Origin: a virus
Virus record (IMG/VR): IMGVR_UViG_3300010885_049703
Coordinates: 50,260 to 114,259 of that record
DNA length: 64,000 bases
Strand: one strand, 5' to 3'
Shown here: piece by piece, positions 1 to 64,000 of the stretch
Position numbering within the stretch: the stretch's first letter is position 1
Layout: each line of letters begins with the position of its first letter
Translations under genes and position numbers: made by a program
Notes under the pieces: generated by a model
Databases searched by the model: none
What the model saw: the letters and a program-made list of their open reading frames with translations, nothing else
Told to the model about the DNA's origin: nothing

Positions 1-891
1 GTAACTTTCGTCCCAGAAATCACCAAAGGTTTGGAATCCATAACTTCGCAAATATGCCAAGCTACCACACGTTCCTACTAATACAAACGGCATTTGTAGA
101 CAAATAGGTTTGAATACTTTTTCAGTTAGGTGTTGTCTAGCTCCTGTGGCAATAGTTTCGGTTACAAGATATAACAAACATTGACTTGACTCATTAAACA
201 AATCTAGTTTTGAACTTTGACTTGCGGAAACTTCGCCTTCGTTTTCAAACTGTAGTGGTAATGTCTGTTGTGAAAATACAGATTGTATATCAGGGTACCA
301 CTGTAGCAGTGGTTCAACCGCATCAACAACAGATATGTTTTCGGCTGGGCAGATATCTGGACAACTAATCAGATTGTTAGTTAATTGATTTTTAAAAATA
401 TGATACAACATCAACAACCGATGATGTCGTTGCCCGGCTACAATACGATTTGGAGCAATAAATGTGTGAGTAATTTTTCTTTGACTGGGATCAGTTACTA
501 GATAGGTATAATTGTAACCCCGAAACCAATCCAATGCAGCCCATCCGTTATAAAAATAATAGAATTGGAGCCAATCATAGGTTTGACAAATTCTATCTAC
601 TGTGCTACTATTGTATTCGCTAGTGATAATAACACCATGTCCGGGGCATTTCAACACATTGTCTTGACTGGCAAAAATATGCTGTAACACCGGGCGCAAC
701 CGAGAGAAGTCTAACGGCTCTTGGTCAAATACGAATATATAATTGAACTCGTTGCCCGGCGGTGCATAGTTTTTGAGATCAGCCAGCCGCGTGTGACCAG
801 GTGGATCACAGAACCACATACGTGTTCTGGGAATGTTTCTTTTTATGAATGGCCAAAATGTATGATTGTAAATCTCGTCAATTCTAATCAT
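1..891 (-). CDS. Glycosyltransferase-like phage protein, C-terminus off the window
   Basis: The frame is open from an ATG at 891 to base 1 (297 codons) with no stop, so the 3' end lies outside the window. The N-terminus begins MIRIDEIYNHTFWPF. The last visible stretch has an FVLVGTCGSLAYLRSYGF motif followed by FGDFWDESY. The same pattern occurs at the C-terminus of the protein at 57932-59737, so the two share a domain. I know this motif from uncharacterised proteins of aquatic T4-like phages, often beside sugar genes; a transferase role is inference. Its start codon lies in the same CATG as the divergent gene at 890. Confidence 0.75.
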   Translation of the reverse strand, partial: MIRIDEIYNHTFWPFIKRNIPRTRMWFCDPPGHTRLADLKNYAPPGNEFNYIFVFDQEPLDFSRLRPVLQHIFASQDNVLKCPGHGVIITSEYNSSTVDRICQTYDWLQFYYFYNGWAALDWFRGYNYTYLVTDPSQRKITHTFIAPNRIVAGQRHHRLLMLYHIFKNQLTNNLISCPDICPAENISVVDAVEPLLQWYPDIQSVFSQQTLPLQFENEGEVSASQSSKLDLFNESSQCLLYLVTETIATGARQHLTEKVFKPICLQMPFVLVGTCGSLAYLRSYGFQTFGDFWDESY

Positions 892-2560
892 GTTTGATGT
901 ATTTTATTTTGATCGCAAGCCCAACTTATTCCCACATGAACGTTGGGCAAAGAATTTAGAAGATGCAAAAACTCAAAGTCGTACTAGATTTTTCTGGGTA
1001 GTCAACTACTTATCGGACTATACAGACTTTGATTTTCTTTGGGAACCAACTCCCTGGGAAGCGCACCAACGACATGTTTGGCCCAGTCAATGGCAACGAG
1101 ATGGTGGCACACAGTTAGTGCCCAAACAAGGATTTACGGATACCAATTACGATCACACTACAGTGCCAAGAAAAGCCGGCGTTGATATTGTGTATGTTGA
1201 CCATGGCAACCCAGAATCTCCCACAGTTAAACTCACACAACGTGTGAGATACGTCGACAATTACCTTGACACATTAAAACGCATTGCCGCAGCAGAAACC
1301 AATGAATGGATATGGATCACCAGCAGCATCTGCGACTACACTGACTTTGATTTTTCATGGCATCCTGAACCTTGGCAAGCGGACATGCTGCATGTATTTG
1401 CCAGCGGTCAACAACGCTTTGGTGATACGTTTTACATGCATGTACCCAGTGCCCGGCAACGTCTTGGTGATGTGGAATTATTAGATTGGTATGCATTGAA
1501 CTTTGTTACAGATATTGTAGTACCGCGGCATCATATTCCAGTTAACTGGCATCGCAAGGACACACACATTGATGCAATAAAGCAGCACGAGTTTCGGGCA
1601 CCTTTGGAAATATTCACTTGCACTAATGTTGATGTTCCGTTGCCTGAAGTTAACCTATGGCGTAGCAAGACTAAAACTATCGTATCATTAAGTGCAGGTG
1701 CATCGGCTGTGATAGTTCCGCAAGTGGCAGCACCCACAATTAAAACACAACTCTATGATTATCCTTACATAGATAAGACCTATAACAATTGTGTGGAAGA
1801 TCGTTTACAAGATGTAATCTTTATCAGCAACGGCGAGCCCATGGCCGAAGCGAATTGGAACAATCTACAAGAACTGTGTCCCAGAGCACGTCGTAGCGAT
1901 GGAGTTACCGGCCGTGAAGCAGCATACAAAGCAGCAGCCGCTATGAGTGACACACCTTGGTTCTTTGCTGTGTTTGCCAAAACAGAAGTGTTACCTGAAT
2001 TCAAATTTGATTTCCAACCTGATCGTATGCAACAGCCCAAGCACTATATTTTTCACAGTCGCAATCCAGTTAATGGATTAGAGTATGGTGCCATGAATAT
2101 TAACTTGTACAATCGCCAACTCACCTTAGATACACGACCCGGCTTAGACTTCACATTGAGTTCGGCACATGAAGTAGTACCCATCGTAGCCAGTATCTCA
2201 AGATTCAACACTGATCCTTGGATCAGTTGGCGCAGTGCATTTAGAGAAGTGTTGAAACTAAAGCGTGAAGTTGACTTTGGTGCTGACGTAGAAATACAAT
2301 ATCGTCTAGACACATGGTGTACTCGTGCTGAAGGAGAAAATGCTGAATGGGTGTTGCAAGGTGCACAGGATGCCTTGGCATATTATGCGGAAGTCAACGG
2401 GCGACTATCACAGTTACAGTTGAGCTTTGACTGGGCTTGGTTAAAACAATGGTTTGAAAGCCGGCATGGATACCAGCTATGGGCTAAAACTGATCAACAA
2501 ACTCCTGAGTCACAAACCAATTTAGATATTGCTCAACTCCTAATTCAAGGGATATTGTAG
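890..2560 (+). CDS. Conserved phage protein with duplicated YTDFDF module
   Basis: A 556-residue protein on the minority strand. The N-terminal part holds two copies of a module: one at about residues 33-80 and one at about 138-185, each with DYTDFDFxWxPxPW followed by an HV(W/F)xSxxQR segment. The C-terminal third has FDFQPDR and HSRNPVNGLEYG, hallmarks of a family widespread in aquatic T4-like phages. No enzymatic motif can be named; a glycan-related role is only suggested by its neighbours. The ATG overlaps the ATG of the divergent gene within one CATG, and the 3' end overlaps the convergent epimerase gene by 77 bp. Confidence 0.85.
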   Translation: MFDVFYFDRKPNLFPHERWAKNLEDAKTQSRTRFFWVVNYLSDYTDFDFLWEPTPWEAHQRHVWPSQWQRDGGTQLVPKQGFTDTNYDHTTVPRKAGVDIVYVDHGNPESPTVKLTQRVRYVDNYLDTLKRIAAAETNEWIWITSSICDYTDFDFSWHPEPWQADMLHVFASGQQRFGDTFYMHVPSARQRLGDVELLDWYALNFVTDIVVPRHHIPVNWHRKDTHIDAIKQHEFRAPLEIFTCTNVDVPLPEVNLWRSKTKTIVSLSAGASAVIVPQVAAPTIKTQLYDYPYIDKTYNNCVEDRLQDVIFISNGEPMAEANWNNLQELCPRARRSDGVTGREAAYKAAAAMSDTPWFFAVFAKTEVLPEFKFDFQPDRMQQPKHYIFHSRNPVNGLEYGAMNINLYNRQLTLDTRPGLDFTLSSAHEVVPIVASISRFNTDPWISWRSAFREVLKLKREVDFGADVEIQYRLDTWCTRAEGENAEWVLQGAQDALAYYAEVNGRLSQLQLSFDWAWLKQWFESRHGYQLWAKTDQQTPESQTNLDIAQLLIQGIL

Positions 2561-3446
2561 GATTCCAGTCAGTTACAGTTTTTAGTTTGTCACTGTCAAG
2601 AGTATCTCTATTGGGATAAAATGCATCGTGTGGTTGAGTGATAATCTCAGCCGGAAGCCTTGCTGCAATTAGTTCTGCCGCTTCGATAATCTTTCTTCCC
2701 TGTCCTCTTGTGCAATTAAAAATTTCATTGGCTGCAGCAGGGTGTACAGCCGCAGTGACAAAAGCAGCAGCAACATCAGTGACATAACTAAAGTCTAATC
2801 GATTGTCAGGACCGTTCACATGTATCCGGCCAGTCTTGATGGCACCCACAGTCATCTTACTGATCACACGTACTACCATATCACGCACACCATACAATGC
2901 ACTGGGGCGTAGAATACTGTATTCTAAGCCATGCTCGTGCTGCCAAATCTTACACATACGTTCGCATTGTAGTTTATAACTTCCGTACAATGTCAATGGA
3001 TTACATTCAGCAGTTTCATTGGGAATATTACCACCAAAGTCTCCATATACCATTGACGAACTGGCCAATACAAAACGTTGAACTTTAAACTCCACACATA
3101 GATCCAATGCAATGGCAGTGGCTGCAATCATGTTAGTTGTGGCATCAACTACATTCTTCTTCACCATCTTGGCATTGGGGTATGTGGCAAGATCAATCAC
3201 AACATCAGGGCCAACCTCAGAAAATACTTGTCGCAATTTTTCAGAGTTGCAGACATCAACATTCCATGCTGAATGGAATCCTATAAAGGCAGTGCGTTGG
3301 TCAAGCACAGGATTATATTCCCAATCCTTATACTCGCCGTATTGATGATGTATGTCAACAACGTTGACTTGATGACCAAGATCAATGAGCTGGCGTGCAA
3401 CATTGTGTCCGATAAATCCATGTCCACCTAGTATTAATATTTTCAT
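2484..3446 (-). CDS. NAD-dependent sugar epimerase/dehydratase (extended SDR)
   Basis: A 320-residue extended short-chain dehydrogenase. The Rossmann glycine motif GGHGFIG is at residues 7-13, an SSSMVYG segment follows the NAD domain and the YxxxK catalytic pair appears as YGSYK. Length fits UDP-sugar 4-epimerases and dehydratases. It is the last gene of an overlapping chain with the DegT aminotransferase (ATGA overlap at 3443-3446), the PIG-L deacetylase and a second epimerase, so it probably makes or converts a nucleotide sugar. The exact substrate cannot be read from sequence. Confidence 0.88.
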   Translation of the reverse strand: MKILILGGHGFIGHNVARQLIDLGHQVNVVDIHHQYGEYKDWEYNPVLDQRTAFIGFHSAWNVDVCNSEKLRQVFSEVGPDVVIDLATYPNAKMVKKNVVDATTNMIAATAIALDLCVEFKVQRFVLASSSMVYGDFGGNIPNETAECNPLTLYGSYKLQCERMCKIWQHEHGLEYSILRPSALYGVRDMVVRVISKMTVGAIKTGRIHVNGPDNRLDFSYVTDVAAAFVTAAVHPAAANEIFNCTRGQGRKIIEAAELIAARLPAEIITQPHDAFYPNRDTLDSDKLKTVTDWNPTISLELGVEQYLNWFVTQEFVDQF

Positions 3447-4480
3447 TGCAATACCTTGGCTATTTGTTCTACTTCACTGTCAGTTAGTGTGTGTTGGTTA
3501 GGCACAGTGAAACTTTGTCGTGCCAATTCATCGGCTCGTGGACAATTGGCAGTATACAGCGTTTCCCGATGAACTGGCCTTGAATAGTGTACGGCTATGT
3601 CAATCGCTTGTTGTTGAAACTGTTTGATAACGATGTCTCGTTGCAACGATTTAAAAACTAGTTTACTGTAATCGTGTGCCCTTAGATTGGTATCTAACAC
3701 ACACTGGTGTTGACTTTGTGCAATAAGAAATTGCGCTATCTCATGCCTTCTGCGCTGCCATTGTGTAGCCAGTTCCAACCCAACGCTAATACACGCTGCT
3801 TCAAAACTACTGATCATACTGTTCATTCCTGGTGCAATACTTGCATCGGTATTTTTCTTCTTGCCGTGTAATCGCAGCAGTTGAGCCATGGCAGCAATGT
3901 CATCATCATCAGTGAGTACGGCTCCGCCACTGCCCCAGCTACTGATAGGTTTACTGGGTGAAAAACTAACACAGGCAACCGTGCCTTGGTTGGCACTCCA
4001 AGTTGTACCGTTGTGACTCATTAAACTTTGAGCAGCATCACAAATCACAGGTATGCCTAGTTGATCTAATGCGGCCCAGTTGCTCATGTTGCCAAATATA
4101 TCCACTGCCACCACAGCAGCGCAGTCTTTGATTTGACTTACATCAATACAATAATTGTCAACAACATCAACCGCAATTGGTATATGACCGGCTCTGACAA
4201 TAGCATGTGCCGTGGCAGTGAATGTGTAGGTGCTTACGGCAATTCTACTTTGTGGGGGAAGATTCAAACACCATATGGCAATGATCAGTGCATCAGTGCA
4301 ACTGGCAGTTGTGACACAATGTTTTCTATGAAACGTTGTGGCTAGCCTTGTTTCTAATCGTTGTACCAGTGCTGAGTTTTGAGCTAGGCCCTGTTGATGA
4401 TCTTCGTTGAGCATTGTCCAGACTTGATCACGTATCTGAGTCCAGTTGCGAGCATTTTGGAATAGTGCGATGTTACTCAT
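3443..4480 (-). CDS. DegT/DnrJ/EryC1 aminotransferase (PLP-dependent)
   Basis: A 345-residue sugar aminotransferase-like protein. It shows the family's TASCTDAL phosphate-binding stretch near residue 58, the CDAAQSL segment and the SFSPSKPISSWGSGG loop, whose lysine would form the Schiff base with pyridoxal phosphate. The family transfers an amino group from glutamate to a keto-sugar nucleotide. The order epimerase - aminotransferase - deacetylase - epimerase suggests an amino-sugar pathway. It overlaps its neighbours by 4 and 8 bp. Confidence 0.88.
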   Translation of the reverse strand: MSNIALFQNARNWTQIRDQVWTMLNEDHQQGLAQNSALVQRLETRLATTFHRKHCVTTASCTDALIIAIWCLNLPPQSRIAVSTYTFTATAHAIVRAGHIPIAVDVVDNYCIDVSQIKDCAAVVAVDIFGNMSNWAALDQLGIPVICDAAQSLMSHNGTTWSANQGTVACVSFSPSKPISSWGSGGAVLTDDDDIAAMAQLLRLHGKKKNTDASIAPGMNSMISSFEAACISVGLELATQWQRRRHEIAQFLIAQSQHQCVLDTNLRAHDYSKLVFKSLQRDIVIKQFQQQAIDIAVHYSRPVHRETLYTANCPRADELARQSFTVPNQHTLTDSEVEQIAKVLQ

Positions 4481-5093
4481 AAGAATTCACTATTGTAAAA
4501 CATTCAGCAAGCGTTTGCCTATTCTTCTGCGCCCAATATTGATTGGCAGTGTAGATATACGCAATATCTGACTGGGATAGATAACTGCCGTAACATTCCA
4601 GCAATTGACGTTTGAATGTCCAATGATCAGCAATACCAACGTAATAGTTGGCAGTGCGTTGATAGTCATGGCAATAAGGCCAACTATGCATTAACCAAGT
4701 CTGACGGGCATGCTTCTTTACATAAGGCCAAGCCAGTTCATAGGTGGCTCTGTGGTCTTGATGACTGTCTTCAGGATTGGGGATAATTGCAATGTCACAT
4801 GACTCCAACAGATCGTGTAGTTGAGTCATGATTACATTATTGACTACAAGATTTGGCCTGCCGCCGGTGTGCAAGGGAGTGGGCAATACTCTAAGATCCC
4901 AGCCACTCAATTTATAACTGGCCGCAAGTTCATTGGTTACAATGGCTGTGGTTCGGGTGGGATTGACTTCAGTGCTGGGTTGTACAGCAACCACACTGAT
5001 GATTTCTGCACCCTGCTCTTGATAACGTCTGAGAGTACCGGCACAGGCAATCTCTACATCATCGGGGTGAGCACTGACAACGAGTATTTTCAT
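4473..5093 (-). CDS. PIG-L/LmbE family N-deacetylase
   Basis: The protein (206 residues from the chosen start) begins MKILVVSAHPDDVEIAC. AHPDD is the zinc-binding signature of LmbE-like deacetylases, and a second metal-binding histidine region appears as HQDHRATYE. These enzymes remove acetyl groups from N-acetylglucosamine-containing compounds. The ATG at 5093 overlaps the TGA of the upstream small gene (TCAT at 5090-5093), which is why it is preferred over an in-frame GTG at 5099. It sits between sugar-nucleotide enzymes. Confidence 0.87.
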   Translation of the reverse strand: MKILVVSAHPDDVEIACAGTLRRYQEQGAEIISVVAVQPSTEVNPTRTTAIVTNELAASYKLSGWDLRVLPTPLHTGGRPNLVVNNVIMTQLHDLLESCDIAIIPNPEDSHQDHRATYELAWPYVKKHARQTWLMHSWPYCHDYQRTANYYVGIADHWTFKRQLLECYGSYLSQSDIAYIYTANQYWAQKNRQTLAECFTIVNSYE

Positions 5094-5245
5094 GACCACC
5101 TCAACAAATATAACATGTAGTCCGCCTCATTGCGAAAGTATAGATAGCCTCGATCACGACACCAACGAATATCTTGATCACCAAATGTTTGTTCACACCA
5201 TTGCATTCTTGCCCATGCTTCTGGTATCTTTGCTCGATAGGTCAT
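5090..5245 (-). CDS. Small phage protein, LxW-S tail family (51 aa)
   Basis: Read directly from the minus strand: 51 residues starting MTYRAKIPEAWARM and ending DYMLYLLRWS. Its stop overlaps the deacetylase start and its ATG overlaps the stop of the next small gene (TCAT at 5242-5245), which strongly supports translation. The ending resembles small proteins at 5242-5475, 6428-6754 and 27384-27620. Function unknown. Confidence 0.72.
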   Translation of the reverse strand: MTYRAKIPEAWARMQWCEQTFGDQDIRWCRDRGYLYFRNEADYMLYLLRWS

Positions 5246-5475
5246 GACCATTTTAATTTAAACCACACTGCTGGTTTTTCGTCTTTAAAGTAGTAACACC
5301 AGGAACTCATTATATAATCTACCTTGGATCTATAACCTCGTTCACGTAGCCATGAATTTAAATCATCTAACGTATAAGGCTCAATGCTAGGACGCAACTC
5401 TACCTTGTATATGAATCCTTGTTCAGCTAATCTGACACTGTAAGGTCTGCTCAACGGGTTACTGTGATCTTTCAT
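5242..5475 (-). CDS. Small phage protein, LxW-S tail family (77 aa)
   Basis: A 77-residue protein ending AVWFKLKWS, joined at both ends by 4-bp ATGA overlaps to the 51-residue gene and the epimerase. It has a WLRERGYRSKVDY segment followed by an aromatic strand and the LxWS tail, the pattern of a dispersed small-protein family in this window. No known enzymatic motif. Confidence 0.75.
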   Translation of the reverse strand: MKDHSNPLSRPYSVRLAEQGFIYKVELRPSIEPYTLDDLNSWLRERGYRSKVDYIMSSWCYYFKDEKPAVWFKLKWS

Positions 5476-6431
5476 TGCCAGTGTGTGCTAGTAGTCAGCC
5501 AATTGTAATAAGATAAGAATCCTTCAGCAACATCAACTTTGGGATCATACCCAAAGTCTTGACGAGCAGCATCAATGTTCAGTGATCCACGACTGGGGAA
5601 GTCTAGATCACGATCCCCGACTTGAATAGATCCTTGCCCCACTATGCTGACAATCATTTCAGCTGCCTGCAACAATGTCACGGAATGACTTTTTGTTATA
5701 TTATACGTGCGATTCTTTGTTTGGTCAATCAAACTGGCATTAGCGATACCTTCGGCGGCATCATCAACATAGGTAAAGTCCAAAGTTTCCGCGGCACCAT
5801 TTACGTTTAACCAGCCGCCACGCAATGCCTGCATCATGAATCGTGATATAACACGGTCTTCAACATCCAACGGTCCATATACCGCACTGGGACGAATGAT
5901 GGTGTAATCAAAACAGCCGCGTCGCTGGTAATCTTTTACTAGAGCCTCGCCGGCAAGTTTCATTATACCATATTGTCCTTGTGGGCGACATATAGCATCT
6001 TCACGCACATCATCTCGGAAATCACCGTAGACCATTGAGCTTGATATGTACACAAAACGTTTGACACTGTGTGCATTCGCGCTTTCCAGCATGTTGATCA
6101 GTCCTTCAATCATCACCTTTGCTCCCAATCCAGGATTGGCATTTACTACTTTTTGTCGGGGAAAGCTGGCCATGTGTATTACAACATCAGGCTGTTCGCC
6201 CGCAATGATGCTGTTGACTGCAGCCGCATCTGCAATGTCGTTGGTATAGCAACGTACTGATAGTGGAAATTTTACTCGACGCTGTTGTATCAAGTAGTCA
6301 AGTTCTTGTTGTGGGATGACACCATAGTTGGTGAGATTGTCAATAACTGCTACATCGTGCCCAAGGCGTGTTAGATGAAGCACGGTATTGTGCCCAATTA
6401 ATCCAAGCCCACCTGTGATCAATACTTTCAT
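5472..6431 (-). CDS. NAD-dependent sugar epimerase (GalE-like SDR)
   Basis: About 319 residues from the ATG at 6431. This ATG overlaps the upstream TGA (TCAT at 6428-6431) and is preferred over a GTG at 6440. The Rossmann motif GGLGLIG, the SSSMVYG segment, YGIMK as the YxxxK pair and RPSAVYGP mark a GalE-type extended SDR. It resembles the epimerase at 2484-3446 but is a distinct paralogue (for example DNLTNYG against DIHHQYG after the first beta strand), suggesting two consecutive steps of one sugar pathway. Confidence 0.88.
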   Translation of the reverse strand: MKVLITGGLGLIGHNTVLHLTRLGHDVAVIDNLTNYGVIPQQELDYLIQQRRVKFPLSVRCYTNDIADAAAVNSIIAGEQPDVVIHMASFPRQKVVNANPGLGAKVMIEGLINMLESANAHSVKRFVYISSSMVYGDFRDDVREDAICRPQGQYGIMKLAGEALVKDYQRRGCFDYTIIRPSAVYGPLDVEDRVISRFMMQALRGGWLNVNGAAETLDFTYVDDAAEGIANASLIDQTKNRTYNITKSHSVTLLQAAEMIVSIVGQGSIQVGDRDLDFPSRGSLNIDAARQDFGYDPKVDVAEGFLSYYNWLTTSTHWQ

Positions 6432-6754
6432 TGCGACCACTTTAATTTAAAGAATGTATAGTTTTGTTCACTCATCTCGCCTTCCAAGGCAATTTTGTAT
6501 CCAAGTGATATTGGATCAGCCAAAGTATGAAAGTAGATGTCGCCTTCGCAGTGTTCCGTACACCACTGACCTTTTTCCGTCTGTTGCCATTCTTGAATTG
6601 TGAATGATGCATAAAGCATGGGATCTTCAACATCACCGACTGTAAAATTATGCAACATAACTTTTTGTGTCTGCATGTATGACCTGGGATTGTTATGAAA
6701 TTTAAATCGTTCCGGAAGCTGGCCAGGCCAAGTTTTACTAAAAGTGATTGCCAT
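6428..6754 (-). CDS. Small phage protein, LxW-S tail family (108 aa)
   Basis: A 108-residue protein starting MAITFSKTWPGQLPERF and ending NYTFFKLKWSQ. The tail matches the neighbouring small proteins. It overlaps thyX by 17 bp upstream and the epimerase by 4 bp downstream, so it belongs to the same translationally coupled chain. Function unknown. Confidence 0.72.
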   Translation of the reverse strand: MAITFSKTWPGQLPERFKFHNNPRSYMQTQKVMLHNFTVGDVEDPMLYASFTIQEWQQTEKGQWCTEHCEGDIYFHTLADPISLGYKIALEGEMSEQNYTFFKLKWSQ

Positions 6755-7415
6755 TAACTAACTCCGCAGCCATTGGAAATATTTTTGCAATTACATTGGC
6801 GCAGGCCACAGCAACTTCTTGATGTTCTTTTTGTGTGCCGTTGCCACTGCGCAGTTCAATAAAATGTATCCAACTACGCAAAGTGCCATTCATGTACAGT
6901 CGACTTTCCATGATACCTTCGGGCAACACTGCACGAGCTTGTTCTTTGGCAATGCCATTGTCAACTGCCCACTTATACGCTTCGCGACTGGCAGCTATCA
7001 CATTCATTTGACGAATCTTCCATTCGTGTTCAAGTTCTTGGTCATCAGTTTCAATGCTGTTTTGACGATTCTTGGTATCTTGCAGTCGTGCATCACGCAA
7101 CACAAAGTTTAGATCCTTTGTGGGATCGGCGTAACGTTGCGAGAACTCTTGGAAACTAAAACTACGATGACGTAAGATCTGTCGAGCAATGTCTCTTGTA
7201 GTGGTAATTTCTATACAAGCACTGACCATCTCAAGTGGACTCCAGTGTTGGTGCTTGATCAAATAGCGTATGAGTTTTTCGCTTGACTCAGTGTTGAGTT
7301 GATTACTGGGGTTACTGACACGAGCGCAATAGGCAATAAGTTCTTGAGCATCACCTATACCTAGCCCAGTTAGTTCAGCCGTGGGCTCGCTAGAAGAAAT
7401 CAGTCTGACGTTCAT
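6738..7415 (-). CDS. thyX: Flavin-dependent thymidylate synthase ThyX
   Basis: A 225-residue ThyX. The signature RHRX7S is present at residues 82-92 (RHRSFSFQEFS, then QRY), and a dUMP-binding SRLYMNGTLRSW segment lies near residue 170. ThyX makes dTMP from dUMP with methylene-tetrahydrofolate, FAD and NADPH. Thymidylate synthases are common in T4-like phages, where they feed DNA synthesis. The consensus Asn in RHRxxSxNE is Gln here. It heads the chain of overlapping sugar genes. Confidence 0.95.
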   Translation of the reverse strand: MNVRLISSSEPTAELTGLGIGDAQELIAYCARVSNPSNQLNTESSEKLIRYLIKHQHWSPLEMVSACIEITTTRDIARQILRHRSFSFQEFSQRYADPTKDLNFVLRDARLQDTKNRQNSIETDDQELEHEWKIRQMNVIAASREAYKWAVDNGIAKEQARAVLPEGIMESRLYMNGTLRSWIHFIELRSGNGTQKEHQEVAVACANVIAKIFPMAAELVNGNHF

Positions 7416-7721
7416 TTATAGGCCGCTTAAAATTTTGTTGGTTTCGGGTTGCACCAGCTCGGCCACAGCATTGACGTCAAGCACAAATTCAATATCTTGT
7501 ACTTCGTCGCCAAGCTCGGCTAGTTGGCGGGTTATGAGAATTTCAATTTCTTCTAACTCAAGGCCTTGTTTCTTCAGCGTGTGAAAGTTAATAGTTTTCT
7601 GACGCCGGCCTTCTATTTTGATTATAACTTTTTTGATACATTCAAGGGGAACAGCAGTTTTTTCATCAATACCTGAAATTATGTGTTCCCACTTCTCGAG
7701 AAAATCATCACTGAGCTTCAT
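7416..7721 (-). CDS. Conserved phage protein (101 aa)
   Basis: Start chosen at the ATG at 7721 (MKLSDDFLEKWEH); the longer frame upstream lies in the overlapping gene and looks unlike protein. The sequence IIKIEGRRQKTINFHTLKKQ and an acidic helix (ELEEIEILITRQLAEL) recall a conserved family of aquatic T4-like phages. No function is known to me. It abuts thyX without a gap and overlaps the upstream gene by 14 bp. Confidence 0.75.
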   Translation of the reverse strand: MKLSDDFLEKWEHIISGIDEKTAVPLECIKKVIIKIEGRRQKTINFHTLKKQGLELEEIEILITRQLAELGDEVQDIEFVLDVNAVAELVQPETNKILSGL

Positions 7722-8439
7722 GTGCGGCGGTTGCTTTCTTTGGACGACCACGTGTCTTGGCTGCCGCAGTTGACACGGGTGCGGTTGATTCACGAACAAC
7801 AGCCTTGGGATTTGCTTTTGGGTTCATACGTGCAGCTTCTTTTTTCATGCGAGCTGCTTCAGCAATCAATCCTTTGGCTTCAATTTCCATGCGCTTGGCC
7901 TGTACCAACATATTGTCGGCAATGTCATTGTCATTAAGATATGAACTGGTACTGGCTTGAGAACTAGGCGGAGGTGGTGCTCCTAACTCTCGACCAGCTT
8001 TGTATTCTGCTTCGGCTGCACGTTTAGTCGGAGCATCTACCATTCCGCGATTGGCATCTACCTCGGCTAGTTTTCTACTAGCACCTTCGCCAAGCTTCAT
8101 TTCGGCTAAAATCTTGTTGAGTTCGTCAAGTCTGATTGTATTGCCAGTGCTGGGAGTCATAATCACTTGCCCAGTATTGACTTTTTTCATCATGCTTTCA
8201 CGATGCAACGTCTCAAGAATGTTTCTACCATCGGGCAAAAGATTACGATGTAATGCATCAGCAAATTCTTCGGCTTGTTGACCTACATCACTTTCCAATA
8301 CTTTCATGATAGAATCATGCCAGTGTGCTGGCAATGTGTCGGGATAAATGACCAAACACATATGATCCATTCCCGGAATGGTTCTAAATATCACAGCGAC
8401 CTTGCGATCGTTGTGTTTTCCAATATGCTTTAAAAACAT
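7708..8439 (-). CDS. Phage protein with basic AT-hook-like tail
   Basis: A 243-residue protein. The first 90 residues look globular (MFLKHIGKHNDRKVAVIFR, then MCLVIYPDTLPAHWHDSI). After a Pro/Ser linker near residue 155, the C-terminus is alanine/lysine-rich and helical, ending in TRGRPKKATAAHEAQ; RGRPKK resembles an AT-hook. DNA binding is therefore possible but unproven. It sits 1 bp from the next upstream gene and overlaps the downstream one. Confidence 0.75.
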   Translation of the reverse strand: MFLKHIGKHNDRKVAVIFRTIPGMDHMCLVIYPDTLPAHWHDSIMKVLESDVGQQAEEFADALHRNLLPDGRNILETLHRESMMKKVNTGQVIMTPSTGNTIRLDELNKILAEMKLGEGASRKLAEVDANRGMVDAPTKRAAEAEYKAGRELGAPPPPSSQASTSSYLNDNDIADNMLVQAKRMEIEAKGLIAEAARMKKEAARMNPKANPKAVVRESTAPVSTAAAKTRGRPKKATAAHEAQ

Positions 8440-8440
8440 A

Positions 8441-8683
8441 TTATTCTCCTTGAAGGGCCGTTTCGGGCTCTGGCGGTAGTTCTGTTTGAGTGCTTTCTTG
8501 AACTTGTTGCGCTTGTTCTTCGATTGCTTTCAAAAATACAGAGAGACGATCAAAAACTTCGCCCACTGATTTCATTTCTTCTGCTCGATAAGCGCCACGG
8601 CTGCAAGCAACTTCAATGCAGGTCTTCAAACCTACAAGGTCCGTTACGGTTAAATTGTTGTTGGGGGTAGTAGTAGTATCCAT
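8441..8683 (-). CDS. Small conserved phage protein (80 aa)
   Basis: The core NLTVTDLVGLKTCIEVACSR, followed by GAYRAEEMKSVG, matches a small protein family I know from T4-like cyanophages. The last 30 residues are Gln/Glu-rich. No Shine-Dalgarno is visible. Instead an ATTAAATA octamer ends 5 nt before the ATG, suggesting a leaderless late message. Confidence 0.75.
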   Translation of the reverse strand: MDTTTTPNNNLTVTDLVGLKTCIEVACSRGAYRAEEMKSVGEVFDRLSVFLKAIEEQAQQVQESTQTELPPEPETALQGE

Positions 8684-8688
8684 GCAAA

Positions 8689-8696
8689 TATTTAAT
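8689..8696 (-). promoter_or_regulatory. Late-promoter-like octamer ATTAAATA, 5 nt before ATG
   Basis: On the minus strand the octamer is followed by TTTGC and then the ATG at 8683. It matches the T4 late consensus TATAAATA at six or more positions. The same TAAATATTTGCATG string recurs at 27618-27631. Transcription starting about 6 nt downstream would give an almost leaderless mRNA. Confidence 0.5.
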
Positions 8697-8699
8697 CAA

Positions 8700-8734
8700 T
8701 AAAACACCGCAGATTTTATTTTCTGCGGTGTTTT
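8700..8734 (-). terminator. Hairpin terminator, probably bidirectional
   Basis: Perfect 10-bp arms at 8704-8713 and 8722-8731 around an 8-nt loop, with T-runs on both strands. On the minus strand it lies just past the stop of the metallopeptidase gene (8746) and would end that transcript. Confidence 0.8.
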
Positions 8735-8745
8735 GGCAAAATTGA

Positions 8746-10026
8746 TCAATGTACTTCGTTTTCTTCGTAATAAGCAAATTGACCCCAGGGTGGGACAATA
8801 GTCTTGGTACCGTGTAAAATCCACAGTGTGTCGGCGTAGTTCTCATCACCCCACGAACCGAATGGATAGCCATCTGTAAACACAATCAAACGTTTGGGTT
8901 CAATGTTATTCTCTTTGAGATAACTGAAGATACAGTCAAAGTCTGTACCACCACCGCCGGATACTTCATAATCTAGCATGGTTTCCATGTTTTCGCTATC
9001 ATATGTTCTTGAATTGTATACTTCTGTGTCAAACGTAGCAATATGAATACGAAACTGTCCAAACTGATTCATGATACCCTGTACCTCGCTGAGAAAATCT
9101 TTGAGCATGGATTCGTCAATTGAACCTGAAGCATCTAACATCACACAGATATCAATCATCTCATCATTCTTTAATCCGGGCATTACAGCGTCCATGTGCC
9201 AGCCCTTGCGACTTGCCCGCATCCAAGTGTAGTCAGATTTAATAGTTGATTCCATCTGCATACGCAACAACTCACGCCAGTCCATTTTAGGTTCAGTGAG
9301 ATTTTGGATAATGCGTTTGACCCCTGCTGGAATGTTGCCGGCGTCTGATGCCTGTGCTGCGCTCAATACAGCTTCCTTGATTTCGTCGCGAATCTGTTGA
9401 CGCTCTTCGTCAGTGAGTTTGGGGCGACCCTTGCCATCTTTGTCGCCTTCGCCTTCGCCTTCGCCTTCGCCTTCACCGTCTAAGTGATCATCAAGCAGTC
9501 GATCAATCAGTTGATTGATGTTGATTTTTTCGGCGTTTTCGTAGAGATGATTGTAGATCTCTTCTGAGCTCATACCATCGTATTTGGTGTCAAACAAACA
9601 TGGCACTGAAGTAATCTTTTCACCAACACGATGTCGCACAAGATCGCCATTGACAGCATAGTCATTGGCTACATTCCACAATTGTGCATCTCGGCTCATG
9701 CGACGACCAAAGTGATCATACACCACATGCAATACTTCATGTCCAAACAAGAATTCAAGTTCTTTGGGCTGCAGCATTTTAACAAAACGACTATTGTAAT
9801 AAAAGTTTCTGCCGTCTGTGGCTGCAGTTGAACACCACTCGTCGGCATTGACAAGTTTCAATCGTGTTGCAAGATTGCCAAAGAAACTAGACTTCAACAA
9901 TAGTCCAACACGAGCAGTGATCAATTGCTCTCTCACCTCTCGATCAATCTTAGGATCCGTGGGACCAATTAAGTCAGCGAATTTCTTTGCTAACTCTTTT
10001 GTGTTTTCTGTTGTGCCTTTACTCAT
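8746..10026 (-). CDS. VWA-domain metallopeptidase-like protein (DUF2201 type)
   Basis: A 426-residue protein. The N-terminal domain carries HEVLH (residues 96-100) in FLFGHEVLHVVYDHFGRR, a zinc HExxH site. A Glu/Gly repeat (GEGEGEGEGD) links to a C-terminal von Willebrand A-like domain with the MIDAS start DASGS near residue 294. This architecture is the DUF2201 plus VWA-like family and normally works with a MoxR AAA+ ATPase, which is encoded just upstream at 11197-12285. The pair resembles RavA-ViaA-type chaperone systems. A strong sigma70 promoter lies at 10050-10078 and GAAGGAG precedes the ATG. Confidence 0.9.
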   Translation of the reverse strand: MSKGTTENTKELAKKFADLIGPTDPKIDREVREQLITARVGLLLKSSFFGNLATRLKLVNADEWCSTAATDGRNFYYNSRFVKMLQPKELEFLFGHEVLHVVYDHFGRRMSRDAQLWNVANDYAVNGDLVRHRVGEKITSVPCLFDTKYDGMSSEEIYNHLYENAEKININQLIDRLLDDHLDGEGEGEGEGEGDKDGKGRPKLTDEERQQIRDEIKEAVLSAAQASDAGNIPAGVKRIIQNLTEPKMDWRELLRMQMESTIKSDYTWMRASRKGWHMDAVMPGLKNDEMIDICVMLDASGSIDESMLKDFLSEVQGIMNQFGQFRIHIATFDTEVYNSRTYDSENMETMLDYEVSGGGGTDFDCIFSYLKENNIEPKRLIVFTDGYPFGSWGDENYADTLWILHGTKTIVPPWGQFAYYEENEVH

Positions 10027-10049
10027 AGTTTCTCCTTCATTGTTTTATT

Positions 10050-10078
10050 ATTATAACGCAAGTGAGATTATTGGTCAA
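10050..10078 (-). promoter_or_regulatory. Sigma70 promoter of the VWA gene (shared early-promoter type)
   Basis: TTGACC (10073-10078), 17 bp, TATAAT (10050-10055) on the minus strand. The -35 continues as TTGACCAATAAT, identical to the promoters at 12726-12754 and 30666-30694. Confidence 0.85.
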
Positions 10079-10314
10079 ACGGATTCCAAGTGTTTGAGAG
10101 CAAAAATCAACGCATCATTGGGGTCTTTGAACCAATATTCTAGTGTCCAAGCATCAACGTCGGCATTGTCAGGATTGGCATGCGCAAACCCCCAACGAAC
10201 ACCATATCTACCAAATTCCTGATTACACAGAGCATTGATCCGCATTACTTCAGTTGAAGTATATGGATTGAATTTCCGTTTGACTTTGGTAGTTTTCACA
10301 GTAAATAACTCCAT
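10075..10314 (-). CDS. Small phage protein, DALIFAL tail (79 aa)
   Basis: A 79-residue protein with a basic N-terminus (MELFTVKTTKVKRKF), a WTLEYWFKDPNDALIFALKHL ending, and predicted mixed alpha/beta character. The D-A-L-(I/L)-F-A-L tail closely matches the protein at 34001-34213, so both belong to a paralogous small family. Its ATG overlaps the ATG of the divergent plus-strand gene at 10313. Function unknown. Confidence 0.72.
   Translation of the reverse strand: MELFTVKTTKVKRKFNPYTSTEVMRINALCNQEFGRYGVRWGFAHANPDNADVDAWTLEYWFKDPNDALIFALKHLESV
10300..10307 (+). promoter_or_regulatory. Late-promoter-like octamer AGTAAATA, 5 nt before ATG
   Basis: AGTAAATA is followed by ACTCC and the ATG at 10313. 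The spacing equals that at 8689-8696 and 27626-27633, although the gene is on the other strand. Confidence 0.42.
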
Positions 10315-11200
10315 GTATTCAATAACAGATCCCTGGGCAAGATTGCAACAAGTAATGGTTGGAACTTGTCATACACATCTTAATTTACCTTGGATCATAG
10401 ATTCTTCCGCTCGTACTGCATTGGAAAAAATTTTACTTGAAACTCAAGAAGATCTTGACAGTCTTGCCAATTGGTTAACTCAACAAGGTTGTACGGTTTC
10501 AAGACCAAAGGTAGATTCTACTAAGTTAACCAAGCGACCCACAATCTCTCCCAGGGATGACATTTTAGTTGTCGACAATCGATTGTTTGTTGATGTTGAC
10601 ACTATCAATGGCAGCAATATTCATTATTTTGGTGACCGTTTGTGCGTAAGTCGCGATGTTGATCCGGCTGTGGCTGCACGATTGTTTCCTGATTATAAAA
10701 TTATTAGATTTTATCAAACCGGGCATGTTGATGGTTGGTTCACTATTCCAACACCTGGATTGATTGTCAGCGGGATTGATCATCAACGTCCGGACCTTAT
10801 GAAAATGTTTTATAAAACATACTTTGCCGATCACGAAGTTGTCTATGTAAGTGAAACATTGGCCAAAGCAGATTGGGGATTGAATCGCACACATCAAACC
10901 TGGACCAGTCACGCAGACTCAGCACTGTCAAATTTCTTAGATCAATATCTTTCAAGTTGGACCGGAACTCCCGAAGAAACTATATTTGAAATCAATATGT
11001 TGATACTAGATCGCCACAATGTGGCGGTGAACTGTATTGATGACACAGTGCTCACAGCCTTGCAACGATACAGCGTCACGGCTCACATAGTTCCTTTTAG
11101 ACATGCTGCGTTTTGGGACTGCGGGATTCACTGTGCCACAGCAGATCTACAAAGAAAAAGCGAGAGTCCGGAGACCCTCGCATCAACGCACCGCAATTAA
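10313..11200 (+). CDS. Amidinotransferase-fold protein
   Basis: About 295 residues from the ATG at 10313 (MYSITDPWARLQQ); the longer frame back to 10235 lies in the opposite-strand gene. The C-terminal half has the guanidino-modifying-enzyme look: an EINMLILD segment, a histidine in PFRHAAFWDCGIHC, and the ending HCATADLQR, where the cysteine is in the position of the catalytic Cys of amidinotransferases and dimethylargininases. Substrate unknown. The last codons coincide with the terminator of the convergent MoxR gene. Confidence 0.75.
   Translation: MYSITDPWARLQQVMVGTCHTHLNLPWIIDSSARTALEKILLETQEDLDSLANWLTQQGCTVSRPKVDSTKLTKRPTISPRDDILVVDNRLFVDVDTINGSNIHYFGDRLCVSRDVDPAVAARLFPDYKIIRFYQTGHVDGWFTIPTPGLIVSGIDHQRPDLMKMFYKTYFADHEVVYVSETLAKADWGLNRTHQTWTSHADSALSNFLDQYLSSWTGTPEETIFEINMLILDRHNVAVNCIDDTVLTALQRYSVTAHIVPFRHAAFWDCGIHCATADLQRKSESPETLASTHRN
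11154..11181 (-). terminator. Terminator of moxR-type gene, inside the convergent CDS
   Basis: On the minus strand GCGAGGGTC-TCCG-GACTCTCGC forms a 9-bp stem (one G-U pair) with a tetraloop, followed by TTTTTC. It lies 16 bp past the end of the MoxR gene and within the last 16 codons of the plus-strand gene, so those codons double as terminator. Confidence 0.78.
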
Positions 11201-12285
11201 CTGGCACTGGCTTGTAGAATGTACTTGCCGTAACGATTGTGGAACTCGTCAAAGTGAGTAAGTTTAGTGGGTTGGAACGGTAGATTGTACGTAGTCAATG
11301 CAATACGTGCGCCCATGACAACCAACTCAGTTTCAAAATTATCCATCATGTAGCGGAAGAAGCAATCAGCCATGGCATGGAATTTCTTATCTTCGGCTTT
11401 GTTTTCAACTGCATCCTTGAGCTCGTAACACATTGAAATCACCAAGGAATACATTGCCGACACTTCTTTGACATCAAGTGTAGTGACCTTGCCACTAAGG
11501 ATATCTTCGGGCTTGGGCATGCGACCTGCAATTTTGCGGTGTGCTGCAAATTTAACAGCAAGGCCTTCGCCAATGGTGCCAGAAATCAAATTGGTCAAAG
11601 TTTCAACGTCAGTGTCGTCGTCGTGTAACAGTTCGCTAACAAAGGTCCAAGTACGTGGTGTAGCAAAGGCACGTGAGCTAGACTTGGCATCAAAGTCATA
11701 CAAGTCTTGTTTGGCAAAACTCAAATAACCCACAACATCTTTGTGAATCTTGTTGTTGGTGGCCCACTCTTGCCAATTAGAAAAGTCAACTTTGATCTCT
11801 TGGTGAATAAAACGATTGGCAAGCGGAGTAGGCATACGGAATGTAACACCTTTGTCCGACTCACGGTTACCTGCAGCAACCATAACAACATTGTCTGGCA
11901 ATACATACTTGCCCACACGACGATTGAGAATCAACTGATAGGCTGCGGCTTGTACTGCTGGCGCTGCGGAGTTGAGTTCGTCCAGGAACAAAACCACCAC
12001 AGGATATTGATCTGCTAGTTCTTGACTGGGTAAGTCAATGGGCGGTGCCCAATCCATCACACCTTTTTCTTTGTTGTAAAACGGAATGCCTCGTATGTCT
12101 GTGGGCTCCATCTGCCCCAAACGAAGATCAATCATGAAACCGTTGAGGTCTTGAGAGATTTCTGCAACTACATCACTCTTGCCAACACCCGGAGGCCCCC
12201 AGAGAAAGATGGGACGTTTAACATTGAAGGCTTTGGTGATACACTTGCGAACTTGCTTGATTGTTACTGTGCGGGATTCTGACAC
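11197..12285 (-). CDS. MoxR-family AAA+ ATPase
   Basis: A 362-residue ATPase. Walker A is GPPGVGKS near residue 30, Walker B is VVLFLDELN near residue 100, and a PTPLANRFIH arginine-finger region follows. MoxR ATPases act with VWA proteins to remodel or activate target complexes; the matching VWA metallopeptidase is the next-but-one gene on this strand. The start is a GTG (MSESRTV...) preceded by AAAAAGGAGAAC at good spacing, and a consensus sigma70 promoter lies just upstream. Confidence 0.9.
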   Translation of the reverse strand: MSESRTVTIKQVRKCITKAFNVKRPIFLWGPPGVGKSDVVAEISQDLNGFMIDLRLGQMEPTDIRGIPFYNKEKGVMDWAPPIDLPSQELADQYPVVVLFLDELNSAAPAVQAAAYQLILNRRVGKYVLPDNVVMVAAGNRESDKGVTFRMPTPLANRFIHQEIKVDFSNWQEWATNNKIHKDVVGYLSFAKQDLYDFDAKSSSRAFATPRTWTFVSELLHDDDTDVETLTNLISGTIGEGLAVKFAAHRKIAGRMPKPEDILSGKVTTLDVKEVSAMYSLVISMCYELKDAVENKAEDKKFHAMADCFFRYMMDNFETELVVMGARIALTTYNLPFQPTKLTHFDEFHNRYGKYILQASAS

Positions 12286-12316
12286 GAATGTTCTCCTTTT
12301 TAACTATTGAACACAT

Positions 12317-12345
12317 ATTATACTAGTTGACGAATTTTGTGTCAA
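12317..12345 (-). promoter_or_regulatory. Consensus sigma70 promoter of the MoxR gene
   Basis: TTGACA (12340-12345), 17 bp, TATAAT (12317-12322): an exact match to the host sigma70 consensus, 32 bp before the GTG start. Confidence 0.9.
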
Positions 12346-12351
12346 ACAAAA

Positions 12352-12693
12352 TCACATGCCTTCGGGATAATGCAACTCCCATGCCGCGTCGCCTACAACT
12401 GAAATCCAATGTTTCTTAGGCAACTTATCAATTATGTCAAACGCAACATTCTCTGCGTAAAAATCGTATTCATGAATCACTTTTTTAGCCAGCAATCTAG
12501 CGATGGCTGCATCAAACTTTTCGCGAACTACAGAATCCGCAACAGTACGAGCAATTGCATCTTTTTTAACAATACCCACTGCTCTCCATTCTGCAGTAGT
12601 AAAGTCGCCTTCGCGTCCACTCCACATTTCGCGGCATACTGATTCAAATTTTGGGATACGCACATTTACGGTTACAGTTTTAGCAATACGCAT
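12352..12693 (-). CDS. Hypothetical phage protein (113 aa)
   Basis: A 113-residue protein, MRIAKTVTVNVRIPKFESV at the N-terminus, with an alanine-rich helical middle and an aromatic tail (WISVVGDAAWELHYPEG). It has its own strong promoter and an AAGGAG ribosome site. I recognise no family. Confidence 0.72.
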   Translation of the reverse strand: MRIAKTVTVNVRIPKFESVCREMWSGREGDFTTAEWRAVGIVKKDAIARTVADSVVREKFDAAIARLLAKKVIHEYDFYAENVAFDIIDKLPKKHWISVVGDAAWELHYPEGM

Positions 12694-12725
12694 TTGATTC
12701 GCTCCTTATTAACTACTATACATCT

Positions 12726-12754
12726 ATTATAGCAAATGGAGTATTATTGGTCAA
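12726..12754 (-). promoter_or_regulatory. Sigma70 promoter, shared early-promoter type
   Basis: TTGACC (12749-12754), 17 bp, TATAAT (12726-12731), with the extended TTGACCAATAAT string also seen at 10050-10078 and 30666-30694. It drives the 113-residue gene. Confidence 0.85.
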
Positions 12755-12757
12755 ATA

Positions 12758-12789
12758 GAAAAAAGCCCTTGATTTACAAGGGCTTTTTG
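12758..12789 (-). terminator. Hairpin terminator with T-runs on both sides
   Basis: AAAAGCCCTTG-ATTTA-CAAGGGCTTTT: 11-bp arms, 5-nt loop, flanked by A/T runs. It follows the small gene ending at 12814 on the minus strand. Confidence 0.8.
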
Positions 12790-12813
12790 GTTGCTGCTTT
12801 GCTAACAATGTTG

Positions 12814-13053
12814 CTAATCTGTTAGTGCCAGGGATTTACTGCGCTTTCGTAAGAACTCTTGCCCCACATAATAATCCACTAGTTTACGCTGAATCATTGT
12901 GACTAAGTCGCCTGAATCATCGTCAACAAAGAATCGCACAGGACACCTGCCCCAAGTACTATAACGCACGAAGTCTGCGTAATACTTGCGATGATTCTTG
13001 TCCGTGGGATCAAACACTACCCAGGGTCTATGCAAAAGTTGGAGTCTGCTCAT
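12814..13053 (-). CDS. Conserved small phage protein (79 aa)
   Basis: Start taken at the ATG at 13053 (MSRLQLLHRPWVVFDP), 1 bp after the sahH stop; the longer frame overlaps sahH. The stretch YADFVRYSTWGRCPVRFFVD and a QRKLVDYYVGQEF helix match a small family conserved in T4-like cyanophages. Function unknown. Confidence 0.78.
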   Translation of the reverse strand: MSRLQLLHRPWVVFDPTDKNHRKYYADFVRYSTWGRCPVRFFVDDDSGDLVTMIQRKLVDYYVGQEFLRKRSKSLALTD

Positions 13054-13054
13054 A

Positions 13055-14347
13055 TTAATAACGATATGTCTCTGGTTTGAAAGGTCCATTAAGGTCTACA
13101 CCAATGTAGTCGGCTTGTCGTTGTGTTAGTGTAGTTAGTGTAGCACCAACGTGAGCTAAATGCAACCTAGCAACCTCCTCATCTATGTGTTTTGGCAACA
13201 GATAAATGTCTACTTTGCTGTATTTTGATGAATTGGTCCACAGCTCAAGTTGAGCCAACACCTGATTGGTGAAACTAGTTGACATCACGTAACTTGGGTG
13301 CCCCGTGGCGCAGCCCAGGTTTACCAGTCGACCTCGGGCCAACACAATAATTTTACGACCATCGGGCCATACCACATGGTCTACCAGAGGCTTGATTTCT
13401 TCCCAGACCAAGTCTTGTAAGCCGGCAATGTCAATTTCACTATCAAAGTGACCAATGTTACACACAATGGCATTACGTTTCATGCGATCCATGTGATGAC
13501 GAGTGATCACATCAACATTGCCTGTGGCAGTGACAAAGATGTCGGCTATCTCAGCCGCGTAGTCCATGGTCACAACTTCATACCCGTCCATGGCTGCCTG
13601 CAATGCACAGATAGGATCAATCTCAGTAATCCATACCCTGGCGTTTAATGCACGTAAGGCTTGAGCTGACCCTTTGCCTACATCGCCATAACCAGCAACC
13701 ACAGCAGTTTTACCTGCGATCATAACATCTGTAGCACGTTTGATCGCATCCACTAGACTTTCACGACAACCATACAAGTTATCAAATTTTGTTTTGGTGA
13801 CTGAATCATTGACATTGATCGCGGGAATCTTTAATGTACCTGCAGCAATACGTTCTACAAGTTTATGAATACCTGTGGTAGTCTCTTCACTGACACCAAT
13901 GATGCCGGGCAACAGATCAGGATGGCGATCATGCACCCATGCAGTGAGATCATGCCCATCATCTAACAATAGATTAGGTACCCATCCATTGGGACCGCGT
14001 ACGGTTTGTTCAATACACCACCAATATTCTTCTTCAGATTCACCTTTCCAAGCAAACACTGGAATACCCTGTGCAGCCAATGCGGCTGCTGCATGATCCT
14101 GCGTTGAAAAAATATTACAACTTGACCAACGTACTTCGGCACCAAGATCAACAAGTGTTTGAACCAATACTGCAGTCTGGATAGTCATATGTAGACTACC
14201 TGTGATACGTGCGCCCTGGAGAGGTTTTGTACTACGATACTTTTCACGCACAGACATCAAGCCCGGCATCTCTTGTTCAGCAATGGCGATTTCTCGTTGC
14301 CCCCAGGCCGCTAGGTCAATGTCAGCTACTTTAAAGTCATAGTGCAT
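13055..14347 (-). CDS. ahcY: S-adenosylhomocysteine hydrolase
   Basis: A 430-residue, full-length SahH. Start at the ATG at 14347 ([16 protein letters not shown]), consistent with the family N-terminus. Visible signatures: LHMT at 52-55, [12 protein letters not shown] at 78-89, [12 protein letters not shown] at 182-193 and the NAD-binding GYGDVGKG at 219-226; the C-terminus ends KPETYRY, the family ending. It splits S-adenosylhomocysteine into adenosine and homocysteine, relieving product inhibition of methyltransferases. Unusual in a phage; this genome has several methyltransferases. It overlaps the upstream small gene by 11 bp. Confidence 0.96.
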
Positions 14348-14510
14348 TGTCTGTGGCCCCCTGTGGACGTTTTTCGCGGCGAGGTTGAATTGCTGCTGCA
14401 AGTTCGGCTTGTATCATTGCTGATTTGTATGCATGCATGCGATCACCAAGTAATGTTGCCATTACTCGTTTGGTGGTTTTTGATAGGTTAAAGTGTTTAC
14501 CTGGTTTCAT
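14337..14510 (-). CDS. Small basic phage protein (57 aa)
   Basis: Read directly: [20 protein letters not shown], then a helical alanine-rich part and a basic end ([15 protein letters not shown]). It overlaps the omega-like gene upstream (4 bp) and sahH downstream (11 bp), as coupled phage genes do. The N-terminus resembles a small T4-like cyanophage family. Function unknown; the charge allows nucleic acid binding. Confidence 0.68.
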
Positions 14511-14767
14511 CTAGTTCCTTTATATGATTTCTGTGTGACAGCAGGATCCTGGTTGAGATATAGATAATCTTTGGTGACATACCCTTCTTCTATTTCTCTA
14601 ATAGCAGTGACACTGTGTCCATGACGTCCGGGTGATATATGTGCTGTATACCCAGATTTTAATTCTCTAACTCTGCGACTAGCAACGAGCACTAAATTGA
14701 ATAGCCCTCCCACACGCTGGGCTGCTACTTGACTGGTCAATCCATGTTGATCAATTTGATTTGACAT
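14507..14767 (-). CDS. RNA polymerase omega subunit-like protein
   Basis: An 86-residue protein. The segment FNLVLVASRRVRELKSGY and the following VTAIREIEEGYV align with the omega (RpoZ) core, in which (R/F)FDLVLLASKRARQL is followed by a TVIALREI helix. Omega stabilises the beta' subunit and assembles RNA polymerase. A phage-borne copy could replace host omega and bias transcription; that is inference. It has its own sigma70 promoter at 14794-14822. Confidence 0.72.
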   Translation of the reverse strand: MSNQIDQHGLTSQVAAQRVGGLFNLVLVASRRVRELKSGYTAHISPGRHGHSVTAIREIEEGYVTKDYLYLNQDPAVTQKSYKGTR

Positions 14768-14793
14768 TGTTGTTCCTTATAGAGAAGTATTTA

Positions 14794-14822
14794 ACTATAA
14801 CATAATATCAATATAAAATCAA
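14794..14822 (-). promoter_or_regulatory. Sigma70 promoter of the omega-like gene
   Basis: TTGATT (14817-14822), 17 bp, TATAGT (14794-14799), then a TTAAATA overlap. The TAAATA may also act as a late promoter. Confidence 0.65.
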
Positions 14823-14823
14823 G

Positions 14824-14849
14824 ACAATGCCCACCAAAGTGGGCATTGT
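14824..14849 (-). terminator. Hairpin terminator after rubrerythrin gene
   Basis: Perfect 11-bp arms (ACAATGCCCAC / GTGGGCATTGT) with a 4-nt loop, 16 bp beyond the rubrerythrin stop. The following T-tract is weak (CTTGATTTTAT). Confidence 0.72.
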
Positions 14850-14864
14850 GGCCAAATTCTTCAA

Positions 14865-15302
14865 TTAGGTGTTGTCAGCGGTGTACTTTTCCAATGCCTT
14901 GGCATAACGATTGGCATGACTACGTTCTGCTTTGGCCAATGTTTCAAACCAATCAGCAACTTCATCAAACCCTTCATCACGAGCAATTTTAGCCATACCA
15001 GGGTACATGTCTGTGTACTCGTGTGTTTCACCATGAATTGCTGCTTCCAACATTTCACGTGGTGTTTTACCTGGAAGTCCTGTACCAGGTTCACCTGCAC
15101 CACCTTCAATCAAGTATTCCATGTGACCATGTGCATGTCCTGTTTCACCTTCAGCGGTGCTACGGAACAATGCTGACAGATCATTTTCTCCGGCAATGTC
15201 GCAACCGTTTGCAAAATACAAATAACGACGATTTGCCATTGACTCTCCGGCAAATGCTTCTTTCAAACACTCTGCTGTTTTGGTACCTTTAAGATTACTC
15301 AT
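14865..15302 (-). CDS. Rubrerythrin-like diiron protein
   Basis: A 145-residue ferritin-like protein without the C-terminal rubredoxin domain. Diiron ligands can be seen as E20 ([10 protein letters not shown]), E53xxH56 ([10 protein letters not shown]), E92 near HGETHEY and E126xxH129 (AERSHANRY). Rubrerythrins reduce hydrogen peroxide in the cytoplasm. In a phage it may protect the host cell or shield radical SAM enzymes from oxidants. Strong promoter and AAGGAG ribosome site precede the ATG. Confidence 0.92.
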
Positions 15303-15325
15303 TTACTTCTCCTTAAAAATAAAAT

Positions 15326-15354
15326 ATTATACTACTTAGATAAATGAAAAGCAA
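15326..15354 (-). promoter_or_regulatory. Sigma70 promoter of rubrerythrin gene
   Basis: TTGCTT (15349-15354), 17 bp, TATAAT (15326-15331) in the divergent gap, 24 bp before the ATG. Confidence 0.8.
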
Positions 15355-15365
15355 CTGATTTGAAC

Positions 15366-15373
15366 AATAAATA
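15366..15373 (+). promoter_or_regulatory. Late-promoter-like octamer AATAAATA before the plus-strand radical SAM gene
   Basis: The octamer ends 9 nt before the ATG at 15383. No Shine-Dalgarno is visible, so the transcript would have almost no leader. Confidence 0.45.
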
Positions 15374-15382
15374 TCTTCGCCT

Positions 15383-16390
15383 ATGATATCATTTGAAGAA
15401 ATCAGAGATGTGCATTTGGAAATCTCTAGCCTATGCAATGCTGCCTGCCCGTTATGCCCTAGAAATTTTCGAGGGTATCCGCACAATGATGGATATCCAG
15501 AAGCCAACATGACATTGGCACAGGCACAACAAATCTTTGATCCCAATTTTGTTTCACAGTTGTCACGCATCTACCTCAATGGCAATTTTGGAGACATTGT
15601 GATGAATCCAGAAACCCCAGACATTGTTGAGTACTTTCGAGCAAATAATCCCAATTTAATCATTGCGATCAGCACAAATGGATCAGGTAGAGATCGAAAA
15701 TTTTGGCAAAGATTGGCCAATGCAGGAGCCAAAGTTTTTTTCTGTCTCGATGGACTAGAGGACACACATCACTTGTATAGGCAAAACACAGTGTGGCGCC
15801 AAATACTTCGCAATGCTGAAACTTTTATTGCCGCTGGTGGTTATGCTACTTGGAAGTTTATATTGTTTGACCATAACCAACATCAGATACAACAATGTCG
15901 TGAGCTGTCAGAACAATTAAAATTCGCACATTTTGAAATCATCAACGATGGCAGAAACATAGGGCCAGCGTTTGACAAACACGGAGAACTCACACATGTC
16001 ATCGGCGACTATCAAGGCTCAACAGATTTTAAAACAATGTTCTTTAAGAAAAAAACAGACACAGTTGTATTAGAAGATATCATTGTTGATAAAAAAGTAA
16101 AATCAACAGTCATCTGTGAAGCCAAAATTACCAAGTCAATCTATGTTACATCCATTGGTGAAGTGTATCCCTGCTGCTTCATGGGCTACTATCCAAGAAC
16201 CTACGGGCGAGGGGAATACCATCAAGCAGTTAATTCACAGATAGCACTGTTGATGCAAAATAACAATGCGTTGGACTCATCTATTAAACAATGCATTGAG
16301 TGGTTTGCTGATGTAGAAACATCCTGGAAGAAGGCTACGTATGAATCTGGCAGATTAGTAGTGTGTGATGATAACTGCGGGTCTTGTTGA
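15383..16390 (+). CDS. Radical SAM protein with C-terminal cysteine-rich (SPASM/Twitch-like) tail
   Basis: A 335-residue protein. The 4Fe-4S SAM motif CxxxCxxC is C18-C22-C25 (CNAACPLC), and STNGSG follows as the SAM-binding strand. Cysteines in YPCCFMGYY and the ending CDDNCGSC suggest an auxiliary cluster as in SPASM or Twitch domains. Such proteins modify peptides or make cofactors. It is one of three plus-strand genes and stands alone, with a terminal gap of 1 bp to the convergent gene. Substrate unknown. Confidence 0.85.
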   Translation: MISFEEIRDVHLEISSLCNAACPLCPRNFRGYPHNDGYPEANMTLAQAQQIFDPNFVSQLSRIYLNGNFGDIVMNPETPDIVEYFRANNPNLIIAISTNGSGRDRKFWQRLANAGAKVFFCLDGLEDTHHLYRQNTVWRQILRNAETFIAAGGYATWKFILFDHNQHQIQQCRELSEQLKFAHFEIINDGRNIGPAFDKHGELTHVIGDYQGSTDFKTMFFKKKTDTVVLEDIIVDKKVKSTVICEAKITKSIYVTSIGEVYPCCFMGYYPRTYGRGEYHQAVNSQIALLMQNNNALDSSIKQCIEWFADVETSWKKATYESGRLVVCDDNCGSC

Positions 16391-16391
16391 T

Positions 16392-17027
16392 TTATTTTTG
16401 CATGAGTTGATTGACAAAATCAAGTAAGAGATGATGTTGACCGCCGTTCCAGCGACTGCGCATCCAGCTGTAGCAATTGTACCAATGCTGATCGGCTTCG
16501 GGATGACATCCTATCAGTCCCACACGATCTTGCATGATGGCCATGGCGTCACCATTGGCATATCGAGCAACGGTCTCGAAGTTGTTGCCTACAAATGCAC
16601 AGCCGTCATAAAAGTACATGTTTGTGGGCATGTCTTGCCAAGTCACTGAGATGTGTTTGGCGTGCGGACGTCGTGTGTCTGTGTTGGGCTGACGAATATA
16701 CTGCACTGCTCTGACACCATTTAGCAGCCCAAAATAATCTGTATCAGCCCAGTATGCACCCATGCAAATGCCCAGATATCTACCACCCCCGGCCACAAAG
16801 TTGCGTATGCGTTGAGCATGTTGACGCATCAGGAAATCGTAACTGTCGCTATCCCCTATACCGCCCGGGAAACAAACCATGTCAACATCGTCAAAAAAGT
16901 CATCTTCTAGTTCGTGACGAGTAAACAGTTTGAAGTTATAGTGTGGCTCAAGAGCTCGTATGACCCCGTTGCCGCTTTGCACTGAACATCGGGGCTGGTG
17001 TACAAACAAGGCTATGCGCCTGTGCAT
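16392..17027 (-). CDS. Class I glutamine amidotransferase-like protein (BPL_N type)
   Basis: A 211-residue protein with the GATase1 fold signatures: VDMVCFPGGIGDSDSYDF (oxyanion strand), GICMGAYWAD with the nucleophile cysteine, and a GCHPEAD histidine/glutamate near residue 175. It resembles the biotin-protein-ligase N-terminal family, typically a stand-alone amidase-like protein of unknown substrate. It is probably co-transcribed with the small membrane gene just upstream (3 bp gap). Confidence 0.8.
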   Translation of the reverse strand: MHRRIALFVHQPRCSVQSGNGVIRALEPHYNFKLFTRHELEDDFFDDVDMVCFPGGIGDSDSYDFLMRQHAQRIRNFVAGGGRYLGICMGAYWADTDYFGLLNGVRAVQYIRQPNTDTRRPHAKHISVTWQDMPTNMYFYDGCAFVGNNFETVARYANGDAMAIMQDRVGLIGCHPEADQHWYNCYSWMRSRWNGGQHHLLLDFVNQLMQK

Positions 17028-17030
17028 ACG

Positions 17031-17141
17031 CTAGTATCCGTAGAATACTATTTTGATGATGAAAACTAGCCAAGCCAGTCTCAGCACGTTGTCAAAAATG
17101 CGTTCAGCAATGTCTAGTTTTGTGGGTGTTTTGTTGTCCAT
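17031..17141 (-). CDS. Small membrane protein (36 aa)
   Basis: Read directly: MDNKTPTKLDIAERIFDNVL followed by a hydrophobic helix (RLAWLVFIIKIVFYGY). One membrane span is predicted by eye. A late-like ACTAAATA lies at 17163-17170, 21 nt upstream. Function unknown; too small for confident family assignment. Confidence 0.55.
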   Translation of the reverse strand: MDNKTPTKLDIAERIFDNVLRLAWLVFIIKIVFYGY

Positions 17142-17162
17142 GATTATCTGCTAGGTTAATGG

Positions 17163-17170
17163 TATTTAGT
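17163..17170 (-). promoter_or_regulatory. Late-promoter-like octamer ACTAAATA
   Basis: Upstream of the 36-residue membrane protein and the amidotransferase-like gene on the minus strand. Confidence 0.4.
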
Positions 17171-17171
17171 T

Positions 17172-17198
17172 CAAACAAAAAGGGCTCCGAAGAGCCCT
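17172..17198 (-). terminator. Terminator with UUCG tetraloop after porin gene
   Basis: On the minus strand AGGGCTC-TTCG-GAGCCCT followed by TTTTTG, about 60 bp past the porin stop. It closes the phosphate cassette. Confidence 0.85.
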
Positions 17199-17257
17199 GT
17201 GTTGCTACTGGTTACGGGTTCCAGTGATCGCCCAATCTTTGCGCCCGATTTCATGAA

Positions 17258-18673
17258 TTAGAAGCTAATTTGGCCTCTGAGCATAACTGCCTGTTCGCCA
17301 TCTACACGAGCACCAGATGTACCAACTGGTTTGTTAAACTTAGTGTCAACGTAGTTTGCCATCAAACGTACATTGTCGTTTAAGAACCAAGTAACACCGT
17401 AAGTAATGGAGGTTGCTAGGTTTGCTTTACCTGTTGCAACAGTGATATCTTCAGCATTGAACTCACTGGCACGTACACCAACTTGCCATGCACCCTTGCC
17501 ACCACTTGTGTAAGCAGAGTTAGGTTTGATCCAACCAAATATACCATCTTTGTAGTTGTGGCTCTCACCCGTGATATTATAGATTGCCTGAACATAGTGA
17601 CCAGTAATCTCTTTATCTGTACCAGTAGCGGGGTCATAGTTGAAGTTGAAATGCTCACCTTGCAATTTCAAACCCTTCCAAGCAAATGCTGCTTCAATGC
17701 CTTGGCGTGTTCGTGCGGTATCACCACTCAATGCTGATGATCCTGTGAACCATGCACTTTGCTGGCGGCCTTCAGTACGACCACTGGCAGGAGCAACTCC
17801 AGTTTTGACATTGCCTGTGCTGTATGCTGCACCCAAGTGTGCCACAAAGTCTTTGTTCTGAATTACTTCTGCAATGTTTGTAGTCACACGTCCAACAACA
17901 TCTACACCATCAACTGCGGTGCTCTTGTTAGCACGACCACGGCTTAGTGCCACAGCGTAGGTAAATCCTGTTCTAGGAATACCATGTAACATCACACCAG
18001 TTTCTTTGGCAGGAATAAATTCACCTTCAGTCTGACCAATCAAACTACGTTCCATGAAGTCAATGTTGTTGGAACTGGTCAACTGTTCTAAACTGAAAGG
18101 CATCTTAAATGTACCAACTTGTAGTTGTGCCTCTGTGATAGCAGCATAGTTAAACCAGAATTCATCAATGGTTGATGTGGTTGAACTTGCGCCAGCGTCG
18201 TTACCAAAGTTTGCCAAGAGAAGATATTTGAAGTCTTTGGCAATCTGTCCACGTACACCAAAACGTCCACGACGAACTTCCAATGTGTCTTGATATGGAT
18301 CGGTTGATTGACCAGAACTAAATGTTTGAGTATAACTTCTGTAGTCCATGTGAATACGACCAGTAAACTGTGCTGTGGTATTGCCATCTTTGGATTTGAT
18401 ACCAAGACCATTTTCCATCACAGCGCCATCATTCGCTCTGCTCAAACGATAGTTGTTGCTGTCCTTGACATCTTTGTCAATTCTAGATGATTGGAATTCT
18501 TTGTTTTCCAAACGATCCCGGTGTGCTTCAATTTTAGAAGAGTGTTCTTGCTTAGATAGAATTCCTTTTTGTAAAAGAATATCTAATGTATCAGTGTATT
18601 CATCTGCTTGCACAGATCCAGCAAACGACAAGGCAATTGCCAGCGCCGCTGTTAGCATTTTAAAGTGTTTCAT
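17258..18673 (-). CDS. Phosphate-selective porin (OprO/OprP family)
   Basis: A 471-residue outer-membrane beta-barrel. The N-terminus is a clear signal peptide (MKHFKMLTAALAIALSFAG, cut near SVQA-DEY), followed by a short helical part and then the OprP-like core: GLGIKSKDGNTTAQFTGRIH, LEVRRGRFGVRG and VGTFKMPFSLEQLTSSNNI. The protein ends in phenylalanine (LRGQISF), the outer-membrane insertion signal. OprP-type porins pass phosphate or polyphosphate. It lies directly downstream of pstS. A phage-encoded phosphate porin is unusual. It has a palindrome-bearing sigma70 promoter. Confidence 0.92.
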   Translation of the reverse strand: MKHFKMLTAALAIALSFAGSVQADEYTDTLDILLQKGILSKQEHSSKIEAHRDRLENKEFQSSRIDKDVKDSNNYRLSRANDGAVMENGLGIKSKDGNTTAQFTGRIHMDYRSYTQTFSSGQSTDPYQDTLEVRRGRFGVRGQIAKDFKYLLLANFGNDAGASSTTSTIDEFWFNYAAITEAQLQVGTFKMPFSLEQLTSSNNIDFMERSLIGQTEGEFIPAKETGVMLHGIPRTGFTYAVALSRGRANKSTAVDGVDVVGRVTTNIAEVIQNKDFVAHLGAAYSTGNVKTGVAPASGRTEGRQQSAWFTGSSALSGDTARTRQGIEAAFAWKGLKLQGEHFNFNYDPATGTDKEITGHYVQAIYNITGESHNYKDGIFGWIKPNSAYTSGGKGAWQVGVRASEFNAEDITVATGKANLATSITYGVTWFLNDNVRLMANYVDTKFNKPVGTSGARVDGEQAVMLRGQISF

Positions 18674-18692
18674 TGAGGTTTCCTTTCGAATA

Positions 18693-18732
18693 ATCCACCA
18701 ACACTATACTACATTATGTTGGTGGATGTCAA
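18693..18732 (-). promoter_or_regulatory. Porin promoter with embedded palindrome
   Basis: TTGACA (18727-18732), 18 bp, TATAGT (18703-18708). A perfect 11-bp inverted repeat (ATCCACCAACA 18693-18703 / TGTTGGTGGAT 18717-18727) overlaps both the -10 and the edge of the -35. It lacks a following T-run, so an operator is more likely than a terminator. Confidence 0.75.
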
Positions 18733-18737
18733 GTGTA

Positions 18738-19763
18738 TTACTTCCAAATTGATTGACCACTGGGGTCTTTCAGATCTTTTTTCCAGTTATCTTGTACTAA
18801 TTTGATAACAGACTGAGGCATGTGTACATATTCCAATTCTTCACTCATCTTAGCGCCGTTTTTATAGGACCAGTCAAAGAATTTAAGAATAGCACGACCA
18901 GTCAAGCCATCTGCTTGTTGACGGTGCATTATGATAAAACTAGCACCAGTTGCTGGCCAAGAATCTTTGCCAGTTTGGTTTGTCAGTAACAAATACATTC
19001 CTGGAGCGTTGTTCCAATCTGCACCTGCTGCGGCTGCTTTAAATGTGCTGTCATCTGGTTGTACAAAGTTGCCATCACGATTTTTCAATTGTGCATGAGC
19101 AATTTTATTTTTCTTGGCAAATGCATATTCCACATACCCAAAAGAACCTTTGACACGTTGAATGTTGGCTGCAACACCTTCATTGCCTTTGCCGCCTACA
19201 CCAACTGGCCACTTTACGGCTGTACCTTCACCAATTGTTTTAGCAAAATCAGCATTTACTTTGCTTAGATAGTTTGTCCAAATAAATGTTGTACCTGAAC
19301 CATCTGCACGGTGTACTTCGGTAATATTCATTGCTGGTAGTGTAACGCCAGGATTCAAATCAGTGATTGCTTTGTCATTCCACTTGGTAATTTTGCCTAG
19401 ATGAATATTGGCAATTACATCACTGGTCAGTTTTAATTGTCCCGGTTCTACACCATCAAGATTAACCACTGGAACAACACCACCAATGATTGCAGGGAAT
19501 TGCATCAAACCTTCTTTTTCCAGTTCTTCTGGTTTCAATGGCATATCACTGGCGCCAAAGTCTACTGTCTTGGCTTTGATTTGACGTATGCCGCCGCCTG
19601 AGCCAATGCTTTGATAATTGAGTCCAATGCCTGTTGCTGCTTTGTAAGCTTCTGCCCATTTAGAATAAATTGGGTAGGGAAATGTAGCACCGGCACCGGT
19701 TAAATCTGCTGCAAACGCCACTCCGGTTAGCGTTAATAATACGGCTGCAATGAGTCGTTTCAT
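18738..19763 (-). CDS. pstS: Periplasmic phosphate-binding protein PstS
   Basis: A 341-residue protein with a signal peptide (MKRLIAAVLLTLTGVAFA) and the classic PstS start ADLTGAGATFPYPIYSKW. Further signatures are SIGSGGGIRQI, DFGASDMPL and HRADGSGTTFIWTNYLS, the phosphate-contacting loops. It binds phosphate in the periplasm and delivers it to the PstABC transporter, here presumably the host's. PstS is a known auxiliary gene of marine T4-like phages. A PhoB-type promoter lies upstream at 19810-19843. Confidence 0.97.
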   Translation of the reverse strand: MKRLIAAVLLTLTGVAFAADLTGAGATFPYPIYSKWAEAYKAATGIGLNYQSIGSGGGIRQIKAKTVDFGASDMPLKPEELEKEGLMQFPAIIGGVVPVVNLDGVEPGQLKLTSDVIANIHLGKITKWNDKAITDLNPGVTLPAMNITEVHRADGSGTTFIWTNYLSKVNADFAKTIGEGTAVKWPVGVGGKGNEGVAANIQRVKGSFGYVEYAFAKKNKIAHAQLKNRDGNFVQPDDSTFKAAAAGADWNNAPGMYLLLTNQTGKDSWPATGASFIIMHRQQADGLTGRAILKFFDWSYKNGAKMSEELEYVHMPQSVIKLVQDNWKKDLKDPSGQSIWK

Positions 19764-19809
19764 ATGTTGTCCTTAAAAGTTAAGCAGATGATGTTGCTCT
19801 GCAGTCAGT

Positions 19810-19843
19810 ATTTAAACACATTAATATTACAACAGCATTACAA
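19810..19843 (-). promoter_or_regulatory. PhoB-type promoter of pstS
   Basis: On the minus strand TTGTAAT-GCTG-TTGTAAT (19826-19843), two 7-bp direct repeats spaced 11 bp as in the Pho box consensus CTGTCAT-N4-CTGTCAT. After exactly 10 bp comes a -10-like TTAAAT (19810-19815). The plcP promoter has the same layout. The TTTAAATA also resembles a late octamer. Confidence 0.72.
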
Positions 19844-19846
19844 AAT

Positions 19847-20851
19847 CTAAATCAATTCCACCAAATTATTACGGAAGATTTCCCAGGCCGATTGCCATGA
19901 CCAACGATGACTTCCGGCTTCAACTGTGCTGCGATCCAATTTCAAACACTCGTCTACAGCATGTTTTAAGTCTAGACTGAGATATCCAGTGACTCCAGGA
20001 TCAACTACGTCCATGGGACCTGCACAGGGATAGGCAGCAACAGGAGTACCACAGGCCATGGCTTCAATCATTACAATACCAAATGTTTCCCACTGACTGG
20101 GAAACACAAACACATCGGCGTTGGCGTAATAAGTTGCCAGCCGTTCTCCGGTTTTGAATCCCACAAAATGCACATCAGGGTAACGACGTTCTAGTTCTTC
20201 TCGGTATGGACCATCTCCCACCATAATTTTTGTTGCACCCGGATAATCTAGGCCGCAGAAGTCATCTAAGTTTTTCTCTTGACTGATACGACTCACACAC
20301 AACAACACCGGACTGGTGCGCGAGCGTGTTCGCGATGATGGATTGAATAGTGCTCGATCAACTCCACGGGTCCAAGGAACCAGTTCTCCATCAAACCCAC
20401 GGCTGCGCAAATCTTTTACCATGGTATCAGTTGTTGTTAGAACCTTGCCTGAGTGTTTGTGGAACCAACGCACTAAGGGCCAAGTAAGGGCTTCAGGAAT
20501 TCCAAATAGTTTTTTGAGTCCTTCAGGGAATTTAGTATGATAAGCAGTATTGTAGCGATAACCACGTTTTGAAAGATATTTTCTAGCAGACAGACCAATA
20601 GGACCCTCGGTGGCGATATGGATATGATCCGGATTGATCTCCTCAATCTTCTTGCCCATCGCCCGGGGATAGGCAATCTTGAGTTCGTTGTAGCGAGGAC
20701 AACTAATGTAGCTGAAGTCCCCGGGAGTAATGTAAACAACGCGATAACCATCCATAACCGCACACGCTTCAATATTTTTGTATGTTGTAACAACGCCATT
20801 GATTTGATCCGGTAAATTATCTGTGATGATCAAGATTGTTTTTGCTGACAT
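19847..20851 (-). CDS. agt: Agt-type lipid glycosyltransferase (GT4)
   Basis: A 334-residue GT-B fold glycosyltransferase of family 4. Visible features: the acceptor-side NGVVTTYKN near residue 18, HIHIATEGPIGLSAR, TAYHTKFPE, the VSRISQEKNLD domain linker and the donor motif ETFGIVMIEAMACGTPV. The sequence pattern is that of Agt/SqdX-like enzymes that glycosylate diacylglycerol, commonly encoded beside PlcP and induced by phosphate starvation; here plcP is the neighbouring gene. Donor sugar unknown. The Agt name rests on family resemblance and context. Confidence 0.8.
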   Translation of the reverse strand: MSAKTILIITDNLPDQINGVVTTYKNIEACAVMDGYRVVYITPGDFSYISCPRYNELKIAYPRAMGKKIEEINPDHIHIATEGPIGLSARKYLSKRGYRYNTAYHTKFPEGLKKLFGIPEALTWPLVRWFHKHSGKVLTTTDTMVKDLRSRGFDGELVPWTRGVDRALFNPSSRTRSRTSPVLLCVSRISQEKNLDDFCGLDYPGATKIMVGDGPYREELERRYPDVHFVGFKTGERLATYYANADVFVFPSQWETFGIVMIEAMACGTPVAAYPCAGPMDVVDPGVTGYLSLDLKHAVDECLKLDRSTVEAGSHRWSWQSAWEIFRNNLVELI

Positions 20852-20997
20852 GAACCCTCCACTCTAAAACTTTTGAATTTAAAATCGTAACGCATGGTTC
20901 GTAGAACTCGTTCGCAGGCAGTGCGATCAGTGAACTCCAACTCTATCCTTCCGGGTTGATCCGTTGGATCGTTTACGTGTACTGCTATCAATATCAT
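20830..20997 (-). CDS. Possible small protein between plcP and agt (55 aa)
   Basis: Read directly: ATG at 20997, stop at 20830. The core IELEFTDRTACERVLRTMRY and DFKFKSFRVEG looks protein-like and fills the gap between plcP and agt. The overlap with plcP (71 bp) is long, so the start could be an internal TTG or ATG. Function unknown. Confidence 0.45.
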   Translation of the reverse strand: MILIAVHVNDPTDQPGRIELEFTDRTACERVLRTMRYDFKFKSFRVEGSCQQKQS

Positions 20998-21760
20998 CAA
21001 CCACATCATCTCGCTCCTGTGTCCAAGTTATTATCTCCCAGCGACCGTTGTGATGTTCAACCAATGCTGTGCATGATTCAACCCAGTCACCGTCGTTCAT
21101 GTAGACAACACCATCTATTTCTTTGATTTCTGCTTTGTGTATGTGTCCACAGATTACACCATCGTAGCCACGCTTCTTGCAGTATGTTGCTAGGTTCTTT
21201 TCAAATTGAAAGACAAAATCAATCGCTTTCTTGACTCGACCTTTAAGATATAAGCTGAGACTCCAATAACCAAAGCCGAGCCGGTGACGAATCCAATTAA
21301 AGCGGGAATTAAGTGTGAGTATAAAATCATATGCTTTGTCTCCTAGTATAGATAGCCATGGTGCCAGTCTAGTGATACCATCAAACAAGTCACCGTGTGT
21401 GACTAGATAATGACGACCGTCGGCACCAATGTGTTCGCATTGATTGACTATTTCAAAGTTGCCAAACCCTATACCATACTGCATGAATGGTCTTAGGAAC
21501 TCATCATGATTGCCAGCCACGTAAACGACTCGTGTTCCACGTTTGCTATAACCCAGCACACGGCGCACTACATTGGTATGACTTTGTTTCCACCGCCATT
21601 TGTTTTGTTTTATTTTCCAAGCATCAATAATGTCGCCTACAAGATACAATGTATCGCAGGTGGTGTGTTTGAGAAAATTGTTGAGCTGATCGGCCTTGCA
21701 ATCTTTGGTGCCAAGGTGAACATCAGAAATGAATACACTGCGATATGTTTTTGTTGTCAT
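20927..21760 (-). CDS. plcP: PlcP-type metallophosphoesterase (COG2908)
   Basis: A 277-residue calcineurin-like phosphoesterase. Metal-binding motifs: D13xH15 (ISDVHLGT), G42D43 (VGDIID), G83NHD86 (VAGNHDE), H in VTHGD and GHIH in VICGHIHKAE; MNDGDWVESCTALVEH is typical of the LpxH-like COG2908 group. Its members include PlcP, the phosphate-starvation phospholipase C that releases diacylglycerol for glycolipid synthesis. Location next to an Agt-like enzyme and pstS, with a Pho-type promoter, favours PlcP over LpxH. Direct proof of substrate is absent. Confidence 0.82.
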   Translation of the reverse strand: MTTKTYRSVFISDVHLGTKDCKADQLNNFLKHTTCDTLYLVGDIIDAWKIKQNKWRWKQSHTNVVRRVLGYSKRGTRVVYVAGNHDEFLRPFMQYGIGFGNFEIVNQCEHIGADGRHYLVTHGDLFDGITRLAPWLSILGDKAYDFILTLNSRFNWIRHRLGFGYWSLSLYLKGRVKKAIDFVFQFEKNLATYCKKRGYDGVICGHIHKAEIKEIDGVVYMNDGDWVESCTALVEHHNGRWEIITWTQERDDVVDDIDSSTRKRSNGSTRKDRVGVH

Positions 21761-21782
21761 GGGCTGTTGTGCTTGAACAGAT

Positions 21783-21816
21783 ATTTAAGGTCATGTACAT
21801 TACAGATACGTTACAT
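21783..21816 (-). promoter_or_regulatory. PhoB-type promoter of plcP
   Basis: On the minus strand ATGTAAC-GTAT-CTGTAAT (21799-21816), two 7-bp repeats in 11-bp register, then 10 bp, then TTAAAT (21783-21788). CTGTAAT matches the Pho half-site CTGTCAT at six of seven bases. Layout and -10 are identical to the pstS promoter. Confidence 0.72.
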
Positions 21817-21819
21817 CAT

Positions 21820-21842
21820 GAAAAAGCCCGCCGAAGCGGGCT
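21820..21842 (-). terminator. tmRNA terminator with UUCG tetraloop
   Basis: AGCCCGC-TTCG-GCGGGCT followed by TTTTTC on the minus strand, just past the tmRNA coding piece. Confidence 0.88.
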
Positions 21843-21844
21843 TA

Positions 21845-22150
21845 CTATTTTGGGTTACAAGGCATAGTTGCCCCGGGGATTACGCTGCGAGAGCGAAAAC
21901 CTCGTCGTTAGCTGCGTTTGCAGTTACTAGTTTGCTTGGATTACGTCCATCGCCTGGCGTGTTGCCTTCTTTGCTATCTCACCCTGTCGAAGCCAGGTCT
22001 GGCCCATCAGAAACATACTTCGTCCTGCAGTACGGTCCTTTTCACAAAGAGTCGCACGGTCTGCAAATATGTTTCTGGTGGACCAGGTGGGAGTCGAACC
22101 CACGTCCAGAATGCCTTTACTCCAAAGGAATTACAACAATTCTTAATAGT
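21845..22150 (-). ncRNA. ssrA: Circularly permuted (two-piece) tmRNA
   Basis: The tRNA-like 3' half precedes the tag on the minus strand. Acceptor piece: T-arm GTGGG-TTCGACT-CCCAC, acceptor strand CTGGTCC, A, then encoded CCA ending at 22076. An intervening segment follows (22006-22075). The coding piece then begins at 22005 with GGGCCAG, which pairs with CTGGTCC over 7 bp and gives the G3-U70 pair read by alanyl-tRNA synthetase; the tmRNA D-loop GGCTTCGACAGGG follows. The tag frame (21880-21921) encodes ANAANDEVFALAA and stops at TAA. The intervening ends extend the acceptor stem (CCAGAAACATA / TATGTTTCTG). Outer 5' and 3' ends are approximate. Confidence 0.92.
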
Positions 22151-22153
22151 CGC

Positions 22154-22576
22154 TTATTTATTTTGTGGTTGATAATCCACGTTGGGCATACTATACAATA
22201 GAAAATTGTGACTGACTGCATCAAATCTAATCTTGAACATGCAGACTCCCGGCTCGTCAAGGTAACCATAGCTGCGCTTTATGCCTCCACGTTTTAATCT
22301 ATAAACGCAAAAATGATCAAGGTCTATCAACGGTTCACCGCCTAACTCAATCAGTTCCACAATCACTGCGCTGTCTGTGTCTGTTCTTTCTATTACTTCT
22401 ACACCTACACTTGCAATAGTTGTGACATCATGAACAAAGTCAAATCGTACCAGGGCAGGCTCAACTTGTTGACTAGATACCGGGTCTCCCAATATCTGCC
22501 AACGTATGGCATTGCCTTTAGATCTGATGTATAACGAAAGATTTCTTTGATTTCTTGGCTTCAATGTATTGTTCAT
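22154..22576 (-). CDS. Hypothetical protein (140 aa)
   Basis: Start placed at the ATG at 22576 (MNNTLKPRNQRNLSLYIRSK); the frame upstream lies in the radical SAM gene. It shows alternating hydrophobic strands (ALVRFDFVHDVTTIASVGVE, FCVYRLKRGGIKRSYGYL) and ends YSMPNVDYQPQNK, 3 bp before the tmRNA start. Likely all-beta. It overlaps the radical SAM gene by 59 bp. Family unknown. Confidence 0.65.
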   Translation of the reverse strand: MNNTLKPRNQRNLSLYIRSKGNAIRWQILGDPVSSQQVEPALVRFDFVHDVTTIASVGVEVIERTDTDSAVIVELIELGGEPLIDLDHFCVYRLKRGGIKRSYGYLDEPGVCMFKIRFDAVSHNFLLYSMPNVDYQPQNK

Positions 22577-24065
22577 AAACTTCTTGTTGTTCGCGCAGCA
22601 TTCTATCAGCTTCTTGACCATCGCGGTCACCAAATCCTAGTTCGTGTTGTAATTCTAAAAAGCGCCGATATCGATCAAATCGTCTTTCATAGGTATTGTC
22701 TGGATTAGTTGGTGTACTCCAAAAAATATGACTCCATCCCTTGACCACATTCTCTCTTTCAAAATGATAATGATCACGCAATCTACTATCATTGGTTAGT
22801 GGTACTTGATCACCAAGAGTAAATGGCGACGAGATGGCTACACTCAATAATCCATCGTTTGCCCAGTGCCGATAACGACGCAACAAATTCAATGTTTCTT
22901 CAAAGTCTTCTTCAGTTTCCATTGGATAGCCGGCCATGAACAACCATACTTGTTTTATACCATTGTCATGCAATTGATGCGCAGTATAATCAATGTCAGT
23001 ATTGCTGAATTTTTTACGCATGTCATACCGTATACGTTCACTGCCGCTTTCTACTCCAATTATCCATTCAGAACATCCTGCTCGCCCTGCCAGTTCAAAG
23101 TCTCGAGGAGGTTGATTTTCTTTACCTCTAAAAATTGCATAACCGCTGTAACGCAATGTACGTGGCAAGTGATCTGCAAGATATTGATTCATTTTACGGT
23201 AGTTTGGTATGCTGCCGTTGATCAAGTTACCACTGAATCTAAAAAAGTCTATGCCTGTCCGATGATAACTTTTGATCATTTCTTCGGCCAACAGTTCACC
23301 ATCTTTGAAAATATATTTGGGCCAAAGATGTTCTACATCACAAAAGGTGCATTTTCTAACACAACCTTTGCTGTCTGTGATCAGCAGATATCGATCACTA
23401 GGATTAAATCTTTGATAGATATCAAAGTCGTAGTTGTCCCAATCAGGAATAGGCACTGCATTTAAGTCTTGACTGGTTTGTGGTGGCGAGTCAACTATAC
23501 CATACAGATCTTGTTGTATGACATCAATGATAAATGATTCAGCGTCACCTGTCACTACACAGTCTATCATGCCATGGTCTACTAGAAACCTAGCTCTTGA
23601 TCCTGTGGCATGAGTATCTCCAGTGTATTCACCTTGAGTTAAAATTTCTAGCCCGCGACCTCCGGCTAATATTTTTACTCCAGGAAGCCAGCGTCGAATG
23701 CTGTAACACATCAAGGTCAGATATGTTTCACTCATGACACTAAACACGCTCAATCCAACAATATCAGGATTGTATTTTTGTTTTATACCAATAAGTTTTT
23801 GTTTGTTCCATTTGAGAACATCAATCAGCACTCTTCTTGGTAGTTTACGATCAGGATTTGGGCCTTGACTGATATAAAAAAGCAATTCAGGCCAATAAGG
23901 TTTGTCCACAAATTCAGTTACAAATTCTGCAGCAAGATCCATGGGTACAGCACTTATGCCGGCTTTGTTTAAACAGGCACTGAGCAAAGCAGGAGCTGTG
24001 GCAGGCCAGCCTGGGGTCTGATAGGGTAGACTAACAATGACTATGGTGCGTTTATCAGTTGGCAT
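22518..24065 (-). CDS. B12-binding-domain radical SAM enzyme
   Basis: A 515-residue protein from the ATG at 24065 (MPTDKRTIVIVSLPYQTPGW). The N-terminal 200 residues look like a cobalamin-binding domain fold (NPDIVGLSVFSVMSETYLTL, GVKILAGG). The radical SAM motif is C235-C239-C242 (CVRKCTFC). A GYPMETEEDFEETLNLLRRY helix follows, as in MiaB/HemN-like cores. B12-radical SAM enzymes often methylate unreactive carbons or act in lipid or antibiotic pathways. Substrate unknown. Related in layout to the protein at 42969-44744. Confidence 0.87.
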   Translation of the reverse strand: MPTDKRTIVIVSLPYQTPGWPATAPALLSACLNKAGISAVPMDLAAEFVTEFVDKPYWPELLFYISQGPNPDRKLPRRVLIDVLKWNKQKLIGIKQKYNPDIVGLSVFSVMSETYLTLMCYSIRRWLPGVKILAGGRGLEILTQGEYTGDTHATGSRARFLVDHGMIDCVVTGDAESFIIDVIQQDLYGIVDSPPQTSQDLNAVPIPDWDNYDFDIYQRFNPSDRYLLITDSKGCVRKCTFCDVEHLWPKYIFKDGELLAEEMIKSYHRTGIDFFRFSGNLINGSIPNYRKMNQYLADHLPRTLRYSGYAIFRGKENQPPRDFELAGRAGCSEWIIGVESGSERIRYDMRKKFSNTDIDYTAHQLHDNGIKQVWLFMAGYPMETEEDFEETLNLLRRYRHWANDGLLSVAISSPFTLGDQVPLTNDSRLRDHYHFERENVVKGWSHIFWSTPTNPDNTYERRFDRYRRFLELQHELGFGDRDGQEADRMLREQQEVYEQYIEAKKSKKSFVIHQI

Positions 24066-24192
24066 TGTGATCTTCTTGTTGGGGTTTAAACAAGTATTCA
24101 TGCCATAATGCATAAGCAAATACCACCAGGCATCCAGTCAACATTGTGCCAAGTAAAAACCCAATAACAAAGTATAACTGTTCGGTGCCCAT
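24055..24192 (-). CDS. Small single-span membrane protein (45 aa)
   Basis: Start taken at the ATG at 24192 (MGTEQLYFVIGFLLGTMLTG). One hydrophobic helix is followed by HEYLFKPQQEDHNAN, an acidic soluble tail. It overlaps the radical SAM start by 11 bp. Function unknown. Confidence 0.6.
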   Translation of the reverse strand: MGTEQLYFVIGFLLGTMLTGCLVVFAYALWHEYLFKPQQEDHNAN

Positions 24193-24236
24193 TAAACTAC
24201 TTATGGAGCAGGGTACCGTGACCGTTAAACAATTCA

Positions 24237-24310
24237 TGGAGCGGGGTACGAGAATCGAACTCGTTTAACCAGCTTGGAAGGCTGGGACACAACCAATATG
24301 CCAACCCCGC
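24237..24310 (-). tRNA. tRNA-Gly (anticodon TCC)
   Basis: Acceptor GCGGGGT/ACCCCGC, anticodon arm CCAGC-CTTCCAA-GCTGG with TCC, T-arm ACGAG-TTCGATT-CTCGT, and encoded CCA. A degenerate second copy of its 3' end lies just downstream at 24203-24228. Confidence 0.93.
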
Positions 24311-24318
24311 ATCATCCT

Positions 24319-25161
24319 TTATACGTTTGATGCTGCGACAATATGATTATGCATGATTTCTTTTACTTTGTCAAATCTTTGATAACGATTTTGAGCACCC
24401 ATAACGACCACAGCATACGTGCGACCGTTTTGTTCAACAACTACTCCCACACAATATCCAGCTGGATTGGTAAACCCAGTTTTGCTTACCACCACTTCGG
24501 GAAAAGCCAACAGCACCATGGTATTGGTATTCGGTACATGGCTAACGTTGGTGTACGTTTTGTGTTTACGATGCACCACAGTGGTAGTTGCCAAATCTTG
24601 ATAGGTTGAAATTCTACGTATGATTTGATATCCATATGCTGCCTCCAACATTCTCCCAACATCTTCGGCAGTACTGACATTGGTTTGAATGCGACCTGAC
24701 GGATCATCAAAGTGGGTGTTCAACATAGCCAACCGTGATGCCTTGTGGTTCATGGCATCAAGAAATGCAGTACGACCACCAGGATAATCGTGACTTAAAA
24801 ATTCTGCCACATTATTGTCACTGCGTATCAACAACCGTTGAAATAATTGTTCTCTAGTCACTAACCGACCTTGATACTGCACGGTCTGTTGAAGATTGGT
24901 GTTGCCGTCAAGGCTTACCATTGCAGTCATTAACTTAGTCAAACTGGCCATTGGCCTTACCAGTTGAGTTCCATGTCCTACGATAGGTGATTGTGTTTTG
25001 ATGTCATAGGCCCATACACTGATGGGATTCACTGTGCGAGCAGAATGATATTTTGCTTTTTTAACTGTTGCGTGATGCGAATGATGATGGTGACGTTTTT
25101 TAGCTTCAGCAGTGTTGACTAAACATGATAATGCAATGGCTATTAATAATATTTTTTTCAA
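24319..25161 (-). CDS. Secreted D,D-peptidase (peptidase S11, DacA/PbpG-like)
   Basis: A 280-residue protein. The signal peptide MKKILLIAIALSCLVNTAEA is followed by a His-rich stretch (KKRHHHHSHH) and then a penicillin-binding fold with all three motifs: S73LTK76, S114DN116 and the KTG in VVSKTGFTNP. S11 enzymes trim or cut peptidoglycan peptide cross-links. Length fits PbpG-like endopeptidases without the C-terminal anchor. In a phage it could aid wall remodelling during late infection. It lies between two tRNA genes with a late-like octamer upstream. Confidence 0.9.
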   Translation of the reverse strand: MKKILLIAIALSCLVNTAEAKKRHHHHSHHATVKKAKYHSARTVNPISVWAYDIKTQSPIVGHGTQLVRPMASLTKLMTAMVSLDGNTNLQQTVQYQGRLVTREQLFQRLLIRSDNNVAEFLSHDYPGGRTAFLDAMNHKASRLAMLNTHFDDPSGRIQTNVSTAEDVGRMLEAAYGYQIIRRISTYQDLATTTVVHRKHKTYTNVSHVPNTNTMVLLAFPEVVVSKTGFTNPAGYCVGVVVEQNGRTYAVVVMGAQNRYQRFDKVKEIMHNHIVAASNV

Positions 25162-25203
25162 TGGGCACCTCGTCTAAATAGTTCAGGCAAAAAGCCTGTT
25201 TAA

Positions 25204-25211
25204 TATTTAGC
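25204..25211 (-). promoter_or_regulatory. Late-promoter-like octamer GCTAAATA
   Basis: 42 nt upstream of the D,D-peptidase ATG on the minus strand, between tRNA-Arg and the gene. Confidence 0.42.
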
Positions 25212-25222
25212 TGGTTTTTTTT

Positions 25223-25297
25223 TGGTCCGGCGTGCAGGAATCGAACCCACATTCTAGAGGTAGAAGCTCTATGTCCTATCCGTTGAACGAACGCCAG
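25223..25297 (-). tRNA. tRNA-Arg (anticodon TCT)
   Basis: Acceptor CTGGCGT/ACGCCGG, D-arm GTTC...GGAC, anticodon arm TAGAG-CTTCTAC-CTCTA with TCT, T-arm GTGGG-TTCGATT-CCTGC, encoded CCA. It reads AGA codons. Confidence 0.9.
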
Positions 25298-25304
25298 TTG
25301 TTTT

Positions 25305-25332
25305 AAGAAAAAGCCCAGTGACACTGGGCTTT
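25305..25332 (-). terminator. dnaK terminator
   Basis: AAAGCCCAG-TGTCA-CTGGGCTTT then TTCTT on the minus strand, 4 bp past the dnaK stop and before the tRNA-Arg gene. Confidence 0.82.
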
Positions 25333-25336
25333 AATT

Positions 25337-27214
25337 TTATTTGCTTTCTTTGAAGTCGGCATCAACTACTGTTTCATCTGCTGATTGTGCGGACTCAGAT
25401 GCTTTGGCTTTGGCCTCAAAGATTGGAGCAGCAGCCTTGAACAATTCATCCAGACCGGATTTAATTGCTTCCAGGTCATTGCCTTGAACAGCAGTTTCAA
25501 CCGCAGTGATTGCAGTGTTGACAGAAGTTTTTTGTTCCTCAGTTAACTGTGATTCAACTTCTTTCATTTCAGCGCGAATCATATGTAACTGTGATTCGGC
25601 CTGGTTGCGTGTTTCAATAGATTCACGTTGTTTCTTATCGGCCTCGGCATTGAGTTCAGCATCCTTGATCATCTGTTCAACTTCGGCATCACTGAGGCCA
25701 GAGTTGGATTTGATAGTGATTTTGTTTTCTTTGCCGGTATTTTTGTCTTTAGCTGATACATGCATGATACCATTGGCATCAATGTCCAATGTTACTTCAA
25801 TTTGTGGCTGACCACGACGTGCTGGTGCAATGCCTTCAAGGTTGAATTCGCCCAATGATTTGTTGTACTGAAACAGTTCACGCTCGCCCTGTGCAACTTT
25901 GATAGTCACGGCAGGTTGATTGTCGTCGGCAGTGGAGAACACTTGGCTATGCTTGGTGGGAATAGTGGTGTTCTTGTTGATCAACTTAGTGAACACTCCA
26001 CCTTGTGTTTCAATACCAAGGCTCAAGGGAGTTACGTCAAGCAACAATACGTCTTTGCGCTCGCCGCCCAACACAGCACCTTGCAAGGCAGCACCTGCAG
26101 CCACTGCTTCGTCAGGATTGACATCATGTCGTGGCGCTTTGCCAAACAGTTTCTCAACTGCTTCTTGTACCTTGGGCATACGTGTTTGACCGCCAACAAG
26201 TATAACTTCATCTATGTCTGCAGCAGTGACTTTGGCATCGGTCAGGGCCTGACGGCATGGCGCCAAACTGCGTTGAATCAATTCTTCCACAAGGCTTTCT
26301 AACTTGGCACGAGTCATCTTGACATTTAAATGCTTGGGACCTGTGGCATCAGCAGTGATATAAGGCAAGTTTACATCAGTTTGTGCGCTGTTTGACAATT
26401 CAATCTTTGTGCGTTCAGCAGCTTCTTTGAGACGCTGCAGGGCCATCACATCGGCCTTGAGATCAACCCCGGACTCTTTCTTGAACTCGTCAACAAGATG
26501 ATCCATGATACGTTGGTCAAAGTCCTCACCACCTAGGAATGTGTCACCATTGGTTGACAACACTTCAATTTGTTTGTCGCCGTCAACGTGGGCAATCTCA
26601 ATAATTGAGACGTCAAATGTACCACCACCTAGGTCATACACAGCAATCTTGCGATCGCGTTTGTCTTGTTTGTCCACGCCATATGCCAAGGCCGCAGCAG
26701 TTGGCTCGTTGATAATGCGCAACACTTCCAGGCCTGCAATCTTACCTGCATCCTTGGTGGCTTGACGTTGACTATCGTTGAAGTAAGCCGGCACAGTGAT
26801 AACTGCCTGTGTGACTTCATGGCCAAGATAATCTTCTGCAGTCTTTTTCATCTTACGCAATACTTCGGCTGAAATTTGCGGAGGTGCTAGTTCTCGATCG
26901 TTAGCGCGAACCCAAGCATCGCCATTGCTGGCTTCCATGATTTGATATGGCATGAGGTCAATGTCTTTTTGCACAGCTTGTTCTTTGAACTTACGTCCAA
27001 TCAAACGCTTGGCTGCATAGATTGTATTCTTGGGGTTTGTCACTGCCTGACGTTTTGCCGGTGCGCCAACTAACACTTCGGCGTCGGTGTAGGCAACAAT
27101 TGATGGCGTAGTACGTGCGCCTTCTGAATTTTCAATTACTTTTGGGGTTCCATTTTCTACAACAGCCACGCATGAGTTGGTGGTTCCGAGGTCAATACCT
27201 ATAATTGTGCTCAT
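25337..27214 (-). CDS. dnaK: Full-length Hsp70 chaperone DnaK
   Basis: A 625-residue DnaK from the ATG at 27214 ([18 protein letters not shown]), preceded by AAAGGAGAAAACA. All ATPase signatures are intact: [37 protein letters not shown]. The linker [15 protein letters not shown] and the substrate domain follow, and the C-terminus is acidic. The sequence resembles betaproteobacterial DnaK. It lacks a visible linked dnaJ or grpE, so it would use host co-chaperones. Complete DnaK in a phage is unusual; recent acquisition from a host is plausible. Confidence 0.97.
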
Positions 27215-27276
27215 TGTTTTCTCCTTTGAAGTAAGCAAGATTTTGCAAATGCCCTGTCGGCACATTTACAAGTAAT

Positions 27277-27284
27277 TATTTATT
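27277..27284 (-). promoter_or_regulatory. dnaK upstream region: AATAAATA octamer
   Basis: Late-promoter-like octamer 62 nt before the dnaK ATG; a TATAAT with no good -35 lies just upstream of it, next to the tRNA gene. Confidence 0.38.
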
Positions 27285-27304
27285 TCACATTATAACACAC
27301 TTAG

Positions 27305-27379
27305 TGCCCCTGCTCCGAGTCGAACGGAGATAATTTTCCCTTTTGAGGAGAACGACTTTACCAATTTGTCCACAGGGGC
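27305..27379 (-). tRNA. tRNA with anticodon CAA (Leu), short variable loop
   Basis: Acceptor GCCCCTG/CAGGGGC, three-pair D-stem GAC/GTC, anticodon arm TTCTC-CTCAAAA-GGGAA with CAA, T-arm CTCCG-TTCGACT-CGGAG. CCA is not encoded (ACTA). CAA should read UUG leucine codons, yet the variable region is only 6 nt, whereas bacterial tRNA-Leu normally has a long arm. Confidence 0.75.
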
Positions 27380-27383
27380 ATGT

Positions 27384-27620
27384 TTAGTTTGACCAGGTCA
27401 GCATGAATAGAGTACGATGTTCATTCCAGCGGAATGCCACACCTATGTTATACAATATTTCACAGTCATCATACGCCCAAACACTGTATCTTGGGCCTAT
27501 GCATTGTTTGAGCCACTCTTCAATAGAATACACTCCCTGGATCCAATCTACTTGGGCATTGCCAAGTACGGGCCAAGGAACAGTTGCATGAAATTGGAAT
27601 CTATGCCAGTCCACTAACAT
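27384..27620 (-). CDS. Small phage protein, LxW-S tail family (78 aa)
   Basis: A 78-residue protein ending RTLFMLTWSN, with IEEWLKQCIGPRYSVW in the middle. The tail matches the small proteins at 5090, 5242 and 6428. There is no Shine-Dalgarno; AATAAATA ends 5 nt before the ATG, as at 8683. Function unknown. Confidence 0.75.
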   Translation of the reverse strand: MLVDWHRFQFHATVPWPVLGNAQVDWIQGVYSIEEWLKQCIGPRYSVWAYDDCEILYNIGVAFRWNEHRTLFMLTWSN

Positions 27621-27625
27621 GCAAA

Positions 27626-27633
27626 TATTTATT
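27626..27633 (-). promoter_or_regulatory. Late-promoter-like octamer AATAAATA, 5 nt before ATG
   Basis: AATAAATA-TTTGC-ATG, the same arrangement and the same 14-mer (TAAATATTTGCATG) as upstream of 8683. Confidence 0.5.
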
Positions 27634-27643
27634 TTATATCCCC

Positions 27644-27892
27644 TTATTTTTTGTTCATTCTTTCACGTTCAAGTTGTTCTTGATAGAGTTTTTCCTCTGC
27701 GTCATCCTCGGCTAAAATTCCAGCACGGCGCTCTTCGTCGGTTTCTATCTGATCTACATTGGCATTTAATTTTTTGATATCTTCTTCAATTGCATGCTGG
27801 TCACTGTGATCCCCGCGTAGTTTGGACATTTCTCGTTCATACCGTGTTACAAGGCTAGGTTTAACATGTTGCCTTATCCAATCAGTTGGCAT
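27644..27892 (-). CDS. Charged coiled-coil phage protein (82 aa)
   Basis: Start at the ATG at 27892 (MPTDWIRQHVKPSLVTRYER); the longer frame runs into tRNA-Trp. The rest is rich in Glu, Lys and Asp in heptad-like order (IEEDIKKLNANVDQIETDEE) and ends in ERERMNKK. Function unknown. Confidence 0.68.
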   Translation of the reverse strand: MPTDWIRQHVKPSLVTRYEREMSKLRGDHSDQHAIEEDIKKLNANVDQIETDEERRAGILAEDDAEEKLYQEQLERERMNKK

Positions 27893-27910
27893 GACAATTT
27901 CCTGGTTATT

Positions 27911-27984
27911 TGGCTCCGATGGACAGAATCGAACTGCCACTCACGGTTTTGGAGACCGTTGCACTGCCATTATACTACACCGGA
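27911..27984 (-). tRNA. tRNA-Trp (anticodon CCA)
   Basis: Acceptor TCCGGTG/CATCGGA, anticodon arm ACGGT-CTCCAAA-ACCGT with CCA, encoded 3' CCA. Its 5' end overlaps the last 10 bp of the SGNH-like gene at 27975. Confidence 0.92.
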
Positions 27985-28673
27985 ATTACTATAGTTCTTA
28001 CAACGTAATCAGCAAACTCTTGATGCGCGGACTCGTCAAAATGCATACGGCCGGTGGGAGTAAATTTTTGTTCAATGCACCAATCTAAAAATACCGGGGC
28101 AATCCAATCATACCTTTTTAAAACTGCTGCGTCATCAATGGGCCAGAAACTGTCTATGTTGATAACTTTGATGCCGGCATAAATTGCAAGTTGATTTAAT
28201 GTGACAATATTTTTTATTTTGTTTAATCTTCCCACTACAGGATCAGTGGCAAACACTATCCAGTGATTTAGATATTTCTGATATAACTTGCGTTGATCAA
28301 TCCATTGGTAGCGTTTTTTAACGACTTTCTTGCGTCCTTCTCTCACAACATCATCTGGTTCAGTGCGCAACCATCCTTCTAGTCCTGCTGCCAACGGCAA
28401 CCATTGTTGGTTTTCTTGCGAATAGATTTCTGAACGATCACATCCAGTCAAGCAGGCAATTACAATGTCATTGCTGGATAGGGATGACAGTTCTCTTTCA
28501 AAAATCCTAAACATAGCATCATTGCTACCTCCGGCAATGGCGTGATTTAGGGGCCGATATCCTAGACTCTGTGCAATTTTCACAGCATAGCTGTGAGAGT
28601 AGTTGTATTGATCGTCGCTGCTGATTTCCGAACCAGCAGCATGACTACAACCCAATATCAATGCCTGTTTCAT
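27975..28673 (-). CDS. SGNH-hydrolase-like phage protein
   Basis: A 232-residue protein with SGNH blocks: LGCSHAAGSE (residues 8-17, the catalytic-Ser position), IAGGSNDAMF with the Gly/Asn of blocks II and III, and a C-terminal HFDESAHQEFAD with the D-x-x-H pair. It is one of four such proteins in this window (also 33019, 47374, 61092). They may hydrolyse ester bonds on glycans; substrate unknown. Confidence 0.78.
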   Translation of the reverse strand: MKQALILGCSHAAGSEISSDDQYNYSHSYAVKIAQSLGYRPLNHAIAGGSNDAMFRIFERELSSLSSNDIVIACLTGCDRSEIYSQENQQWLPLAAGLEGWLRTEPDDVVREGRKKVVKKRYQWIDQRKLYQKYLNHWIVFATDPVVGRLNKIKNIVTLNQLAIYAGIKVINIDSFWPIDDAAVLKRYDWIAPVFLDWCIEQKFTPTGRMHFDESAHQEFADYVVRTIVIPV

Positions 28674-28699
28674 ATGCCTACTTAGCTGTGAACCAGATA

Positions 28700-28867
28700 T
28701 TAATGCACTGCTTCTTTTGTATTCACTTCACACTCAACTACCCAATTATTGAATTGTGTGAATGTACTTACTTCTACCCCGAGTCCCACAGCTTCGTTGA
28801 CAAAATGTTGCAACAACGAATTATACAACTCATCGGGCATTGTATCTTTGGCAAATTTAATTTTCAT
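28700..28867 (-). CDS. Small hypothetical protein (55 aa)
   Basis: Read directly: MKIKFAKDTMPDELYNSLLQ and FTQFNNWVVECEVNTKEAVH. It fills the gap between the SGNH-like gene and the structured RNA region. No family recognised. Confidence 0.6.
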   Translation of the reverse strand: MKIKFAKDTMPDELYNSLLQHFVNEAVGLGVEVSTFTQFNNWVVECEVNTKEAVH

Positions 28868-29004
28868 TGTCAATCCCTAGATCTAAAGTAAAATGCTCTG
28901 CGTCCCGCGGCGGTAATTATACTGTGTCAGTAAACATGTCCTCTTTCAAGGGGAATACCTCTACAGCCTCCACCCGCTCCACGACCGGGACCGTTCTCGC
29001 ATTG
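28868..29004. other. GC-rich gap without a supported gene
   Basis: This stretch is clearly richer in G and C than its surroundings. An open minus-strand frame (VPVVERVEAVEVFPLKEDMF) crosses it from tRNA-Ser but has no start codon outside the tRNA. I see no firm gene or promoter. Confidence 0.4.
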
Positions 29005-29100
29005 CCAGCGCCGTTTCGGTTGGAACGGTACCACCCGTGCTTGTCATAGCACTTCTCATCCTCCGGGTCAGAGTATCCAGTGACGCTGGAACGGCGCTGG
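29005..29100 (-). ncRNA. Candidate structured RNA directly 3' of tRNA-Ser
   Basis: Starting at the CCA of tRNA-Ser, a perfect 11-bp stem CCAGCGCCGTT / AACGGCGCTGG encloses CCAG-CGTCA-CTGG and a nested hairpin ACCCG...CGGGT holding GTGCT-ATGACA-AGCAC. This nesting is unlikely for a plain spacer. Identity unknown. Confidence 0.45.
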
Positions 29101-29185
29101 CGGAGAGTATAGGATTCGAACCTATGCGCCACTTTCGCAACGACAGTTTAGCAAACTGCTGCCTTGACCACTCGGCCAACTCTCC
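29098..29185 (-). tRNA. tRNA-Ser (anticodon GCT)
   Basis: Acceptor GGAGAGT/ACTCTCC, anticodon arm GCAGT-TTGCTAA-ACTGT with GCT, long variable arm (CGTTGCGAAAGTGGCG), encoded CCA. Confidence 0.94.
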
Positions 29186-29203
29186 ATAAATCTAGTTGCT
29201 CTA

Positions 29204-29309
29204 CCATATTGAAACACACTATACAACAGGTTTAGGTCTGCTTCTATATCCTGTCACGGCGTAGTATGAAGTTATCTCTAGACCTTGGCCGTAATGTGCT
29301 TTAATATGG
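29204..29309 (-). ncRNA. Candidate structured RNA between tRNA-Glu and tRNA-Ser, with pseudoknot
   Basis: Beginning in the CCA of tRNA-Glu, a long closing stem (CCATATT..GCACA with TGTGT..AATATGG, one mismatch) encloses two hairpins: TTACGGC/GCCGTGA and ACAGG/CCTGT. Their loops carry AGGTCT and AGACCT, which can pair as a kissing loop. The spacer is 100 nt long with no reading frame. No Rfam-type family is recognised. Confidence 0.55.
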
Positions 29310-29381
29310 TACACGGTAGGGGAATCGAACCCCTCTTCCATCCGTGAAAGGGATGTGTCCTAACCGATAGACGAACCGTGC
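29307..29381 (-). tRNA. tRNA-Glu (anticodon TTC)
   Basis: Acceptor GCACGGT/ACCGTGT, anticodon arm CATCC-CTTTCAC-GGATG with TTC, T-arm with GGTTCGATTCC, encoded CCA. Confidence 0.93.
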
Positions 29382-29395
29382 ATAAAAAAGTGAAG

Positions 29396-29555
29396 GTTCC
29401 TATAAAGCCCATCGTCACCTACAACCATTGGGTAGTCGCCTACCATCTGATTTAATGCTAACAAGGAACTGACTATTACATGATGCCGAAGTCACGTTAC
29501 TGCATCAAACCCTTGCTGAACCCTTGCGGGACGATTCGCACTCAATCGTTTTAAT
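29396..29555 (-). ncRNA. Candidate structured RNA upstream of tRNA-Glu
   Basis: No reading frame of useful length. Several compact hairpins are visible on the minus strand: GTTCCT/AGGAAC (29464-29469 with 29396-29401) enclosing GGTAG-GCGA-CTACC (a GNRA tetraloop, 29431-29444), GATGC/GCATC (29502-29506 with 29482-29486) and CCC-GCAA-GGG (29521-29530). Identity unknown. Confidence 0.45.
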
Positions 29556-29594
29556 CTAGAACTGATACAAAAATACAGTTTAACTGATAATGCA

Positions 29595-29741
29595 TTAATG
29601 GTCAACCAATTGCTGTACTTGTCTAAAACTTTGTTGCATCAATCTGGCACGTTCAAGTTTGGCTTCAAGCAACTCTGCCAATTGCTTGGCAGTGAGTTCG
29701 TGCTCAGATTTCCGCGGTTGTTTCTGATCTTGTTCCTTCAT
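29595..29741 (-). CDS. Small helical protein (48 aa)
   Basis: Read directly: MKEQDQKQPRKSEHELTAKQ, then LAELLEAKLERARLMQQSFR. Strongly helical, probably a short coiled coil. No family recognised. Confidence 0.6.
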   Translation of the reverse strand: MKEQDQKQPRKSEHELTAKQLAELLEAKLERARLMQQSFRQVQQLVDH

Positions 29742-29755
29742 AGTATCTTATAAAA

Positions 29756-29965
29756 TTATTTGTCATTGTGCTTTGAGTTCATTTTCTCAATGCTCTCATC
29801 AAATCTTAATCCAGCCAGTGCTGTGACATATACAAAATAACAAACAACTGCCACTGCAATTGCCAACACTGCCCAGTTAGGCAAATAACTCATCAAGAAT
29901 CCCGCTAACAATCCACTGCTGATCACGCCCAGGGCGATTGCTGCTGCTCTAAGTTTCAAATACAT
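29756..29965 (-). CDS. Small two-span membrane protein (69 aa)
   Basis: Start preferred at the ATG at 29965 (MYLKLRAAAIALGVISSGLL). Two hydrophobic helices (the N-terminal one and WAVLAIAVAVVCYFVYVTAL) and a charged C-terminus. A possible sigma70 promoter (TTGACT-17-TAAAAT) overlaps the hairpin at 30007-30038. Function unknown. Confidence 0.68.
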   Translation of the reverse strand: MYLKLRAAAIALGVISSGLLAGFLMSYLPNWAVLAIAVAVVCYFVYVTALAGLRFDESIEKMNSKHNDK

Positions 29966-30006
29966 TTTGTTTCCTTTCAATAAATTAACTACTGAACCTA
30001 TATTTT

Positions 30007-30038
30007 ACTTGAGGTTGATTATTAAGTCAACCTCAAGT
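30007..30038 (-). terminator. Perfect 12-bp inverted repeat after the metallophosphatase gene
   Basis: ACTTGAGGTTGA / TCAACCTCAAGT with an 8-nt loop, starting at the stop codon. The T-tract is poor, and TTGACT in the arm is also a candidate -35 for the membrane protein gene. Confidence 0.6.
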
Positions 30039-30619
30039 TATGTGGCACCCACAGGTCCGTTACCGTTTTGAAAGCCAATTTTGCCACCTTCTGCTTCAAT
30101 ACGTTTGATCACGTCTTCAAACAGTATAGGCGCAAAGTCGGTTTGTTCTACGCAGACGCAATGGTAGCGAACATCAATTTTGTATTCGCCCCATACTTCG
30201 GTCATCACACGGTTTGAATGTAGATGTCCGTGTATGTTGGTACCAAAGCGACCCAGACTCTCTGAGTGTATGGGAATATGGCTTAGTATCATTCCGTTCA
30301 TCACATGGTATGCACGTAGTTCACGGAAGTATTTACGATATTCGTCATCACGGAAGATGTCATGGTTACCACGTATCAACACCTTGTCACCGTTTAGACG
30401 AGCCATTGTAGCCAGTGCTCGGCGATTGATAACAACATCTCCAAGGTGGTAGACTTTGTCGTTGGGCCGGACACGTTCGTTCCAGGCCTTGACCATCGCC
30501 TCATCCATGTCCTCAGGTGTGTCCCAAGGACGTAGCTTGGTCACCCCGTCGTTGCGCATAAAACGGCAAACGCCTGCGTGTCCAAAATGCGTATCACTGA
30601 CTAAAAATACTGCTGGCAT
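30038..30619 (-). CDS. Calcineurin-like phosphoesterase
   Basis: A 193-residue protein from the ATG at 30619 (MPAVFLVSDTHFGHAGVCRF). Metal motifs: SDTHFGH, LGDVV, RGNHD, HIPIH and HGHLHS. Single-domain phosphoesterases of this type are frequent in aquatic T4-like phages and often cut nucleotides or phosphodiesters. It has the shared TTGACCAATAAT promoter and an AGGAGC site. It is not closely similar to the PlcP-type enzyme at 20927. Confidence 0.88.
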   Translation of the reverse strand: MPAVFLVSDTHFGHAGVCRFMRNDGVTKLRPWDTPEDMDEAMVKAWNERVRPNDKVYHLGDVVINRRALATMARLNGDKVLIRGNHDIFRDDEYRKYFRELRAYHVMNGMILSHIPIHSESLGRFGTNIHGHLHSNRVMTEVWGEYKIDVRYHCVCVEQTDFAPILFEDVIKRIEAEGGKIGFQNGNGPVGAT

Positions 30620-30665
30620 AATGTGCTCCTGTTGCAATTTTAACAACTAATTTAACTATACTGCT

Positions 30666-30694
30666 ATTATAGCAGACCACTGATTATTGGTCAA
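30666..30694 (-). promoter_or_regulatory. Sigma70 promoter, shared early-promoter type
   Basis: TTGACC (30689-30694), 17 bp, TATAAT (30666-30671), extended TTGACCAATAAT as at 10050 and 12726. It drives the phosphoesterase gene. Confidence 0.85.
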
Positions 30695-31050
30695 GTGCCG
30701 AGATTTTGTATATATTTTGCTAAGTCCCCGTACAATGCTGCCATCATTGCTTCGCGACTACCAAAAAACACAATGGTACGTTTTGGCCCAATGTAGTAAG
30801 GCATGGTGATACTGCGATCCAACTTCAACAGCATCAACTTGGTGAGAGGTTGTTTGGTTGGCAACTCATGAGTATAACATTCTAACTCAGCATGATCACG
30901 AAATGCAATCACTCCAGCGTCAGTAAGACGTAGACCACCTTCGGCACGTAGATTTTGCCACCAATGCAGCATGGCATGGTCAACCGATATCTGATGTTCA
31001 GCAGGAATTACTTCTAAAACTCGTTGAGTGATTTCAGCCCGTCGTGCCAT
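30691..31050 (-). CDS. Conserved phage protein (119 aa)
   Basis: Start at the ATG at 31050 (MARRAEITQRVLEVIPAEHQ). GGLRLTDAGVIAFRD resembles a winged-helix, and the tail MPYYIGPKRTIVFFGSREAM plus YGDLAKYI matches a family conserved in T4-like cyanophages. It may bind DNA. It overlaps the upstream gene by 17 bp. Confidence 0.78.
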   Translation of the reverse strand: MARRAEITQRVLEVIPAEHQISVDHAMLHWWQNLRAEGGLRLTDAGVIAFRDHAELECYTHELPTKQPLTKLMLLKLDRSITMPYYIGPKRTIVFFGSREAMMAALYGDLAKYIQNLGT

Positions 31051-31348
31051 TGGGAAAAATCCTTTCCCCAGCCGTGAGTAACACCACTGAGAATTTGTCA
31101 GTTTTGAATTGCGTGTTGAGCTTTCGAGCCAAGTTAATGGCATGTCCTGGATTTGAGAAACTTACTTTTTTATACTTGGGGCCAGGAAATTGCTGCAACA
31201 TGTTTGAAGTTTTGAGATTAATTGGAGCACTATCAAAGAACACAGCCCAAATACCATCAGACGCCAACACCTGCTCAGTTTTGTAAGTGGTCTTGTTGGT
31301 GAGTTCAACTAATACTTGAGGTTTAGGTCTAGACAACGGAATCTCCAA
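31034..31348 (-). CDS. Hypothetical phage protein (104 aa)
   Basis: The frame begins with a TTG (LEIPLSRPKPQVLVELTNKT) and no ATG is suitably placed. An ACTAAATA lies 14 nt upstream. Mixed beta strands and a NPGHAINLARKLNTQFKT helix. Family unknown. Confidence 0.65.
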   Translation of the reverse strand: MEIPLSRPKPQVLVELTNKTTYKTEQVLASDGIWAVFFDSAPINLKTSNMLQQFPGPKYKKVSFSNPGHAINLARKLNTQFKTDKFSVVLLTAGERIFPNGTTG

Positions 31349-31362
31349 TAATATAACGCTAT

Positions 31363-31370
31363 TATTTAGT
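31363..31370 (-). promoter_or_regulatory. Late-promoter-like octamer ACTAAATA
   Basis: 14 nt before the TTG start at 31348. Confidence 0.4.
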
Positions 31371-31387
31371 CCGTAATCTAAGCAGTT

Positions 31388-31591
31388 TTAGAACGAGCCG
31401 CCTGTGAACTCTACCTGTATGGCTTCTTGCTTTTTGTCTGCTTGTTCACGTAGTTCCTGAACTTGCAACAGTAACTTGGTTATGTCAGCATGTAGATCTT
31501 TGGCATCCTGCATGGGCATTGAGAATTCCCGAGCAGTCCGTGATTCGTGTGCTTTGATGCGATCTACAAAACGATTGATGTGTAAACTCAT
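31388..31591 (-). CDS. Small conserved phage coiled-coil protein (67 aa)
   Basis: MSLHINRFVDRIKAHESRTA, then a heptad-like helix (DITKLLLQVQELREQADKKQ) and a short beta tail. It resembles a small helical family of T4-like phages. It overlaps the upstream gene by 4 bp. Function unknown. Confidence 0.72.
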   Translation of the reverse strand: MSLHINRFVDRIKAHESRTAREFSMPMQDAKDLHADITKLLLQVQELREQADKKQEAIQVEFTGGSF

Positions 31592-32022
31592 TGTGCTTGT
31601 TCCTTGGTTTTAAATGGACCTCGATAAGTGTATCGTTGCAGTGTGATAAGTTTGGGATTTTGTACTACTTCCCAGCTGCGATTTTGCTGTATTAGATACC
31701 AACCGGCCGCATACCATGATTTTGATTTGCGTGTTTTGGTAAACAGTGGTAATTGCTTTCGAACTTCAAAAATACCATTGTAGGCTCGGCAGTCAGTACG
31801 AAACCCATAGATTTCATCTTGTGCAGGTCTAGCTGTTTTAACTGCAGGTTCGAAGTCAATGCCCACACGCTGACGAATCATTCGCATGGATTTAAAACTA
31901 TGTGTTTGATTATTGATCTTTACCTGAAAGCCATTGTCAGTGGCTTGAATGTTACCTATTTTTTCATCATTGTGTCGCAGTATCCAGTACTGATTGGGTA
32001 TCACGGGTTTGGCTATTATCAT
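31588..32022 (-). CDS. Conserved phage protein (144 aa)
   Basis: Start at the ATG at 32022 (MIIAKPVIPNQYWILRHNDE). A TRKSKSWYAAGWYLIQQNRS segment marks a family of aquatic T4-like phages. It overlaps the RNase H-like gene by 56 bp and the next gene by 4 bp. Function unknown. Confidence 0.75.
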   Translation of the reverse strand: MIIAKPVIPNQYWILRHNDEKIGNIQATDNGFQVKINNQTHSFKSMRMIRQRVGIDFEPAVKTARPAQDEIYGFRTDCRAYNGIFEVRKQLPLFTKTRKSKSWYAAGWYLIQQNRSWEVVQNPKLITLQRYTYRGPFKTKEQAQ

Positions 32023-33016
32023 CAAGAACTCCTTTGTATGTAGCATTGAGCCATTGAGCGTACTGCTCAGCTGACTCAGATATCTTTAGTAAGTCGTAGC
32101 GTCCACAAAATTTCATAAAACGCACACCTACTTGCCCGATGTCTCGGTGTGAAATCTGCTGGGCAATGGCCTGATCCACTTTGGTTTTAATCTCTATGGG
32201 TTGGGCAGTTAAATCAACCAATGCAACGTTGCGATTATAGTCATCCAACACACGATGCTCTGCACCGTGATGATCTGCCCACTTCTGCAACATTAAATTG
32301 TTCCACGCATAGCCTTTGGTATTACGATCCGCATAGGCCTCTTGGAGCCCAACTTTGTTCTTAGTGCCTTTGGTCCTAACCCCTGGATACGCTGAAAATA
32401 CATTATCCGACGCATCGCCTCGCATACATTTTTCAAAGAGAAGCCACGAAGGATCTGGAACTATTTTTGGTGCTTTGGTTTTTTTGTCAATAATCTGTTT
32501 GCCCTTGGCATCAAAAATTCCTTCTAATGTGATGAGCTCGTCAGTAATGCCGTTAAACTGCTGAACGTTGGGTGCTAGAAGTTGTACAAAGTCTGTATCT
32601 GAGCTTACAATAAAATGTTGGTCTTGGGGATGTAAAGCGATCCAGCGAGCAATAACGTCGTCAGCTTCGGCTTCGGGATGCCGTATTACCGAGCAGTTGG
32701 TCTGCTCAGCCAAGTATTTAGTGAACATATCAAATGTTTCCCAGAACAGTTGATCTTCTTCTTGTTCTTTTTCTGTCTGAGCAGCACGGGCCACAGCACG
32801 GTTCTTTTTGTAGGGCTCGTAGAAATCCTTGCGCCAACTGCGCCCCTCCAGTGCGAATATCACGTGATCAGCAGAGAATTTTCTATGGACTTTGTTGATT
32901 GCTGCCAGTGTGATGTGCAAAGCATAGCCTACTTTTTCTTCGGCACTGGTGGCACGAAAAGCCACGTGTCGGGCACGAAAGAACATGTTGGCAGTATCAA
33001 TGAGTAAGTATCGCAT
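31967..33016 (-). CDS. rnh: T4 RNase H-like 5'-3' nuclease (FEN family)
   Basis: A 349-residue protein from the ATG at 33016 (MRYLLIDTANMFFRARHV). PIN/FEN features: the N-terminal D7, FALEGRSWRKDFYEPYKKNR (the primer-arch region), EAEADDVIARW and SSDTDFVQLL metal ligands, and a helix-turn motif region near MRGDASDNVFSAYPGVRTKG. T4 RNase H removes RNA primers and flaps from the lagging strand. Place in the replication set is clear. Confidence 0.87.
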   Translation of the reverse strand: MRYLLIDTANMFFRARHVAFRATSAEEKVGYALHITLAAINKVHRKFSADHVIFALEGRSWRKDFYEPYKKNRAVARAAQTEKEQEEDQLFWETFDMFTKYLAEQTNCSVIRHPEAEADDVIARWIALHPQDQHFIVSSDTDFVQLLAPNVQQFNGITDELITLEGIFDAKGKQIIDKKTKAPKIVPDPSWLLFEKCMRGDASDNVFSAYPGVRTKGTKNKVGLQEAYADRNTKGYAWNNLMLQKWADHHGAEHRVLDDYNRNVALVDLTAQPIEIKTKVDQAIAQQISHRDIGQVGVRFMKFCGRYDLLKISESAEQYAQWLNATYKGVLDDNSQTRDTQSVLDTATQ

Positions 33017-33018
33017 GA

Positions 33019-33726
33019 TTAGATTATGTTGTGAGTACGTACATATTGTAGCACATGATTGGCCCAAAAGCAATGAGCATCAGCACCAAAATGCCAACTA
33101 TCAGGATTTACTGTGGCAAATCCGTTGTTTTTCAGCACATTATTGTAGGTCTGCATAGGATCATAAGGTGCAAGGTAATGATTGCCCCAATCCTGTTGAG
33201 TTGTTATTTTGCTAAAATCCGAATTGCCATTGAACATCACATGACGTATATTGAGCTGTTGTAGCTCTTGATGAAATTCCCAAATTTCACTATGAGCTTG
33301 TTTGGCGCATTGTTGCCAATCCACATCAGCAATGAATTGTTGGTAACGTGATTGTAGATGTTCAGGAACATGATCTATGCCTGACGCATTGACTTGGTAG
33401 TACACACCCTCGTCCAACCATTCCTCGCGTTCCCATGTTGACCACTGTATGATCATAAAGGTGTCTTTGAGTGCTTGCGGAGTTTGCTCGGCAATCCAAC
33501 TGCGTGTGGTACGCATGATGCGTTGATTTGAGCTGGCTGCTTCGGCATCGCACCAAAGTACTGCGTACAGGGCATTGGCTATTTCGCACCCATAACTCAC
33601 ACGTTCGTTTTCAGGATGTGGGCGTCGTCCCAAGCCCCAGAAGAATGGATCATCTTCGGCAAAGCAATGTGGATTCACTGCTTCGGCAGCAGCACTGTGA
33701 CTGTCGCCATTTACGTAAATTATCAT
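33019..33726 (-). CDS. SGNH-hydrolase-like phage protein
   Basis: A 235-residue protein. Block I is VNGDSHSAAAEAV, a Asn/Asp-Ser variant; VMFNGNSDFS may be block III, and the C-terminus has WHFGADAHCFWANHVL, giving the D-x-x-H pair. Similar in layout to 27975, 47374 and 61092. It ends 2 bp before the nuclease gene. Substrate unknown. Confidence 0.75.
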   Translation of the reverse strand: MIIYVNGDSHSAAAEAVNPHCFAEDDPFFWGLGRRPHPENERVSYGCEIANALYAVLWCDAEAASSNQRIMRTTRSWIAEQTPQALKDTFMIIQWSTWEREEWLDEGVYYQVNASGIDHVPEHLQSRYQQFIADVDWQQCAKQAHSEIWEFHQELQQLNIRHVMFNGNSDFSKITTQQDWGNHYLAPYDPMQTYNNVLKNNGFATVNPDSWHFGADAHCFWANHVLQYVRTHNII

Positions 33727-34014
33727 TTATTTGTCATTGATTAAATGTGTGTACTTTAACAAAAACATTGTACGCATGGGTTCACTGTAAAAGTCAAGCA
33801 TGATGTTTCGCTCAACAGAATAAGGTCTTTCACCTCGTGCCTCATTGAGAAATTCTGGGTGGTCAGTATACTCTGTGTGTTCTCTTGGAGTGAATCCCAA
33901 GACTTCGCGCATCTTATCGCGAAGCATTAGCACACTGGGGGTGTTTTTATATTCTTCAGTCATGTGCTGGCGTATGATACGCCACTGCCGGGGAGTAAGT
34001 TTAATTGGCTTCAT
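33727..34014 (-). CDS. Conserved phage protein (95 aa)
   Basis: MKPIKLTPRQWRIIRQHMTE, then TPREHTEYTDHPEFL and a MLDFYSEPMRTMFLLKYTHL tail, matching a family of T4-like cyanophage proteins. Helical and basic. It abuts the SGNH-like gene and overlaps its upstream neighbour by 14 bp. Function unknown. Confidence 0.76.
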   Translation of the reverse strand: MKPIKLTPRQWRIIRQHMTEEYKNTPSVLMLRDKMREVLGFTPREHTEYTDHPEFLNEARGERPYSVERNIMLDFYSEPMRTMFLLKYTHLINDK

Positions 34015-34213
34015 TGATCACTCGCTCACTGAATCTCAACGCAAATAATAGAGCATCGTCTTTATCTTCGAACTCAAACTCCATGGCGCGACTTGTGGGA
34101 TGAAACATAAATCTATTTCCAGGAAGACCAAACATTTCCACAGTCCAACTATAAATGTCGGCATGAGTGATATGAGTATCACCTTCTCGCCAACTCAAAT
34201 GTACAGCGGTCAT
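34001..34213 (-). CDS. Small phage protein, DALLFAL tail (70 aa)
   Basis: MTAVHLSWREGDTHITHADI start and FEFEDKDDALLFALRFSERV end. The DAL(I/L)FAL tail matches 10075-10314 and more loosely the LxW-S small proteins. The ATG/TGA overlap with the upstream gene is 1 bp. Function unknown. Confidence 0.74.
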   Translation of the reverse strand: MTAVHLSWREGDTHITHADIYSWTVEMFGLPGNRFMFHPTSRAMEFEFEDKDDALLFALRFSERVINEAN

Positions 34214-34611
34214 CAGCTTACTTCACTGCGTCCGTCACCAAGGTCCTTGCTGCGAACATAGCGTTGTGGATTCATTGCTTGTTCTTGTTCATAGGTCTCT
34301 AACACTACATTGCGACATACATTTTGAAACCAACGATCAACGATGGCAGCATCTGAGTCGTCCTTTTTCATCATGTATCCTGCACGTACCAAATTAGATA
34401 TAAACTTTTCGTTCCAATCTAATTCAAAACTTCCTTGATGTAGATTTTCTGGATCAATGTCCAGGCTAAGGATAGCAATGTATGGTTCGTCTCGTTCGTT
34501 GGCAAGTTCTTTGGCTGTTTTTGGTGGCGGTGATGGTGGTGCTTTCGTGCGAGGCTCGGAAACTGGCTTTGGTGGTTTTTTTGGTTTAAAAAATTTATCT
34601 AATAATCCCAT
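34213..34611 (-). CDS. Hypothetical phage protein with Pro/Lys-rich head
   Basis: 132 residues. MGLLDKFFKPKKPPKPVSEP and a proline/lysine stretch to residue 32 lead to a globular region with YIAILSLDIDPENLHQGSFE and WNEKFISNLVRAGYM. Likely conserved in large aquatic phages. Function unknown. Confidence 0.72.
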   Translation of the reverse strand: MGLLDKFFKPKKPPKPVSEPRTKAPPSPPPKTAKELANERDEPYIAILSLDIDPENLHQGSFELDWNEKFISNLVRAGYMMKKDDSDAAIVDRWFQNVCRNVVLETYEQEQAMNPQRYVRSKDLGDGRSEVS

Positions 34612-34629
34612 GGCAATGCCCTTTTAAAT

Positions 34630-34845
34630 TTAGTTATTAGACTCGTCGATTCGACCCCAACGTATCTTGAGCCATATTCTTTCATGAATATAATAGTCGA
34701 TGCTTAATAAAATGTGCAGTGCTGTGGCAAATCCGGTGGCACTGCTGATATCACCGGTAAACAGATATGTCCAGAAGATTGTAAATGCCCATGCTGTGAT
34801 TCTATATGATACCATACGTGCTATTGTTCGTTGTTTTGTTTCCAT
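34630..34845 (-). CDS. DUF2061-like small membrane protein (71 aa)
   Basis: MOTIF: TIARMVSYRITAWAFTIFWT, a second span, and YYIHERIWLKIRWGR at the end. The IHE-x-x-W-x-K-I-x-W-G tail is the DUF2061 hallmark. It overlaps the next DUF2061 gene by 25 bp and is clearly its paralogue. Confidence 0.82.
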   Translation of the reverse strand: METKQRTIARMVSYRITAWAFTIFWTYLFTGDISSATGFATALHILLSIDYYIHERIWLKIRWGRIDESNN

Positions 34846-35015
34846 TCTTTACCCCAATTGATTTTCAACCATACACGCTCGTGTATATAATGTGCCAGGG
34901 TCATAAAAATATTGATTATAATTGCACCACTTAATCCGGTCCATGCTGCAGTAATCAATGTTGCCACCACACGCCAAGTGATTGCTCTTACTATTGTTCT
35001 TTTGTGTAATTCCAT
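34821..35015 (-). CDS. DUF2061-like small membrane protein (64 aa), tandem paralogue
   Basis: From the ATG at 35015 (MELHKRTIVRAITWRVVATL), overlapping the queE stop by one base (TGATG). TIVRAITWRVVATLITAAWT and HYIHERVWLKINWGKEW mirror the downstream copy. Two spans by eye. Confidence 0.82.
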   Translation of the reverse strand: MELHKRTIVRAITWRVVATLITAAWTGLSGAIIINIFMTLAHYIHERVWLKINWGKEWKQNNEQ

Positions 35016-35884
35016 CAAGTTCCCCAGGCGTTGCGCCAGATATCTACTTGTAATCTAGGACTGTATCTATAGCCACGCTTCATTGCCAACTCAGCTACCT
35101 GCGGCACATTGAAGTTGTATAAGTCAGCAACGCCGCCCGTGGGCATCAAATACACAGGACCACCAAAGCCAGCTTTGCGGAATTGATACACCGCTTCGTC
35201 AACATCTTTCAAATCATCATCAGTGGACACAACAAACTTGAGATAGGTCATGCCCACCATCTCATAACTTTTTACAACTTCGGGACGTATAGCATCTTCC
35301 CAACGCTCTCCCGAGCATGGTAGTTTTGCACTGACACTGAAAGTCAAACGATCGTAATCTCTGCCGTGTCTAGTGAATTCTTCAAACAGGTATTCTCTAA
35401 CATCTTCATGCAAAAACTGAGTACCATTGGTTTCAAATGTTATGTTACGCAAGCCTTGTTGGCGACATTTTTCGATCAGCTTGGGATATTCAACTTGATA
35501 GCCCAGCAATGGTTCACCGCCTGTGATCACCAGGTGAACATCGTCACTGATGTTGTCTGGACTCCATTTGTTCTTGGGAATCATGCCATGCATACGATCA
35601 GCGATTTCATCCAAGGTCATAAACGGTGACAGATGTTTGAATGCCGGATGCCATGACGCATAACTGTCACAGCCTGTTCGTGCCAGCGGCAAGTCGTTGT
35701 AGGTTTTGTAAAGATGTACGTCGGCAGCAATTTCGTCGGGTTCAGTGGTCTTCTCACCACGCGGTAAGCCAAATCCACGACACTGAAAGTTACACCCAAA
35801 TGTACGCATGAAAACGCTGGGCACACCAGCCCAACGTCCTTCACCTTGTAGACTATAAAATATTTCAGCTATTTTAAGTTGCAT
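35015..35884 (-). CDS. queE: 7-carboxy-7-deazaguanine synthase QueE (phage type)
   Basis: A 289-residue radical SAM enzyme from the ATG at 35884 (MQLKIAEIFYSLQGEGRWAG). Start and SLQGEG substrate motif are typical. Cysteines C31 and C35 (GCNFQCRGFG) and C72 (GCDSYASW) would bind the cluster; the long insertion between them is the phage-type layout. VITGGEPLL and TFETNGTQ follow. It converts carboxy-tetrahydropterin to CDG, a step to 7-deazaguanine. A sigma70 promoter lies 24 bp upstream. Confidence 0.93.
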   Translation of the reverse strand: MQLKIAEIFYSLQGEGRWAGVPSVFMRTFGCNFQCRGFGLPRGEKTTEPDEIAADVHLYKTYNDLPLARTGCDSYASWHPAFKHLSPFMTLDEIADRMHGMIPKNKWSPDNISDDVHLVITGGEPLLGYQVEYPKLIEKCRQQGLRNITFETNGTQFLHEDVREYLFEEFTRHGRDYDRLTFSVSAKLPCSGERWEDAIRPEVVKSYEMVGMTYLKFVVSTDDDLKDVDEAVYQFRKAGFGGPVYLMPTGGVADLYNFNVPQVAELAMKRGYRYSPRLQVDIWRNAWGT

Positions 35885-35908
35885 GATATTCCTTGAAAGT
35901 TTTGTGCG

Positions 35909-35937
35909 AGTATAGCACAAGAAATAAAATTAGTCAA
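35909..35937 (-). promoter_or_regulatory. Sigma70 promoter of queE
   Basis: TTGACT (35932-35937), 17 bp, TATACT (35909-35914). Confidence 0.83.
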
Positions 35938-36304
35938 TGTCTTTTAAGAAAGGTTTTAATTTGGGAGGTTTCCAACCTTCAGGTTTGAGAACTTTGCCAT
36001 CCTTGCGCTTGTTGACCTTACCAGTTTCTGAATCAATTTTGGCAAAGTTTGTTTGCATGACTTCGTTCCAGGCAGCTTCGGCATCTACTCCCATGCTGTG
36101 CAATGCTCCGGTGGTCACTACCAACAGATCAATCAATGCATCCAATTGTTCCACTCGGTCTGCTGCCTGAACAGCTTCTTTGAGTTCATGCCATTCTTCT
36201 TTGATGAGATTCACATACATACGATACTGCTTGGGTTTGAATTCATCTACTGTTTGATCACATGCCAGCATGAATCGTTTTTGATCTTCAAAAATATTTG
36301 TCAT
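35930..36304 (-). CDS. MazG/PRA-PH-like nucleotide pyrophosphohydrolase
   Basis: 124 residues. LIKEEWHELKEAV and LDALIDLLVVTTG form the ExxE...ExxD-type metal site of the all-alpha NTP pyrophosphatase superfamily, followed by NFAKIDSETGKVNKRKDGKV, typical of phage PRA-PH-like proteins. It would hydrolyse (d)NTPs to monophosphates. It overlaps the phosphoribosyltransferase by 4 bp. Confidence 0.83.
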   Translation of the reverse strand: MTNIFEDQKRFMLACDQTVDEFKPKQYRMYVNLIKEEWHELKEAVQAADRVEQLDALIDLLVVTTGALHSMGVDAEAAWNEVMQTNFAKIDSETGKVNKRKDGKVLKPEGWKPPKLKPFLKDID

Positions 36305-36849
36305 TTAGTCCACCATTGTTCCCAGGGAAATACAATCCATTGCGGATCTGCCGCTTTATTAATGTTACATGCGGTATAATTAACATCAAGTTTGCTTTCA
36401 CTTGATTCGTTGTCAACTAGTGTGGCCACACGTACATTTGTGCCCCATATGTGATTCCACCTATCATGATTGGGCAAGCAACCGCTGGGCCAATCTTGTT
36501 GAATCCAGTTCAGTGTGGCACCGGTGTCGTTGATATCATCAACTATGAGTATGTTTTTGGCGTTGATACTATAATCAAATTCTGCCAACAACTGTTCATC
36601 CTTGGGAACGTATCCAAACGCATCTTCGGCCATCCATAAATTGCTTTCCGATTCATTGCCATCGCGCAGACTCACTTTGAGTGTCTCCATGCGCACTCCC
36701 AGGTATTGACTGATGAGATTGGCCGGAACAAGTCCACCACGAGTAATACCCACTACATAGTCAGGTCGCCAGCTGTCGTTGTGAATCTGTCTGATAATCT
36801 CCTGTGTGAAGTTTTCTACATCACGCCAGGTGTAGTATACCCGTTTCAT
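36301..36849 (-). CDS. Phosphoribosyltransferase-like protein
   Basis: 182 residues from the ATG at 36849 (MKRVYYTWRDVENFTQEIIR). Type I PRTase fold: DYVVGITRGGLVPANLIS and the PRPP motif ILIVDDINDTGATL. Such phage enzymes salvage purines or nucleobases. The neighbourhood (queE, MazG-like) suggests nucleotide metabolism. Base specificity unknown. Confidence 0.87.
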   Translation of the reverse strand: MKRVYYTWRDVENFTQEIIRQIHNDSWRPDYVVGITRGGLVPANLISQYLGVRMETLKVSLRDGNESESNLWMAEDAFGYVPKDEQLLAEFDYSINAKNILIVDDINDTGATLNWIQQDWPSGCLPNHDRWNHIWGTNVRVATLVDNESSESKLDVNYTACNINKAADPQWIVFPWEQWWTK

Positions 36850-37634
36850 AGTTTCCTTGCTTTGATTAATAAATGCCAACCCAGATATTCTTTCACTGCA
36901 TCACGCATGGTATCACTCATGGCAGCAAACCAAGGTTCCAATTCATAGCGACCTTCGCGGTATGCTGGTATGTTATACATAAAACAGTGATCCTGCCTAA
37001 TACGTTCTATTTCAAACTGACCATTGAGCATCTGATAAATTTCACCTCTAGTAAATGCTTCGGCGTATGGACATTCAGCCTGTGCTTCAAACTGATCCAG
37101 CCCCTTTTGAATCATTGCATACTTCCAGGAGTTTTTAGCATACACCATAAAACGGAACTCGCCCCCAGGTGCCACTAAACTGTGAATCTCTTGAATGTGT
37201 TGTGCAATATTGGGTGAATGATGTATGACACCATAACTGTACACAAGATCAAACTTGCCAAGATTTTCTATTGCTGTTGCATCATCTGGATCAAGTAAAT
37301 TGATATTGCGGAAATCGCCATGTAAATCTAGAGTTTGGAATCGGTCACGACAGATGTTTAAACTAGCATCACTGATATCAATGCCTGTGTATTCAGCACC
37401 GTGACGCACAAACTGTTCAGCGTCAGTTCCAATACCACACCCAATCTCCAACACCCGCTTGCCTTGCCAGCGATGAAACTGTGCAAAGTCAAGTATGTGT
37501 GGCTCTACACGATAACGACGTGCAGTGACTTCTTCAAAGTACTCTACCGAACCCAAGGGTCGTTGACTGTGACGAATGTTGCAGGGTTGGCGATCCCAAT
37601 AGGATTTTATTTTTTCTTCAAGTTGTTGAGACAT
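36846..37634 (-). CDS. SAM-dependent methyltransferase (class I)
   Basis: 262 residues. Motif I is VLEIGCGIGTDAEQF and the acidic end of strand 2 is YTGIDISDASL; motif IV YSYGVIHHSPN follows. It resembles glycan- or small-molecule methyltransferases. It overlaps its neighbours by 4 and 17 bp, so it lies in an operon with a GT2 glycosyltransferase. Product SAH would be a substrate for SahH. Confidence 0.85.
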   Translation of the reverse strand: MSQQLEEKIKSYWDRQPCNIRHSQRPLGSVEYFEEVTARRYRVEPHILDFAQFHRWQGKRVLEIGCGIGTDAEQFVRHGAEYTGIDISDASLNICRDRFQTLDLHGDFRNINLLDPDDATAIENLGKFDLVYSYGVIHHSPNIAQHIQEIHSLVAPGGEFRFMVYAKNSWKYAMIQKGLDQFEAQAECPYAEAFTRGEIYQMLNGQFEIERIRQDHCFMYNIPAYREGRYELEPWFAAMSDTMRDAVKEYLGWHLLIKARKL

Positions 37635-38484
37635 TAACTGATCCTGATGACATATTGACTTCTCTTTTAGTTGTAGTCATTTGCTTGTTGATGTCGTTAG
37701 CTTCAAGTTTTTCCCAGGGATTCTGTTGGTTGATCTTGACATTCTCCCAAAAAGTAGTATCTATGCCCTTTGATTTCAAATAGCCGGCAATTTTTTCAGT
37801 GTCTGACATTCTATGATTAAACCATTTGACACTATGAAAATCTTCGGGACTGTCAGGCTTACCCTCCAGCATTGGACGATTCTTAAATGTTTCATCATGG
37901 TTGTTGCCGGTGAGATCGTACCGATCATGCTCAACCCACACTGGAATACGCTCCAGGATGTCCACCATGTATGCGATTTGACTCATCCAAGCGTCACTGA
38001 TCTGATGTGGACTCATATATCCAAACATATCAAGCCAGTCTCTGGGAATAATTGGAAAAATACTGTAAGGATGTTCTCTATGAGTATGCACAGCCAATAA
38101 CTTGAATTGACCTTGATACTTCATAATTTCTACATTCCAGCCTTGACTTTGCATCACAGCATCATCATTCCAGAACATTAACCATGCGGCATCGCTGTTT
38201 TTAGCTAGTTCTGTAACGTACTCATTAAGTCTAATATACCCCATGGGTTCAAAGCTCATTGCAGTATAATGTACACCTCGATCATCTAACAATGGTTGTA
38301 AAGATTCTTCCCAGTGTTTGATACCAACTTCGTCATCGTCATCAAAGCCCAGGATAATTTGTATTGTTGATAGGTCTTGAACACGATTAATTAAACTCAT
38401 TATACTGCGTGTCAGCGTCATTGTGCGCCCGCGAGTGGGCAACAAAACTGCTATGTCATACTCATATGAATGTTGTTTTTCCAT
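37618..38484 (-). CDS. GT2-like glycosyltransferase
   Basis: 288 residues. IAVLLPTRGRTMTLTRSIMS is the GT-A start; FDDDDE gives the D-x-D metal site near residue 50 and MFWNDDAVMQ is the acceptor-side acidic motif. The tail is Ser/Thr-rich. Probably transfers a sugar to a virion or cell-surface target. Acceptor unknown. Confidence 0.83.
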   Translation of the reverse strand: MEKQHSYEYDIAVLLPTRGRTMTLTRSIMSLINRVQDLSTIQIILGFDDDDEVGIKHWEESLQPLLDDRGVHYTAMSFEPMGYIRLNEYVTELAKNSDAAWLMFWNDDAVMQSQGWNVEIMKYQGQFKLLAVHTHREHPYSIFPIIPRDWLDMFGYMSPHQISDAWMSQIAYMVDILERIPVWVEHDRYDLTGNNHDETFKNRPMLEGKPDSPEDFHSVKWFNHRMSDTEKIAGYLKSKGIDTTFWENVKINQQNPWEKLEANDINKQMTTTKREVNMSSGSVNVSTT

Positions 38485-38498
38485 TTATTCCTCAAATA

Positions 38499-38996
38499 TT
38501 ATGCAAATAAGTCTTCGTTCCAATGTCTATGTCCCTCGCGGAAAGCCATGTTACTTTGTGTTTCACGTACTTCTACTCGATAACACCACAAACGTTCTGC
38601 TTCACCAGGTCCCCACATATCTGGAATATACACTCCATTGACATACTTGTAAAGCATATCGGCTAGCCCCTCGCAGCCTAATCGTGGAAGAATGGTGAGT
38701 TTGGCCATGTTACGCTGTTGTAACAGTTTAAATGTCTCCAATTCTGGATCATCTTGTGCAACTAACAAGGTGTGATCAAACTGATCTTCTAAAATCTTCT
38801 TTAGTTCTTTGAGTCCACCGTAGTCAGCAGCCCAATTGCGCACATCTAAGTTATCGGTACCAAAGTAAAACTTCATGCTGAATGCATAGCCATGTATTAG
38901 ATTGCAGTGGCTATCAGCACGCCATTGCCGGTAGGCACAGGGAAAGGCATTGTGGTATTCTTTGGTACTAGTATAATTGTATGTAACAGATTGCAT
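38499..38996 (-). CDS. queD: 6-carboxytetrahydropterin synthase QueD
   Basis: 165 residues. C20 (FPCAYRQW), H30 and H35 (ADSHCNLIHGY) match the catalytic and zinc ligands, and FDHTLLV and a conserved VRETQSNMA end are present. QueD converts dihydroneopterin triphosphate (made by FolE, 40997) to carboxy-tetrahydropterin, the substrate of QueE (35015). Ribosome site AGGAG precedes the ATG. Confidence 0.93.
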   Translation of the reverse strand: MQSVTYNYTSTKEYHNAFPCAYRQWRADSHCNLIHGYAFSMKFYFGTDNLDVRNWAADYGGLKELKKILEDQFDHTLLVAQDDPELETFKLLQQRNMAKLTILPRLGCEGLADMLYKYVNGVYIPDMWGPGEAERLWCYRVEVRETQSNMAFREGHRHWNEDLFA

Positions 38997-39076
38997 TGTT
39001 TTCTCCTATAAGTTAATATAGGCTTGCAGAGTTTGTATAGCGGGATGAATGCTCTAAAGGCCGCTGTTGAAAACTA

Positions 39077-39766
39077 TTATATATGGTTTTCTCGGACTTT
39101 GTCTACATTATAGGTAAACACAGTTAGATATTTTTTATAATGATGTTCGCTGCTACTGCAATGGAGTTGAGTACGATCCCAAGAAATCACATCGCCAAGA
39201 TTCCAATCAACGATTTGTTCTATAGTCAGTCCGTGTAAATCTTCTATGGGCATATAGCTCAGATAGTCATGATATGTTTTTTCATCAAATTGATGATCGT
39301 TTATATTAACCACTTGACTATAATCAGCAACAGTACCCTGAGCTAATCCCAAAACATTTGATGCACGATCAATGGATTGTTTGAGATCAAGTCTTGAAAA
39401 CTTAGTACTGGCACCAAACCAATAGTTATCAAAAAACACGGTTGATGCTTTTGGGGAGAAATCCAACGGTATTAAAAAAGATGGTCCCAAACATTCAGCA
39501 GACCACTCACGATGTGAATCCACATGTACTTTTTGATTATACGAACGTTGATAGAAGAAAATTAATTCATCGACTGCCCAATTAAAATTTGCCAACTTGT
39601 TGATAATATCAGTAACTATTTGTTGTGGCCATTCGTCAACATCCCAGTGAGGATGCTTGCTTGACATAGTGGGACGATGATCCCAAGGACCATCTTCCTG
39701 ATCAAAATAATTTTTAAGACTAGCAATATCTTCCGGGGATACTATATCCTTGTACACTTTAGCCAT
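39077..39766 (-). CDS. 2OG-Fe(II) oxygenase-like protein
   Basis: 229 residues. The cupin-type iron ligands can be read as HVDSHREW (H-x-D) and HCSSSEHHYKKYLTVF (distal His and the Arg/Lys for 2-oxoglutarate). Many aquatic phages carry such proteins. Substrate unknown. It overlaps the HIT gene by 8 bp. Confidence 0.68.
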   Translation of the reverse strand: MAKVYKDIVSPEDIASLKNYFDQEDGPWDHRPTMSSKHPHWDVDEWPQQIVTDIINKLANFNWAVDELIFFYQRSYNQKVHVDSHREWSAECLGPSFLIPLDFSPKASTVFFDNYWFGASTKFSRLDLKQSIDRASNVLGLAQGTVADYSQVVNINDHQFDEKTYHDYLSYMPIEDLHGLTIEQIVDWNLGDVISWDRTQLHCSSSEHHYKKYLTVFTYNVDKVRENHI

Positions 39767-40190
39767 TGGGATTTTTATAACCTTCTCGTTTATAATTGGC
39801 CTGTCCAGCGATTACACCACGTACCCCGCCAACAGGATCTTCGCAGTCTCCATGACGTCGGGGTATCAGATGTACATGTGGATACATCACAGTTTGCCCG
39901 GCAGCCTCGCCAAAGTTAATACCAATGTTAAATCCATCACATTCACCTTGCTCAACCAATTTGTTGCCATGGGTTGTAGCCGAATACACTGCCTCATTGA
40001 TAGTACTCACGGTATTATATCTCGGAACAAATAGTAAATGTCCTGGAGTAACTGGATAGCGATCACGATATACTACTACATGAAAATCTTCCCATACAAC
40101 ATCATCCCATGGTGCAATACTTTGTTTTTGAGCTTGTTCTAAATTATTCACACCAGTCATCGCTTTCCATGTAAACAGATGCTTGTTCAC
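39759..40190 (-). CDS. HIT-family hydrolase
   Basis: 143 residues. The HIT motif is YPHVHLIPRRHGD near residue 104-116 (H-x-H-x-x-P), and an upstream YPVTPGHLLFVPRY strand fits the family. HIT proteins cleave nucleoside phosphates. The phage version may clear dinucleotides. It overlaps the next gene by 47 bp. Confidence 0.88.
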   Translation of the reverse strand: MNKHLFTWKAMTGVNNLEQAQKQSIAPWDDVVWEDFHVVVYRDRYPVTPGHLLFVPRYNTVSTINEAVYSATTHGNKLVEQGECDGFNIGINFGEAAGQTVMYPHVHLIPRRHGDCEDPVGGVRGVIAGQANYKREGYKNPNG

Positions 40191-40371
40191 GAGCAGATTC
40201 TATGCTTTCTGCAACAACAGTGAGAGTAGCAACACCGTGTTTGATATGAATGTCAAACGGCACACGGCCCATGGGCAACCAACCATCGTCAACTCGCAAA
40301 CGAACTTTGTAGCTACGCATTTGTTGTGCTCGGCTTATGATTTCTTGAGTATAGTCGGCTGCTGTTTTCAT
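40144..40371 (-). CDS. Small hypothetical protein (75 aa)
   Basis: MKTAADYTQEIISRAQQMRS, then GVATLTVVAESIESAREQAS. It ends ESDDWCE, overlapping the HIT gene start. Family unknown. Confidence 0.62.
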   Translation of the reverse strand: MKTAADYTQEIISRAQQMRSYKVRLRVDDGWLPMGRVPFDIHIKHGVATLTVVAESIESAREQASVYMESDDWCE

Positions 40372-40372
40372 A

Positions 40373-40567
40373 TCAGTCCCGCGGCATTGTTGCTGCTTCT
40401 TTGATCAGCTCTACAAGTTCTTCAACTGTTGATACTATGATTTTAGTATTCTTCCATTCGTCGTTGTCATCACGTCCGCCAACTTCAATCATAAATCCGT
40501 TGTCGTACATGTTGATAGTAAATGCTTCATTTACTTTAGTGAGTTTGTCACTGATTGTTGTTGCCAT
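40373..40567 (-). CDS. Small conserved phage protein (64 aa)
   Basis: MATTISDKLTKVNEAFTINM, then MIEVGGRDDNDEWKNTKI and a helical TVEELVELIKEAA tail. It resembles a small acidic family of T4-like phages. AAGGAG precedes the ATG. Function unknown. Confidence 0.7.
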   Translation of the reverse strand: MATTISDKLTKVNEAFTINMYDNGFMIEVGGRDDNDEWKNTKIIVSTVEELVELIKEAATMPRD

Positions 40568-40590
40568 GTTCTCTCCTTGATTAGTTGAAT

Positions 40591-40923
40591 TTACTTTTTT
40601 TTACCAAATAGTGATTTTGACTTCTTTGCTAATTCTTGCTGCCGCTTTTTTTCTGCTGCTTCTTTAGCATCGGCTGCTTTTTTGGCTGATTCTCGTTCTC
40701 GTTCAATACGAATTGCATCTTCTTGACCTTGTGCAATCATTTTTTTAAACAGCAGAATTACTCGATCCTTTTCTCGCTCTGAAATTATCTTGACAGCTTC
40801 TACTTTTCCTTCGTAACTTTTGGCACTGTCTAAGAAACCTTCGGGTACTGCTAGTTTCTTTTTCTTGGGTTTTAATGCATCTAACTTCTTTTTAAACTCT
40901 TCTGGGGTGTCTTCTGTGGACAT
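40591..40923 (-). CDS. Lysine-rich coiled-coil protein (110 aa)
   Basis: Lys-rich N-terminal (LKPKKKKLAVPEGFL), then a long charged helix (ERERESAKKAADAKEAAEKK) and a SKSLFGKKK end. Coiled coil by eye; may bind DNA. Family unknown. Confidence 0.66.
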   Translation of the reverse strand: MSTEDTPEEFKKKLDALKPKKKKLAVPEGFLDSAKSYEGKVEAVKIISEREKDRVILLFKKMIAQGQEDAIRIERERESAKKAADAKEAAEKKRQQELAKKSKSLFGKKK

Positions 40924-40996
40924 GGTTTTTATTTCCTATAATATAGTGAGTTCCCCCACTATACTATGTATCAATTAACCATGCTGGATTATCCCA

Positions 40997-41764
40997 TCAT
41001 CTAGGCGCAAACTCTTGTTGTAGTTTGATATTGTCCATGAACTCTTTCTTGACACTGGGGTCATCTTTGAATGCACCTGTTAGCACAGTGGTTTGTGTCA
41101 ATGAACTATGTGCCATGATGCCGCGATTCTCACAGCAACCATGTGTGGCTTGTATGTACACACCTACGTTTTTACTGCCAGTGGCCTTCATGATCTCTCT
41201 AGCGATATCATTGCACAACTCTTCTTGTAGTGTGCCACGGCGAGCACACCACTGAGCAATGCGAGTATACTTGCTCAAACCAATGAGCTTTTGAGCAGCA
41301 ATGATTCCAATGTATGCAACTCCGCTGACTGGTTGATGATGGTGACTGCACATACTACGAAGCTCGCTGCGAACAACCAGCATGCCTTCATAACGGTCTG
41401 TTGTGTCGTTTGGAAATGCTGTTGCATCTGGAGCAGGTTCGTATCTTCCTGCCATGATTTCGTTAAAGTACATCTTGGCTAATCTACGTGCTGTGCCTTG
41501 ACTGTTAGGATCTGTTTCGCGATCAATCAGCAATCGATCTAGCACAGTTTCAAATGCTTCTTCGGCTTCGTCAATTAGTCTAGATTTCTGATCGTCATTA
41601 ACATAACCACTGATGTTATCACCGGCCCAGAAACGTTTCTTATCATGTTTCATTTGGGTACGTATTGCATCAGCTAGATATGATTCTTGATAATCTTTAT
41701 CACCTGCTGTTGTATTTGACGTCGGTTCGTCATCGCCGTCTACATACATTTTTTCATATACCAT
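40997..41764 (-). CDS. folE: GTP cyclohydrolase I FolE
   Basis: 255 residues. After a variable N-terminal region, zinc and catalytic motifs appear: MCSHHHQPVSG, VIGLSKYTRIAQW-like (IGLSKYTRIAQWCARR) and HGCCENRGIMA. FolE opens GTP to dihydroneopterin triphosphate, feeding both folate and, through QueD, 7-deazaguanine synthesis. GGAG and a consensus sigma70 promoter (41803-41831) lie upstream. Confidence 0.94.
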   Translation of the reverse strand: MVYEKMYVDGDDEPTSNTTAGDKDYQESYLADAIRTQMKHDKKRFWAGDNISGYVNDDQKSRLIDEAEEAFETVLDRLLIDRETDPNSQGTARRLAKMYFNEIMAGRYEPAPDATAFPNDTTDRYEGMLVVRSELRSMCSHHHQPVSGVAYIGIIAAQKLIGLSKYTRIAQWCARRGTLQEELCNDIAREIMKATGSKNVGVYIQATHGCCENRGIMAHSSLTQTTVLTGAFKDDPSVKKEFMDNIKLQQEFAPR

Positions 41765-41802
41765 ATTATCTCCGAGTTTTAGACGTGGATGTCTATAGGT
41801 TA

Positions 41803-41831
41803 ATTATAAACATATTTAGATCACTTGTCAA
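41803..41831 (-). promoter_or_regulatory. Sigma70 promoter of folE with late octamer
   Basis: TTGACA (41826-41831), 17 bp, TATAAT (41803-41808). A TCTAAATA late-like octamer sits between (41813-41820). Confidence 0.85.
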
Positions 41832-42972
41832 GCCCAAGTTCTTCTTCTAGTTGGCGAACTGGAGAACTCCAGTCATTGGTGAAGTTTCTTATGTACTGAA
41901 TGTTATCTAAATCTTTCTGGGTTTGTAAAACAATTTCTTCATTGGCAAAGTGTATGACCAATCCTCGACGTAAGGCAGTTTCCAAAAGTTCCTGGCGATA
42001 GTCATTGTCATCGGGTAAACTGAAAATACTAAACATGATGAGATGATTGACATTGCTGGTGTGAATCATGCTTTTCAAATGTGCATGATTTAGTCCTTCG
42101 TTCTCACCGTGTTGATAGGGAAACTTGTATCCTTTCTTGGTACAATAATGTCGAACTGCCAAGGTTTGGAAATGCAGATCAATGTTGCGTGTTTTGACAC
42201 CATCGTACTCCATGTAGCACACTACAATATCTTTGGATTCATCAATAGATACCACTGCTTCTGAACTTTGATCGTGCAGTGGTCTAAAATATGCACCAGG
42301 CCATTTGCGGTGTGGCTGACCATCTCTAACCAGCAATCTGATATCAATACTGACACGAGTCTTATCAGTGCGGTTGGGAATATTGCCATGAATGTGTTCT
42401 TGGAAGAACAAATGCGCCTGACCAGGTTGCAATGTAATTGGCCAACTGTTGTCAGCACAAGTAGAGTCTAGGTATTCATAGCTCCAGTTTTCGCGTTTGG
42501 CCTGGCGTGTTATTTCCCTACTCTTATCCAGATCCATGATCTGCATTGAGTTAGATTCAAAACATGGAGTGAACGGCATCCACACAGTTCTAAGTCCAAG
42601 TCCGTTGCCTACCCACCGGCCTTGATGGAAGATCAACACAGCACCAAACTTGTCTTGATTGGGTATCAAGATTCGTAAGTTACCAAATTTTTGAATTAAC
42701 ACATCGGTGCCCAGTTGTGGAACAACATGCTCAGATACAATTTCATCAAAGTGTTGATAAAAATCAGTTTTCAGCAAGGCATGACTCACAGTGTTTTGAA
42801 CACGTTGTATGTCATGCGGTGGAATAACTTCATGTAGTGTATCCAGTGATGTGGCATTGGGATACAATTTTTGAATCTCACCTAAAATGATAGCCGGCAT
42901 GGGATGCTGGCCTAGATCATAATCTAAGGTTTGATTATCAAATGCTGCTTGGTCTTGAGTCAATTGTGTCAT
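41821..42972 (-). CDS. Fusion: 2OG-Fe(II) oxygenase + LIC12192-type protein (sporadic carbohydrate cluster)
   Basis: 383 residues. The first 250 carry LPGQAHLFFQEHIHGN-like oxygenase features (QPGQAHLFFQEHIHGNIP, then RVSIDIRL). The last 130 match the LIC12192 family of the sporadic carbohydrate cluster: a strand-like MEYDG, FQTLAVRHYCTKKGYKF, then FSIFSLPDDNDYRQELLETA and LVIHFANEE. In bacteria these two families are separate neighbours; here they are one protein. The ATG overlaps the radical SAM stop by 4 bp. Confidence 0.75.
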   Translation of the reverse strand: MTQLTQDQAAFDNQTLDYDLGQHPMPAIILGEIQKLYPNATSLDTLHEVIPPHDIQRVQNTVSHALLKTDFYQHFDEIVSEHVVPQLGTDVLIQKFGNLRILIPNQDKFGAVLIFHQGRWVGNGLGLRTVWMPFTPCFESNSMQIMDLDKSREITRQAKRENWSYEYLDSTCADNSWPITLQPGQAHLFFQEHIHGNIPNRTDKTRVSIDIRLLVRDGQPHRKWPGAYFRPLHDQSSEAVVSIDESKDIVVCYMEYDGVKTRNIDLHFQTLAVRHYCTKKGYKFPYQHGENEGLNHAHLKSMIHTSNVNHLIMFSIFSLPDDNDYRQELLETALRRGLVIHFANEEIVLQTQKDLDNIQYIRNFTNDWSSPVRQLEEELGLDK

Positions 42973-44744
42973 AGTGTTTCCATCCTATTTTTAATAAGTC
43001 CTTTTCTTCTTGCAGTGTAAAAATCCCCAGTTGGACTTGAACTTCTGGCAGTGAATTTATACATAGTAGATTCATGAGCTCCTGTTATTATATTATAACT
43101 GGTTGTCAAAGTCAACGGATACTGTTGATCAAAGTCAACAATAAACCCGCGTTGTAATTCAATCAAATCTTGGTCAACTTCTGTCAACATTGACAGAGCC
43201 GACAACGCCAACTCGGCAGCGTCTTGTTGATGCTGGTACATGAATTCATAACTGATGCTATGAATTGCATGCCCTCCCACTCCATCAATCACTCCTTGTG
43301 TGAGATACCGATGTGTTTTGCTACGCACAGTATGATAATGTTCTTGAAATACTGTACTAGTGGATATCAATTTAAATAACTGATCATACAACGTTTGATA
43401 GGCAATATTTTTAACTTGTCGAGCATATCTTGCAATAATTTGTGTATATCCCATGGCATGCCAATGTATGATCATCCAGGCATAGACATATCCTTCAATG
43501 ATATCGTCTGTGGTCATAGTGCTGGTGCCTGCAACGATCTCAGTTTGCTCGGCCACCGCATCTTGATCACGACTATCAAGATTCATATAATCTTTGACCC
43601 ATATGGTTTTTAATCCATACTGTTGTCGACTCTGTGCAGTGGCCAATTCACTATTCTCTAACATCTGAGCGAACCATATGTCTATGGAATTATGTTGCCC
43701 CAACTCCAATAACTCACAAAGTCCTTGAATCCACGTATGCTTGGTTTCTAATGGTAATCCGATGATTACTTCGGTGTATGTCGGCACTTGATATTGTTCA
43801 CTGAGCTGCATGACTTCTCTGATATTGTTGACATCAAGATTTTTTCTTTTGATAGCCTCTAACGTAGATTCATTCATACTCTGTACGCTGACAGTAACAC
43901 CACGCCCATATGGTCCTAGGGTCTTGGCAATTTCAAATATTGCATTGGTACTATTTTTGGCATACTGTATGTTGATGACTTCTATTGCGGAGTTTTCAGC
44001 TCGTTGTCGCATAAGCCTGCTGATCTCTAAATCTCTGTCAACGAAAATTCCAAAATTAGCATCTGCACAAAAAATATATGCCACTTGATGTGAAGCAGCC
44101 CACTCCAACTCACTGTCAACTCTTTCAAGCCCAAAGCGTTTTATTTTACTGTATGTCACTCCGCCCCAGTCACAAAAGGTACAAGCATATGGACAACCAC
44201 GGTTAGTTTCCAAGGTCATTGCCCAAACTGCATCAGGGTTTGCTGATATTATATTGTCAAACACTCCTGTGAGATACGGACTTGGTATATCTAAGTCTTG
44301 TAATCGATCAGCAGGATATAACGCATCCACGGTGTTGTTGTGTAATATACTTCTCAGTATCTTTACAAAACTTTCTTCACCTTCGGCCAGTGCAATAGCA
44401 TCAATAAACTGATGTGCATACATTTGCGAGGAACTCTGAGGCCCACCAAATATTATCACACAATCAGGAAATTTAATTTTTACTTGTCGGGCCAACTCCA
44501 AACAATACTGTTCGTTCCACATGTAGCAGCTGAAGCCACACAGCACAGGATCATCAAGCTCACAAATGACTTGATCAATCGGGTCTCGGCGAAAGTACAA
44601 TCCAGCAAGTTGAAAATTATCAACTATGTCTGTGAACTGACCGGCATAACTCCAAAGACATCCGGCACTGTAAGGTAACCAATAATTAGGCTTGTTCTGA
44701 AACTCTACAACATATTGCGGTTGAAACAAGTATACATTCTTCAC
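42969..44744 (-). CDS. B12-binding-domain radical SAM enzyme
   Basis: 591 residues from a GTG at 44744 (read MKNVYLFQPQYVVEFQ), which overlaps the upstream TGA as GTGA; an ATG at 44834 would overlap 94 bp and looks spurious. The N-terminal domain is cobalamin-binding-like (CELDDPVLCGFSCYMWNEQY, VIIFGGPQSS). The cluster motif is C184-C188-C191 (CPYACTFC), with DWGG next to it. It lies between the two 2OG-type genes of the carbohydrate island and probably modifies a sugar. Confidence 0.86.
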   Translation of the reverse strand: MKNVYLFQPQYVVEFQNKPNYWLPYSAGCLWSYAGQFTDIVDNFQLAGLYFRRDPIDQVICELDDPVLCGFSCYMWNEQYCLELARQVKIKFPDCVIIFGGPQSSSQMYAHQFIDAIALAEGEESFVKILRSILHNNTVDALYPADRLQDLDIPSPYLTGVFDNIISANPDAVWAMTLETNRGCPYACTFCDWGGVTYSKIKRFGLERVDSELEWAASHQVAYIFCADANFGIFVDRDLEISRLMRQRAENSAIEVINIQYAKNSTNAIFEIAKTLGPYGRGVTVSVQSMNESTLEAIKRKNLDVNNIREVMQLSEQYQVPTYTEVIIGLPLETKHTWIQGLCELLELGQHNSIDIWFAQMLENSELATAQSRQQYGLKTIWVKDYMNLDSRDQDAVAEQTEIVAGTSTMTTDDIIEGYVYAWMIIHWHAMGYTQIIARYARQVKNIAYQTLYDQLFKLISTSTVFQEHYHTVRSKTHRYLTQGVIDGVGGHAIHSISYEFMYQHQQDAAELALSALSMLTEVDQDLIELQRGFIVDFDQQYPLTLTTSYNIITGAHESTMYKFTARSSSPTGDFYTARRKGLIKNRMETL

Positions 44745-45259
44745 TGCTGCAGCCCAGTGATTTGCATAGTATACCTGGAATGATTGCCAAAGTTTCCGGC
44801 TATGTGCGTGGCAGTTCCAGTCCAGGACACCCAATCACCGGCTCTCCAGTCATCAAAGCATTGACCATCACAGTGAAAGATTTGTCCCATTTGCCAGTTG
44901 GTCAAAAATATCAACACTCTTGTGATAGTTTCAATATCTGTAACATTGTGATTCTTGCTGTATCTTCTATACAAATCACCATGCAATGGTTGTATAAGTC
45001 CGGGCTGCATGTGATGAACAACTATAAATTTTTCTTTGAGTTCAGGCCACGGATCTTGGTGCCAAAAGTTATTGGTGTTGATGTCATCGGCAACTTCCAG
45101 TGAAATCATATCCCAATAGCGATCACGATCAGCTACATCACTCCAGACATAGATATCTTCGCCACGACTGGGACTGTCAGACATATCCTTGCGTTGATAA
45201 ACCAACTGATCTAATGTCTGTTGATTCCAAATTGGATCAATATGTCCGTGTCTGATCAT
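44741..45259 (-). CDS. 2OG-Fe(II) oxygenase-like protein (172 aa)
   Basis: Iron-site candidates are PLHGDLYRRY (H-x-D) and WTGTATHIAGNFGNHSRYTM (distal His and Arg), with RVLIFLTNWQMGQIFHCDGQ between. It fits a compact double-stranded beta-helix oxygenase. Overlaps with the epimerase (4 bp) and radical SAM genes (GTGA) show a single operon. Confidence 0.72.
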   Translation of the reverse strand: MIRHGHIDPIWNQQTLDQLVYQRKDMSDSPSRGEDIYVWSDVADRDRYWDMISLEVADDINTNNFWHQDPWPELKEKFIVVHHMQPGLIQPLHGDLYRRYSKNHNVTDIETITRVLIFLTNWQMGQIFHCDGQCFDDWRAGDWVSWTGTATHIAGNFGNHSRYTMQITGLQQ

Positions 45260-46179
45260 TTTATCTCTAAGTTATTGCGCCAAATTTCTATGGTACGATC
45301 TAGACCCTGTGAAAGATCAACTGTTGGCTGCCAGCCCAGCAACTGGTGTATGAGATTGTTATTGCTATTCAACCAATAGATCTCACCAGGACGACGAGGT
45401 TTTGAATCCCAATGCATGGTTCCTGACCAGCCAATTTTATCGGCAATCATTGCAGCGTAGTTATCAATGCGTATGGGATCGTTTGGTCCCACAGTCATCA
45501 CAATACCAGTGCCAACAACATCAGGATTTTCAATCACACGCACCCAGGCTTCTAATAAGTCAGTAATAAAAATAAAATTACGATAAGGAGTTCGATAACC
45601 AAGGTAGACATGATCAGGATTTTTCAACATTTGTGTTATAATTTGTTCAGTGACAAAGAAATCATTGTCACGACGGCCATAGCTATTAGTTTGACGTATA
45701 GCAGTCCAAGGAAACTCATGAGATCGATGCATGTACTCAAGATACTTTTCCACTGCTAATTTAGCTACAGCATATGGGGCATTGGGGTGCGGAACAGTGT
45801 TTTCATCAAATGCAATTGGAGTTCCTGGTTTACCAGTCAATTGCACTTCATCACTGATAGGCTGCCACCCATACACTTCCATGGTTGATGCAAACACAAA
45901 GTTTTTTAGATTGGGCAACTTGGCTGCTGCTTCAATGAGATTCACTGATGCCACATAGTTGACCTCACTGAAACTGGTTTGTTCGTAAAAACTTTTTTCG
46001 ACTTCGGTTCGAGCAGCCAGATGCACTACTACATCTGGACTTTGCTCTAGCAGTTCTTGTTCAACAGCCGCAAAATCCAATAAGTCACTTTGCATTGCAT
46101 AGACTTCGTGCCGTGATTGTAGTATTGGCACAAGATGACTGCCAATGAATCCAGATGCTCCAGTTACAAATATTTTCAT
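45256..46179 (-). CDS. NAD-dependent sugar epimerase/dehydratase
   Basis: 307 residues. Rossmann motif TGASGFIGSH at the N-terminus, FASTMEVYG, YAVAK as YxxxK, and RQTNSYGRRDNDFFV. A third extended SDR in the window, paired with the carbohydrate-island enzymes. Substrate unknown. Confidence 0.88.
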   Translation of the reverse strand: MKIFVTGASGFIGSHLVPILQSRHEVYAMQSDLLDFAAVEQELLEQSPDVVVHLAARTEVEKSFYEQTSFSEVNYVASVNLIEAAAKLPNLKNFVFASTMEVYGWQPISDEVQLTGKPGTPIAFDENTVPHPNAPYAVAKLAVEKYLEYMHRSHEFPWTAIRQTNSYGRRDNDFFVTEQIITQMLKNPDHVYLGYRTPYRNFIFITDLLEAWVRVIENPDVVGTGIVMTVGPNDPIRIDNYAAMIADKIGWSGTMHWDSKPRRPGEIYWLNSNNNLIHQLLGWQPTVDLSQGLDRTIEIWRNNLEIK

Positions 46180-47381
46180 ATTATTTTATTGACATGATAC
46201 TTGGCTTCGGCAACGTTCTCACGATATCGATTGCTTCCTCTGTACCATTCTCGATTTTTAGTAGGATGCGAAATAATATCAACAATGCGATCGACTGTGC
46301 CATTGTTCCAGTCGCTGATTAGTCCCATGTTATGATGCGGAGCCTGTAGCAAATTACCTAGCTTGTGGAAAGCATCATCAATTGACCAAGGAACATATAG
46401 GCGATTTGGATCGTTTGCAAAAGTTTCAGGAAAACTTCTATAAGCAGGATACAGTACGTTGGCACCAAGTGTGTCGGCTTCACTTACTGTATTAGATACC
46501 CAATCTTGCAATGCACAGTTAAACAATACTCTGGTATCGTTAAGAAGATTGTAGTAATCATTTTTATTTAGTCCTTCACATATAGTTAGCAGCCCAGACT
46601 CTTGCATCTGGCGTGCTCGTTGCAGATGCAAGGGATTGTTTGATCGCAATGGACCACCTGAGTACACACAGAACTCCACAGGGTAGCCACCTTGCTGATG
46701 CCACATCTCAATGAGATCCATGTAAAACTCTGGTTGTTTCTCTTGATCAAATCTCGCTGCAAAGCCCACACGCATTGGACGCTGATCAAATGGCTTGATA
46801 TTGGCAGCGCCGCCAATACGCTCCAGCACTTCCTCTTTGCCAAATGCTAGACCACTGATATTATACAAAGGAGCAGTCCACCCCGCAATGCGCATGTGCG
46901 CTACCATTTCTTCGTTTGTGGCCAGAACACCAGTGACAAACTCATTGACCATCTTTTCATATGCCGCCATCCACTTCTCCAGCCCCCAGACATGCACAAA
47001 GTCATCGGGATCAATGCTCTGAGCCAGGCAACGAACAAAAACACGGGGTCGCTGGGTGGGATCAACTTGATCAAAGATGTACGGGAGACTTTCAATGCCG
47101 GGCTGGAACATGTCTTCAAAGTAGATGACGTCTTCGTTAGTGATCTCGCCATTTTTGTGCATTTGTACGAGATTCATGATCTGACTCATACCAAAGAAGC
47201 TGCGGCCATGTGCGTCTAGCACTTGTCCCACTGAGATGGCCTGAGTGTTGTCAATGGTTGTGCCAGGAACATAAACAACATCAAGGCCACGACGTTCGAA
47301 CACACGTCGGTTCCATTCTGAAAGCTGTAGAGTATACCTTGCTTCGTACGACTCCAGCCCCATGTAAAATAGTTTACGCAT
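46176..47381 (-). CDS. GT-B glycosyltransferase-like protein
   Basis: 401 residues. VGFAARFDQEKQPEFYMDLI is the donor-domain start of GT4-like enzymes, and the C-terminal SNTVSEADTLGANVLYPAYR replaces the usual E-x(7)-E region. N-terminal MGLESYEARYTLQLSEWNRR is a known family in T4-like cyanophages. It likely transfers a sugar made by the adjacent enzymes. It overlaps the next gene by 8 bp. Confidence 0.8.
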   Translation of the reverse strand: MRKLFYMGLESYEARYTLQLSEWNRRVFERRGLDVVYVPGTTIDNTQAISVGQVLDAHGRSFFGMSQIMNLVQMHKNGEITNEDVIYFEDMFQPGIESLPYIFDQVDPTQRPRVFVRCLAQSIDPDDFVHVWGLEKWMAAYEKMVNEFVTGVLATNEEMVAHMRIAGWTAPLYNISGLAFGKEEVLERIGGAANIKPFDQRPMRVGFAARFDQEKQPEFYMDLIEMWHQQGGYPVEFCVYSGGPLRSNNPLHLQRARQMQESGLLTICEGLNKNDYYNLLNDTRVLFNCALQDWVSNTVSEADTLGANVLYPAYRSFPETFANDPNRLYVPWSIDDAFHKLGNLLQAPHHNMGLISDWNNGTVDRIVDIISHPTKNREWYRGSNRYRENVAEAKYHVNKII

Positions 47382-48093
47382 ATTTTTCCTTTATAAAATT
47401 ATCTAACTTTTCTGCCCACAGTTGATTGGCATCAATGCCCGGGTGAAATCCATTACGATCAAACCAGTTGTTTGTTGTGGCAATATCGTAGATGTTGCCG
47501 TCGACGAAACAATTGTTCCAATCCACTAGTTTACACAAATGTTGATCTAAATGCAACTCGGAGATGTAATTTTGATAAAACATAAAAACATAGGGAACAT
47601 CAATGTTCTTTAGTGTATTTTGTAAAGCAATAATTTTTTGCAATAGGCCATATCTAAACTGTGTTTTGGCTTGATATCTATAGATACCGTCAAATGCTCT
47701 ACTGTCATGCATTACTGCATCGCCATTGTAATAACCCACCCCAAAGATCCAATCAGATTCCACCAACTGTTGATCATCAAAAGGAGTGGTAATTTTTTCG
47801 GGCCAGTCATTTTGTCGACGCTGATAGTGACTGGTACAAGTACTTAGACCAAACACTTCTGGGCGAGAAATTTTTAAGTCTACCCGTTCAATACCTGACC
47901 ACATTACCAGTACAATATCATAGTTGCGTTGAGCCACTGCGTTAACAGTAGTTTCGTGTATGTAAGTGTTGCCGGCACCAGCACAGGCAAGATTTACAAT
48001 ATTGTTTTGATCAACAGTATCAAGAAAATAGGGCCAAGCAATTGGCCCCCGTGAAAAACTACAACCATTAATCAATGCACGTAACTTGGACAT
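47374..48093 (-). CDS. SGNH-hydrolase-like phage protein
   Basis: 239 residues. Block I is INGCSFSRGPIAWPYFL, block II/III areas NLACAGAGNTYI and VLVMWSGIER, and the C-terminus has NGFHPGIDANQLWAEKL with D-x-x-H-like residues in reverse order (H-x-x-x-D). One of four SGNH-type proteins. It lies at the end of the carbohydrate operon, so a glycan esterase is plausible. Confidence 0.76.
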   Translation of the reverse strand: MSKLRALINGCSFSRGPIAWPYFLDTVDQNNIVNLACAGAGNTYIHETTVNAVAQRNYDIVLVMWSGIERVDLKISRPEVFGLSTCTSHYQRRQNDWPEKITTPFDDQQLVESDWIFGVGYYNGDAVMHDSRAFDGIYRYQAKTQFRYGLLQKIIALQNTLKNIDVPYVFMFYQNYISELHLDQHLCKLVDWNNCFVDGNIYDIATTNNWFDRNGFHPGIDANQLWAEKLDNFIKEKYA

Positions 48094-48095
48094 TT

Positions 48096-48302
48096 TTAAC
48101 GACGACTATCTTGCATCCACATGTTCTTCACTGACTTGCCTTGTTGCAGTTTGTTAAACTGTTGGTAGGCATAGCTCTTCCAGTTATAAAGATCAGCTTC
48201 GTTAAATTTGTATCCATAATTACGACAGAATTCTAAAAACTGTTCCAGGTCATCAAGTATTTGTGTGACTTTTGGGTTTGGTTTAATTGTTATCTTTGCC
48301 AT
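48096..48302 (-). CDS. Small conserved phage protein (68 aa)
   Basis: MAKITIKPNPKVTQILDDLE, then FLEFCRNYGYKFNEADLYNW and a basic tail. Matches a small family of T4-like cyanophages. Function unknown. Confidence 0.78.
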   Translation of the reverse strand: MAKITIKPNPKVTQILDDLEQFLEFCRNYGYKFNEADLYNWKSYAYQQFNKLQQGKSVKNMWMQDSRR

Positions 48303-48324
48303 GTGTATCTCCTAGTTTACAATT

Positions 48325-49251
48325 TTATACAGCATCAGGGTTGTGGGCAATGCCACGCCACTGTTTAATTTTTGCTTCTTCTGTTTCGGGGGTATCATCT
48401 GCCCAGATACTGATCCATCGTGTGCCTGTCCAACGGGCTGTAGTTGGACTATAGTTTGGCCATTCGTTCTTTTTACCTGTGTCAATTTCATATACGCCCT
48501 CGCGCACTGGATCAACTTTCTTTGAGAACCAATCAGTCATTTCATAAGTGCAATCATCACTGTCACGATAGCGTTCCCACTTACCGTCTTTCAGCGATCC
48601 TGCAATATAAAATCCAAATTCTGAACTCTTGCCAGTGGTATCGCCGCCACAGTTATCAATGGACTCACCGTCGTATTCTACACCACAAACAACTGCACTG
48701 CCGTCTACATCTTCAATATTGAAAGTTAGTTTATTGATATCAAACGGAGCAGTGAGTTCAATGTCGCCTTCAAAGAACGTGCCTTTTTCGTTACTATTAC
48801 CAATGAATACTACAGTACCAGCAGGCTTATCATCAATAAAGATTTCGTCTGTGTAGTTGAACTCAGGGCAATCTTCGTCTTGAAAAGCGTCAAGCCCACA
48901 TTGCAGTACTTCGTCGCCGTTTTCATCATCAATGTGTACAGTGCCGCTATCTAATACAACACCATTGGTATGTGCCATGTCATCGCACTCATACCAAGAT
49001 CCTGGGGGGAACGGCCACATTGCCTCTGGTATATTATGCTCTTCGGCGTAATCACTGTCCCAGGCAAAGTCGCTAACAGATAGTCTACGACTTCTGAAGT
49101 AATCGTAGACTTCACGACCCACTGTGCCCATGACAGACTCGCCACCGTAGCCCCATAATGAGATTTTATAGGTACACGGTGTAAATTTCAACATCGCGAT
49201 GAGTCGTTCTTGCTCGGCTATGAGTTCAGCAGACTTTTTTGTTCGGGGCAT
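48325..49251 (-). CDS. Large acidic conserved phage protein (308 aa)
   Basis: CTYKISLWGYGGESVMGTVG and a PFPPGSWYECDDMAHTNGVV region mark a long acidic family of T4-like phages; strands such as FNIEDVDGSAVVCGVEYDGE suggest a beta fold. Function unknown. Ribosome site AAGGAG precedes the ATG. Confidence 0.76.
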   Translation of the reverse strand: MPRTKKSAELIAEQERLIAMLKFTPCTYKISLWGYGGESVMGTVGREVYDYFRSRRLSVSDFAWDSDYAEEHNIPEAMWPFPPGSWYECDDMAHTNGVVLDSGTVHIDDENGDEVLQCGLDAFQDEDCPEFNYTDEIFIDDKPAGTVVFIGNSNEKGTFFEGDIELTAPFDINKLTFNIEDVDGSAVVCGVEYDGESIDNCGGDTTGKSSEFGFYIAGSLKDGKWERYRDSDDCTYEMTDWFSKKVDPVREGVYEIDTGKKNEWPNYSPTTARWTGTRWISIWADDTPETEEAKIKQWRGIAHNPDAV

Positions 49252-49260
49252 GATAGCTCC

Positions 49261-49710
49261 TTAGATTTTAATTGATAGGGAAGGTTTATGGGTAGGGTAT
49301 TCAATGACACAGCCGTTTTCTCCATCTTCACTGACTTCAATTGTCACTGATCGATCAGAATAACGACTGGCTATTCGAATATATAGCTCATCTGCCATCA
49401 TCTCGCAACTTTTGTAATCTAGCGACAATACACCTTCGTTGCTAGAATACAACGACTCCAGCCAGCGTTTGAACTGGATGAACTCAATGTCGCGGTCGTT
49501 ATGATAAACATCAATGCTGACACGAAAATGGAAAATATGCCTATGAGGATTAGCAAGGAACGAAACATCATATTGGTCTCCTGTAGCCAATGATAGATCT
49601 GTTGCTGCAGCCGGGTAGCGATGGATTCCTTCCCGACGGAACGTGACCCAAATTTGGCGTGTAGCCGTTGCCATAATACGATTGGCTTGATCACGTAGTT
49701 CTTGATTCAT
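49261..49710 (-). CDS. PTPS/QueD-fold-like conserved phage protein
   Basis: 149 residues. RQIWVTFRREGIHRYPAA, the NPHRHIFHFRVSIDVYHNDR stretch and TIEVSEDGENGCVIEY match a family of aquatic T4-like phages. The H-x-x-H and the VSEDGENG end recall the pterin synthase fold, but catalytic residues are not complete by eye, so activity is uncertain. Confidence 0.72.
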   Translation of the reverse strand: MNQELRDQANRIMATATRQIWVTFRREGIHRYPAAATDLSLATGDQYDVSFLANPHRHIFHFRVSIDVYHNDRDIEFIQFKRWLESLYSSNEGVLSLDYKSCEMMADELYIRIASRYSDRSVTIEVSEDGENGCVIEYPTHKPSLSIKI

Positions 49711-50183
49711 GACTTCTCCTGTTTTGATGATTTCTTAGGTTCTCTAACATGACTACGAATAACATGATTATACATGGGTTTTGGAATAAGAGCAACCTGA
49801 AACGGAGCATTTATATAGAAAGCCGACTCTTTTATGTGCCAATCTGGGTCATTTGATTGCATCTTTTCCGCACCACCACGAGCATAGTCCTTTTGCACTC
49901 GGTGACGATCCTTGTCGGTCCAAGTGTCACCATCAAAGTTGTAACTCACAGCAATGCAATCATCCAATTCGCCACCCAAATCAAGATCGCATTTTATATA
50001 ACTATCATTGACATTGAGTTTCTCTGTGGCCGGCAAACGGCCGCGCCCCCAACGATACCATTCATCAATCCTGGCTGTGTGTTCTGTGCCATCTTTTATC
50101 TTGACCATGACATAGGCAACCTTGATACTGTTAGCGTTCCGTGGCGTTATCTGATAAACTTTATCTTCAACCTCTGCGGTCAT
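49707..50183 (-). CDS. Hypothetical phage protein (158 aa)
   Basis: MTAEVEDKVYQITPRNANSI, YNFDGDTWTDKDRHRVQKDY and a basic end KKSSKQEKS. Beta-rich by eye. Overlaps both neighbours by 4 bp. Family unknown. Confidence 0.72.
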   Translation of the reverse strand: MTAEVEDKVYQITPRNANSIKVAYVMVKIKDGTEHTARIDEWYRWGRGRLPATEKLNVNDSYIKCDLDLGGELDDCIAVSYNFDGDTWTDKDRHRVQKDYARGGAEKMQSNDPDWHIKESAFYINAPFQVALIPKPMYNHVIRSHVREPKKSSKQEKS

Positions 50184-50497
50184 TGCCTCAGGCTTTCCAT
50201 TGTGATGATCTTGGCAAGTTCTACATTGAAATCTTGTTCAGATGTGATTATATAGGTCTTGTTTTCATTGCGATCTAATTTTCTATCATAGGTTCTAAAT
50301 GTCACAAGTGATCCACCAATGACTTTTTTTAGATTGATACGCAAGCCATCATTGAGCTCGTGTGGGTCTTCTTCTATGTCCCGTACCCGGTTGGATGATG
50401 CTAGTTCCTGTGGATAATCACCACCGGGGTCAATGAAATGCTTGTTTTGCCATGCCCATCTGCTTTTGCGTATGAACCACTGATCAAACCATTTCAT
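50180..50497 (-). CDS. Hypothetical phage protein (105 aa)
   Basis: Start at the ATG at 50497, an ATGA overlap with the upstream stop (MKWFDQWFIRKSRWAWQNKH). Contains NLKKVIGGSLVTFRTYDRKL and a FNVELAKIITMESLRQ tail. Family unknown. Confidence 0.68.
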   Translation of the reverse strand: MKWFDQWFIRKSRWAWQNKHFIDPGGDYPQELASSNRVRDIEEDPHELNDGLRINLKKVIGGSLVTFRTYDRKLDRNENKTYIITSEQDFNVELAKIITMESLRQ

Positions 50498-51003
50498 TGC
50501 CATACCTCGTCGTCTTTGTAGGCGTCCCAACCGGTGAAAGTTGACGCTGATTGTAAATCGTGTAGTCTGTGGCACCACACTCCTGGATTACTCTTATCAA
50601 AATCAATGTCATCTATTTTCAACACAGCATTGTACCCTAGTTGATTGATATAAGGTAACTTGGCTGAAATCATGGGAATAAATCTGCGATATTCAGGCAG
50701 TGCGGATTCCAATAGGCCTTCCGCTTCGGCAATGTCAATATCCAGGGTGACCCAATAATCCTTCTTGAGAAAGTATTTGGCCATGCCTTCAAAGTAACTC
50801 CAGTTTTCGGCACTGGCACTGCGTGGAAAACTATGATTGGCACCAAGGTAGATGTGACGAGCGCCAAAACTTTCGGCACGTCGTTCAATCTCATTGACGT
50901 TTTGTACTCCTACTACAAACACAGTTGGTTGTTGATATTGCGCGGTGTGTTCAACTTCTACACCAGTGAAAATATTAGCTGTTTTGTGACCCTGACGTTC
51001 CAT
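50494..51003 (-). CDS. Conserved phage protein (169 aa)
   Basis: GVEVEHTAQYQQPTVFVVGV, HIYLGANHSFPRS and FIPMISAKLPYINQLGYNAV mark a family widespread in T4-like cyanophages, probably with a TIM-barrel-like alternating pattern. Function unknown. It overlaps the DUF465-like gene by 29 bp. Confidence 0.8.
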   Translation of the reverse strand: MERQGHKTANIFTGVEVEHTAQYQQPTVFVVGVQNVNEIERRAESFGARHIYLGANHSFPRSASAENWSYFEGMAKYFLKKDYWVTLDIDIAEAEGLLESALPEYRRFIPMISAKLPYINQLGYNAVLKIDDIDFDKSNPGVWCHRLHDLQSASTFTGWDAYKDDEVWQ

Positions 51004-51205
51004 CTTCGGCCTTCAATTTAGTGAGTTGATCTTTGAGTTGTAATTTAAGTTTTTTGATATCGCGTATTCGATCGTGATCAGCAATGGGATGTTTTTCTAA
51101 CTTACCTAATTGCTTTTCCAATCTATGATGCTCTCGTTCAAGTTCTTTAGTGCTAAGTTCTTCTATATTACTGCTGTTGCTCAAGTTGGTCAAGTCTTGA
51201 TTCAT
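50975..51205 (-). CDS. DUF465-like coiled-coil protein (76 aa)
   Basis: Start at the ATG at 51205 (MNQDLTNLSNSSNIEELSTK). EHHRLEKQLGKLEKHPIADH and IRDIKKLKLQLKDQL match the YdcH/DUF465 helical hairpin. It overlaps the dpdA-like gene by 38 bp and may be its partner. Function unknown. Confidence 0.72.
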   Translation of the reverse strand: MNQDLTNLSNSSNIEELSTKELEREHHRLEKQLGKLEKHPIADHDRIRDIKKLKLQLKDQLTKLKAEDGTSGSQNS

Positions 51206-52700
51206 CCAAATCTCCTTCTGAATCCTTTTCTTCCACTGAGAAAAGTGTATTAAACATAGTGTGGGCATTGTTTGCCCGTTTTCCGGTGTGTCCTCGAGTA
51301 CCAATTATCTGTTCCCAGAGTTTCTTGTGATGGTCAACCAATGCCAAACTTTGTTGGCGGTCTTTTTTGGCAAAAACTTCATCAACAATGTTTCTAACTG
51401 TAATACGATCAAATGATTCTTGTAGTAGCATACTGGGCACAATACCTGAGTCATATGCACGATTGGCACGTTGTACTGATTCAAGATGCATCCAAACATT
51501 ATGCCCCATCAACAACGCATAGGAGAAACTATCCCAACTTGTCTTGCCTTCCTTGCCAATTTTATTTAAGTCGCCGGGTTTGTACACACAGATATCTGAT
51601 ATCTTCAGGCGTGCGCTGATGGGCGAGTCTTCAAACTGTTTGTGAATGCCATCCTGCATCACTGCATCACGAAAACTGCGCGAGTCTGCAGCATACTTTT
51701 TGTTGTCTGCTGTGGGTTCCATGAAGTAGTTGAAACGTCCACGATCTTCGATTCCAATACTGTGATACAACTGTCCATTGGCAGTGGCCAGGAATGGTGA
51801 CGCACAATCAAAAGAGATGGTAAAATTAGGATTGTGATAGCGACGTACTGCTCGCATGATGTCAGTGAGCAACAACGCCCACTCCAGTCTTGATGTGCCC
51901 AAGAAGTGCATCCAGTCATGAGTACCTTGCTCAAGTAACCCATCGTGTATCAGTGTAACAATTCTGCGCATCACTAAGTGAGCATCGCACATGTTCTGAC
52001 CGCCCATGCCCCAGCCATTGAAATGACGTCCAGGGTATTGTTTGGGGTCACAGTATTGTTTCATCAGGTCATACCAGCGATCGGCTTCACTGTGATTGGC
52101 ACCTTGCAACACATTCAAGAACTTTGTGCCACCTTCAGCAACTCCACGACGATGTTTGATAAAGTATTCATTGTTGTAGTGTGTGGCTCGCACAGCATCA
52201 TCATAGTCTCTGATGCCAGTTTTTTCAGTAGCACCTGGCACGTTGGAAGTCCATGTGGGAATGTCCAGTGTCATACCATAGTCGGCCATGCCATCTAACC
52301 ACTTCAGCGCAGCATCGCGTTTCTTCTGTGCCCGGGGACACTTGGGATCTTTCCAATCGCCTTCCCATACACCTTTGGCAATTTGGAATCCACCTGAATC
52401 GCACAGCAAGGTAGTATGTTGACCCCGATTGCGCATCATATCTTCACGAGGATCGTGTTTGGTCAAATCTAAATTGGCATGCCCTGCTGAGTACAATGCC
52501 CAACGGTAAGGAAACAATCCTGCTTGATCATTGAAAATGTTCAACATCTCCATGTCAGGAAGACCAGCCGGCATGCGTGTAGCATCAACATAGGGTTCAA
52601 ACCGTTGACGTCCAACATACGTACTGTAGAAACTTGATACCGCAGGAAGGAACACGGCATAGTCATGCTGTGCTGCTGTTAAGTCATGCTGGTCACTCAT
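51168..52700 (-). CDS. dpdA: DpdA-like 7-deazaguanine transglycosylase (TGT family)
   Basis: 510 residues. CDSGGFQIAKGVW near residue 99 carries the TGT active-site DSGGFQ, and DYGMTLDIPTW and GMGGQNMCDAHLVMRRIV follow, all of the tRNA-guanine transglycosylase barrel. Compared with bacterial Tgt the protein is longer, as in phage DpdA enzymes that exchange guanine in DNA for 7-deazaguanines. With folE, queD and queE in the same window, DNA modification is more likely than tRNA queuosine. No QueC is visible. Confidence 0.85.
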   Translation of the reverse strand: MSDQHDLTAAQHDYAVFLPAVSSFYSTYVGRQRFEPYVDATRMPAGLPDMEMLNIFNDQAGLFPYRWALYSAGHANLDLTKHDPREDMMRNRGQHTTLLCDSGGFQIAKGVWEGDWKDPKCPRAQKKRDAALKWLDGMADYGMTLDIPTWTSNVPGATEKTGIRDYDDAVRATHYNNEYFIKHRRGVAEGGTKFLNVLQGANHSEADRWYDLMKQYCDPKQYPGRHFNGWGMGGQNMCDAHLVMRRIVTLIHDGLLEQGTHDWMHFLGTSRLEWALLLTDIMRAVRRYHNPNFTISFDCASPFLATANGQLYHSIGIEDRGRFNYFMEPTADNKKYAADSRSFRDAVMQDGIHKQFEDSPISARLKISDICVYKPGDLNKIGKEGKTSWDSFSYALLMGHNVWMHLESVQRANRAYDSGIVPSMLLQESFDRITVRNIVDEVFAKKDRQQSLALVDHHKKLWEQIIGTRGHTGKRANNAHTMFNTLFSVEEKDSEGDLDESRLDQLEQQQ

Positions 52701-53503
52701 TGAATACCTAATTGTTTTCTTATGTTTGTTGCACTGATAGAAGATATTTGATCATCAAACGTTTCTTGTTCAATTTTATATCCAACATCTCTACCATAGG
52801 TGATGTTTACAATGTTTGGTACAACTTGAATTTCATACTGGCCCTGATATATAGGATCTAAGTCTCTCTGTATAAAACTTTTAACTTTGGCAATTTCAAA
52901 AGGATTTGATCCTTGCCATCCCTGGCAATCTCTAATCATTATACACACTTGACCTGTCTTGGCAATAGCTCTTTCGAACAAAGCTCTATGACCATCGTGC
53001 CAAGGCTGCCAGCGACCCAACATTTGCACAGTTTCTCGTTGCCAGTCAAATTGAGGGCGACGCCGATTGTCTAAAATGTGCTCGGCAATAAATTCTGCCC
53101 ACTTTTCAGCGTTCTGTTCAGTGATGCGAAAATCGTAGACATCTGGTTCGGCAAATATAGCATTGGTATCAGCGTAACGACCTTCACGAATAGTGTCTAT
53201 CCAAATGGTCCAATCAGCTTTGAAATTGTGCCGTTGCTCTGGTAAAGGCGCTACAAAGTCCACAATTACGTAGTCAGCATCACTGGCATCGGCTAATTCG
53301 CGCATCCTGTGACTCTGGCGGATACGCCCAGCTTCACTGAAATCCCAGTCATTGAATTTTTTTCTCACGTCGTCGGCATTGAACCATTCCACACGGATGC
53401 CATGCCCTTCGTGCTGAAAACTACTGAGAAGTTGTTGCAAAGCTCGTGCCATGAAAGTTTTACCTGACCCCGGCAATCCCATGATTAATATGCGTTGTGC
53501 CAT
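52697..53503 (-). CDS. P-loop kinase / nucleotidyltransferase fusion
   Basis: 268 residues. N-terminal domain: Walker A GLPGSGKT at 9-16, resembling adenylylsulfate kinase. C-terminal domain: HxGH-type nucleotidyltransferase (GRWQPWHDGHRALF, then ISATNIRKQL), similar to cytidylyl- or NMN-adenylyltransferases. Known bifunctional in phages of this kind. Substrate unknown. It ends 1 bp from the clamp gene. Confidence 0.82.
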   Translation of the reverse strand: MAQRILIMGLPGSGKTFMARALQQLLSSFQHEGHGIRVEWFNADDVRKKFNDWDFSEAGRIRQSHRMRELADASDADYVIVDFVAPLPEQRHNFKADWTIWIDTIREGRYADTNAIFAEPDVYDFRITEQNAEKWAEFIAEHILDNRRRPQFDWQRETVQMLGRWQPWHDGHRALFERAIAKTGQVCIMIRDCQGWQGSNPFEIAKVKSFIQRDLDPIYQGQYEIQVVPNIVNITYGRDVGYKIEQETFDDQISSISATNIRKQLGIQ

Positions 53504-54229
53504 TTACTTGGTATGCGCTGGGAGAATGTAACGATACACAGCCAAGCCTGAATCAACTGTGATTTCTGCTGCGCCATCATCACTGATCTTGATTTTCTTG
53601 TCACCACTGAGATTCATAATTGAAATAAAAGTAGACACCGGCCAAGCCCAGGCACGTTTGAGCTGTCCAGTAATGTCCGGTTGAAACACAAAGTTTCCAG
53701 CGTGAGTTGAATGATCACCAAAGAAGAACTTCAAGTCTGTGCCTTCAGTTTTGGCCTGGAACAATGTTTCTTCAGCATTGGCCTGTGCCTGCATCTTCAA
53801 ACGTTGGATGCCGGCAATAGTGGGTTCAAACTCAATGTGCCACTTGGGTTCTTTAAACGTCACTGCTTTTAATTTGTCAGACACAATTTCACGGCTCATG
53901 AAACGATAACTATTTTTAAAATCTCCGGTGGCGTTTTCAAATGCAATACCGTCGGGCTCGCCAGTGCTCTTCTTTGTGATGGACAGTTTGGAATTCTCAC
54001 GATACTCTTGTAAGTTCAAAAGAATTTTTAGTTTATTGAGATTAGGCATGCCAAATGTTCCGATGAATTCTGCGGATGGGGTGGCAAATCGTCCTTCAAC
54101 TATTACTTTACGTTCTTTGTCATCAATGCCAGAAATCAAAGTTTCTTTGTCAGTGCCTGTGACTTTGATCAGGTCAATACAACCAAGATCAAATGTGTGT
54201 TCTACTAAATCCAAAAGATTGTCTTTCAT
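53504..54229 (-). CDS. 45: Sliding clamp (T4 gp45-like)
   Basis: 241 residues. FGMPNLNKLKILLNLQEYRE, the WPVSTFISIMNLSGDKKIKI segment and the YRYILP tail match T4-like clamp proteins of aquatic phages. It rings DNA as the processivity factor of the polymerase at 55217 and, in T4, activates late transcription. Promoter at 54253-54281. Confidence 0.9.
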   Translation of the reverse strand: MKDNLLDLVEHTFDLGCIDLIKVTGTDKETLISGIDDKERKVIVEGRFATPSAEFIGTFGMPNLNKLKILLNLQEYRENSKLSITKKSTGEPDGIAFENATGDFKNSYRFMSREIVSDKLKAVTFKEPKWHIEFEPTIAGIQRLKMQAQANAEETLFQAKTEGTDLKFFFGDHSTHAGNFVFQPDITGQLKRAWAWPVSTFISIMNLSGDKKIKISDDGAAEITVDSGLAVYRYILPAHTK

Positions 54230-54252
54230 AGGTTCTCCAATATGATACGTTT

Positions 54253-54281
54253 ATTATAACAGGGGTATTTAGATTTTACAA
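54253..54281 (-). promoter_or_regulatory. Sigma70 promoter of clamp gene with late octamer
   Basis: TTGTAA (54276-54281), 17 bp, TATAAT (54253-54258); TCTAAATA (54266-54273) within the spacer. Confidence 0.72.
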
Positions 54282-55220
54282 CTATTTTGGTATAATTTTT
54301 GCAAGACTTTGTCCGCCGCGTAGTGTGGTGAGTTCGCCGGGCTTGCACAGTTCCACCCAGCACAGCGTATCGTTGCAATAGGTATAGGAATGTTCATATC
54401 CCAACATTTTGGCAAGATTTATCAGCATTTCACCGGGCGTATAACAGCAATAAATTGACTCACTTAACATTACACCATTGGCATAATCACAGTTATTGAA
54501 AGTAAAAATAAATGCACCACCGGGTCTAAGTTTGGTCAACAACTCAGACAAATAATGTTTGATAATCTCAAAAGGTCTAAAGTTAAAAAAGTTATAGGCA
54601 ACAACCAGTCCAAACTGGTTGTTAGGAAGAAAGTTCATCATTGGCTCAGATTCGCTTTCTTTAACAACATAGGACCTTAGATGTCGTTGATATCGCTTGT
54701 TAAATCTTTCTATACTTGGCACAAGTAAGTCGTAATCCTGATCAACAAGATACAAAGGGCTACTAGAAACAAGATCCAATACATGTTCTTCGGTGGCCGG
54801 CCTAAAACACACTGCCGGGTATTGCCAGTCGGACCAAGATTTGACACGTGCTCTAAAGATCTCATATTCTTCATCAGTAATAGCCAATTTCCGATTTAAA
54901 ATATAAGGTATAGTTTCGTGTTGCATTTCGTTGACATACCATTTGTAACTTTTTTCAAAGTACTGTGGCTGTATTTCTTCTACCAAAGCGTTGACGCTTT
55001 GCGAAATGTTTTTTAACTCTTGTTCTAAATCATGCAACGAATTAAGAACACCATCAACTTTTCTTTGAACATCAACTTCATACATGTTACGAACATTTAC
55101 TTCGGTTCGAACCATAGACATAAGTTCATCAAGATGGGAATCAATAGTCCATCGATAATCAACATTATTGAGTATCTGGTCAATTTGATTTTTATATCTA
55201 ATTATGTCGCTGAGCTTCAT
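54282..55220 (-). CDS. Methyltransferase-like protein with N-terminal coiled coil
   Basis: 312 residues. The first 90 form a charged helix (DVQRKVDGVLNSLHDLEQEL). A class I methyltransferase-like core follows: FGLVVAYNFFNFRPFEIIKH, LRPGGAFIFTFNNCDYANG, though the glycine-rich motif I is not clean. Conserved in T4-like cyanophages. Substrate unknown. It overlaps the polymerase by 4 bp. Confidence 0.72.
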   Translation of the reverse strand: MKLSDIIRYKNQIDQILNNVDYRWTIDSHLDELMSMVRTEVNVRNMYEVDVQRKVDGVLNSLHDLEQELKNISQSVNALVEEIQPQYFEKSYKWYVNEMQHETIPYILNRKLAITDEEYEIFRARVKSWSDWQYPAVCFRPATEEHVLDLVSSSPLYLVDQDYDLLVPSIERFNKRYQRHLRSYVVKESESEPMMNFLPNNQFGLVVAYNFFNFRPFEIIKHYLSELLTKLRPGGAFIFTFNNCDYANGVMLSESIYCCYTPGEMLINLAKMLGYEHSYTYCNDTLCWVELCKPGELTTLRGGQSLAKIIPK

Positions 55221-57883
55221 GTAAATTCAAACAGGCTTTGAAATGTATTTTCTGTATTTGTTGCTATTCCCAATTCCCAATCAAGAACACCCAACAGGTT
55301 GTCAACTTTGGCGTCAATCACAGTTGACTCCATCTCACGATCATCAAACGGCAATTCTTTGAACCATGCAGGCAAGTGCAATTCGTCAGTGGGATAGCCA
55401 ATTGACGTCCATCCTAGTGCATTACTTCTGAGTTTACAAACAATTGTTTTCATGCCATCAACAACGGCAATGCTGTAATTATCACTGTGCATTCTGCGCA
55501 TAGTATTCCAGTTCATTGCTGCACGTACATGTCCGGGCATATTGGTCTTACCTTCTCTCTGCTCGGCCTTGACAAATTTAGTGAGATTGTTTACACGTTT
55601 GGGAGTACCTTTTTCCCAACCTGGACGTTCTTTGAACACATACTTAAACTCTTTGATCTTCTCTACAACTGCATCCTTTTCAGCACCAGTCAACACATCA
55701 TTTAGAATTTCCGACAAAAAGTCTTGAATTACTTTGGGAGTATCGCTACGTTTTAGATCCAATCCCATGGCTTTGACTTTACCAGGTTTGCCATTGATAT
55801 CTGTGCGTTTGTTTTCTTTGTCATAGTACAGCACTGCATAGCGTTTCTTTGTGATAAACAGCCCTTTACTACAAACCAGTTCACGACCACCACGTATCAC
55901 TGCACCCATGTCTCGGGGTATGTGAAATGCAGTTTCCATGAACCCCGGAAAGCTGTCATTGACTTGATCGGCAATACCATCGTATAGCTGTACACACACA
56001 TCTTTGTTCCACTCCGTGCGACCTTCTTCTACTTCTTTTTTCAGTACTGGCCAGGCTGAAAAGTAACATGAGTCAGTGTCACCATAGATAATTGTTTCGC
56101 CTGTGTGATCATACTTGCCTGTGAGACACTCGTTGACGTAAGCGTCCATATGCTTGGCCACGGCTCTTCCAGTAAGTGTGGTTGATTGACCAATTCGTTT
56201 ATCAAAAAACCTACAACCAGGGTTGAGAATAGCGCCATACAAACTATTAAGATTAATCTTTTTAACCAACTGCCTCTTGTCCCAGTATTCAAACTGTGCA
56301 TCATCTGTTCCTTCATAATCTCTTGCTTTTGTTTGCATATCCTTGCGTTCGGCATACCAACGTTTGAGCAAGCCTGGAACCACACCTTCTCGTTCGTAAG
56401 TAAAAATAGTGCCATTGGCCGACAATATCCAAGGTTGATTACTATCAAAAATTATTCTCCAAATTTCAGCAGCTGAGTACACAGTCTCTTCGCCATCTTC
56501 CCAATCAACTGTGATTTCAGTGCCACGTTGCTGTTCCATCACAGCAGTATATTCAAGACTACCAAATAACCCTTCCCACGCAGCAGCAAAACTTGCACCG
56601 CCTTGAATTTTATCTGCAATGTACCTGTCGGTCATTGTTGGTCGGAATTGACCAACAATTGTCTCAGTGGCCATGTTAAGAGCACGGATTGCTGAGGGGT
56701 AGAGCGAGTTAATGTCAATTGATCCGATCCAGTCGTGAAGACCTTTTTTTGGATAAGCAACATAGGCACCTGCGGCTTGTGTGTCTTCATCTGTGAGTCT
56801 TTCTCTACGGTTGGGCACTACCAATCCACGTTCGTGGGCTTCGTTGATAATTGCTTGTTCTGTCACTGCCACGGCACCCATTGTGGTCTGCAGCAACACA
56901 GTATTTTCATGTGCCAGAGTATTGGCAAGGTCCAAGAACTTTAGTTTCTTGTCTAGTTTGGCCAACAGCACAACGTCTTGTCTGTTGTAGTCAATGAATA
57001 GTTTAAAGTTTTGATTGTAGAGTTGATCAAGTGTTCCTTCAAATGCTGTCTTGCCCCCAACCTCTTCGTATTCACCAATGGCATCCAGGCTATAGCTGTG
57101 ACGTTCTTCATATGTGTACTTGCGATACAATTGCATATAGTCCATGTGTACGCGGCCTACGAGGTCGTATGTCTGTGCTTCGGCACCAAATCTTTCAAAC
57201 GTCCTTTGCTTAGGAAGTTGCCCCCACAAACAGAATTTGCGTGTATCATCTTTGCTGAGAACTCTAATCACACGATTTACAGTATAAGGAATATCATAGC
57301 CTTCTGAGTTCCATCCACTCAACACATCAGCGTCATCAATAAGATCCAAAAACATCTTCAGCATCTCTGATTCTGATTCAAACAAGAAAGTGTTGTCAAA
57401 GTCTGCAACAAGCTCTTCAGCAGTTTCCATGCTGATGTGACGCGGAGGTATGGCCAAGGTCACAAGTTGATCTAACCAGCTCAGATATACTGATATTGCT
57501 GTGATGGGATTGAATGGATCATCGGGTCTTGAATATCCTTTTTCCGGATCAAAGTCTACTTCGATGTCAAAGAATGCTGCATGTAAACGCGGTGCGTCAT
57601 GGCCTTTGTAGTTTTCTTCTAGACAACGGAACACAGGATTGATATCAGACTCATAGAATCTTTTGCCGTTTTGAATGCGCAGTTCCTTGCGAAACTCTTT
57701 GTTGCTGCGTGTGGAAAATCTAGACACCGGAGTGCCATAGATACTTTGGAACTTTCCACGAGGGTCATCGTAGTAAAAAATATAGTTGGCCGGATACTCC
57801 TGGTATTGTCGAATACCATCACGACGTTCTACTACGTGTATGCGATCGTGCTCACGATCAAATAAGGCATCAATATAACTCAT
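55217..57883 (-). CDS. 43: Family B DNA polymerase (T4 gp43-like)
   Basis: 888 residues. Exonuclease I: FFDIEVDF with D106 and E108. Polymerase motif A: SIDINSLYPSAIR; motif B: KINLNSLYGA; motif C: YGDTDS. Complete length for T4 gp43. It replicates the phage genome with the gp45-type clamp nearby. The ATG lies exactly 6 nt after the TATAAT of a consensus promoter, so the mRNA would be leaderless. Confidence 0.96.
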   Translation of the reverse strand: MSYIDALFDREHDRIHVVERRDGIRQYQEYPANYIFYYDDPRGKFQSIYGTPVSRFSTRSNKEFRKELRIQNGKRFYESDINPVFRCLEENYKGHDAPRLHAAFFDIEVDFDPEKGYSRPDDPFNPITAISVYLSWLDQLVTLAIPPRHISMETAEELVADFDNTFLFESESEMLKMFLDLIDDADVLSGWNSEGYDIPYTVNRVIRVLSKDDTRKFCLWGQLPKQRTFERFGAEAQTYDLVGRVHMDYMQLYRKYTYEERHSYSLDAIGEYEEVGGKTAFEGTLDQLYNQNFKLFIDYNRQDVVLLAKLDKKLKFLDLANTLAHENTVLLQTTMGAVAVTEQAIINEAHERGLVVPNRRERLTDEDTQAAGAYVAYPKKGLHDWIGSIDINSLYPSAIRALNMATETIVGQFRPTMTDRYIADKIQGGASFAAAWEGLFGSLEYTAVMEQQRGTEITVDWEDGEETVYSAAEIWRIIFDSNQPWILSANGTIFTYEREGVVPGLLKRWYAERKDMQTKARDYEGTDDAQFEYWDKRQLVKKINLNSLYGAILNPGCRFFDKRIGQSTTLTGRAVAKHMDAYVNECLTGKYDHTGETIIYGDTDSCYFSAWPVLKKEVEEGRTEWNKDVCVQLYDGIADQVNDSFPGFMETAFHIPRDMGAVIRGGRELVCSKGLFITKKRYAVLYYDKENKRTDINGKPGKVKAMGLDLKRSDTPKVIQDFLSEILNDVLTGAEKDAVVEKIKEFKYVFKERPGWEKGTPKRVNNLTKFVKAEQREGKTNMPGHVRAAMNWNTMRRMHSDNYSIAVVDGMKTIVCKLRSNALGWTSIGYPTDELHLPAWFKELPFDDREMESTVIDAKVDNLLGVLDWELGIATNTENTFQSLFEFT

Positions 57884-57889
57884 GTTGTT

Positions 57890-57918
57890 ATTATATAAAA
57901 AAAGAATGTAATTGTCAA
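57890..57918 (-). promoter_or_regulatory. Consensus sigma70 promoter of the DNA polymerase, ATG at +1
   Basis: TTGACA (57913-57918), 17 bp, TATAAT (57890-57895), AACAAC, ATG at 57883. With transcription starting 6-7 nt after the -10, the ATG itself is the start point. Confidence 0.85.
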
Positions 57919-57931
57919 CGGTTTAATACTA

Positions 57932-59737
57932 TTATTGTTTCTGATTCAGTACATATTCGGCATTGTTTAACGATGATTCTATTTTGAGATCCCAGGTCAG
58001 ACTCCAATTGCGCATGATCTGTTGATTGTGATAAGCAATGTCTGTCCAACTCTGTGGTACATCATAGACTGTATTATTGGCAAAGTTCTTTAACTGATCC
58101 ACGATGAGAGTCTGACGCACAGCCCAATTTTCTTCACTGTCATAACTGTGATCTACTATGTCGTCAATTATTTTAAATCCAATACTTTTTAAATAGTGAA
58201 TAATGCCTTTGGGTCCATACAGCAAAAAGGGTCTTGGGAGTTGTAGTGCTCTAAAAGTTTTTTCACTTAATGCAATTGCTCGATTGTCATCAAAGTATGT
58301 TTCTATTACCAAAGATATCACAGATTTGGATACTATATTTTCAATATCACTGGTTTGTTCAAAGTTACAAAAAGGAACTATTGATCTAGTTCCCTCATAC
58401 TGGCGTTGAAATATTGTGTTGTAGTTAAAATGCAGTTGATCAAACAAATCTAGTTTGTCTTTGTAAGTTTGGCTTGGAGAGTTTTGATAATCAATATTAA
58501 AACTCACAAATCCTTTGTCTAGTCCAATATCGTATAACTTATAAAACCAGCTCTGGCGATTTGGGCAAATGCGATTAATAAAACAGTTATATGCACGCTC
58601 AGGCGGGGGCAAGGTTGGCAAATCAAAAGGCATGTAATGTATGCCATAGTACTCTGGGGCAATACTCAAAACGGTCTGATTAGATTTGGCAGGAACTGTA
58701 ATTTTATTGTCAGTTACCAAAACCATTTGATTGGTGCTTTCAAAGAATTCATCCAACTGCCAGGAGCAAACTTGATCTCCCACTGCACCTATATAATTAG
58801 GATGTTTGATTTTTCCAGCTATGTACGCTTTGGTCTTTTGCATTGTTCTGCTGTAATTATAACTTAGGCCAGCCCGAATAGTGTTATTTAAACTAGGCTC
58901 ATGCAAACTTTGATAGTGGTGAATAATCTTTAAAAGCAAAGAAGATGGCAACGGTATAATATCTAACTGTGTGCAAAGCCTGTGAAAATCTTCTACAAAT
59001 CTGTTCTTATTAAGATAAGATGAGAGATTAAAAAATAAATTCTCAACTCTGACATTACTTGGATGACTTGTAATTGCAGTCTTGTTGGTAAAAATTTTTC
59101 CAATGGGATCACCAACTAGATATTTTTTTGCAAATCCGTGCCAGGAACCGTGAAATACTGTTTCATTGTTAAACTTTGAAGCCAGCACTGCTCGCTTAGG
59201 GGAACAAAAATCTTTGTGTTCTTGTTTGATTATATAAGAGTTGTTGTTTTTGACAAATTGTTTTTTGTACCTTGCTTGATAGAACCATTTTTTACTTTCT
59301 TTGGTATCTATTAGAATGTTAACAACATTAGACATATCCCAAATCCAGGCTGGGACTTGAGGTTTGTTAAGTATCAAAGCAATCTGTCCACGGTTTTGAA
59401 AATCATGTTGATACTTTGAATCATTTGCCAGCAACTGTTGTGCCTGGTCAAATGTAATATCATCGCCTCGTGAAAATCGATTACTTACAAAATCAGTTTG
59501 ATATGGAACCTCAGGCTCAATCTTTAGCCAGTCGTTAAAGTTTGTTGTAAATTTTGAAATTATATAATTAAAAATTTTATCATAGTCTTTTTGCTGTTTG
59601 GCTGCTACAAGCTCGTCGTCCCAGGCATGAACTGAATCGCTACATTGAAACAATATAGAAAGAAACTTACCACCACTGCCGGGGGCAAATCTAATAACCA
59701 AAAACTTCTTGTTTTGATTTGTGTCTTGATTGATCAT
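57932..59737 (-). CDS. Large phage protein with P-loop-like head and shared C-terminal domain
   Basis: 601 residues from the ATG at 59737 (MINQDTNQNKKFLVIRFAPG). The head FAPGSGGKFLSILFQCS looks like a sulfotransferase/P-loop start. The C-terminus (LPRPFLLYGPKGIIHYLKSI, then IDDIVDHSYD) matches the protein at 1-891. Uncharacterised phage family; a glycan role is possible. Confidence 0.75.
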   Translation of the reverse strand: MINQDTNQNKKFLVIRFAPGSGGKFLSILFQCSDSVHAWDDELVAAKQQKDYDKIFNYIISKFTTNFNDWLKIEPEVPYQTDFVSNRFSRGDDITFDQAQQLLANDSKYQHDFQNRGQIALILNKPQVPAWIWDMSNVVNILIDTKESKKWFYQARYKKQFVKNNNSYIIKQEHKDFCSPKRAVLASKFNNETVFHGSWHGFAKKYLVGDPIGKIFTNKTAITSHPSNVRVENLFFNLSSYLNKNRFVEDFHRLCTQLDIIPLPSSLLLKIIHHYQSLHEPSLNNTIRAGLSYNYSRTMQKTKAYIAGKIKHPNYIGAVGDQVCSWQLDEFFESTNQMVLVTDNKITVPAKSNQTVLSIAPEYYGIHYMPFDLPTLPPPERAYNCFINRICPNRQSWFYKLYDIGLDKGFVSFNIDYQNSPSQTYKDKLDLFDQLHFNYNTIFQRQYEGTRSIVPFCNFEQTSDIENIVSKSVISLVIETYFDDNRAIALSEKTFRALQLPRPFLLYGPKGIIHYLKSIGFKIIDDIVDHSYDSEENWAVRQTLIVDQLKNFANNTVYDVPQSWTDIAYHNQQIMRNWSLTWDLKIESSLNNAEYVLNQKQ

Positions 59738-59750
59738 TATATTCCTCGCG

Positions 59751-60815
59751 TTACAATCCGCCAAACAACAATACATCTAACTGATTTTTGACTTGATTAA
59801 GTTGTGCTTGTGCCTCGGCGTTCTGTGGATGTTGATGATCAAACACATCTAATTTAGCAAAGTCATCATCACTAAATGTACCCCAGTTGTGTAATCTCGC
59901 GTATTCAACGCAGTTAGCGCCGAACTGATGAGCCATGTCATGAAATTCTACAATTTCTTTGTAATTATCAAACTGCGCAATCATTCGCAAATGTAATCTG
60001 ATATCTTGCTTGTCACATTGATCTTGCGTCCAAGCAAGGGTATGTTGCATGTCTCGCCATGTTCCTCCTCTGCGTAACTTTTCATAGGTATTGGCTCTAG
60101 CAGCATCAACGGTGATGGTAATTTTTTCCACATGATTAATCATGTCTCCCAATCGATGCCAGCGTTGTGGCATCAAAAGACCATTGGTTTGAATGCAAAT
60201 TTTCAAGTTTGGAAAATCGTTGCTGTTGATACTGTTGACAAATCTCAGCAACATGGGACTGGCAAACAATTCACCGCTGGTACTGAGATGCAGTCTGATT
60301 GTTTGATCTGTGGGAGAAGTAAATAGATTTTGTTTTAATCTCTCACCTAGTTCTTCTTGACGTTCACGCTCATCTTCTGTGGTAAGATGCACTTCGGTGC
60401 GACAACTTGGGCAACTGAGATTGCAAGTGACATCACCAGCAAAAAATATTTCATGTGGCATTGTCCAACGTTGAATGTCTTCTAATTGCCATTGCACTGA
60501 CGGTGGGAGATTATTGGCATCATTAAATCTATTGTTGCGAATAATACCGCAGGTGTCGGCGTTGCAGTAGATATAACTGCCATCGGCAATACTGCGTCTG
60601 ATATCTTGTGCTAGTGTAGAACTCAAAAGTTCACTGATAGAATTGTCAAACAAATTACCCACAGTGATTGGCATCCAAGCAGCGCACCCGCAGAGTCTGA
60701 CTTGTCCGGTATAACTTACTTCTATTGCTACAAAGGGACTAAGACAGATTTTTCCTGCCAACTGCTTGGGCGGAAATTTTTGTCTTTGCAAATGCAGTAT
60801 TACCGGTCGCGTCAA
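59751..60815 (-). CDS. Radical SAM protein with N-terminal SPASM-like domain
   Basis: 354 residues. An N-terminal cysteine set (C24, C42, C44, C84, C89) resembles a SPASM auxiliary-cluster domain (LSPFVAIEVSYTGQVRLCGC). The radical SAM motif C131-C135-C138 (CNLSCPSC) follows, then SGELFASPML and QTNGLLM. The domain order is the reverse of most SPASM enzymes. Substrate unknown. Ends 4 bp into the dsbA gene on its 5' side. Confidence 0.84.
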   Translation of the reverse strand: MTRPVILHLQRQKFPPKQLAGKICLSPFVAIEVSYTGQVRLCGCAAWMPITVGNLFDNSISELLSSTLAQDIRRSIADGSYIYCNADTCGIIRNNRFNDANNLPPSVQWQLEDIQRWTMPHEIFFAGDVTCNLSCPSCRTEVHLTTEDERERQEELGERLKQNLFTSPTDQTIRLHLSTSGELFASPMLLRFVNSINSNDFPNLKICIQTNGLLMPQRWHRLGDMINHVEKITITVDAARANTYEKLRRGGTWRDMQHTLAWTQDQCDKQDIRLHLRMIAQFDNYKEIVEFHDMAHQFGANCVEYARLHNWGTFSDDDFAKLDVFDHQHPQNAEAQAQLNQVKNQLDVLLFGGL

Positions 60816-61072
60816 AGAGTTTTACCTACTGTGGTCAAGATATCTTCCAGCAGGGCATGATCCTGCTGAGCTTTACCAAATTCAGCTTTGTGTGCTACTC
60901 TGATGGCTTTTTTGAGCACTGATGGTTTGATTTCCAGTTCTTCGGCAATGGCTTTGATGGTGTCACTGAGTCCACCACTGAGGGTTTCGACTTCGTGCAT
61001 GACCTGCATACCTTCGTTGATAAGTTGAGTTAGTTTGGCTTTTTGTTCTGAGTTGAAGTTTTTGATCGACAT
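60812..61072 (-). CDS. dsbA: DsbA-like dsDNA-binding protein
   Basis: 86 residues from the ATG at 61072 (MSIKNFNSEQKAKLTQLINE). GMQVMHEVETLSGGLSDTIK and ELEIKPSVLKKAIRVAHKAE match the T4-like DsbA family, small dsDNA-binding proteins linked to late transcription. Promoter TTGACT-16-TACAAT at 61094-61121. Confidence 0.83.
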   Translation of the reverse strand: MSIKNFNSEQKAKLTQLINEGMQVMHEVETLSGGLSDTIKAIAEELEIKPSVLKKAIRVAHKAEFGKAQQDHALLEDILTTVGKTL

Positions 61073-61091
61073 GTTGTTCTCCTGTAATACG

Positions 61092-61868
61092 TTATTGTAA
61101 CACACTTTTTAGCAAAGTCAATATTCTGCTGACCCAGTGGTCAGCACACCATTCTGAATGATGCATGTTGTCTGCAGCAGCACTATCAAAATGCCAAGTT
61201 AATCCAGGTTGCTTATAATCTAAATGTAGATCTATGTCATGTGCTTTAAGAATGTCTAGGCCAAAATCAAGAGATTCTGGAGTTTCAAAACACAAATGAA
61301 GGATTGGAATATTTTTATATCGGCACATACGATCCAGATCCACAATGCTTTTGATCCAAGGTAAGAAAAAATATTCTTCTCCATGTCTGATTTTAAGTCG
61401 ATATAATTCGTCAGCACATTGATTCAAAACAAATAGGGCTTTGTTGTTTTCCCAATGTAGTTGTCTGAATGGGTTTGGCCATTGCACTACTATTGCATTG
61501 GGATGGTGAAAGTCGCTGTTAATCCAATTGATAATATTTTGTCCTACAAATTCAGCATTAGCCCCACCTTTTGCTAAGTTGATTACGGTAGTTTGAGATT
61601 GTTTTTCTAATTTGTTTGCCCAGGTTTGAGTTAAATGTAATCCGTGTCCTTCGGTTAGACTACACCCAGCAACTAATATATATGAACTTGGCATATTATC
61701 AAGTTCGTGTGTCCGATAACCATAGGCATTGTATTTGAATTCTATGGTTTCCGTTGAAAATTTAGTGCTAGTGGTAGTGTTTCTAAGTTGTAAAAACGGC
61801 ACTGCTGGGCGGGTAAAAAAATCATGAATAGTAAACAATTGTTCACCGGTGGATGGTTGACTATCCAT
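61092..61868 (-). CDS. SGNH-hydrolase-like phage protein
   Basis: 258 residues. Block I is ILVAGCSLTEGHGLHLTQTW, with NLAKGGANAEFVGQNIINWI as block II, VVQWPNPFRQLHW near block III and a C-terminal HSEWCADHWVSRI with D-x-x-W/H. The fourth SGNH-type protein in the window. Promoter at 61889-61917. Substrate unknown. Confidence 0.77.
   Translation of the reverse strand: MDSQPSTGEQLFTIHDFFTRPAVPFLQLRNTTTSTKFSTETIEFKYNAYGYRTHELDNMPSSYILVAGCSLTEGHGLHLTQTWANKLEKQSQTTVINLAKGGANAEFVGQNIINWINSDFHHPNAIVVQWPNPFRQLHWENNKALFVLNQCADELYRLKIRHGEEYFFLPWIKSIVDLDRMCRYKNIPILHLCFETPESLDFGLDILKAHDIDLHLDYKQPGLTWHFDSAAADNMHHSEWCADHWVSRILTLLKSVLQ
61094..61121 (-). promoter_or_regulatory. Sigma70-like promoter of dsbA
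   Basis: TTGACT (61116-61121), 16 bp, TACAAT (61094-61099), then CAGGAGAAC before the ATG. Confidence 0.7.
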
Positions 61869-61888
61869 TTAATATCTCCAAAAAAACA

Positions 61889-61917
61889 ATTATATATTAA
61901 ACTAACAACAGTGTCAA
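61889..61917 (-). promoter_or_regulatory. Consensus sigma70 promoter of the SGNH-like gene
   Basis: TTGACA (61912-61917), 17 bp, TATAAT (61889-61894), followed by TTGGAG. Confidence 0.85.
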
Positions 61918-62138
61918 CGGCGATATCGTCGAACGTGATGAAAAATGCGTGGGGATTTGTTGTTACGAGTGCCTGGATCGCCCCCTACGTTAACGCGAAG
62001 ATTGGGACTAATATTCTTAGTAAAAGCGTTGATATAAAGTGCCATTCCACCATTGGTGGTGCGGATTAAACACAGTCCTTCGTTGTTGGTGACCATGTAT
62101 ATGGGCAGTCCATCTTCGTCATTAGTGACATACAGCAT
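61914..62138 (-). CDS. Small hypothetical protein (74 aa)
   Basis: From the ATG at 62138 (MLYVTNDEDGLPIYMVTNNE). Strands GLCLIRTTNGGMALYINAFT and a basic tail (KSPRIFHHVRRYRR). No family recognised. Confidence 0.58.
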   Translation of the reverse strand: MLYVTNDEDGLPIYMVTNNEGLCLIRTTNGGMALYINAFTKNISPNLRVNVGGDPGTRNNKSPRIFHHVRRYRR

Positions 62139-62226
62139 TTTTATTATTATTATAATGCTCACTTTGTACTACAGGGTAGCGATCTGTAGCGTCGGGCAGC
62201 AGCCGCCCAACCGTACCTCAGCGGTC

Positions 62227-62382
62227 CTAAGGTGGTGTCTGGTTCTCTCGTGCGGCTGCTACCAATTCATCTAACTTGTGTCGCGCTTCGTTCCAGTTAC
62301 TGGCCTGAATATTAAACGTCTCAGATACTGGATTACCGTCGGGATCAACGCCAATCATGGCTTCTAATGTGTAGGTAATCAT
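62227..62382 (-). CDS. Small hypothetical protein (51 aa)
   Basis: From the ATG at 62382, which overlaps the upstream stop as ATGA (MITYTLEAMIGVDPDGNPVS), then a WNEARHKLDELVAAA helix. It follows the large structural-type gene. Function unknown. Confidence 0.62.
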   Translation of the reverse strand: MITYTLEAMIGVDPDGNPVSETFNIQASNWNEARHKLDELVAAARENQTPP

Positions 62383-64000
62383 TTGGGCACACAGTTGTTG
62401 ACTCTGACACCGCCCTTGACTTTGGTCTTGGGGTTGCCAATCTTCTTGCCTGTCCAGCATCGGGGATCCAAGCGAACTTTTTCTTCTTTGACCGCAGAGT
62501 CATCACCATATGCTGCGGGATTCTCTTTTTCAAACTTTTCACGTTCGGCTTTTTGTTTGGCGATCAGGTCAGTGAGACGTTTAGCCGCTGCATCAGGATC
62601 AAAGCCAGCACGTTTCAAGCCTTGGTTGAACTTTTCACGTGAGGTTCTTGTTGGCGTTTCAGCAATGTCTTTGACGGGCTGATACTTGGCCATGATAGAG
62701 TTGATGATAGCCTTTTTATGTTCAGGAGCAGCGTCGCTTTGCGCTACCTTCTTAAGCAATTCAATAACCTCTGGCGGCAATTGTCGTAAATTTTCATTCA
62801 TGTCCAGGCGTTGTTTGGCTTTGGCCAGCCCAGCTGCGCCAGTGGGGCTCTTGCTGCGTTCATGCTCAAGATCTCGGGTGGACACTTTCCAATCACCACC
62901 TTGGGCTTTGCGTTGCACTGCAGGAATTTTGCTCTTGTCAACTGTGTCTTTGTATTCGCCTTCGTCTACTTCTCTACGATAGTTTGCGTCATAGTCGTCA
63001 ATCCCCCTTGGTGCTGCTCTTGGTATGCTATGAGGTCTTCCAAAATCTCTATTACCCGGAGTGGTATGACCTGTGCCACCACCGCCTGGGCGTGCTCCTG
63101 GCATACCTTTTGCGATTTTCCGTCCTGGCATTCCATATGACCCGCGCTTAATACCAGCACCACCACTTGGTTTTGGTGCTTGTTTGGCTTTTATATAAGC
63201 ATCCAATTCGTCAAAGCCTTCTGCTACGCCTTTCTTTCTGATGCTGAGTTTATCAGCAGGATTACCACCACCAAACATACCACCAAAAGCATCACGTGCC
63301 TGTTGTTTGGTATCTGTTTTTTGTTGTTTGGCTACTTGTCTTTTACCGGTGATACCTTTAAGCATCTTGTCAAACTTTGGATCGCCGGTTGTTTCTGTCA
63401 CACCTTGCCCGGCCTCATCTGTTTTCTGTTTAGGATATCCGTGTTTAATATCTAGGGTATATCCTGATATACCTTGCTTGTCTAAAACAGCAGAAATAAA
63501 TTGTTCAGCTTCTTTGGCATTAGAAAATTTATCTCCTAGATTGTATTTCCTGACTTCACCGTCAATCTGTACATAGGCAATTGTTATAGGCTTAACTGGT
63601 TCTTGTGCTGCAGCAGGACTTCCTAAGAGATTAGCAGCAGCAAGAGCCGCACCTGCTATTTTACCTTTCAAGCCTTCATCTACATCTTGCTCGGGTAATT
63701 GACCTTCGGGGCCTGTCTTACGATATGGACTAGATGCTTTCATAGTATCCATGCGACTCTTATTCAAGGTACCTTTCCGGCCTGCACGATCAGTTTTATA
63801 TAGATCATCTGGACCTGCAACAGTTCTTCCACCAAGTTTATCAAAATCTCGTGCTTTGCCGGTGTTTGGTCTAACCTGTACTGTGATATTCTTCAACACA
63901 TTCATGGCACCACCAATGGAATTGAAAGCATCAGTTACATCACCGCCGTGATAACCATCTCGGTCTTCAAACTCTATTTGTATGCGACCAGTTTTCTCAA
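62379..64000 (-). CDS. Large low-complexity phage protein, N-terminus off the window
   Basis: The frame continues upstream of the ATG at 63905 without a stop to the window edge, so the visible 508 residues plus 31 (TGRIQIEFEDRDGYHGGDV...) are a partial CDS. The chain is Lys/Gly/Gln-rich with disordered stretches (GGGNP, GARPGGGGTGHTTPG) and repeats of V-x-E: DVDEGLKG, KKGVAEGFDE, GQGVTETTG and REVDEGEYK. It ends CVPK. Possibly a processed structural or scaffold protein; identity unknown. Confidence 0.75.
   Translation of the reverse strand, partial: EKTGRIQIEFEDRDGYHGGDVTDAFNSIGGAMNVLKNITVQVRPNTGKARDFDKLGGRTVAGPDDLYKTDRAGRKGTLNKSRMDTMKASSPYRKTGPEGQLPEQDVDEGLKGKIAGAALAAANLLGSPAAAQEPVKPITIAYVQIDGEVRKYNLGDKFSNAKEAEQFISAVLDKQGISGYTLDIKHGYPKQKTDEAGQGVTETTGDPKFDKMLKGITGKRQVAKQQKTDTKQQARDAFGGMFGGGNPADKLSIRKKGVAEGFDELDAYIKAKQAPKPSGGAGIKRGSYGMPGRKIAKGMPGARPGGGGTGHTTPGNRDFGRPHSIPRAAPRGIDDYDANYRREVDEGEYKDTVDKSKIPAVQRKAQGGDWKVSTRDLEHERSKSPTGAAGLAKAKQRLDMNENLRQLPPEVIELLKKVAQSDAAPEHKKAIINSIMAKYQPVKDIAETPTRTSREKFNQGLKRAGFDPDAAAKRLTDLIAKQKAEREKFEKENPAAYGDDSAVKEEKVRLDPRCWTGKKIGNPKTKVKGGVRVNNCVPK

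Follow-up and report, generated by a model that had tools for sequence, protein, structure and literature searches.

A phage gene for a circularly permuted two-piece tmRNA, with an intervening spacer apparently exchanged among phages as a cassette

Results

In the present study, a window of 64,000 nucleotides was analysed, which comprises bases 50260-114259 of a 114,259-base IMG/VR virus record that is possibly a fragment. Positions 22138-21820, on the minus strand, hold a two-piece tmRNA gene of the circularly permuted kind: the CCA half lies upstream and the tag half downstream. The acceptor (CCA) half (22076..22138) contains the P2-distal GUUGU, the P2 strand CAUUCUG (22113-22107), the T-arm (22103-22087), the acceptor 3' strand CUGGUCC (22086-22080) and an encoded ACCA (22079-22076). 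It is followed by an intervening spacer (IVS) of 70 nt (22006..22075), a hairpin rod which is predicted to be excised from the precursor, and by the acceptor 5' strand GGGCCAG (21999..22005), in which G1 at 22005 marks the predicted RNase P cut. The 5' part of the tag half (21922..21998) comprises a D-loop-like segment and the PK1 region, with the P2 strand CAGGGUG at 21986-21980 and GCAAC at 21965-21961. The tag frame with its stop occupies 21880..21921 (tag 21921-21883) and encodes ANAANDEVFALAA, a tag of 13 amino acids with the degron end ALAA. The 3' part of the tag half with a GC-rich hairpin occupies 21819..21879; the hairpin itself (21843-21824) was taken as an intrinsic terminator, and a terminator scan gave this stem with its T-rich tail on the plus strand. 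No sigma-70-like promoter was found near the tmRNA gene.

ARAGORN called a permuted tmRNA with the tag ANAANDEVFALAA at 21789-22168. The Rfam model beta_tmRNA (RF01850) matched over its full length, including P2 and the 3' hairpin, with 154.2 bits against a gathering cut-off of 84 bits (E 3.8e-48), and was the best among the overlapping models of its clan; the betaproteobacterial type is thus a class given by model score and not a statement of descent. The model tmRNA_permuted (RF04321) also matched in full (139.6 bits, E 5.1e-28), and its intervening sequence is unpaired in the model. A preliminary description of this DNA had proposed a covariance search for a permuted tmRNA, and this search favoured the permuted models, with no standard one-piece tmRNA model among the Rfam matches listed for the locus. 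The two-piece permuted gene in a phage and the order of its halves, both claimed there, are therefore borne out by the ARAGORN call, the two permuted models, the positions of both halves and the T4-type DNA polymerase on the contig. The predicted mature ends, A76 at 22076 and G1 at 22005 with 70 nt between them, also fall at the positions named in that description.

The next gene downstream, outside the tmRNA, encodes a calcineurin-like (LpxH-type) phosphoesterase (20927..21760, minus). The T4-type DNA polymerase (phrog_262; 55217..57883, minus) marks the contig as phage, exonuclease and HNH endonuclease families are also present on it, and six tRNA genes lie on the same strand within about 8 kb of the tmRNA. 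The closest relatives of this polymerase occur mainly in phages of about 320-490 kb. SmpB was found neither in the 114-kb record nor in ten relatives, and the record and some of these relatives may be fragments; with none in the record, the tmRNA must presumably rely on host SmpB. The window also carries a full-length DnaK/HSP70 gene of 642 amino acids (25337-27265, minus), for which the best listed matches are about 69% identical and come from phage-collection records, some of them possibly bacterial DNA. Genes for an S-adenosylhomocysteine hydrolase (13055-14401), a phosphate-selective porin (17258-18673) and a PstS-like phosphate-binding protein (18738-19763), all on the minus strand, are possible host-metabolism genes.

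Relatives were collected by the adjoining phosphoesterase gene, by the acceptor/T-arm sequence, by a looser tmRNA pattern and by patterns of an open reading frame after CCA, and 130 distinct viral permuted tmRNA bodies were aligned. Nucleotide searches of INPHARED phages gave nothing close, only partial T-arm-type matches to tRNAs and tmRNAs. The 7-bp acceptor stem with a G-U third pair forms only between the two halves, as had been described, and was paired in all 130 (100%), a percentage biased upward by the use of ARAGORN to select the sequences and of acceptor pairing to parse them; G3.U70 was kept in 130/130. The T-stem was paired in every relative and P2 in 97%, compared with 30-80% in slid controls. 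Furthermore, three of the seven acceptor pairs had changed on both sides, and two-sided covariation was found in P1, the T-stem and P2; such changes are not so easily explained by the selection bias. Codon changes in the tag were mostly silent across the relatives (pN/pS 0.11), which indicates purifying selection.

Several relatives depart from the common form. Unusually long tags of 23-31 amino acids, such as ANADTFDFSAMSFTGNTVRGAANESRFALAA, are found in L031, L032, L256, L281, L131, L222, L047, L059, L304 and L314, and in the two long-tag families tested the changes were mostly silent (pN/pS 0.17-0.25). The phage permuted tmRNA at L146 6389-6815 has a predicted tag end of SFAV rather than AA; either a frame shift or the lack of the usual degron in this tag could account for it. 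In L043, L167 (Melnitz) and L525 the T-loop is altered, with GGCAGTR or GGCGGTA replacing TTCGANT; L043 and L525 also have an altered D-loop segment, ATCGAT, and the permuted tmRNA of L525 was missed by ARAGORN.

The spacer of the window folds as a rod that continues the acceptor stem (z = -6.1). In a set of 108 distinct viral spacers, pairing of the terminal 11 positions on either side was seen in 80-95%, and 70 of the spacers have at least 6 consecutive pairs, compared with 0.5% in shuffles. A conserved UGAU stands opposite ACCA. The observation that the intervening ends pair and extend the stem thus holds for the window and for its viral relatives. A search against Rfam gave no family for the window spacer beyond weak tmRNA fragments, and there was no match among PLSDB plasmids.

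A search of 2.9 million viral contigs for the core of the spacer from the window gave matches solely inside permuted tmRNAs, each of them located between CCA and G1. The 70-nt spacer recurs, 91-100% identical, in viral tmRNAs that differ in body, acceptor stem and tag, and the bodies that carry the same or nearly the same spacer are only 58-82% alike. In L525 the 70-nt spacer is identical to that of the window, with the acceptor GGGCCTG, the tag ANDSDYRIAA and halves that are 62% and 68% identical to those of the window. L527, with the acceptor GGGGGTG, has the window spacer core with three fully compensated differences in the outer pairs. Overall, 22 pairs of tmRNAs have spacers at least 90% identical and bodies less than 78% identical. 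In a tree built on the bodies with the spacers left out, a single clade of window-spacer bodies, a group defined by the spacers, was rejected by the AU test (p-AU 1.9e-18; 2e-4 without long rows); since the tmRNA bodies also look recombinant, these are tests of mosaics. Several other spacer families are common to differing tmRNAs in like manner, and the behaviour of the spacer is accordingly that of a cassette which is exchanged. As judged from the sequences, the spacer slot is exchanged among phages independently of the tmRNA body.

In some relatives the spacer contains a gene for a single-helix membrane micropeptide (MNDDLT... and other families), and the stop codon of this gene falls at the conserved UGAU that precedes the acceptor. 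Among 94 distinct spacers with a length of 45 nt or more, which were not chosen for open reading frames, a frame with a Shine-Dalgarno sequence spans the spacer in 10 (1.26 expected from shuffles), and the frame ends at the UGA adjoining G1 in 6 (0.28 expected). A search for tRNA-like ends and then AGGAG...ATG gave 21 new permuted tmRNAs, in 18 of which the frame ends exactly at that UGA. The Shine-Dalgarno-plus-start motif of the main family, MNDDLTxLxIGVVVVLVVFALVLL, was sought without requiring a tmRNA, and all its viral occurrences (18/18) lie between CCA and G1; this family is under purifying selection (pN/pS 0.21). Spacers of this kind are present in L226, L304, L309, L314, L319, L325, L331, L391, L402, L528-L536 and others, and L315 and L329, which have the same tag type as the window, also have a spacer frame. 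In predicted folds of the precursor, the Shine-Dalgarno sequence pairs with the last codons of the frame within the precursor helix, and in folds of the excised piece it often remains paired.

The micropeptide type, with a Shine-Dalgarno sequence and ATG after CCA and a frame ending at UGAU before G1, is absent from the window spacer. A frame of 29 amino acids that starts there (ATG in TATGTTTCTG) was ruled out, because the acceptor and P2 lie within it and because it is only 20 amino acids long in L002; it is a probable by-product of the hairpin and the tmRNA sequence.

Discussion

The usual explanation of a phage tmRNA is a host gene that has been retained, and to our knowledge the spacer of tmRNA has always been treated as waste. 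In the window, the acceptor of the tmRNA is typical of viruses, and its spacer seems to move between phages on its own; this spacer proves to be both conserved and structured, and in some phages it is a protein gene on which selection acts. The new part of the finding is this excised spacer, an exchanged cassette which in relatives is a micropeptide gene. Use of pre-tmRNA processing by a phage to control another product thereby becomes testable.

The gene is not new in itself, because a two-piece tmRNA has been published for phage Melnitz EXVC044M and a count over a collection of 2021 gave 53 two-piece phage tmRNAs (PMC9004378). The gene of Melnitz and that of the window are alike in being permuted, with the CCA half first and a tag frame, in a phage genome. 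However, the model matched is alpha for Melnitz (106.7 bits) and beta for the window; Melnitz has an altered T-loop, the acceptor GGGGGCG and a glutamine riboswitch, whereas the acceptor of the window is GGGCCAG and the Rfam search reported no riboswitch beside its gene. The window also differs from RF01850 in its acceptor (CUGGUCC/GGGCCAG, compared with the CACCUCC type in the model), and that model has no description of a structured, exchanged spacer such as is seen here. Single cases of a tRNA gene and of a repeat in the intervening sequence are described in the accessible part of PMC11915505, which makes no mention there of a protein gene or cassette exchange. In the open-licence literature, as far as its accessible text goes, neither protein genes carried in the spacer nor exchange of the spacer were found to have been reported before, and such reports may exist elsewhere.

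We consider it highly probable that the locus is a phage-borne permuted ssrA which undergoes two-piece processing, alanylation and use in tagging and ribosome rescue, and which carries an exchanged spacer cassette. The gene form, the helices, the selection on the tag and the exchange of the cassette can be read from comparison of the sequences; the processing, charging, tagging and benefit to the phage are what we infer from them. A single transcript would fold into a long rod made of the acceptor stem, the ACCA/UGAU pairing and the spacer helix. Host RNase P would then cut at 22005, and a host endonuclease with trimming would make the end at 22076, so that removal of the 70-nt spacer would leave two RNAs joined by the acceptor and P2 helices. 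This tmRNA would be alanylated through G3.U70 by the host alanyl-tRNA synthetase and work with host SmpB to add ANAANDEVFALAA to stalled chains. The tagged chains would be degraded by host proteases and the ribosomes rescued, and the phage may benefit as ribosomes stalled on broken messages are freed during infection.

A different use of the same RNA, as a decoy or inhibitor of host trans-translation or a disturber of host proteolysis rather than for ribosome rescue, appears unlikely. It has a precedent in the tag-less tmRNA-like RNA of mycobacteriophage DS6A, according to PMC11915505, and with no SmpB found in the phage the RNA would compete for that of the host. Unlike the DS6A RNA, however, the gene in the window keeps a full tag frame, the ALAA end and purifying selection on the codons, and a decoy role is less likely because the tag is under selection.

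The origin of the gene and the reality of the spacer exchange have also to be considered. The best Rfam model is betaproteobacterial and some neighbours are cell-like (DnaK, PstS-like, AdoHcyase), as would be expected of a recently captured host gene or of a bacterial contaminant in a viral bin. Against this, the contig has the T4-type phage polymerase, and the pattern GTTCGANTCCCNCCTGGTCCACCA had 8 matches in 84,980 bacterial and archaeal genomes, with no permuted tmRNA among them (those called by ARAGORN were tRNAs and one standard tmRNA), whereas an exact sequence closely related to GTTCGANTCCCNCCTGGTCCACCA had 67 matches in viral contigs, 64 of which were called permuted tmRNAs. This acceptor/T-arm signature, found in 67 viral contigs, is absent from the permuted tmRNAs of those bacterial and archaeal genomes, so that recent derivation from a host is not supported; the earlier suggestion of a host-derived gene does not stand as a recent event, the relatives being a large virus-borne set, and capture or contamination, which we consider very improbable, is largely refuted. 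Just as little credence is given to the idea that the shared spacers are assembly chimeras with no real exchange, even though all the sequences are metagenome contigs and short identical blocks can tangle assembly graphs. Both breakpoints are no more than about 10 nt away from the mature ends (window and L525: GGTCCACCA-spacer-GGGCC), and such flanks are too short for k-mer misjoins to be likely unless both phages already share the spacer. Moreover, the copies have their own substitutions, including the three compensated pairs in L527, and a like pattern is seen in several separate spacer families.

The present role of the spacer is most likely to hold both halves in one rod for accurate cutting; beyond this, genes have come to occupy the slot in some lineages. 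Whether the spacer is in general a gene slot, in which structured-RNA cassettes like that of the window or membrane-micropeptide cassettes are swapped at the mature ends and translation of the micropeptide is tied to processing of the precursor, is in our opinion an evenly balanced question. The pairing of the Shine-Dalgarno sequence would serve such a tie, but gating by processing is offered as a suggestion, because in the excised piece, too, this sequence is often paired. The tmRNA could also tag the micropeptide, because the excised message ends one base after the stop codon.

Exchange probably extends to further parts of the gene, because the tmRNAs of L002 and L003 are nearly the same and differ in the pseudoknot (PK1) region before the tag. 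In addition, the spacers of L029 and L059 have T-arm-like hairpins (GGGTTCGAACCCCACC and GCGGGTTTGAGTCCCGAG), which are perhaps remnants of tRNA-like sequence.
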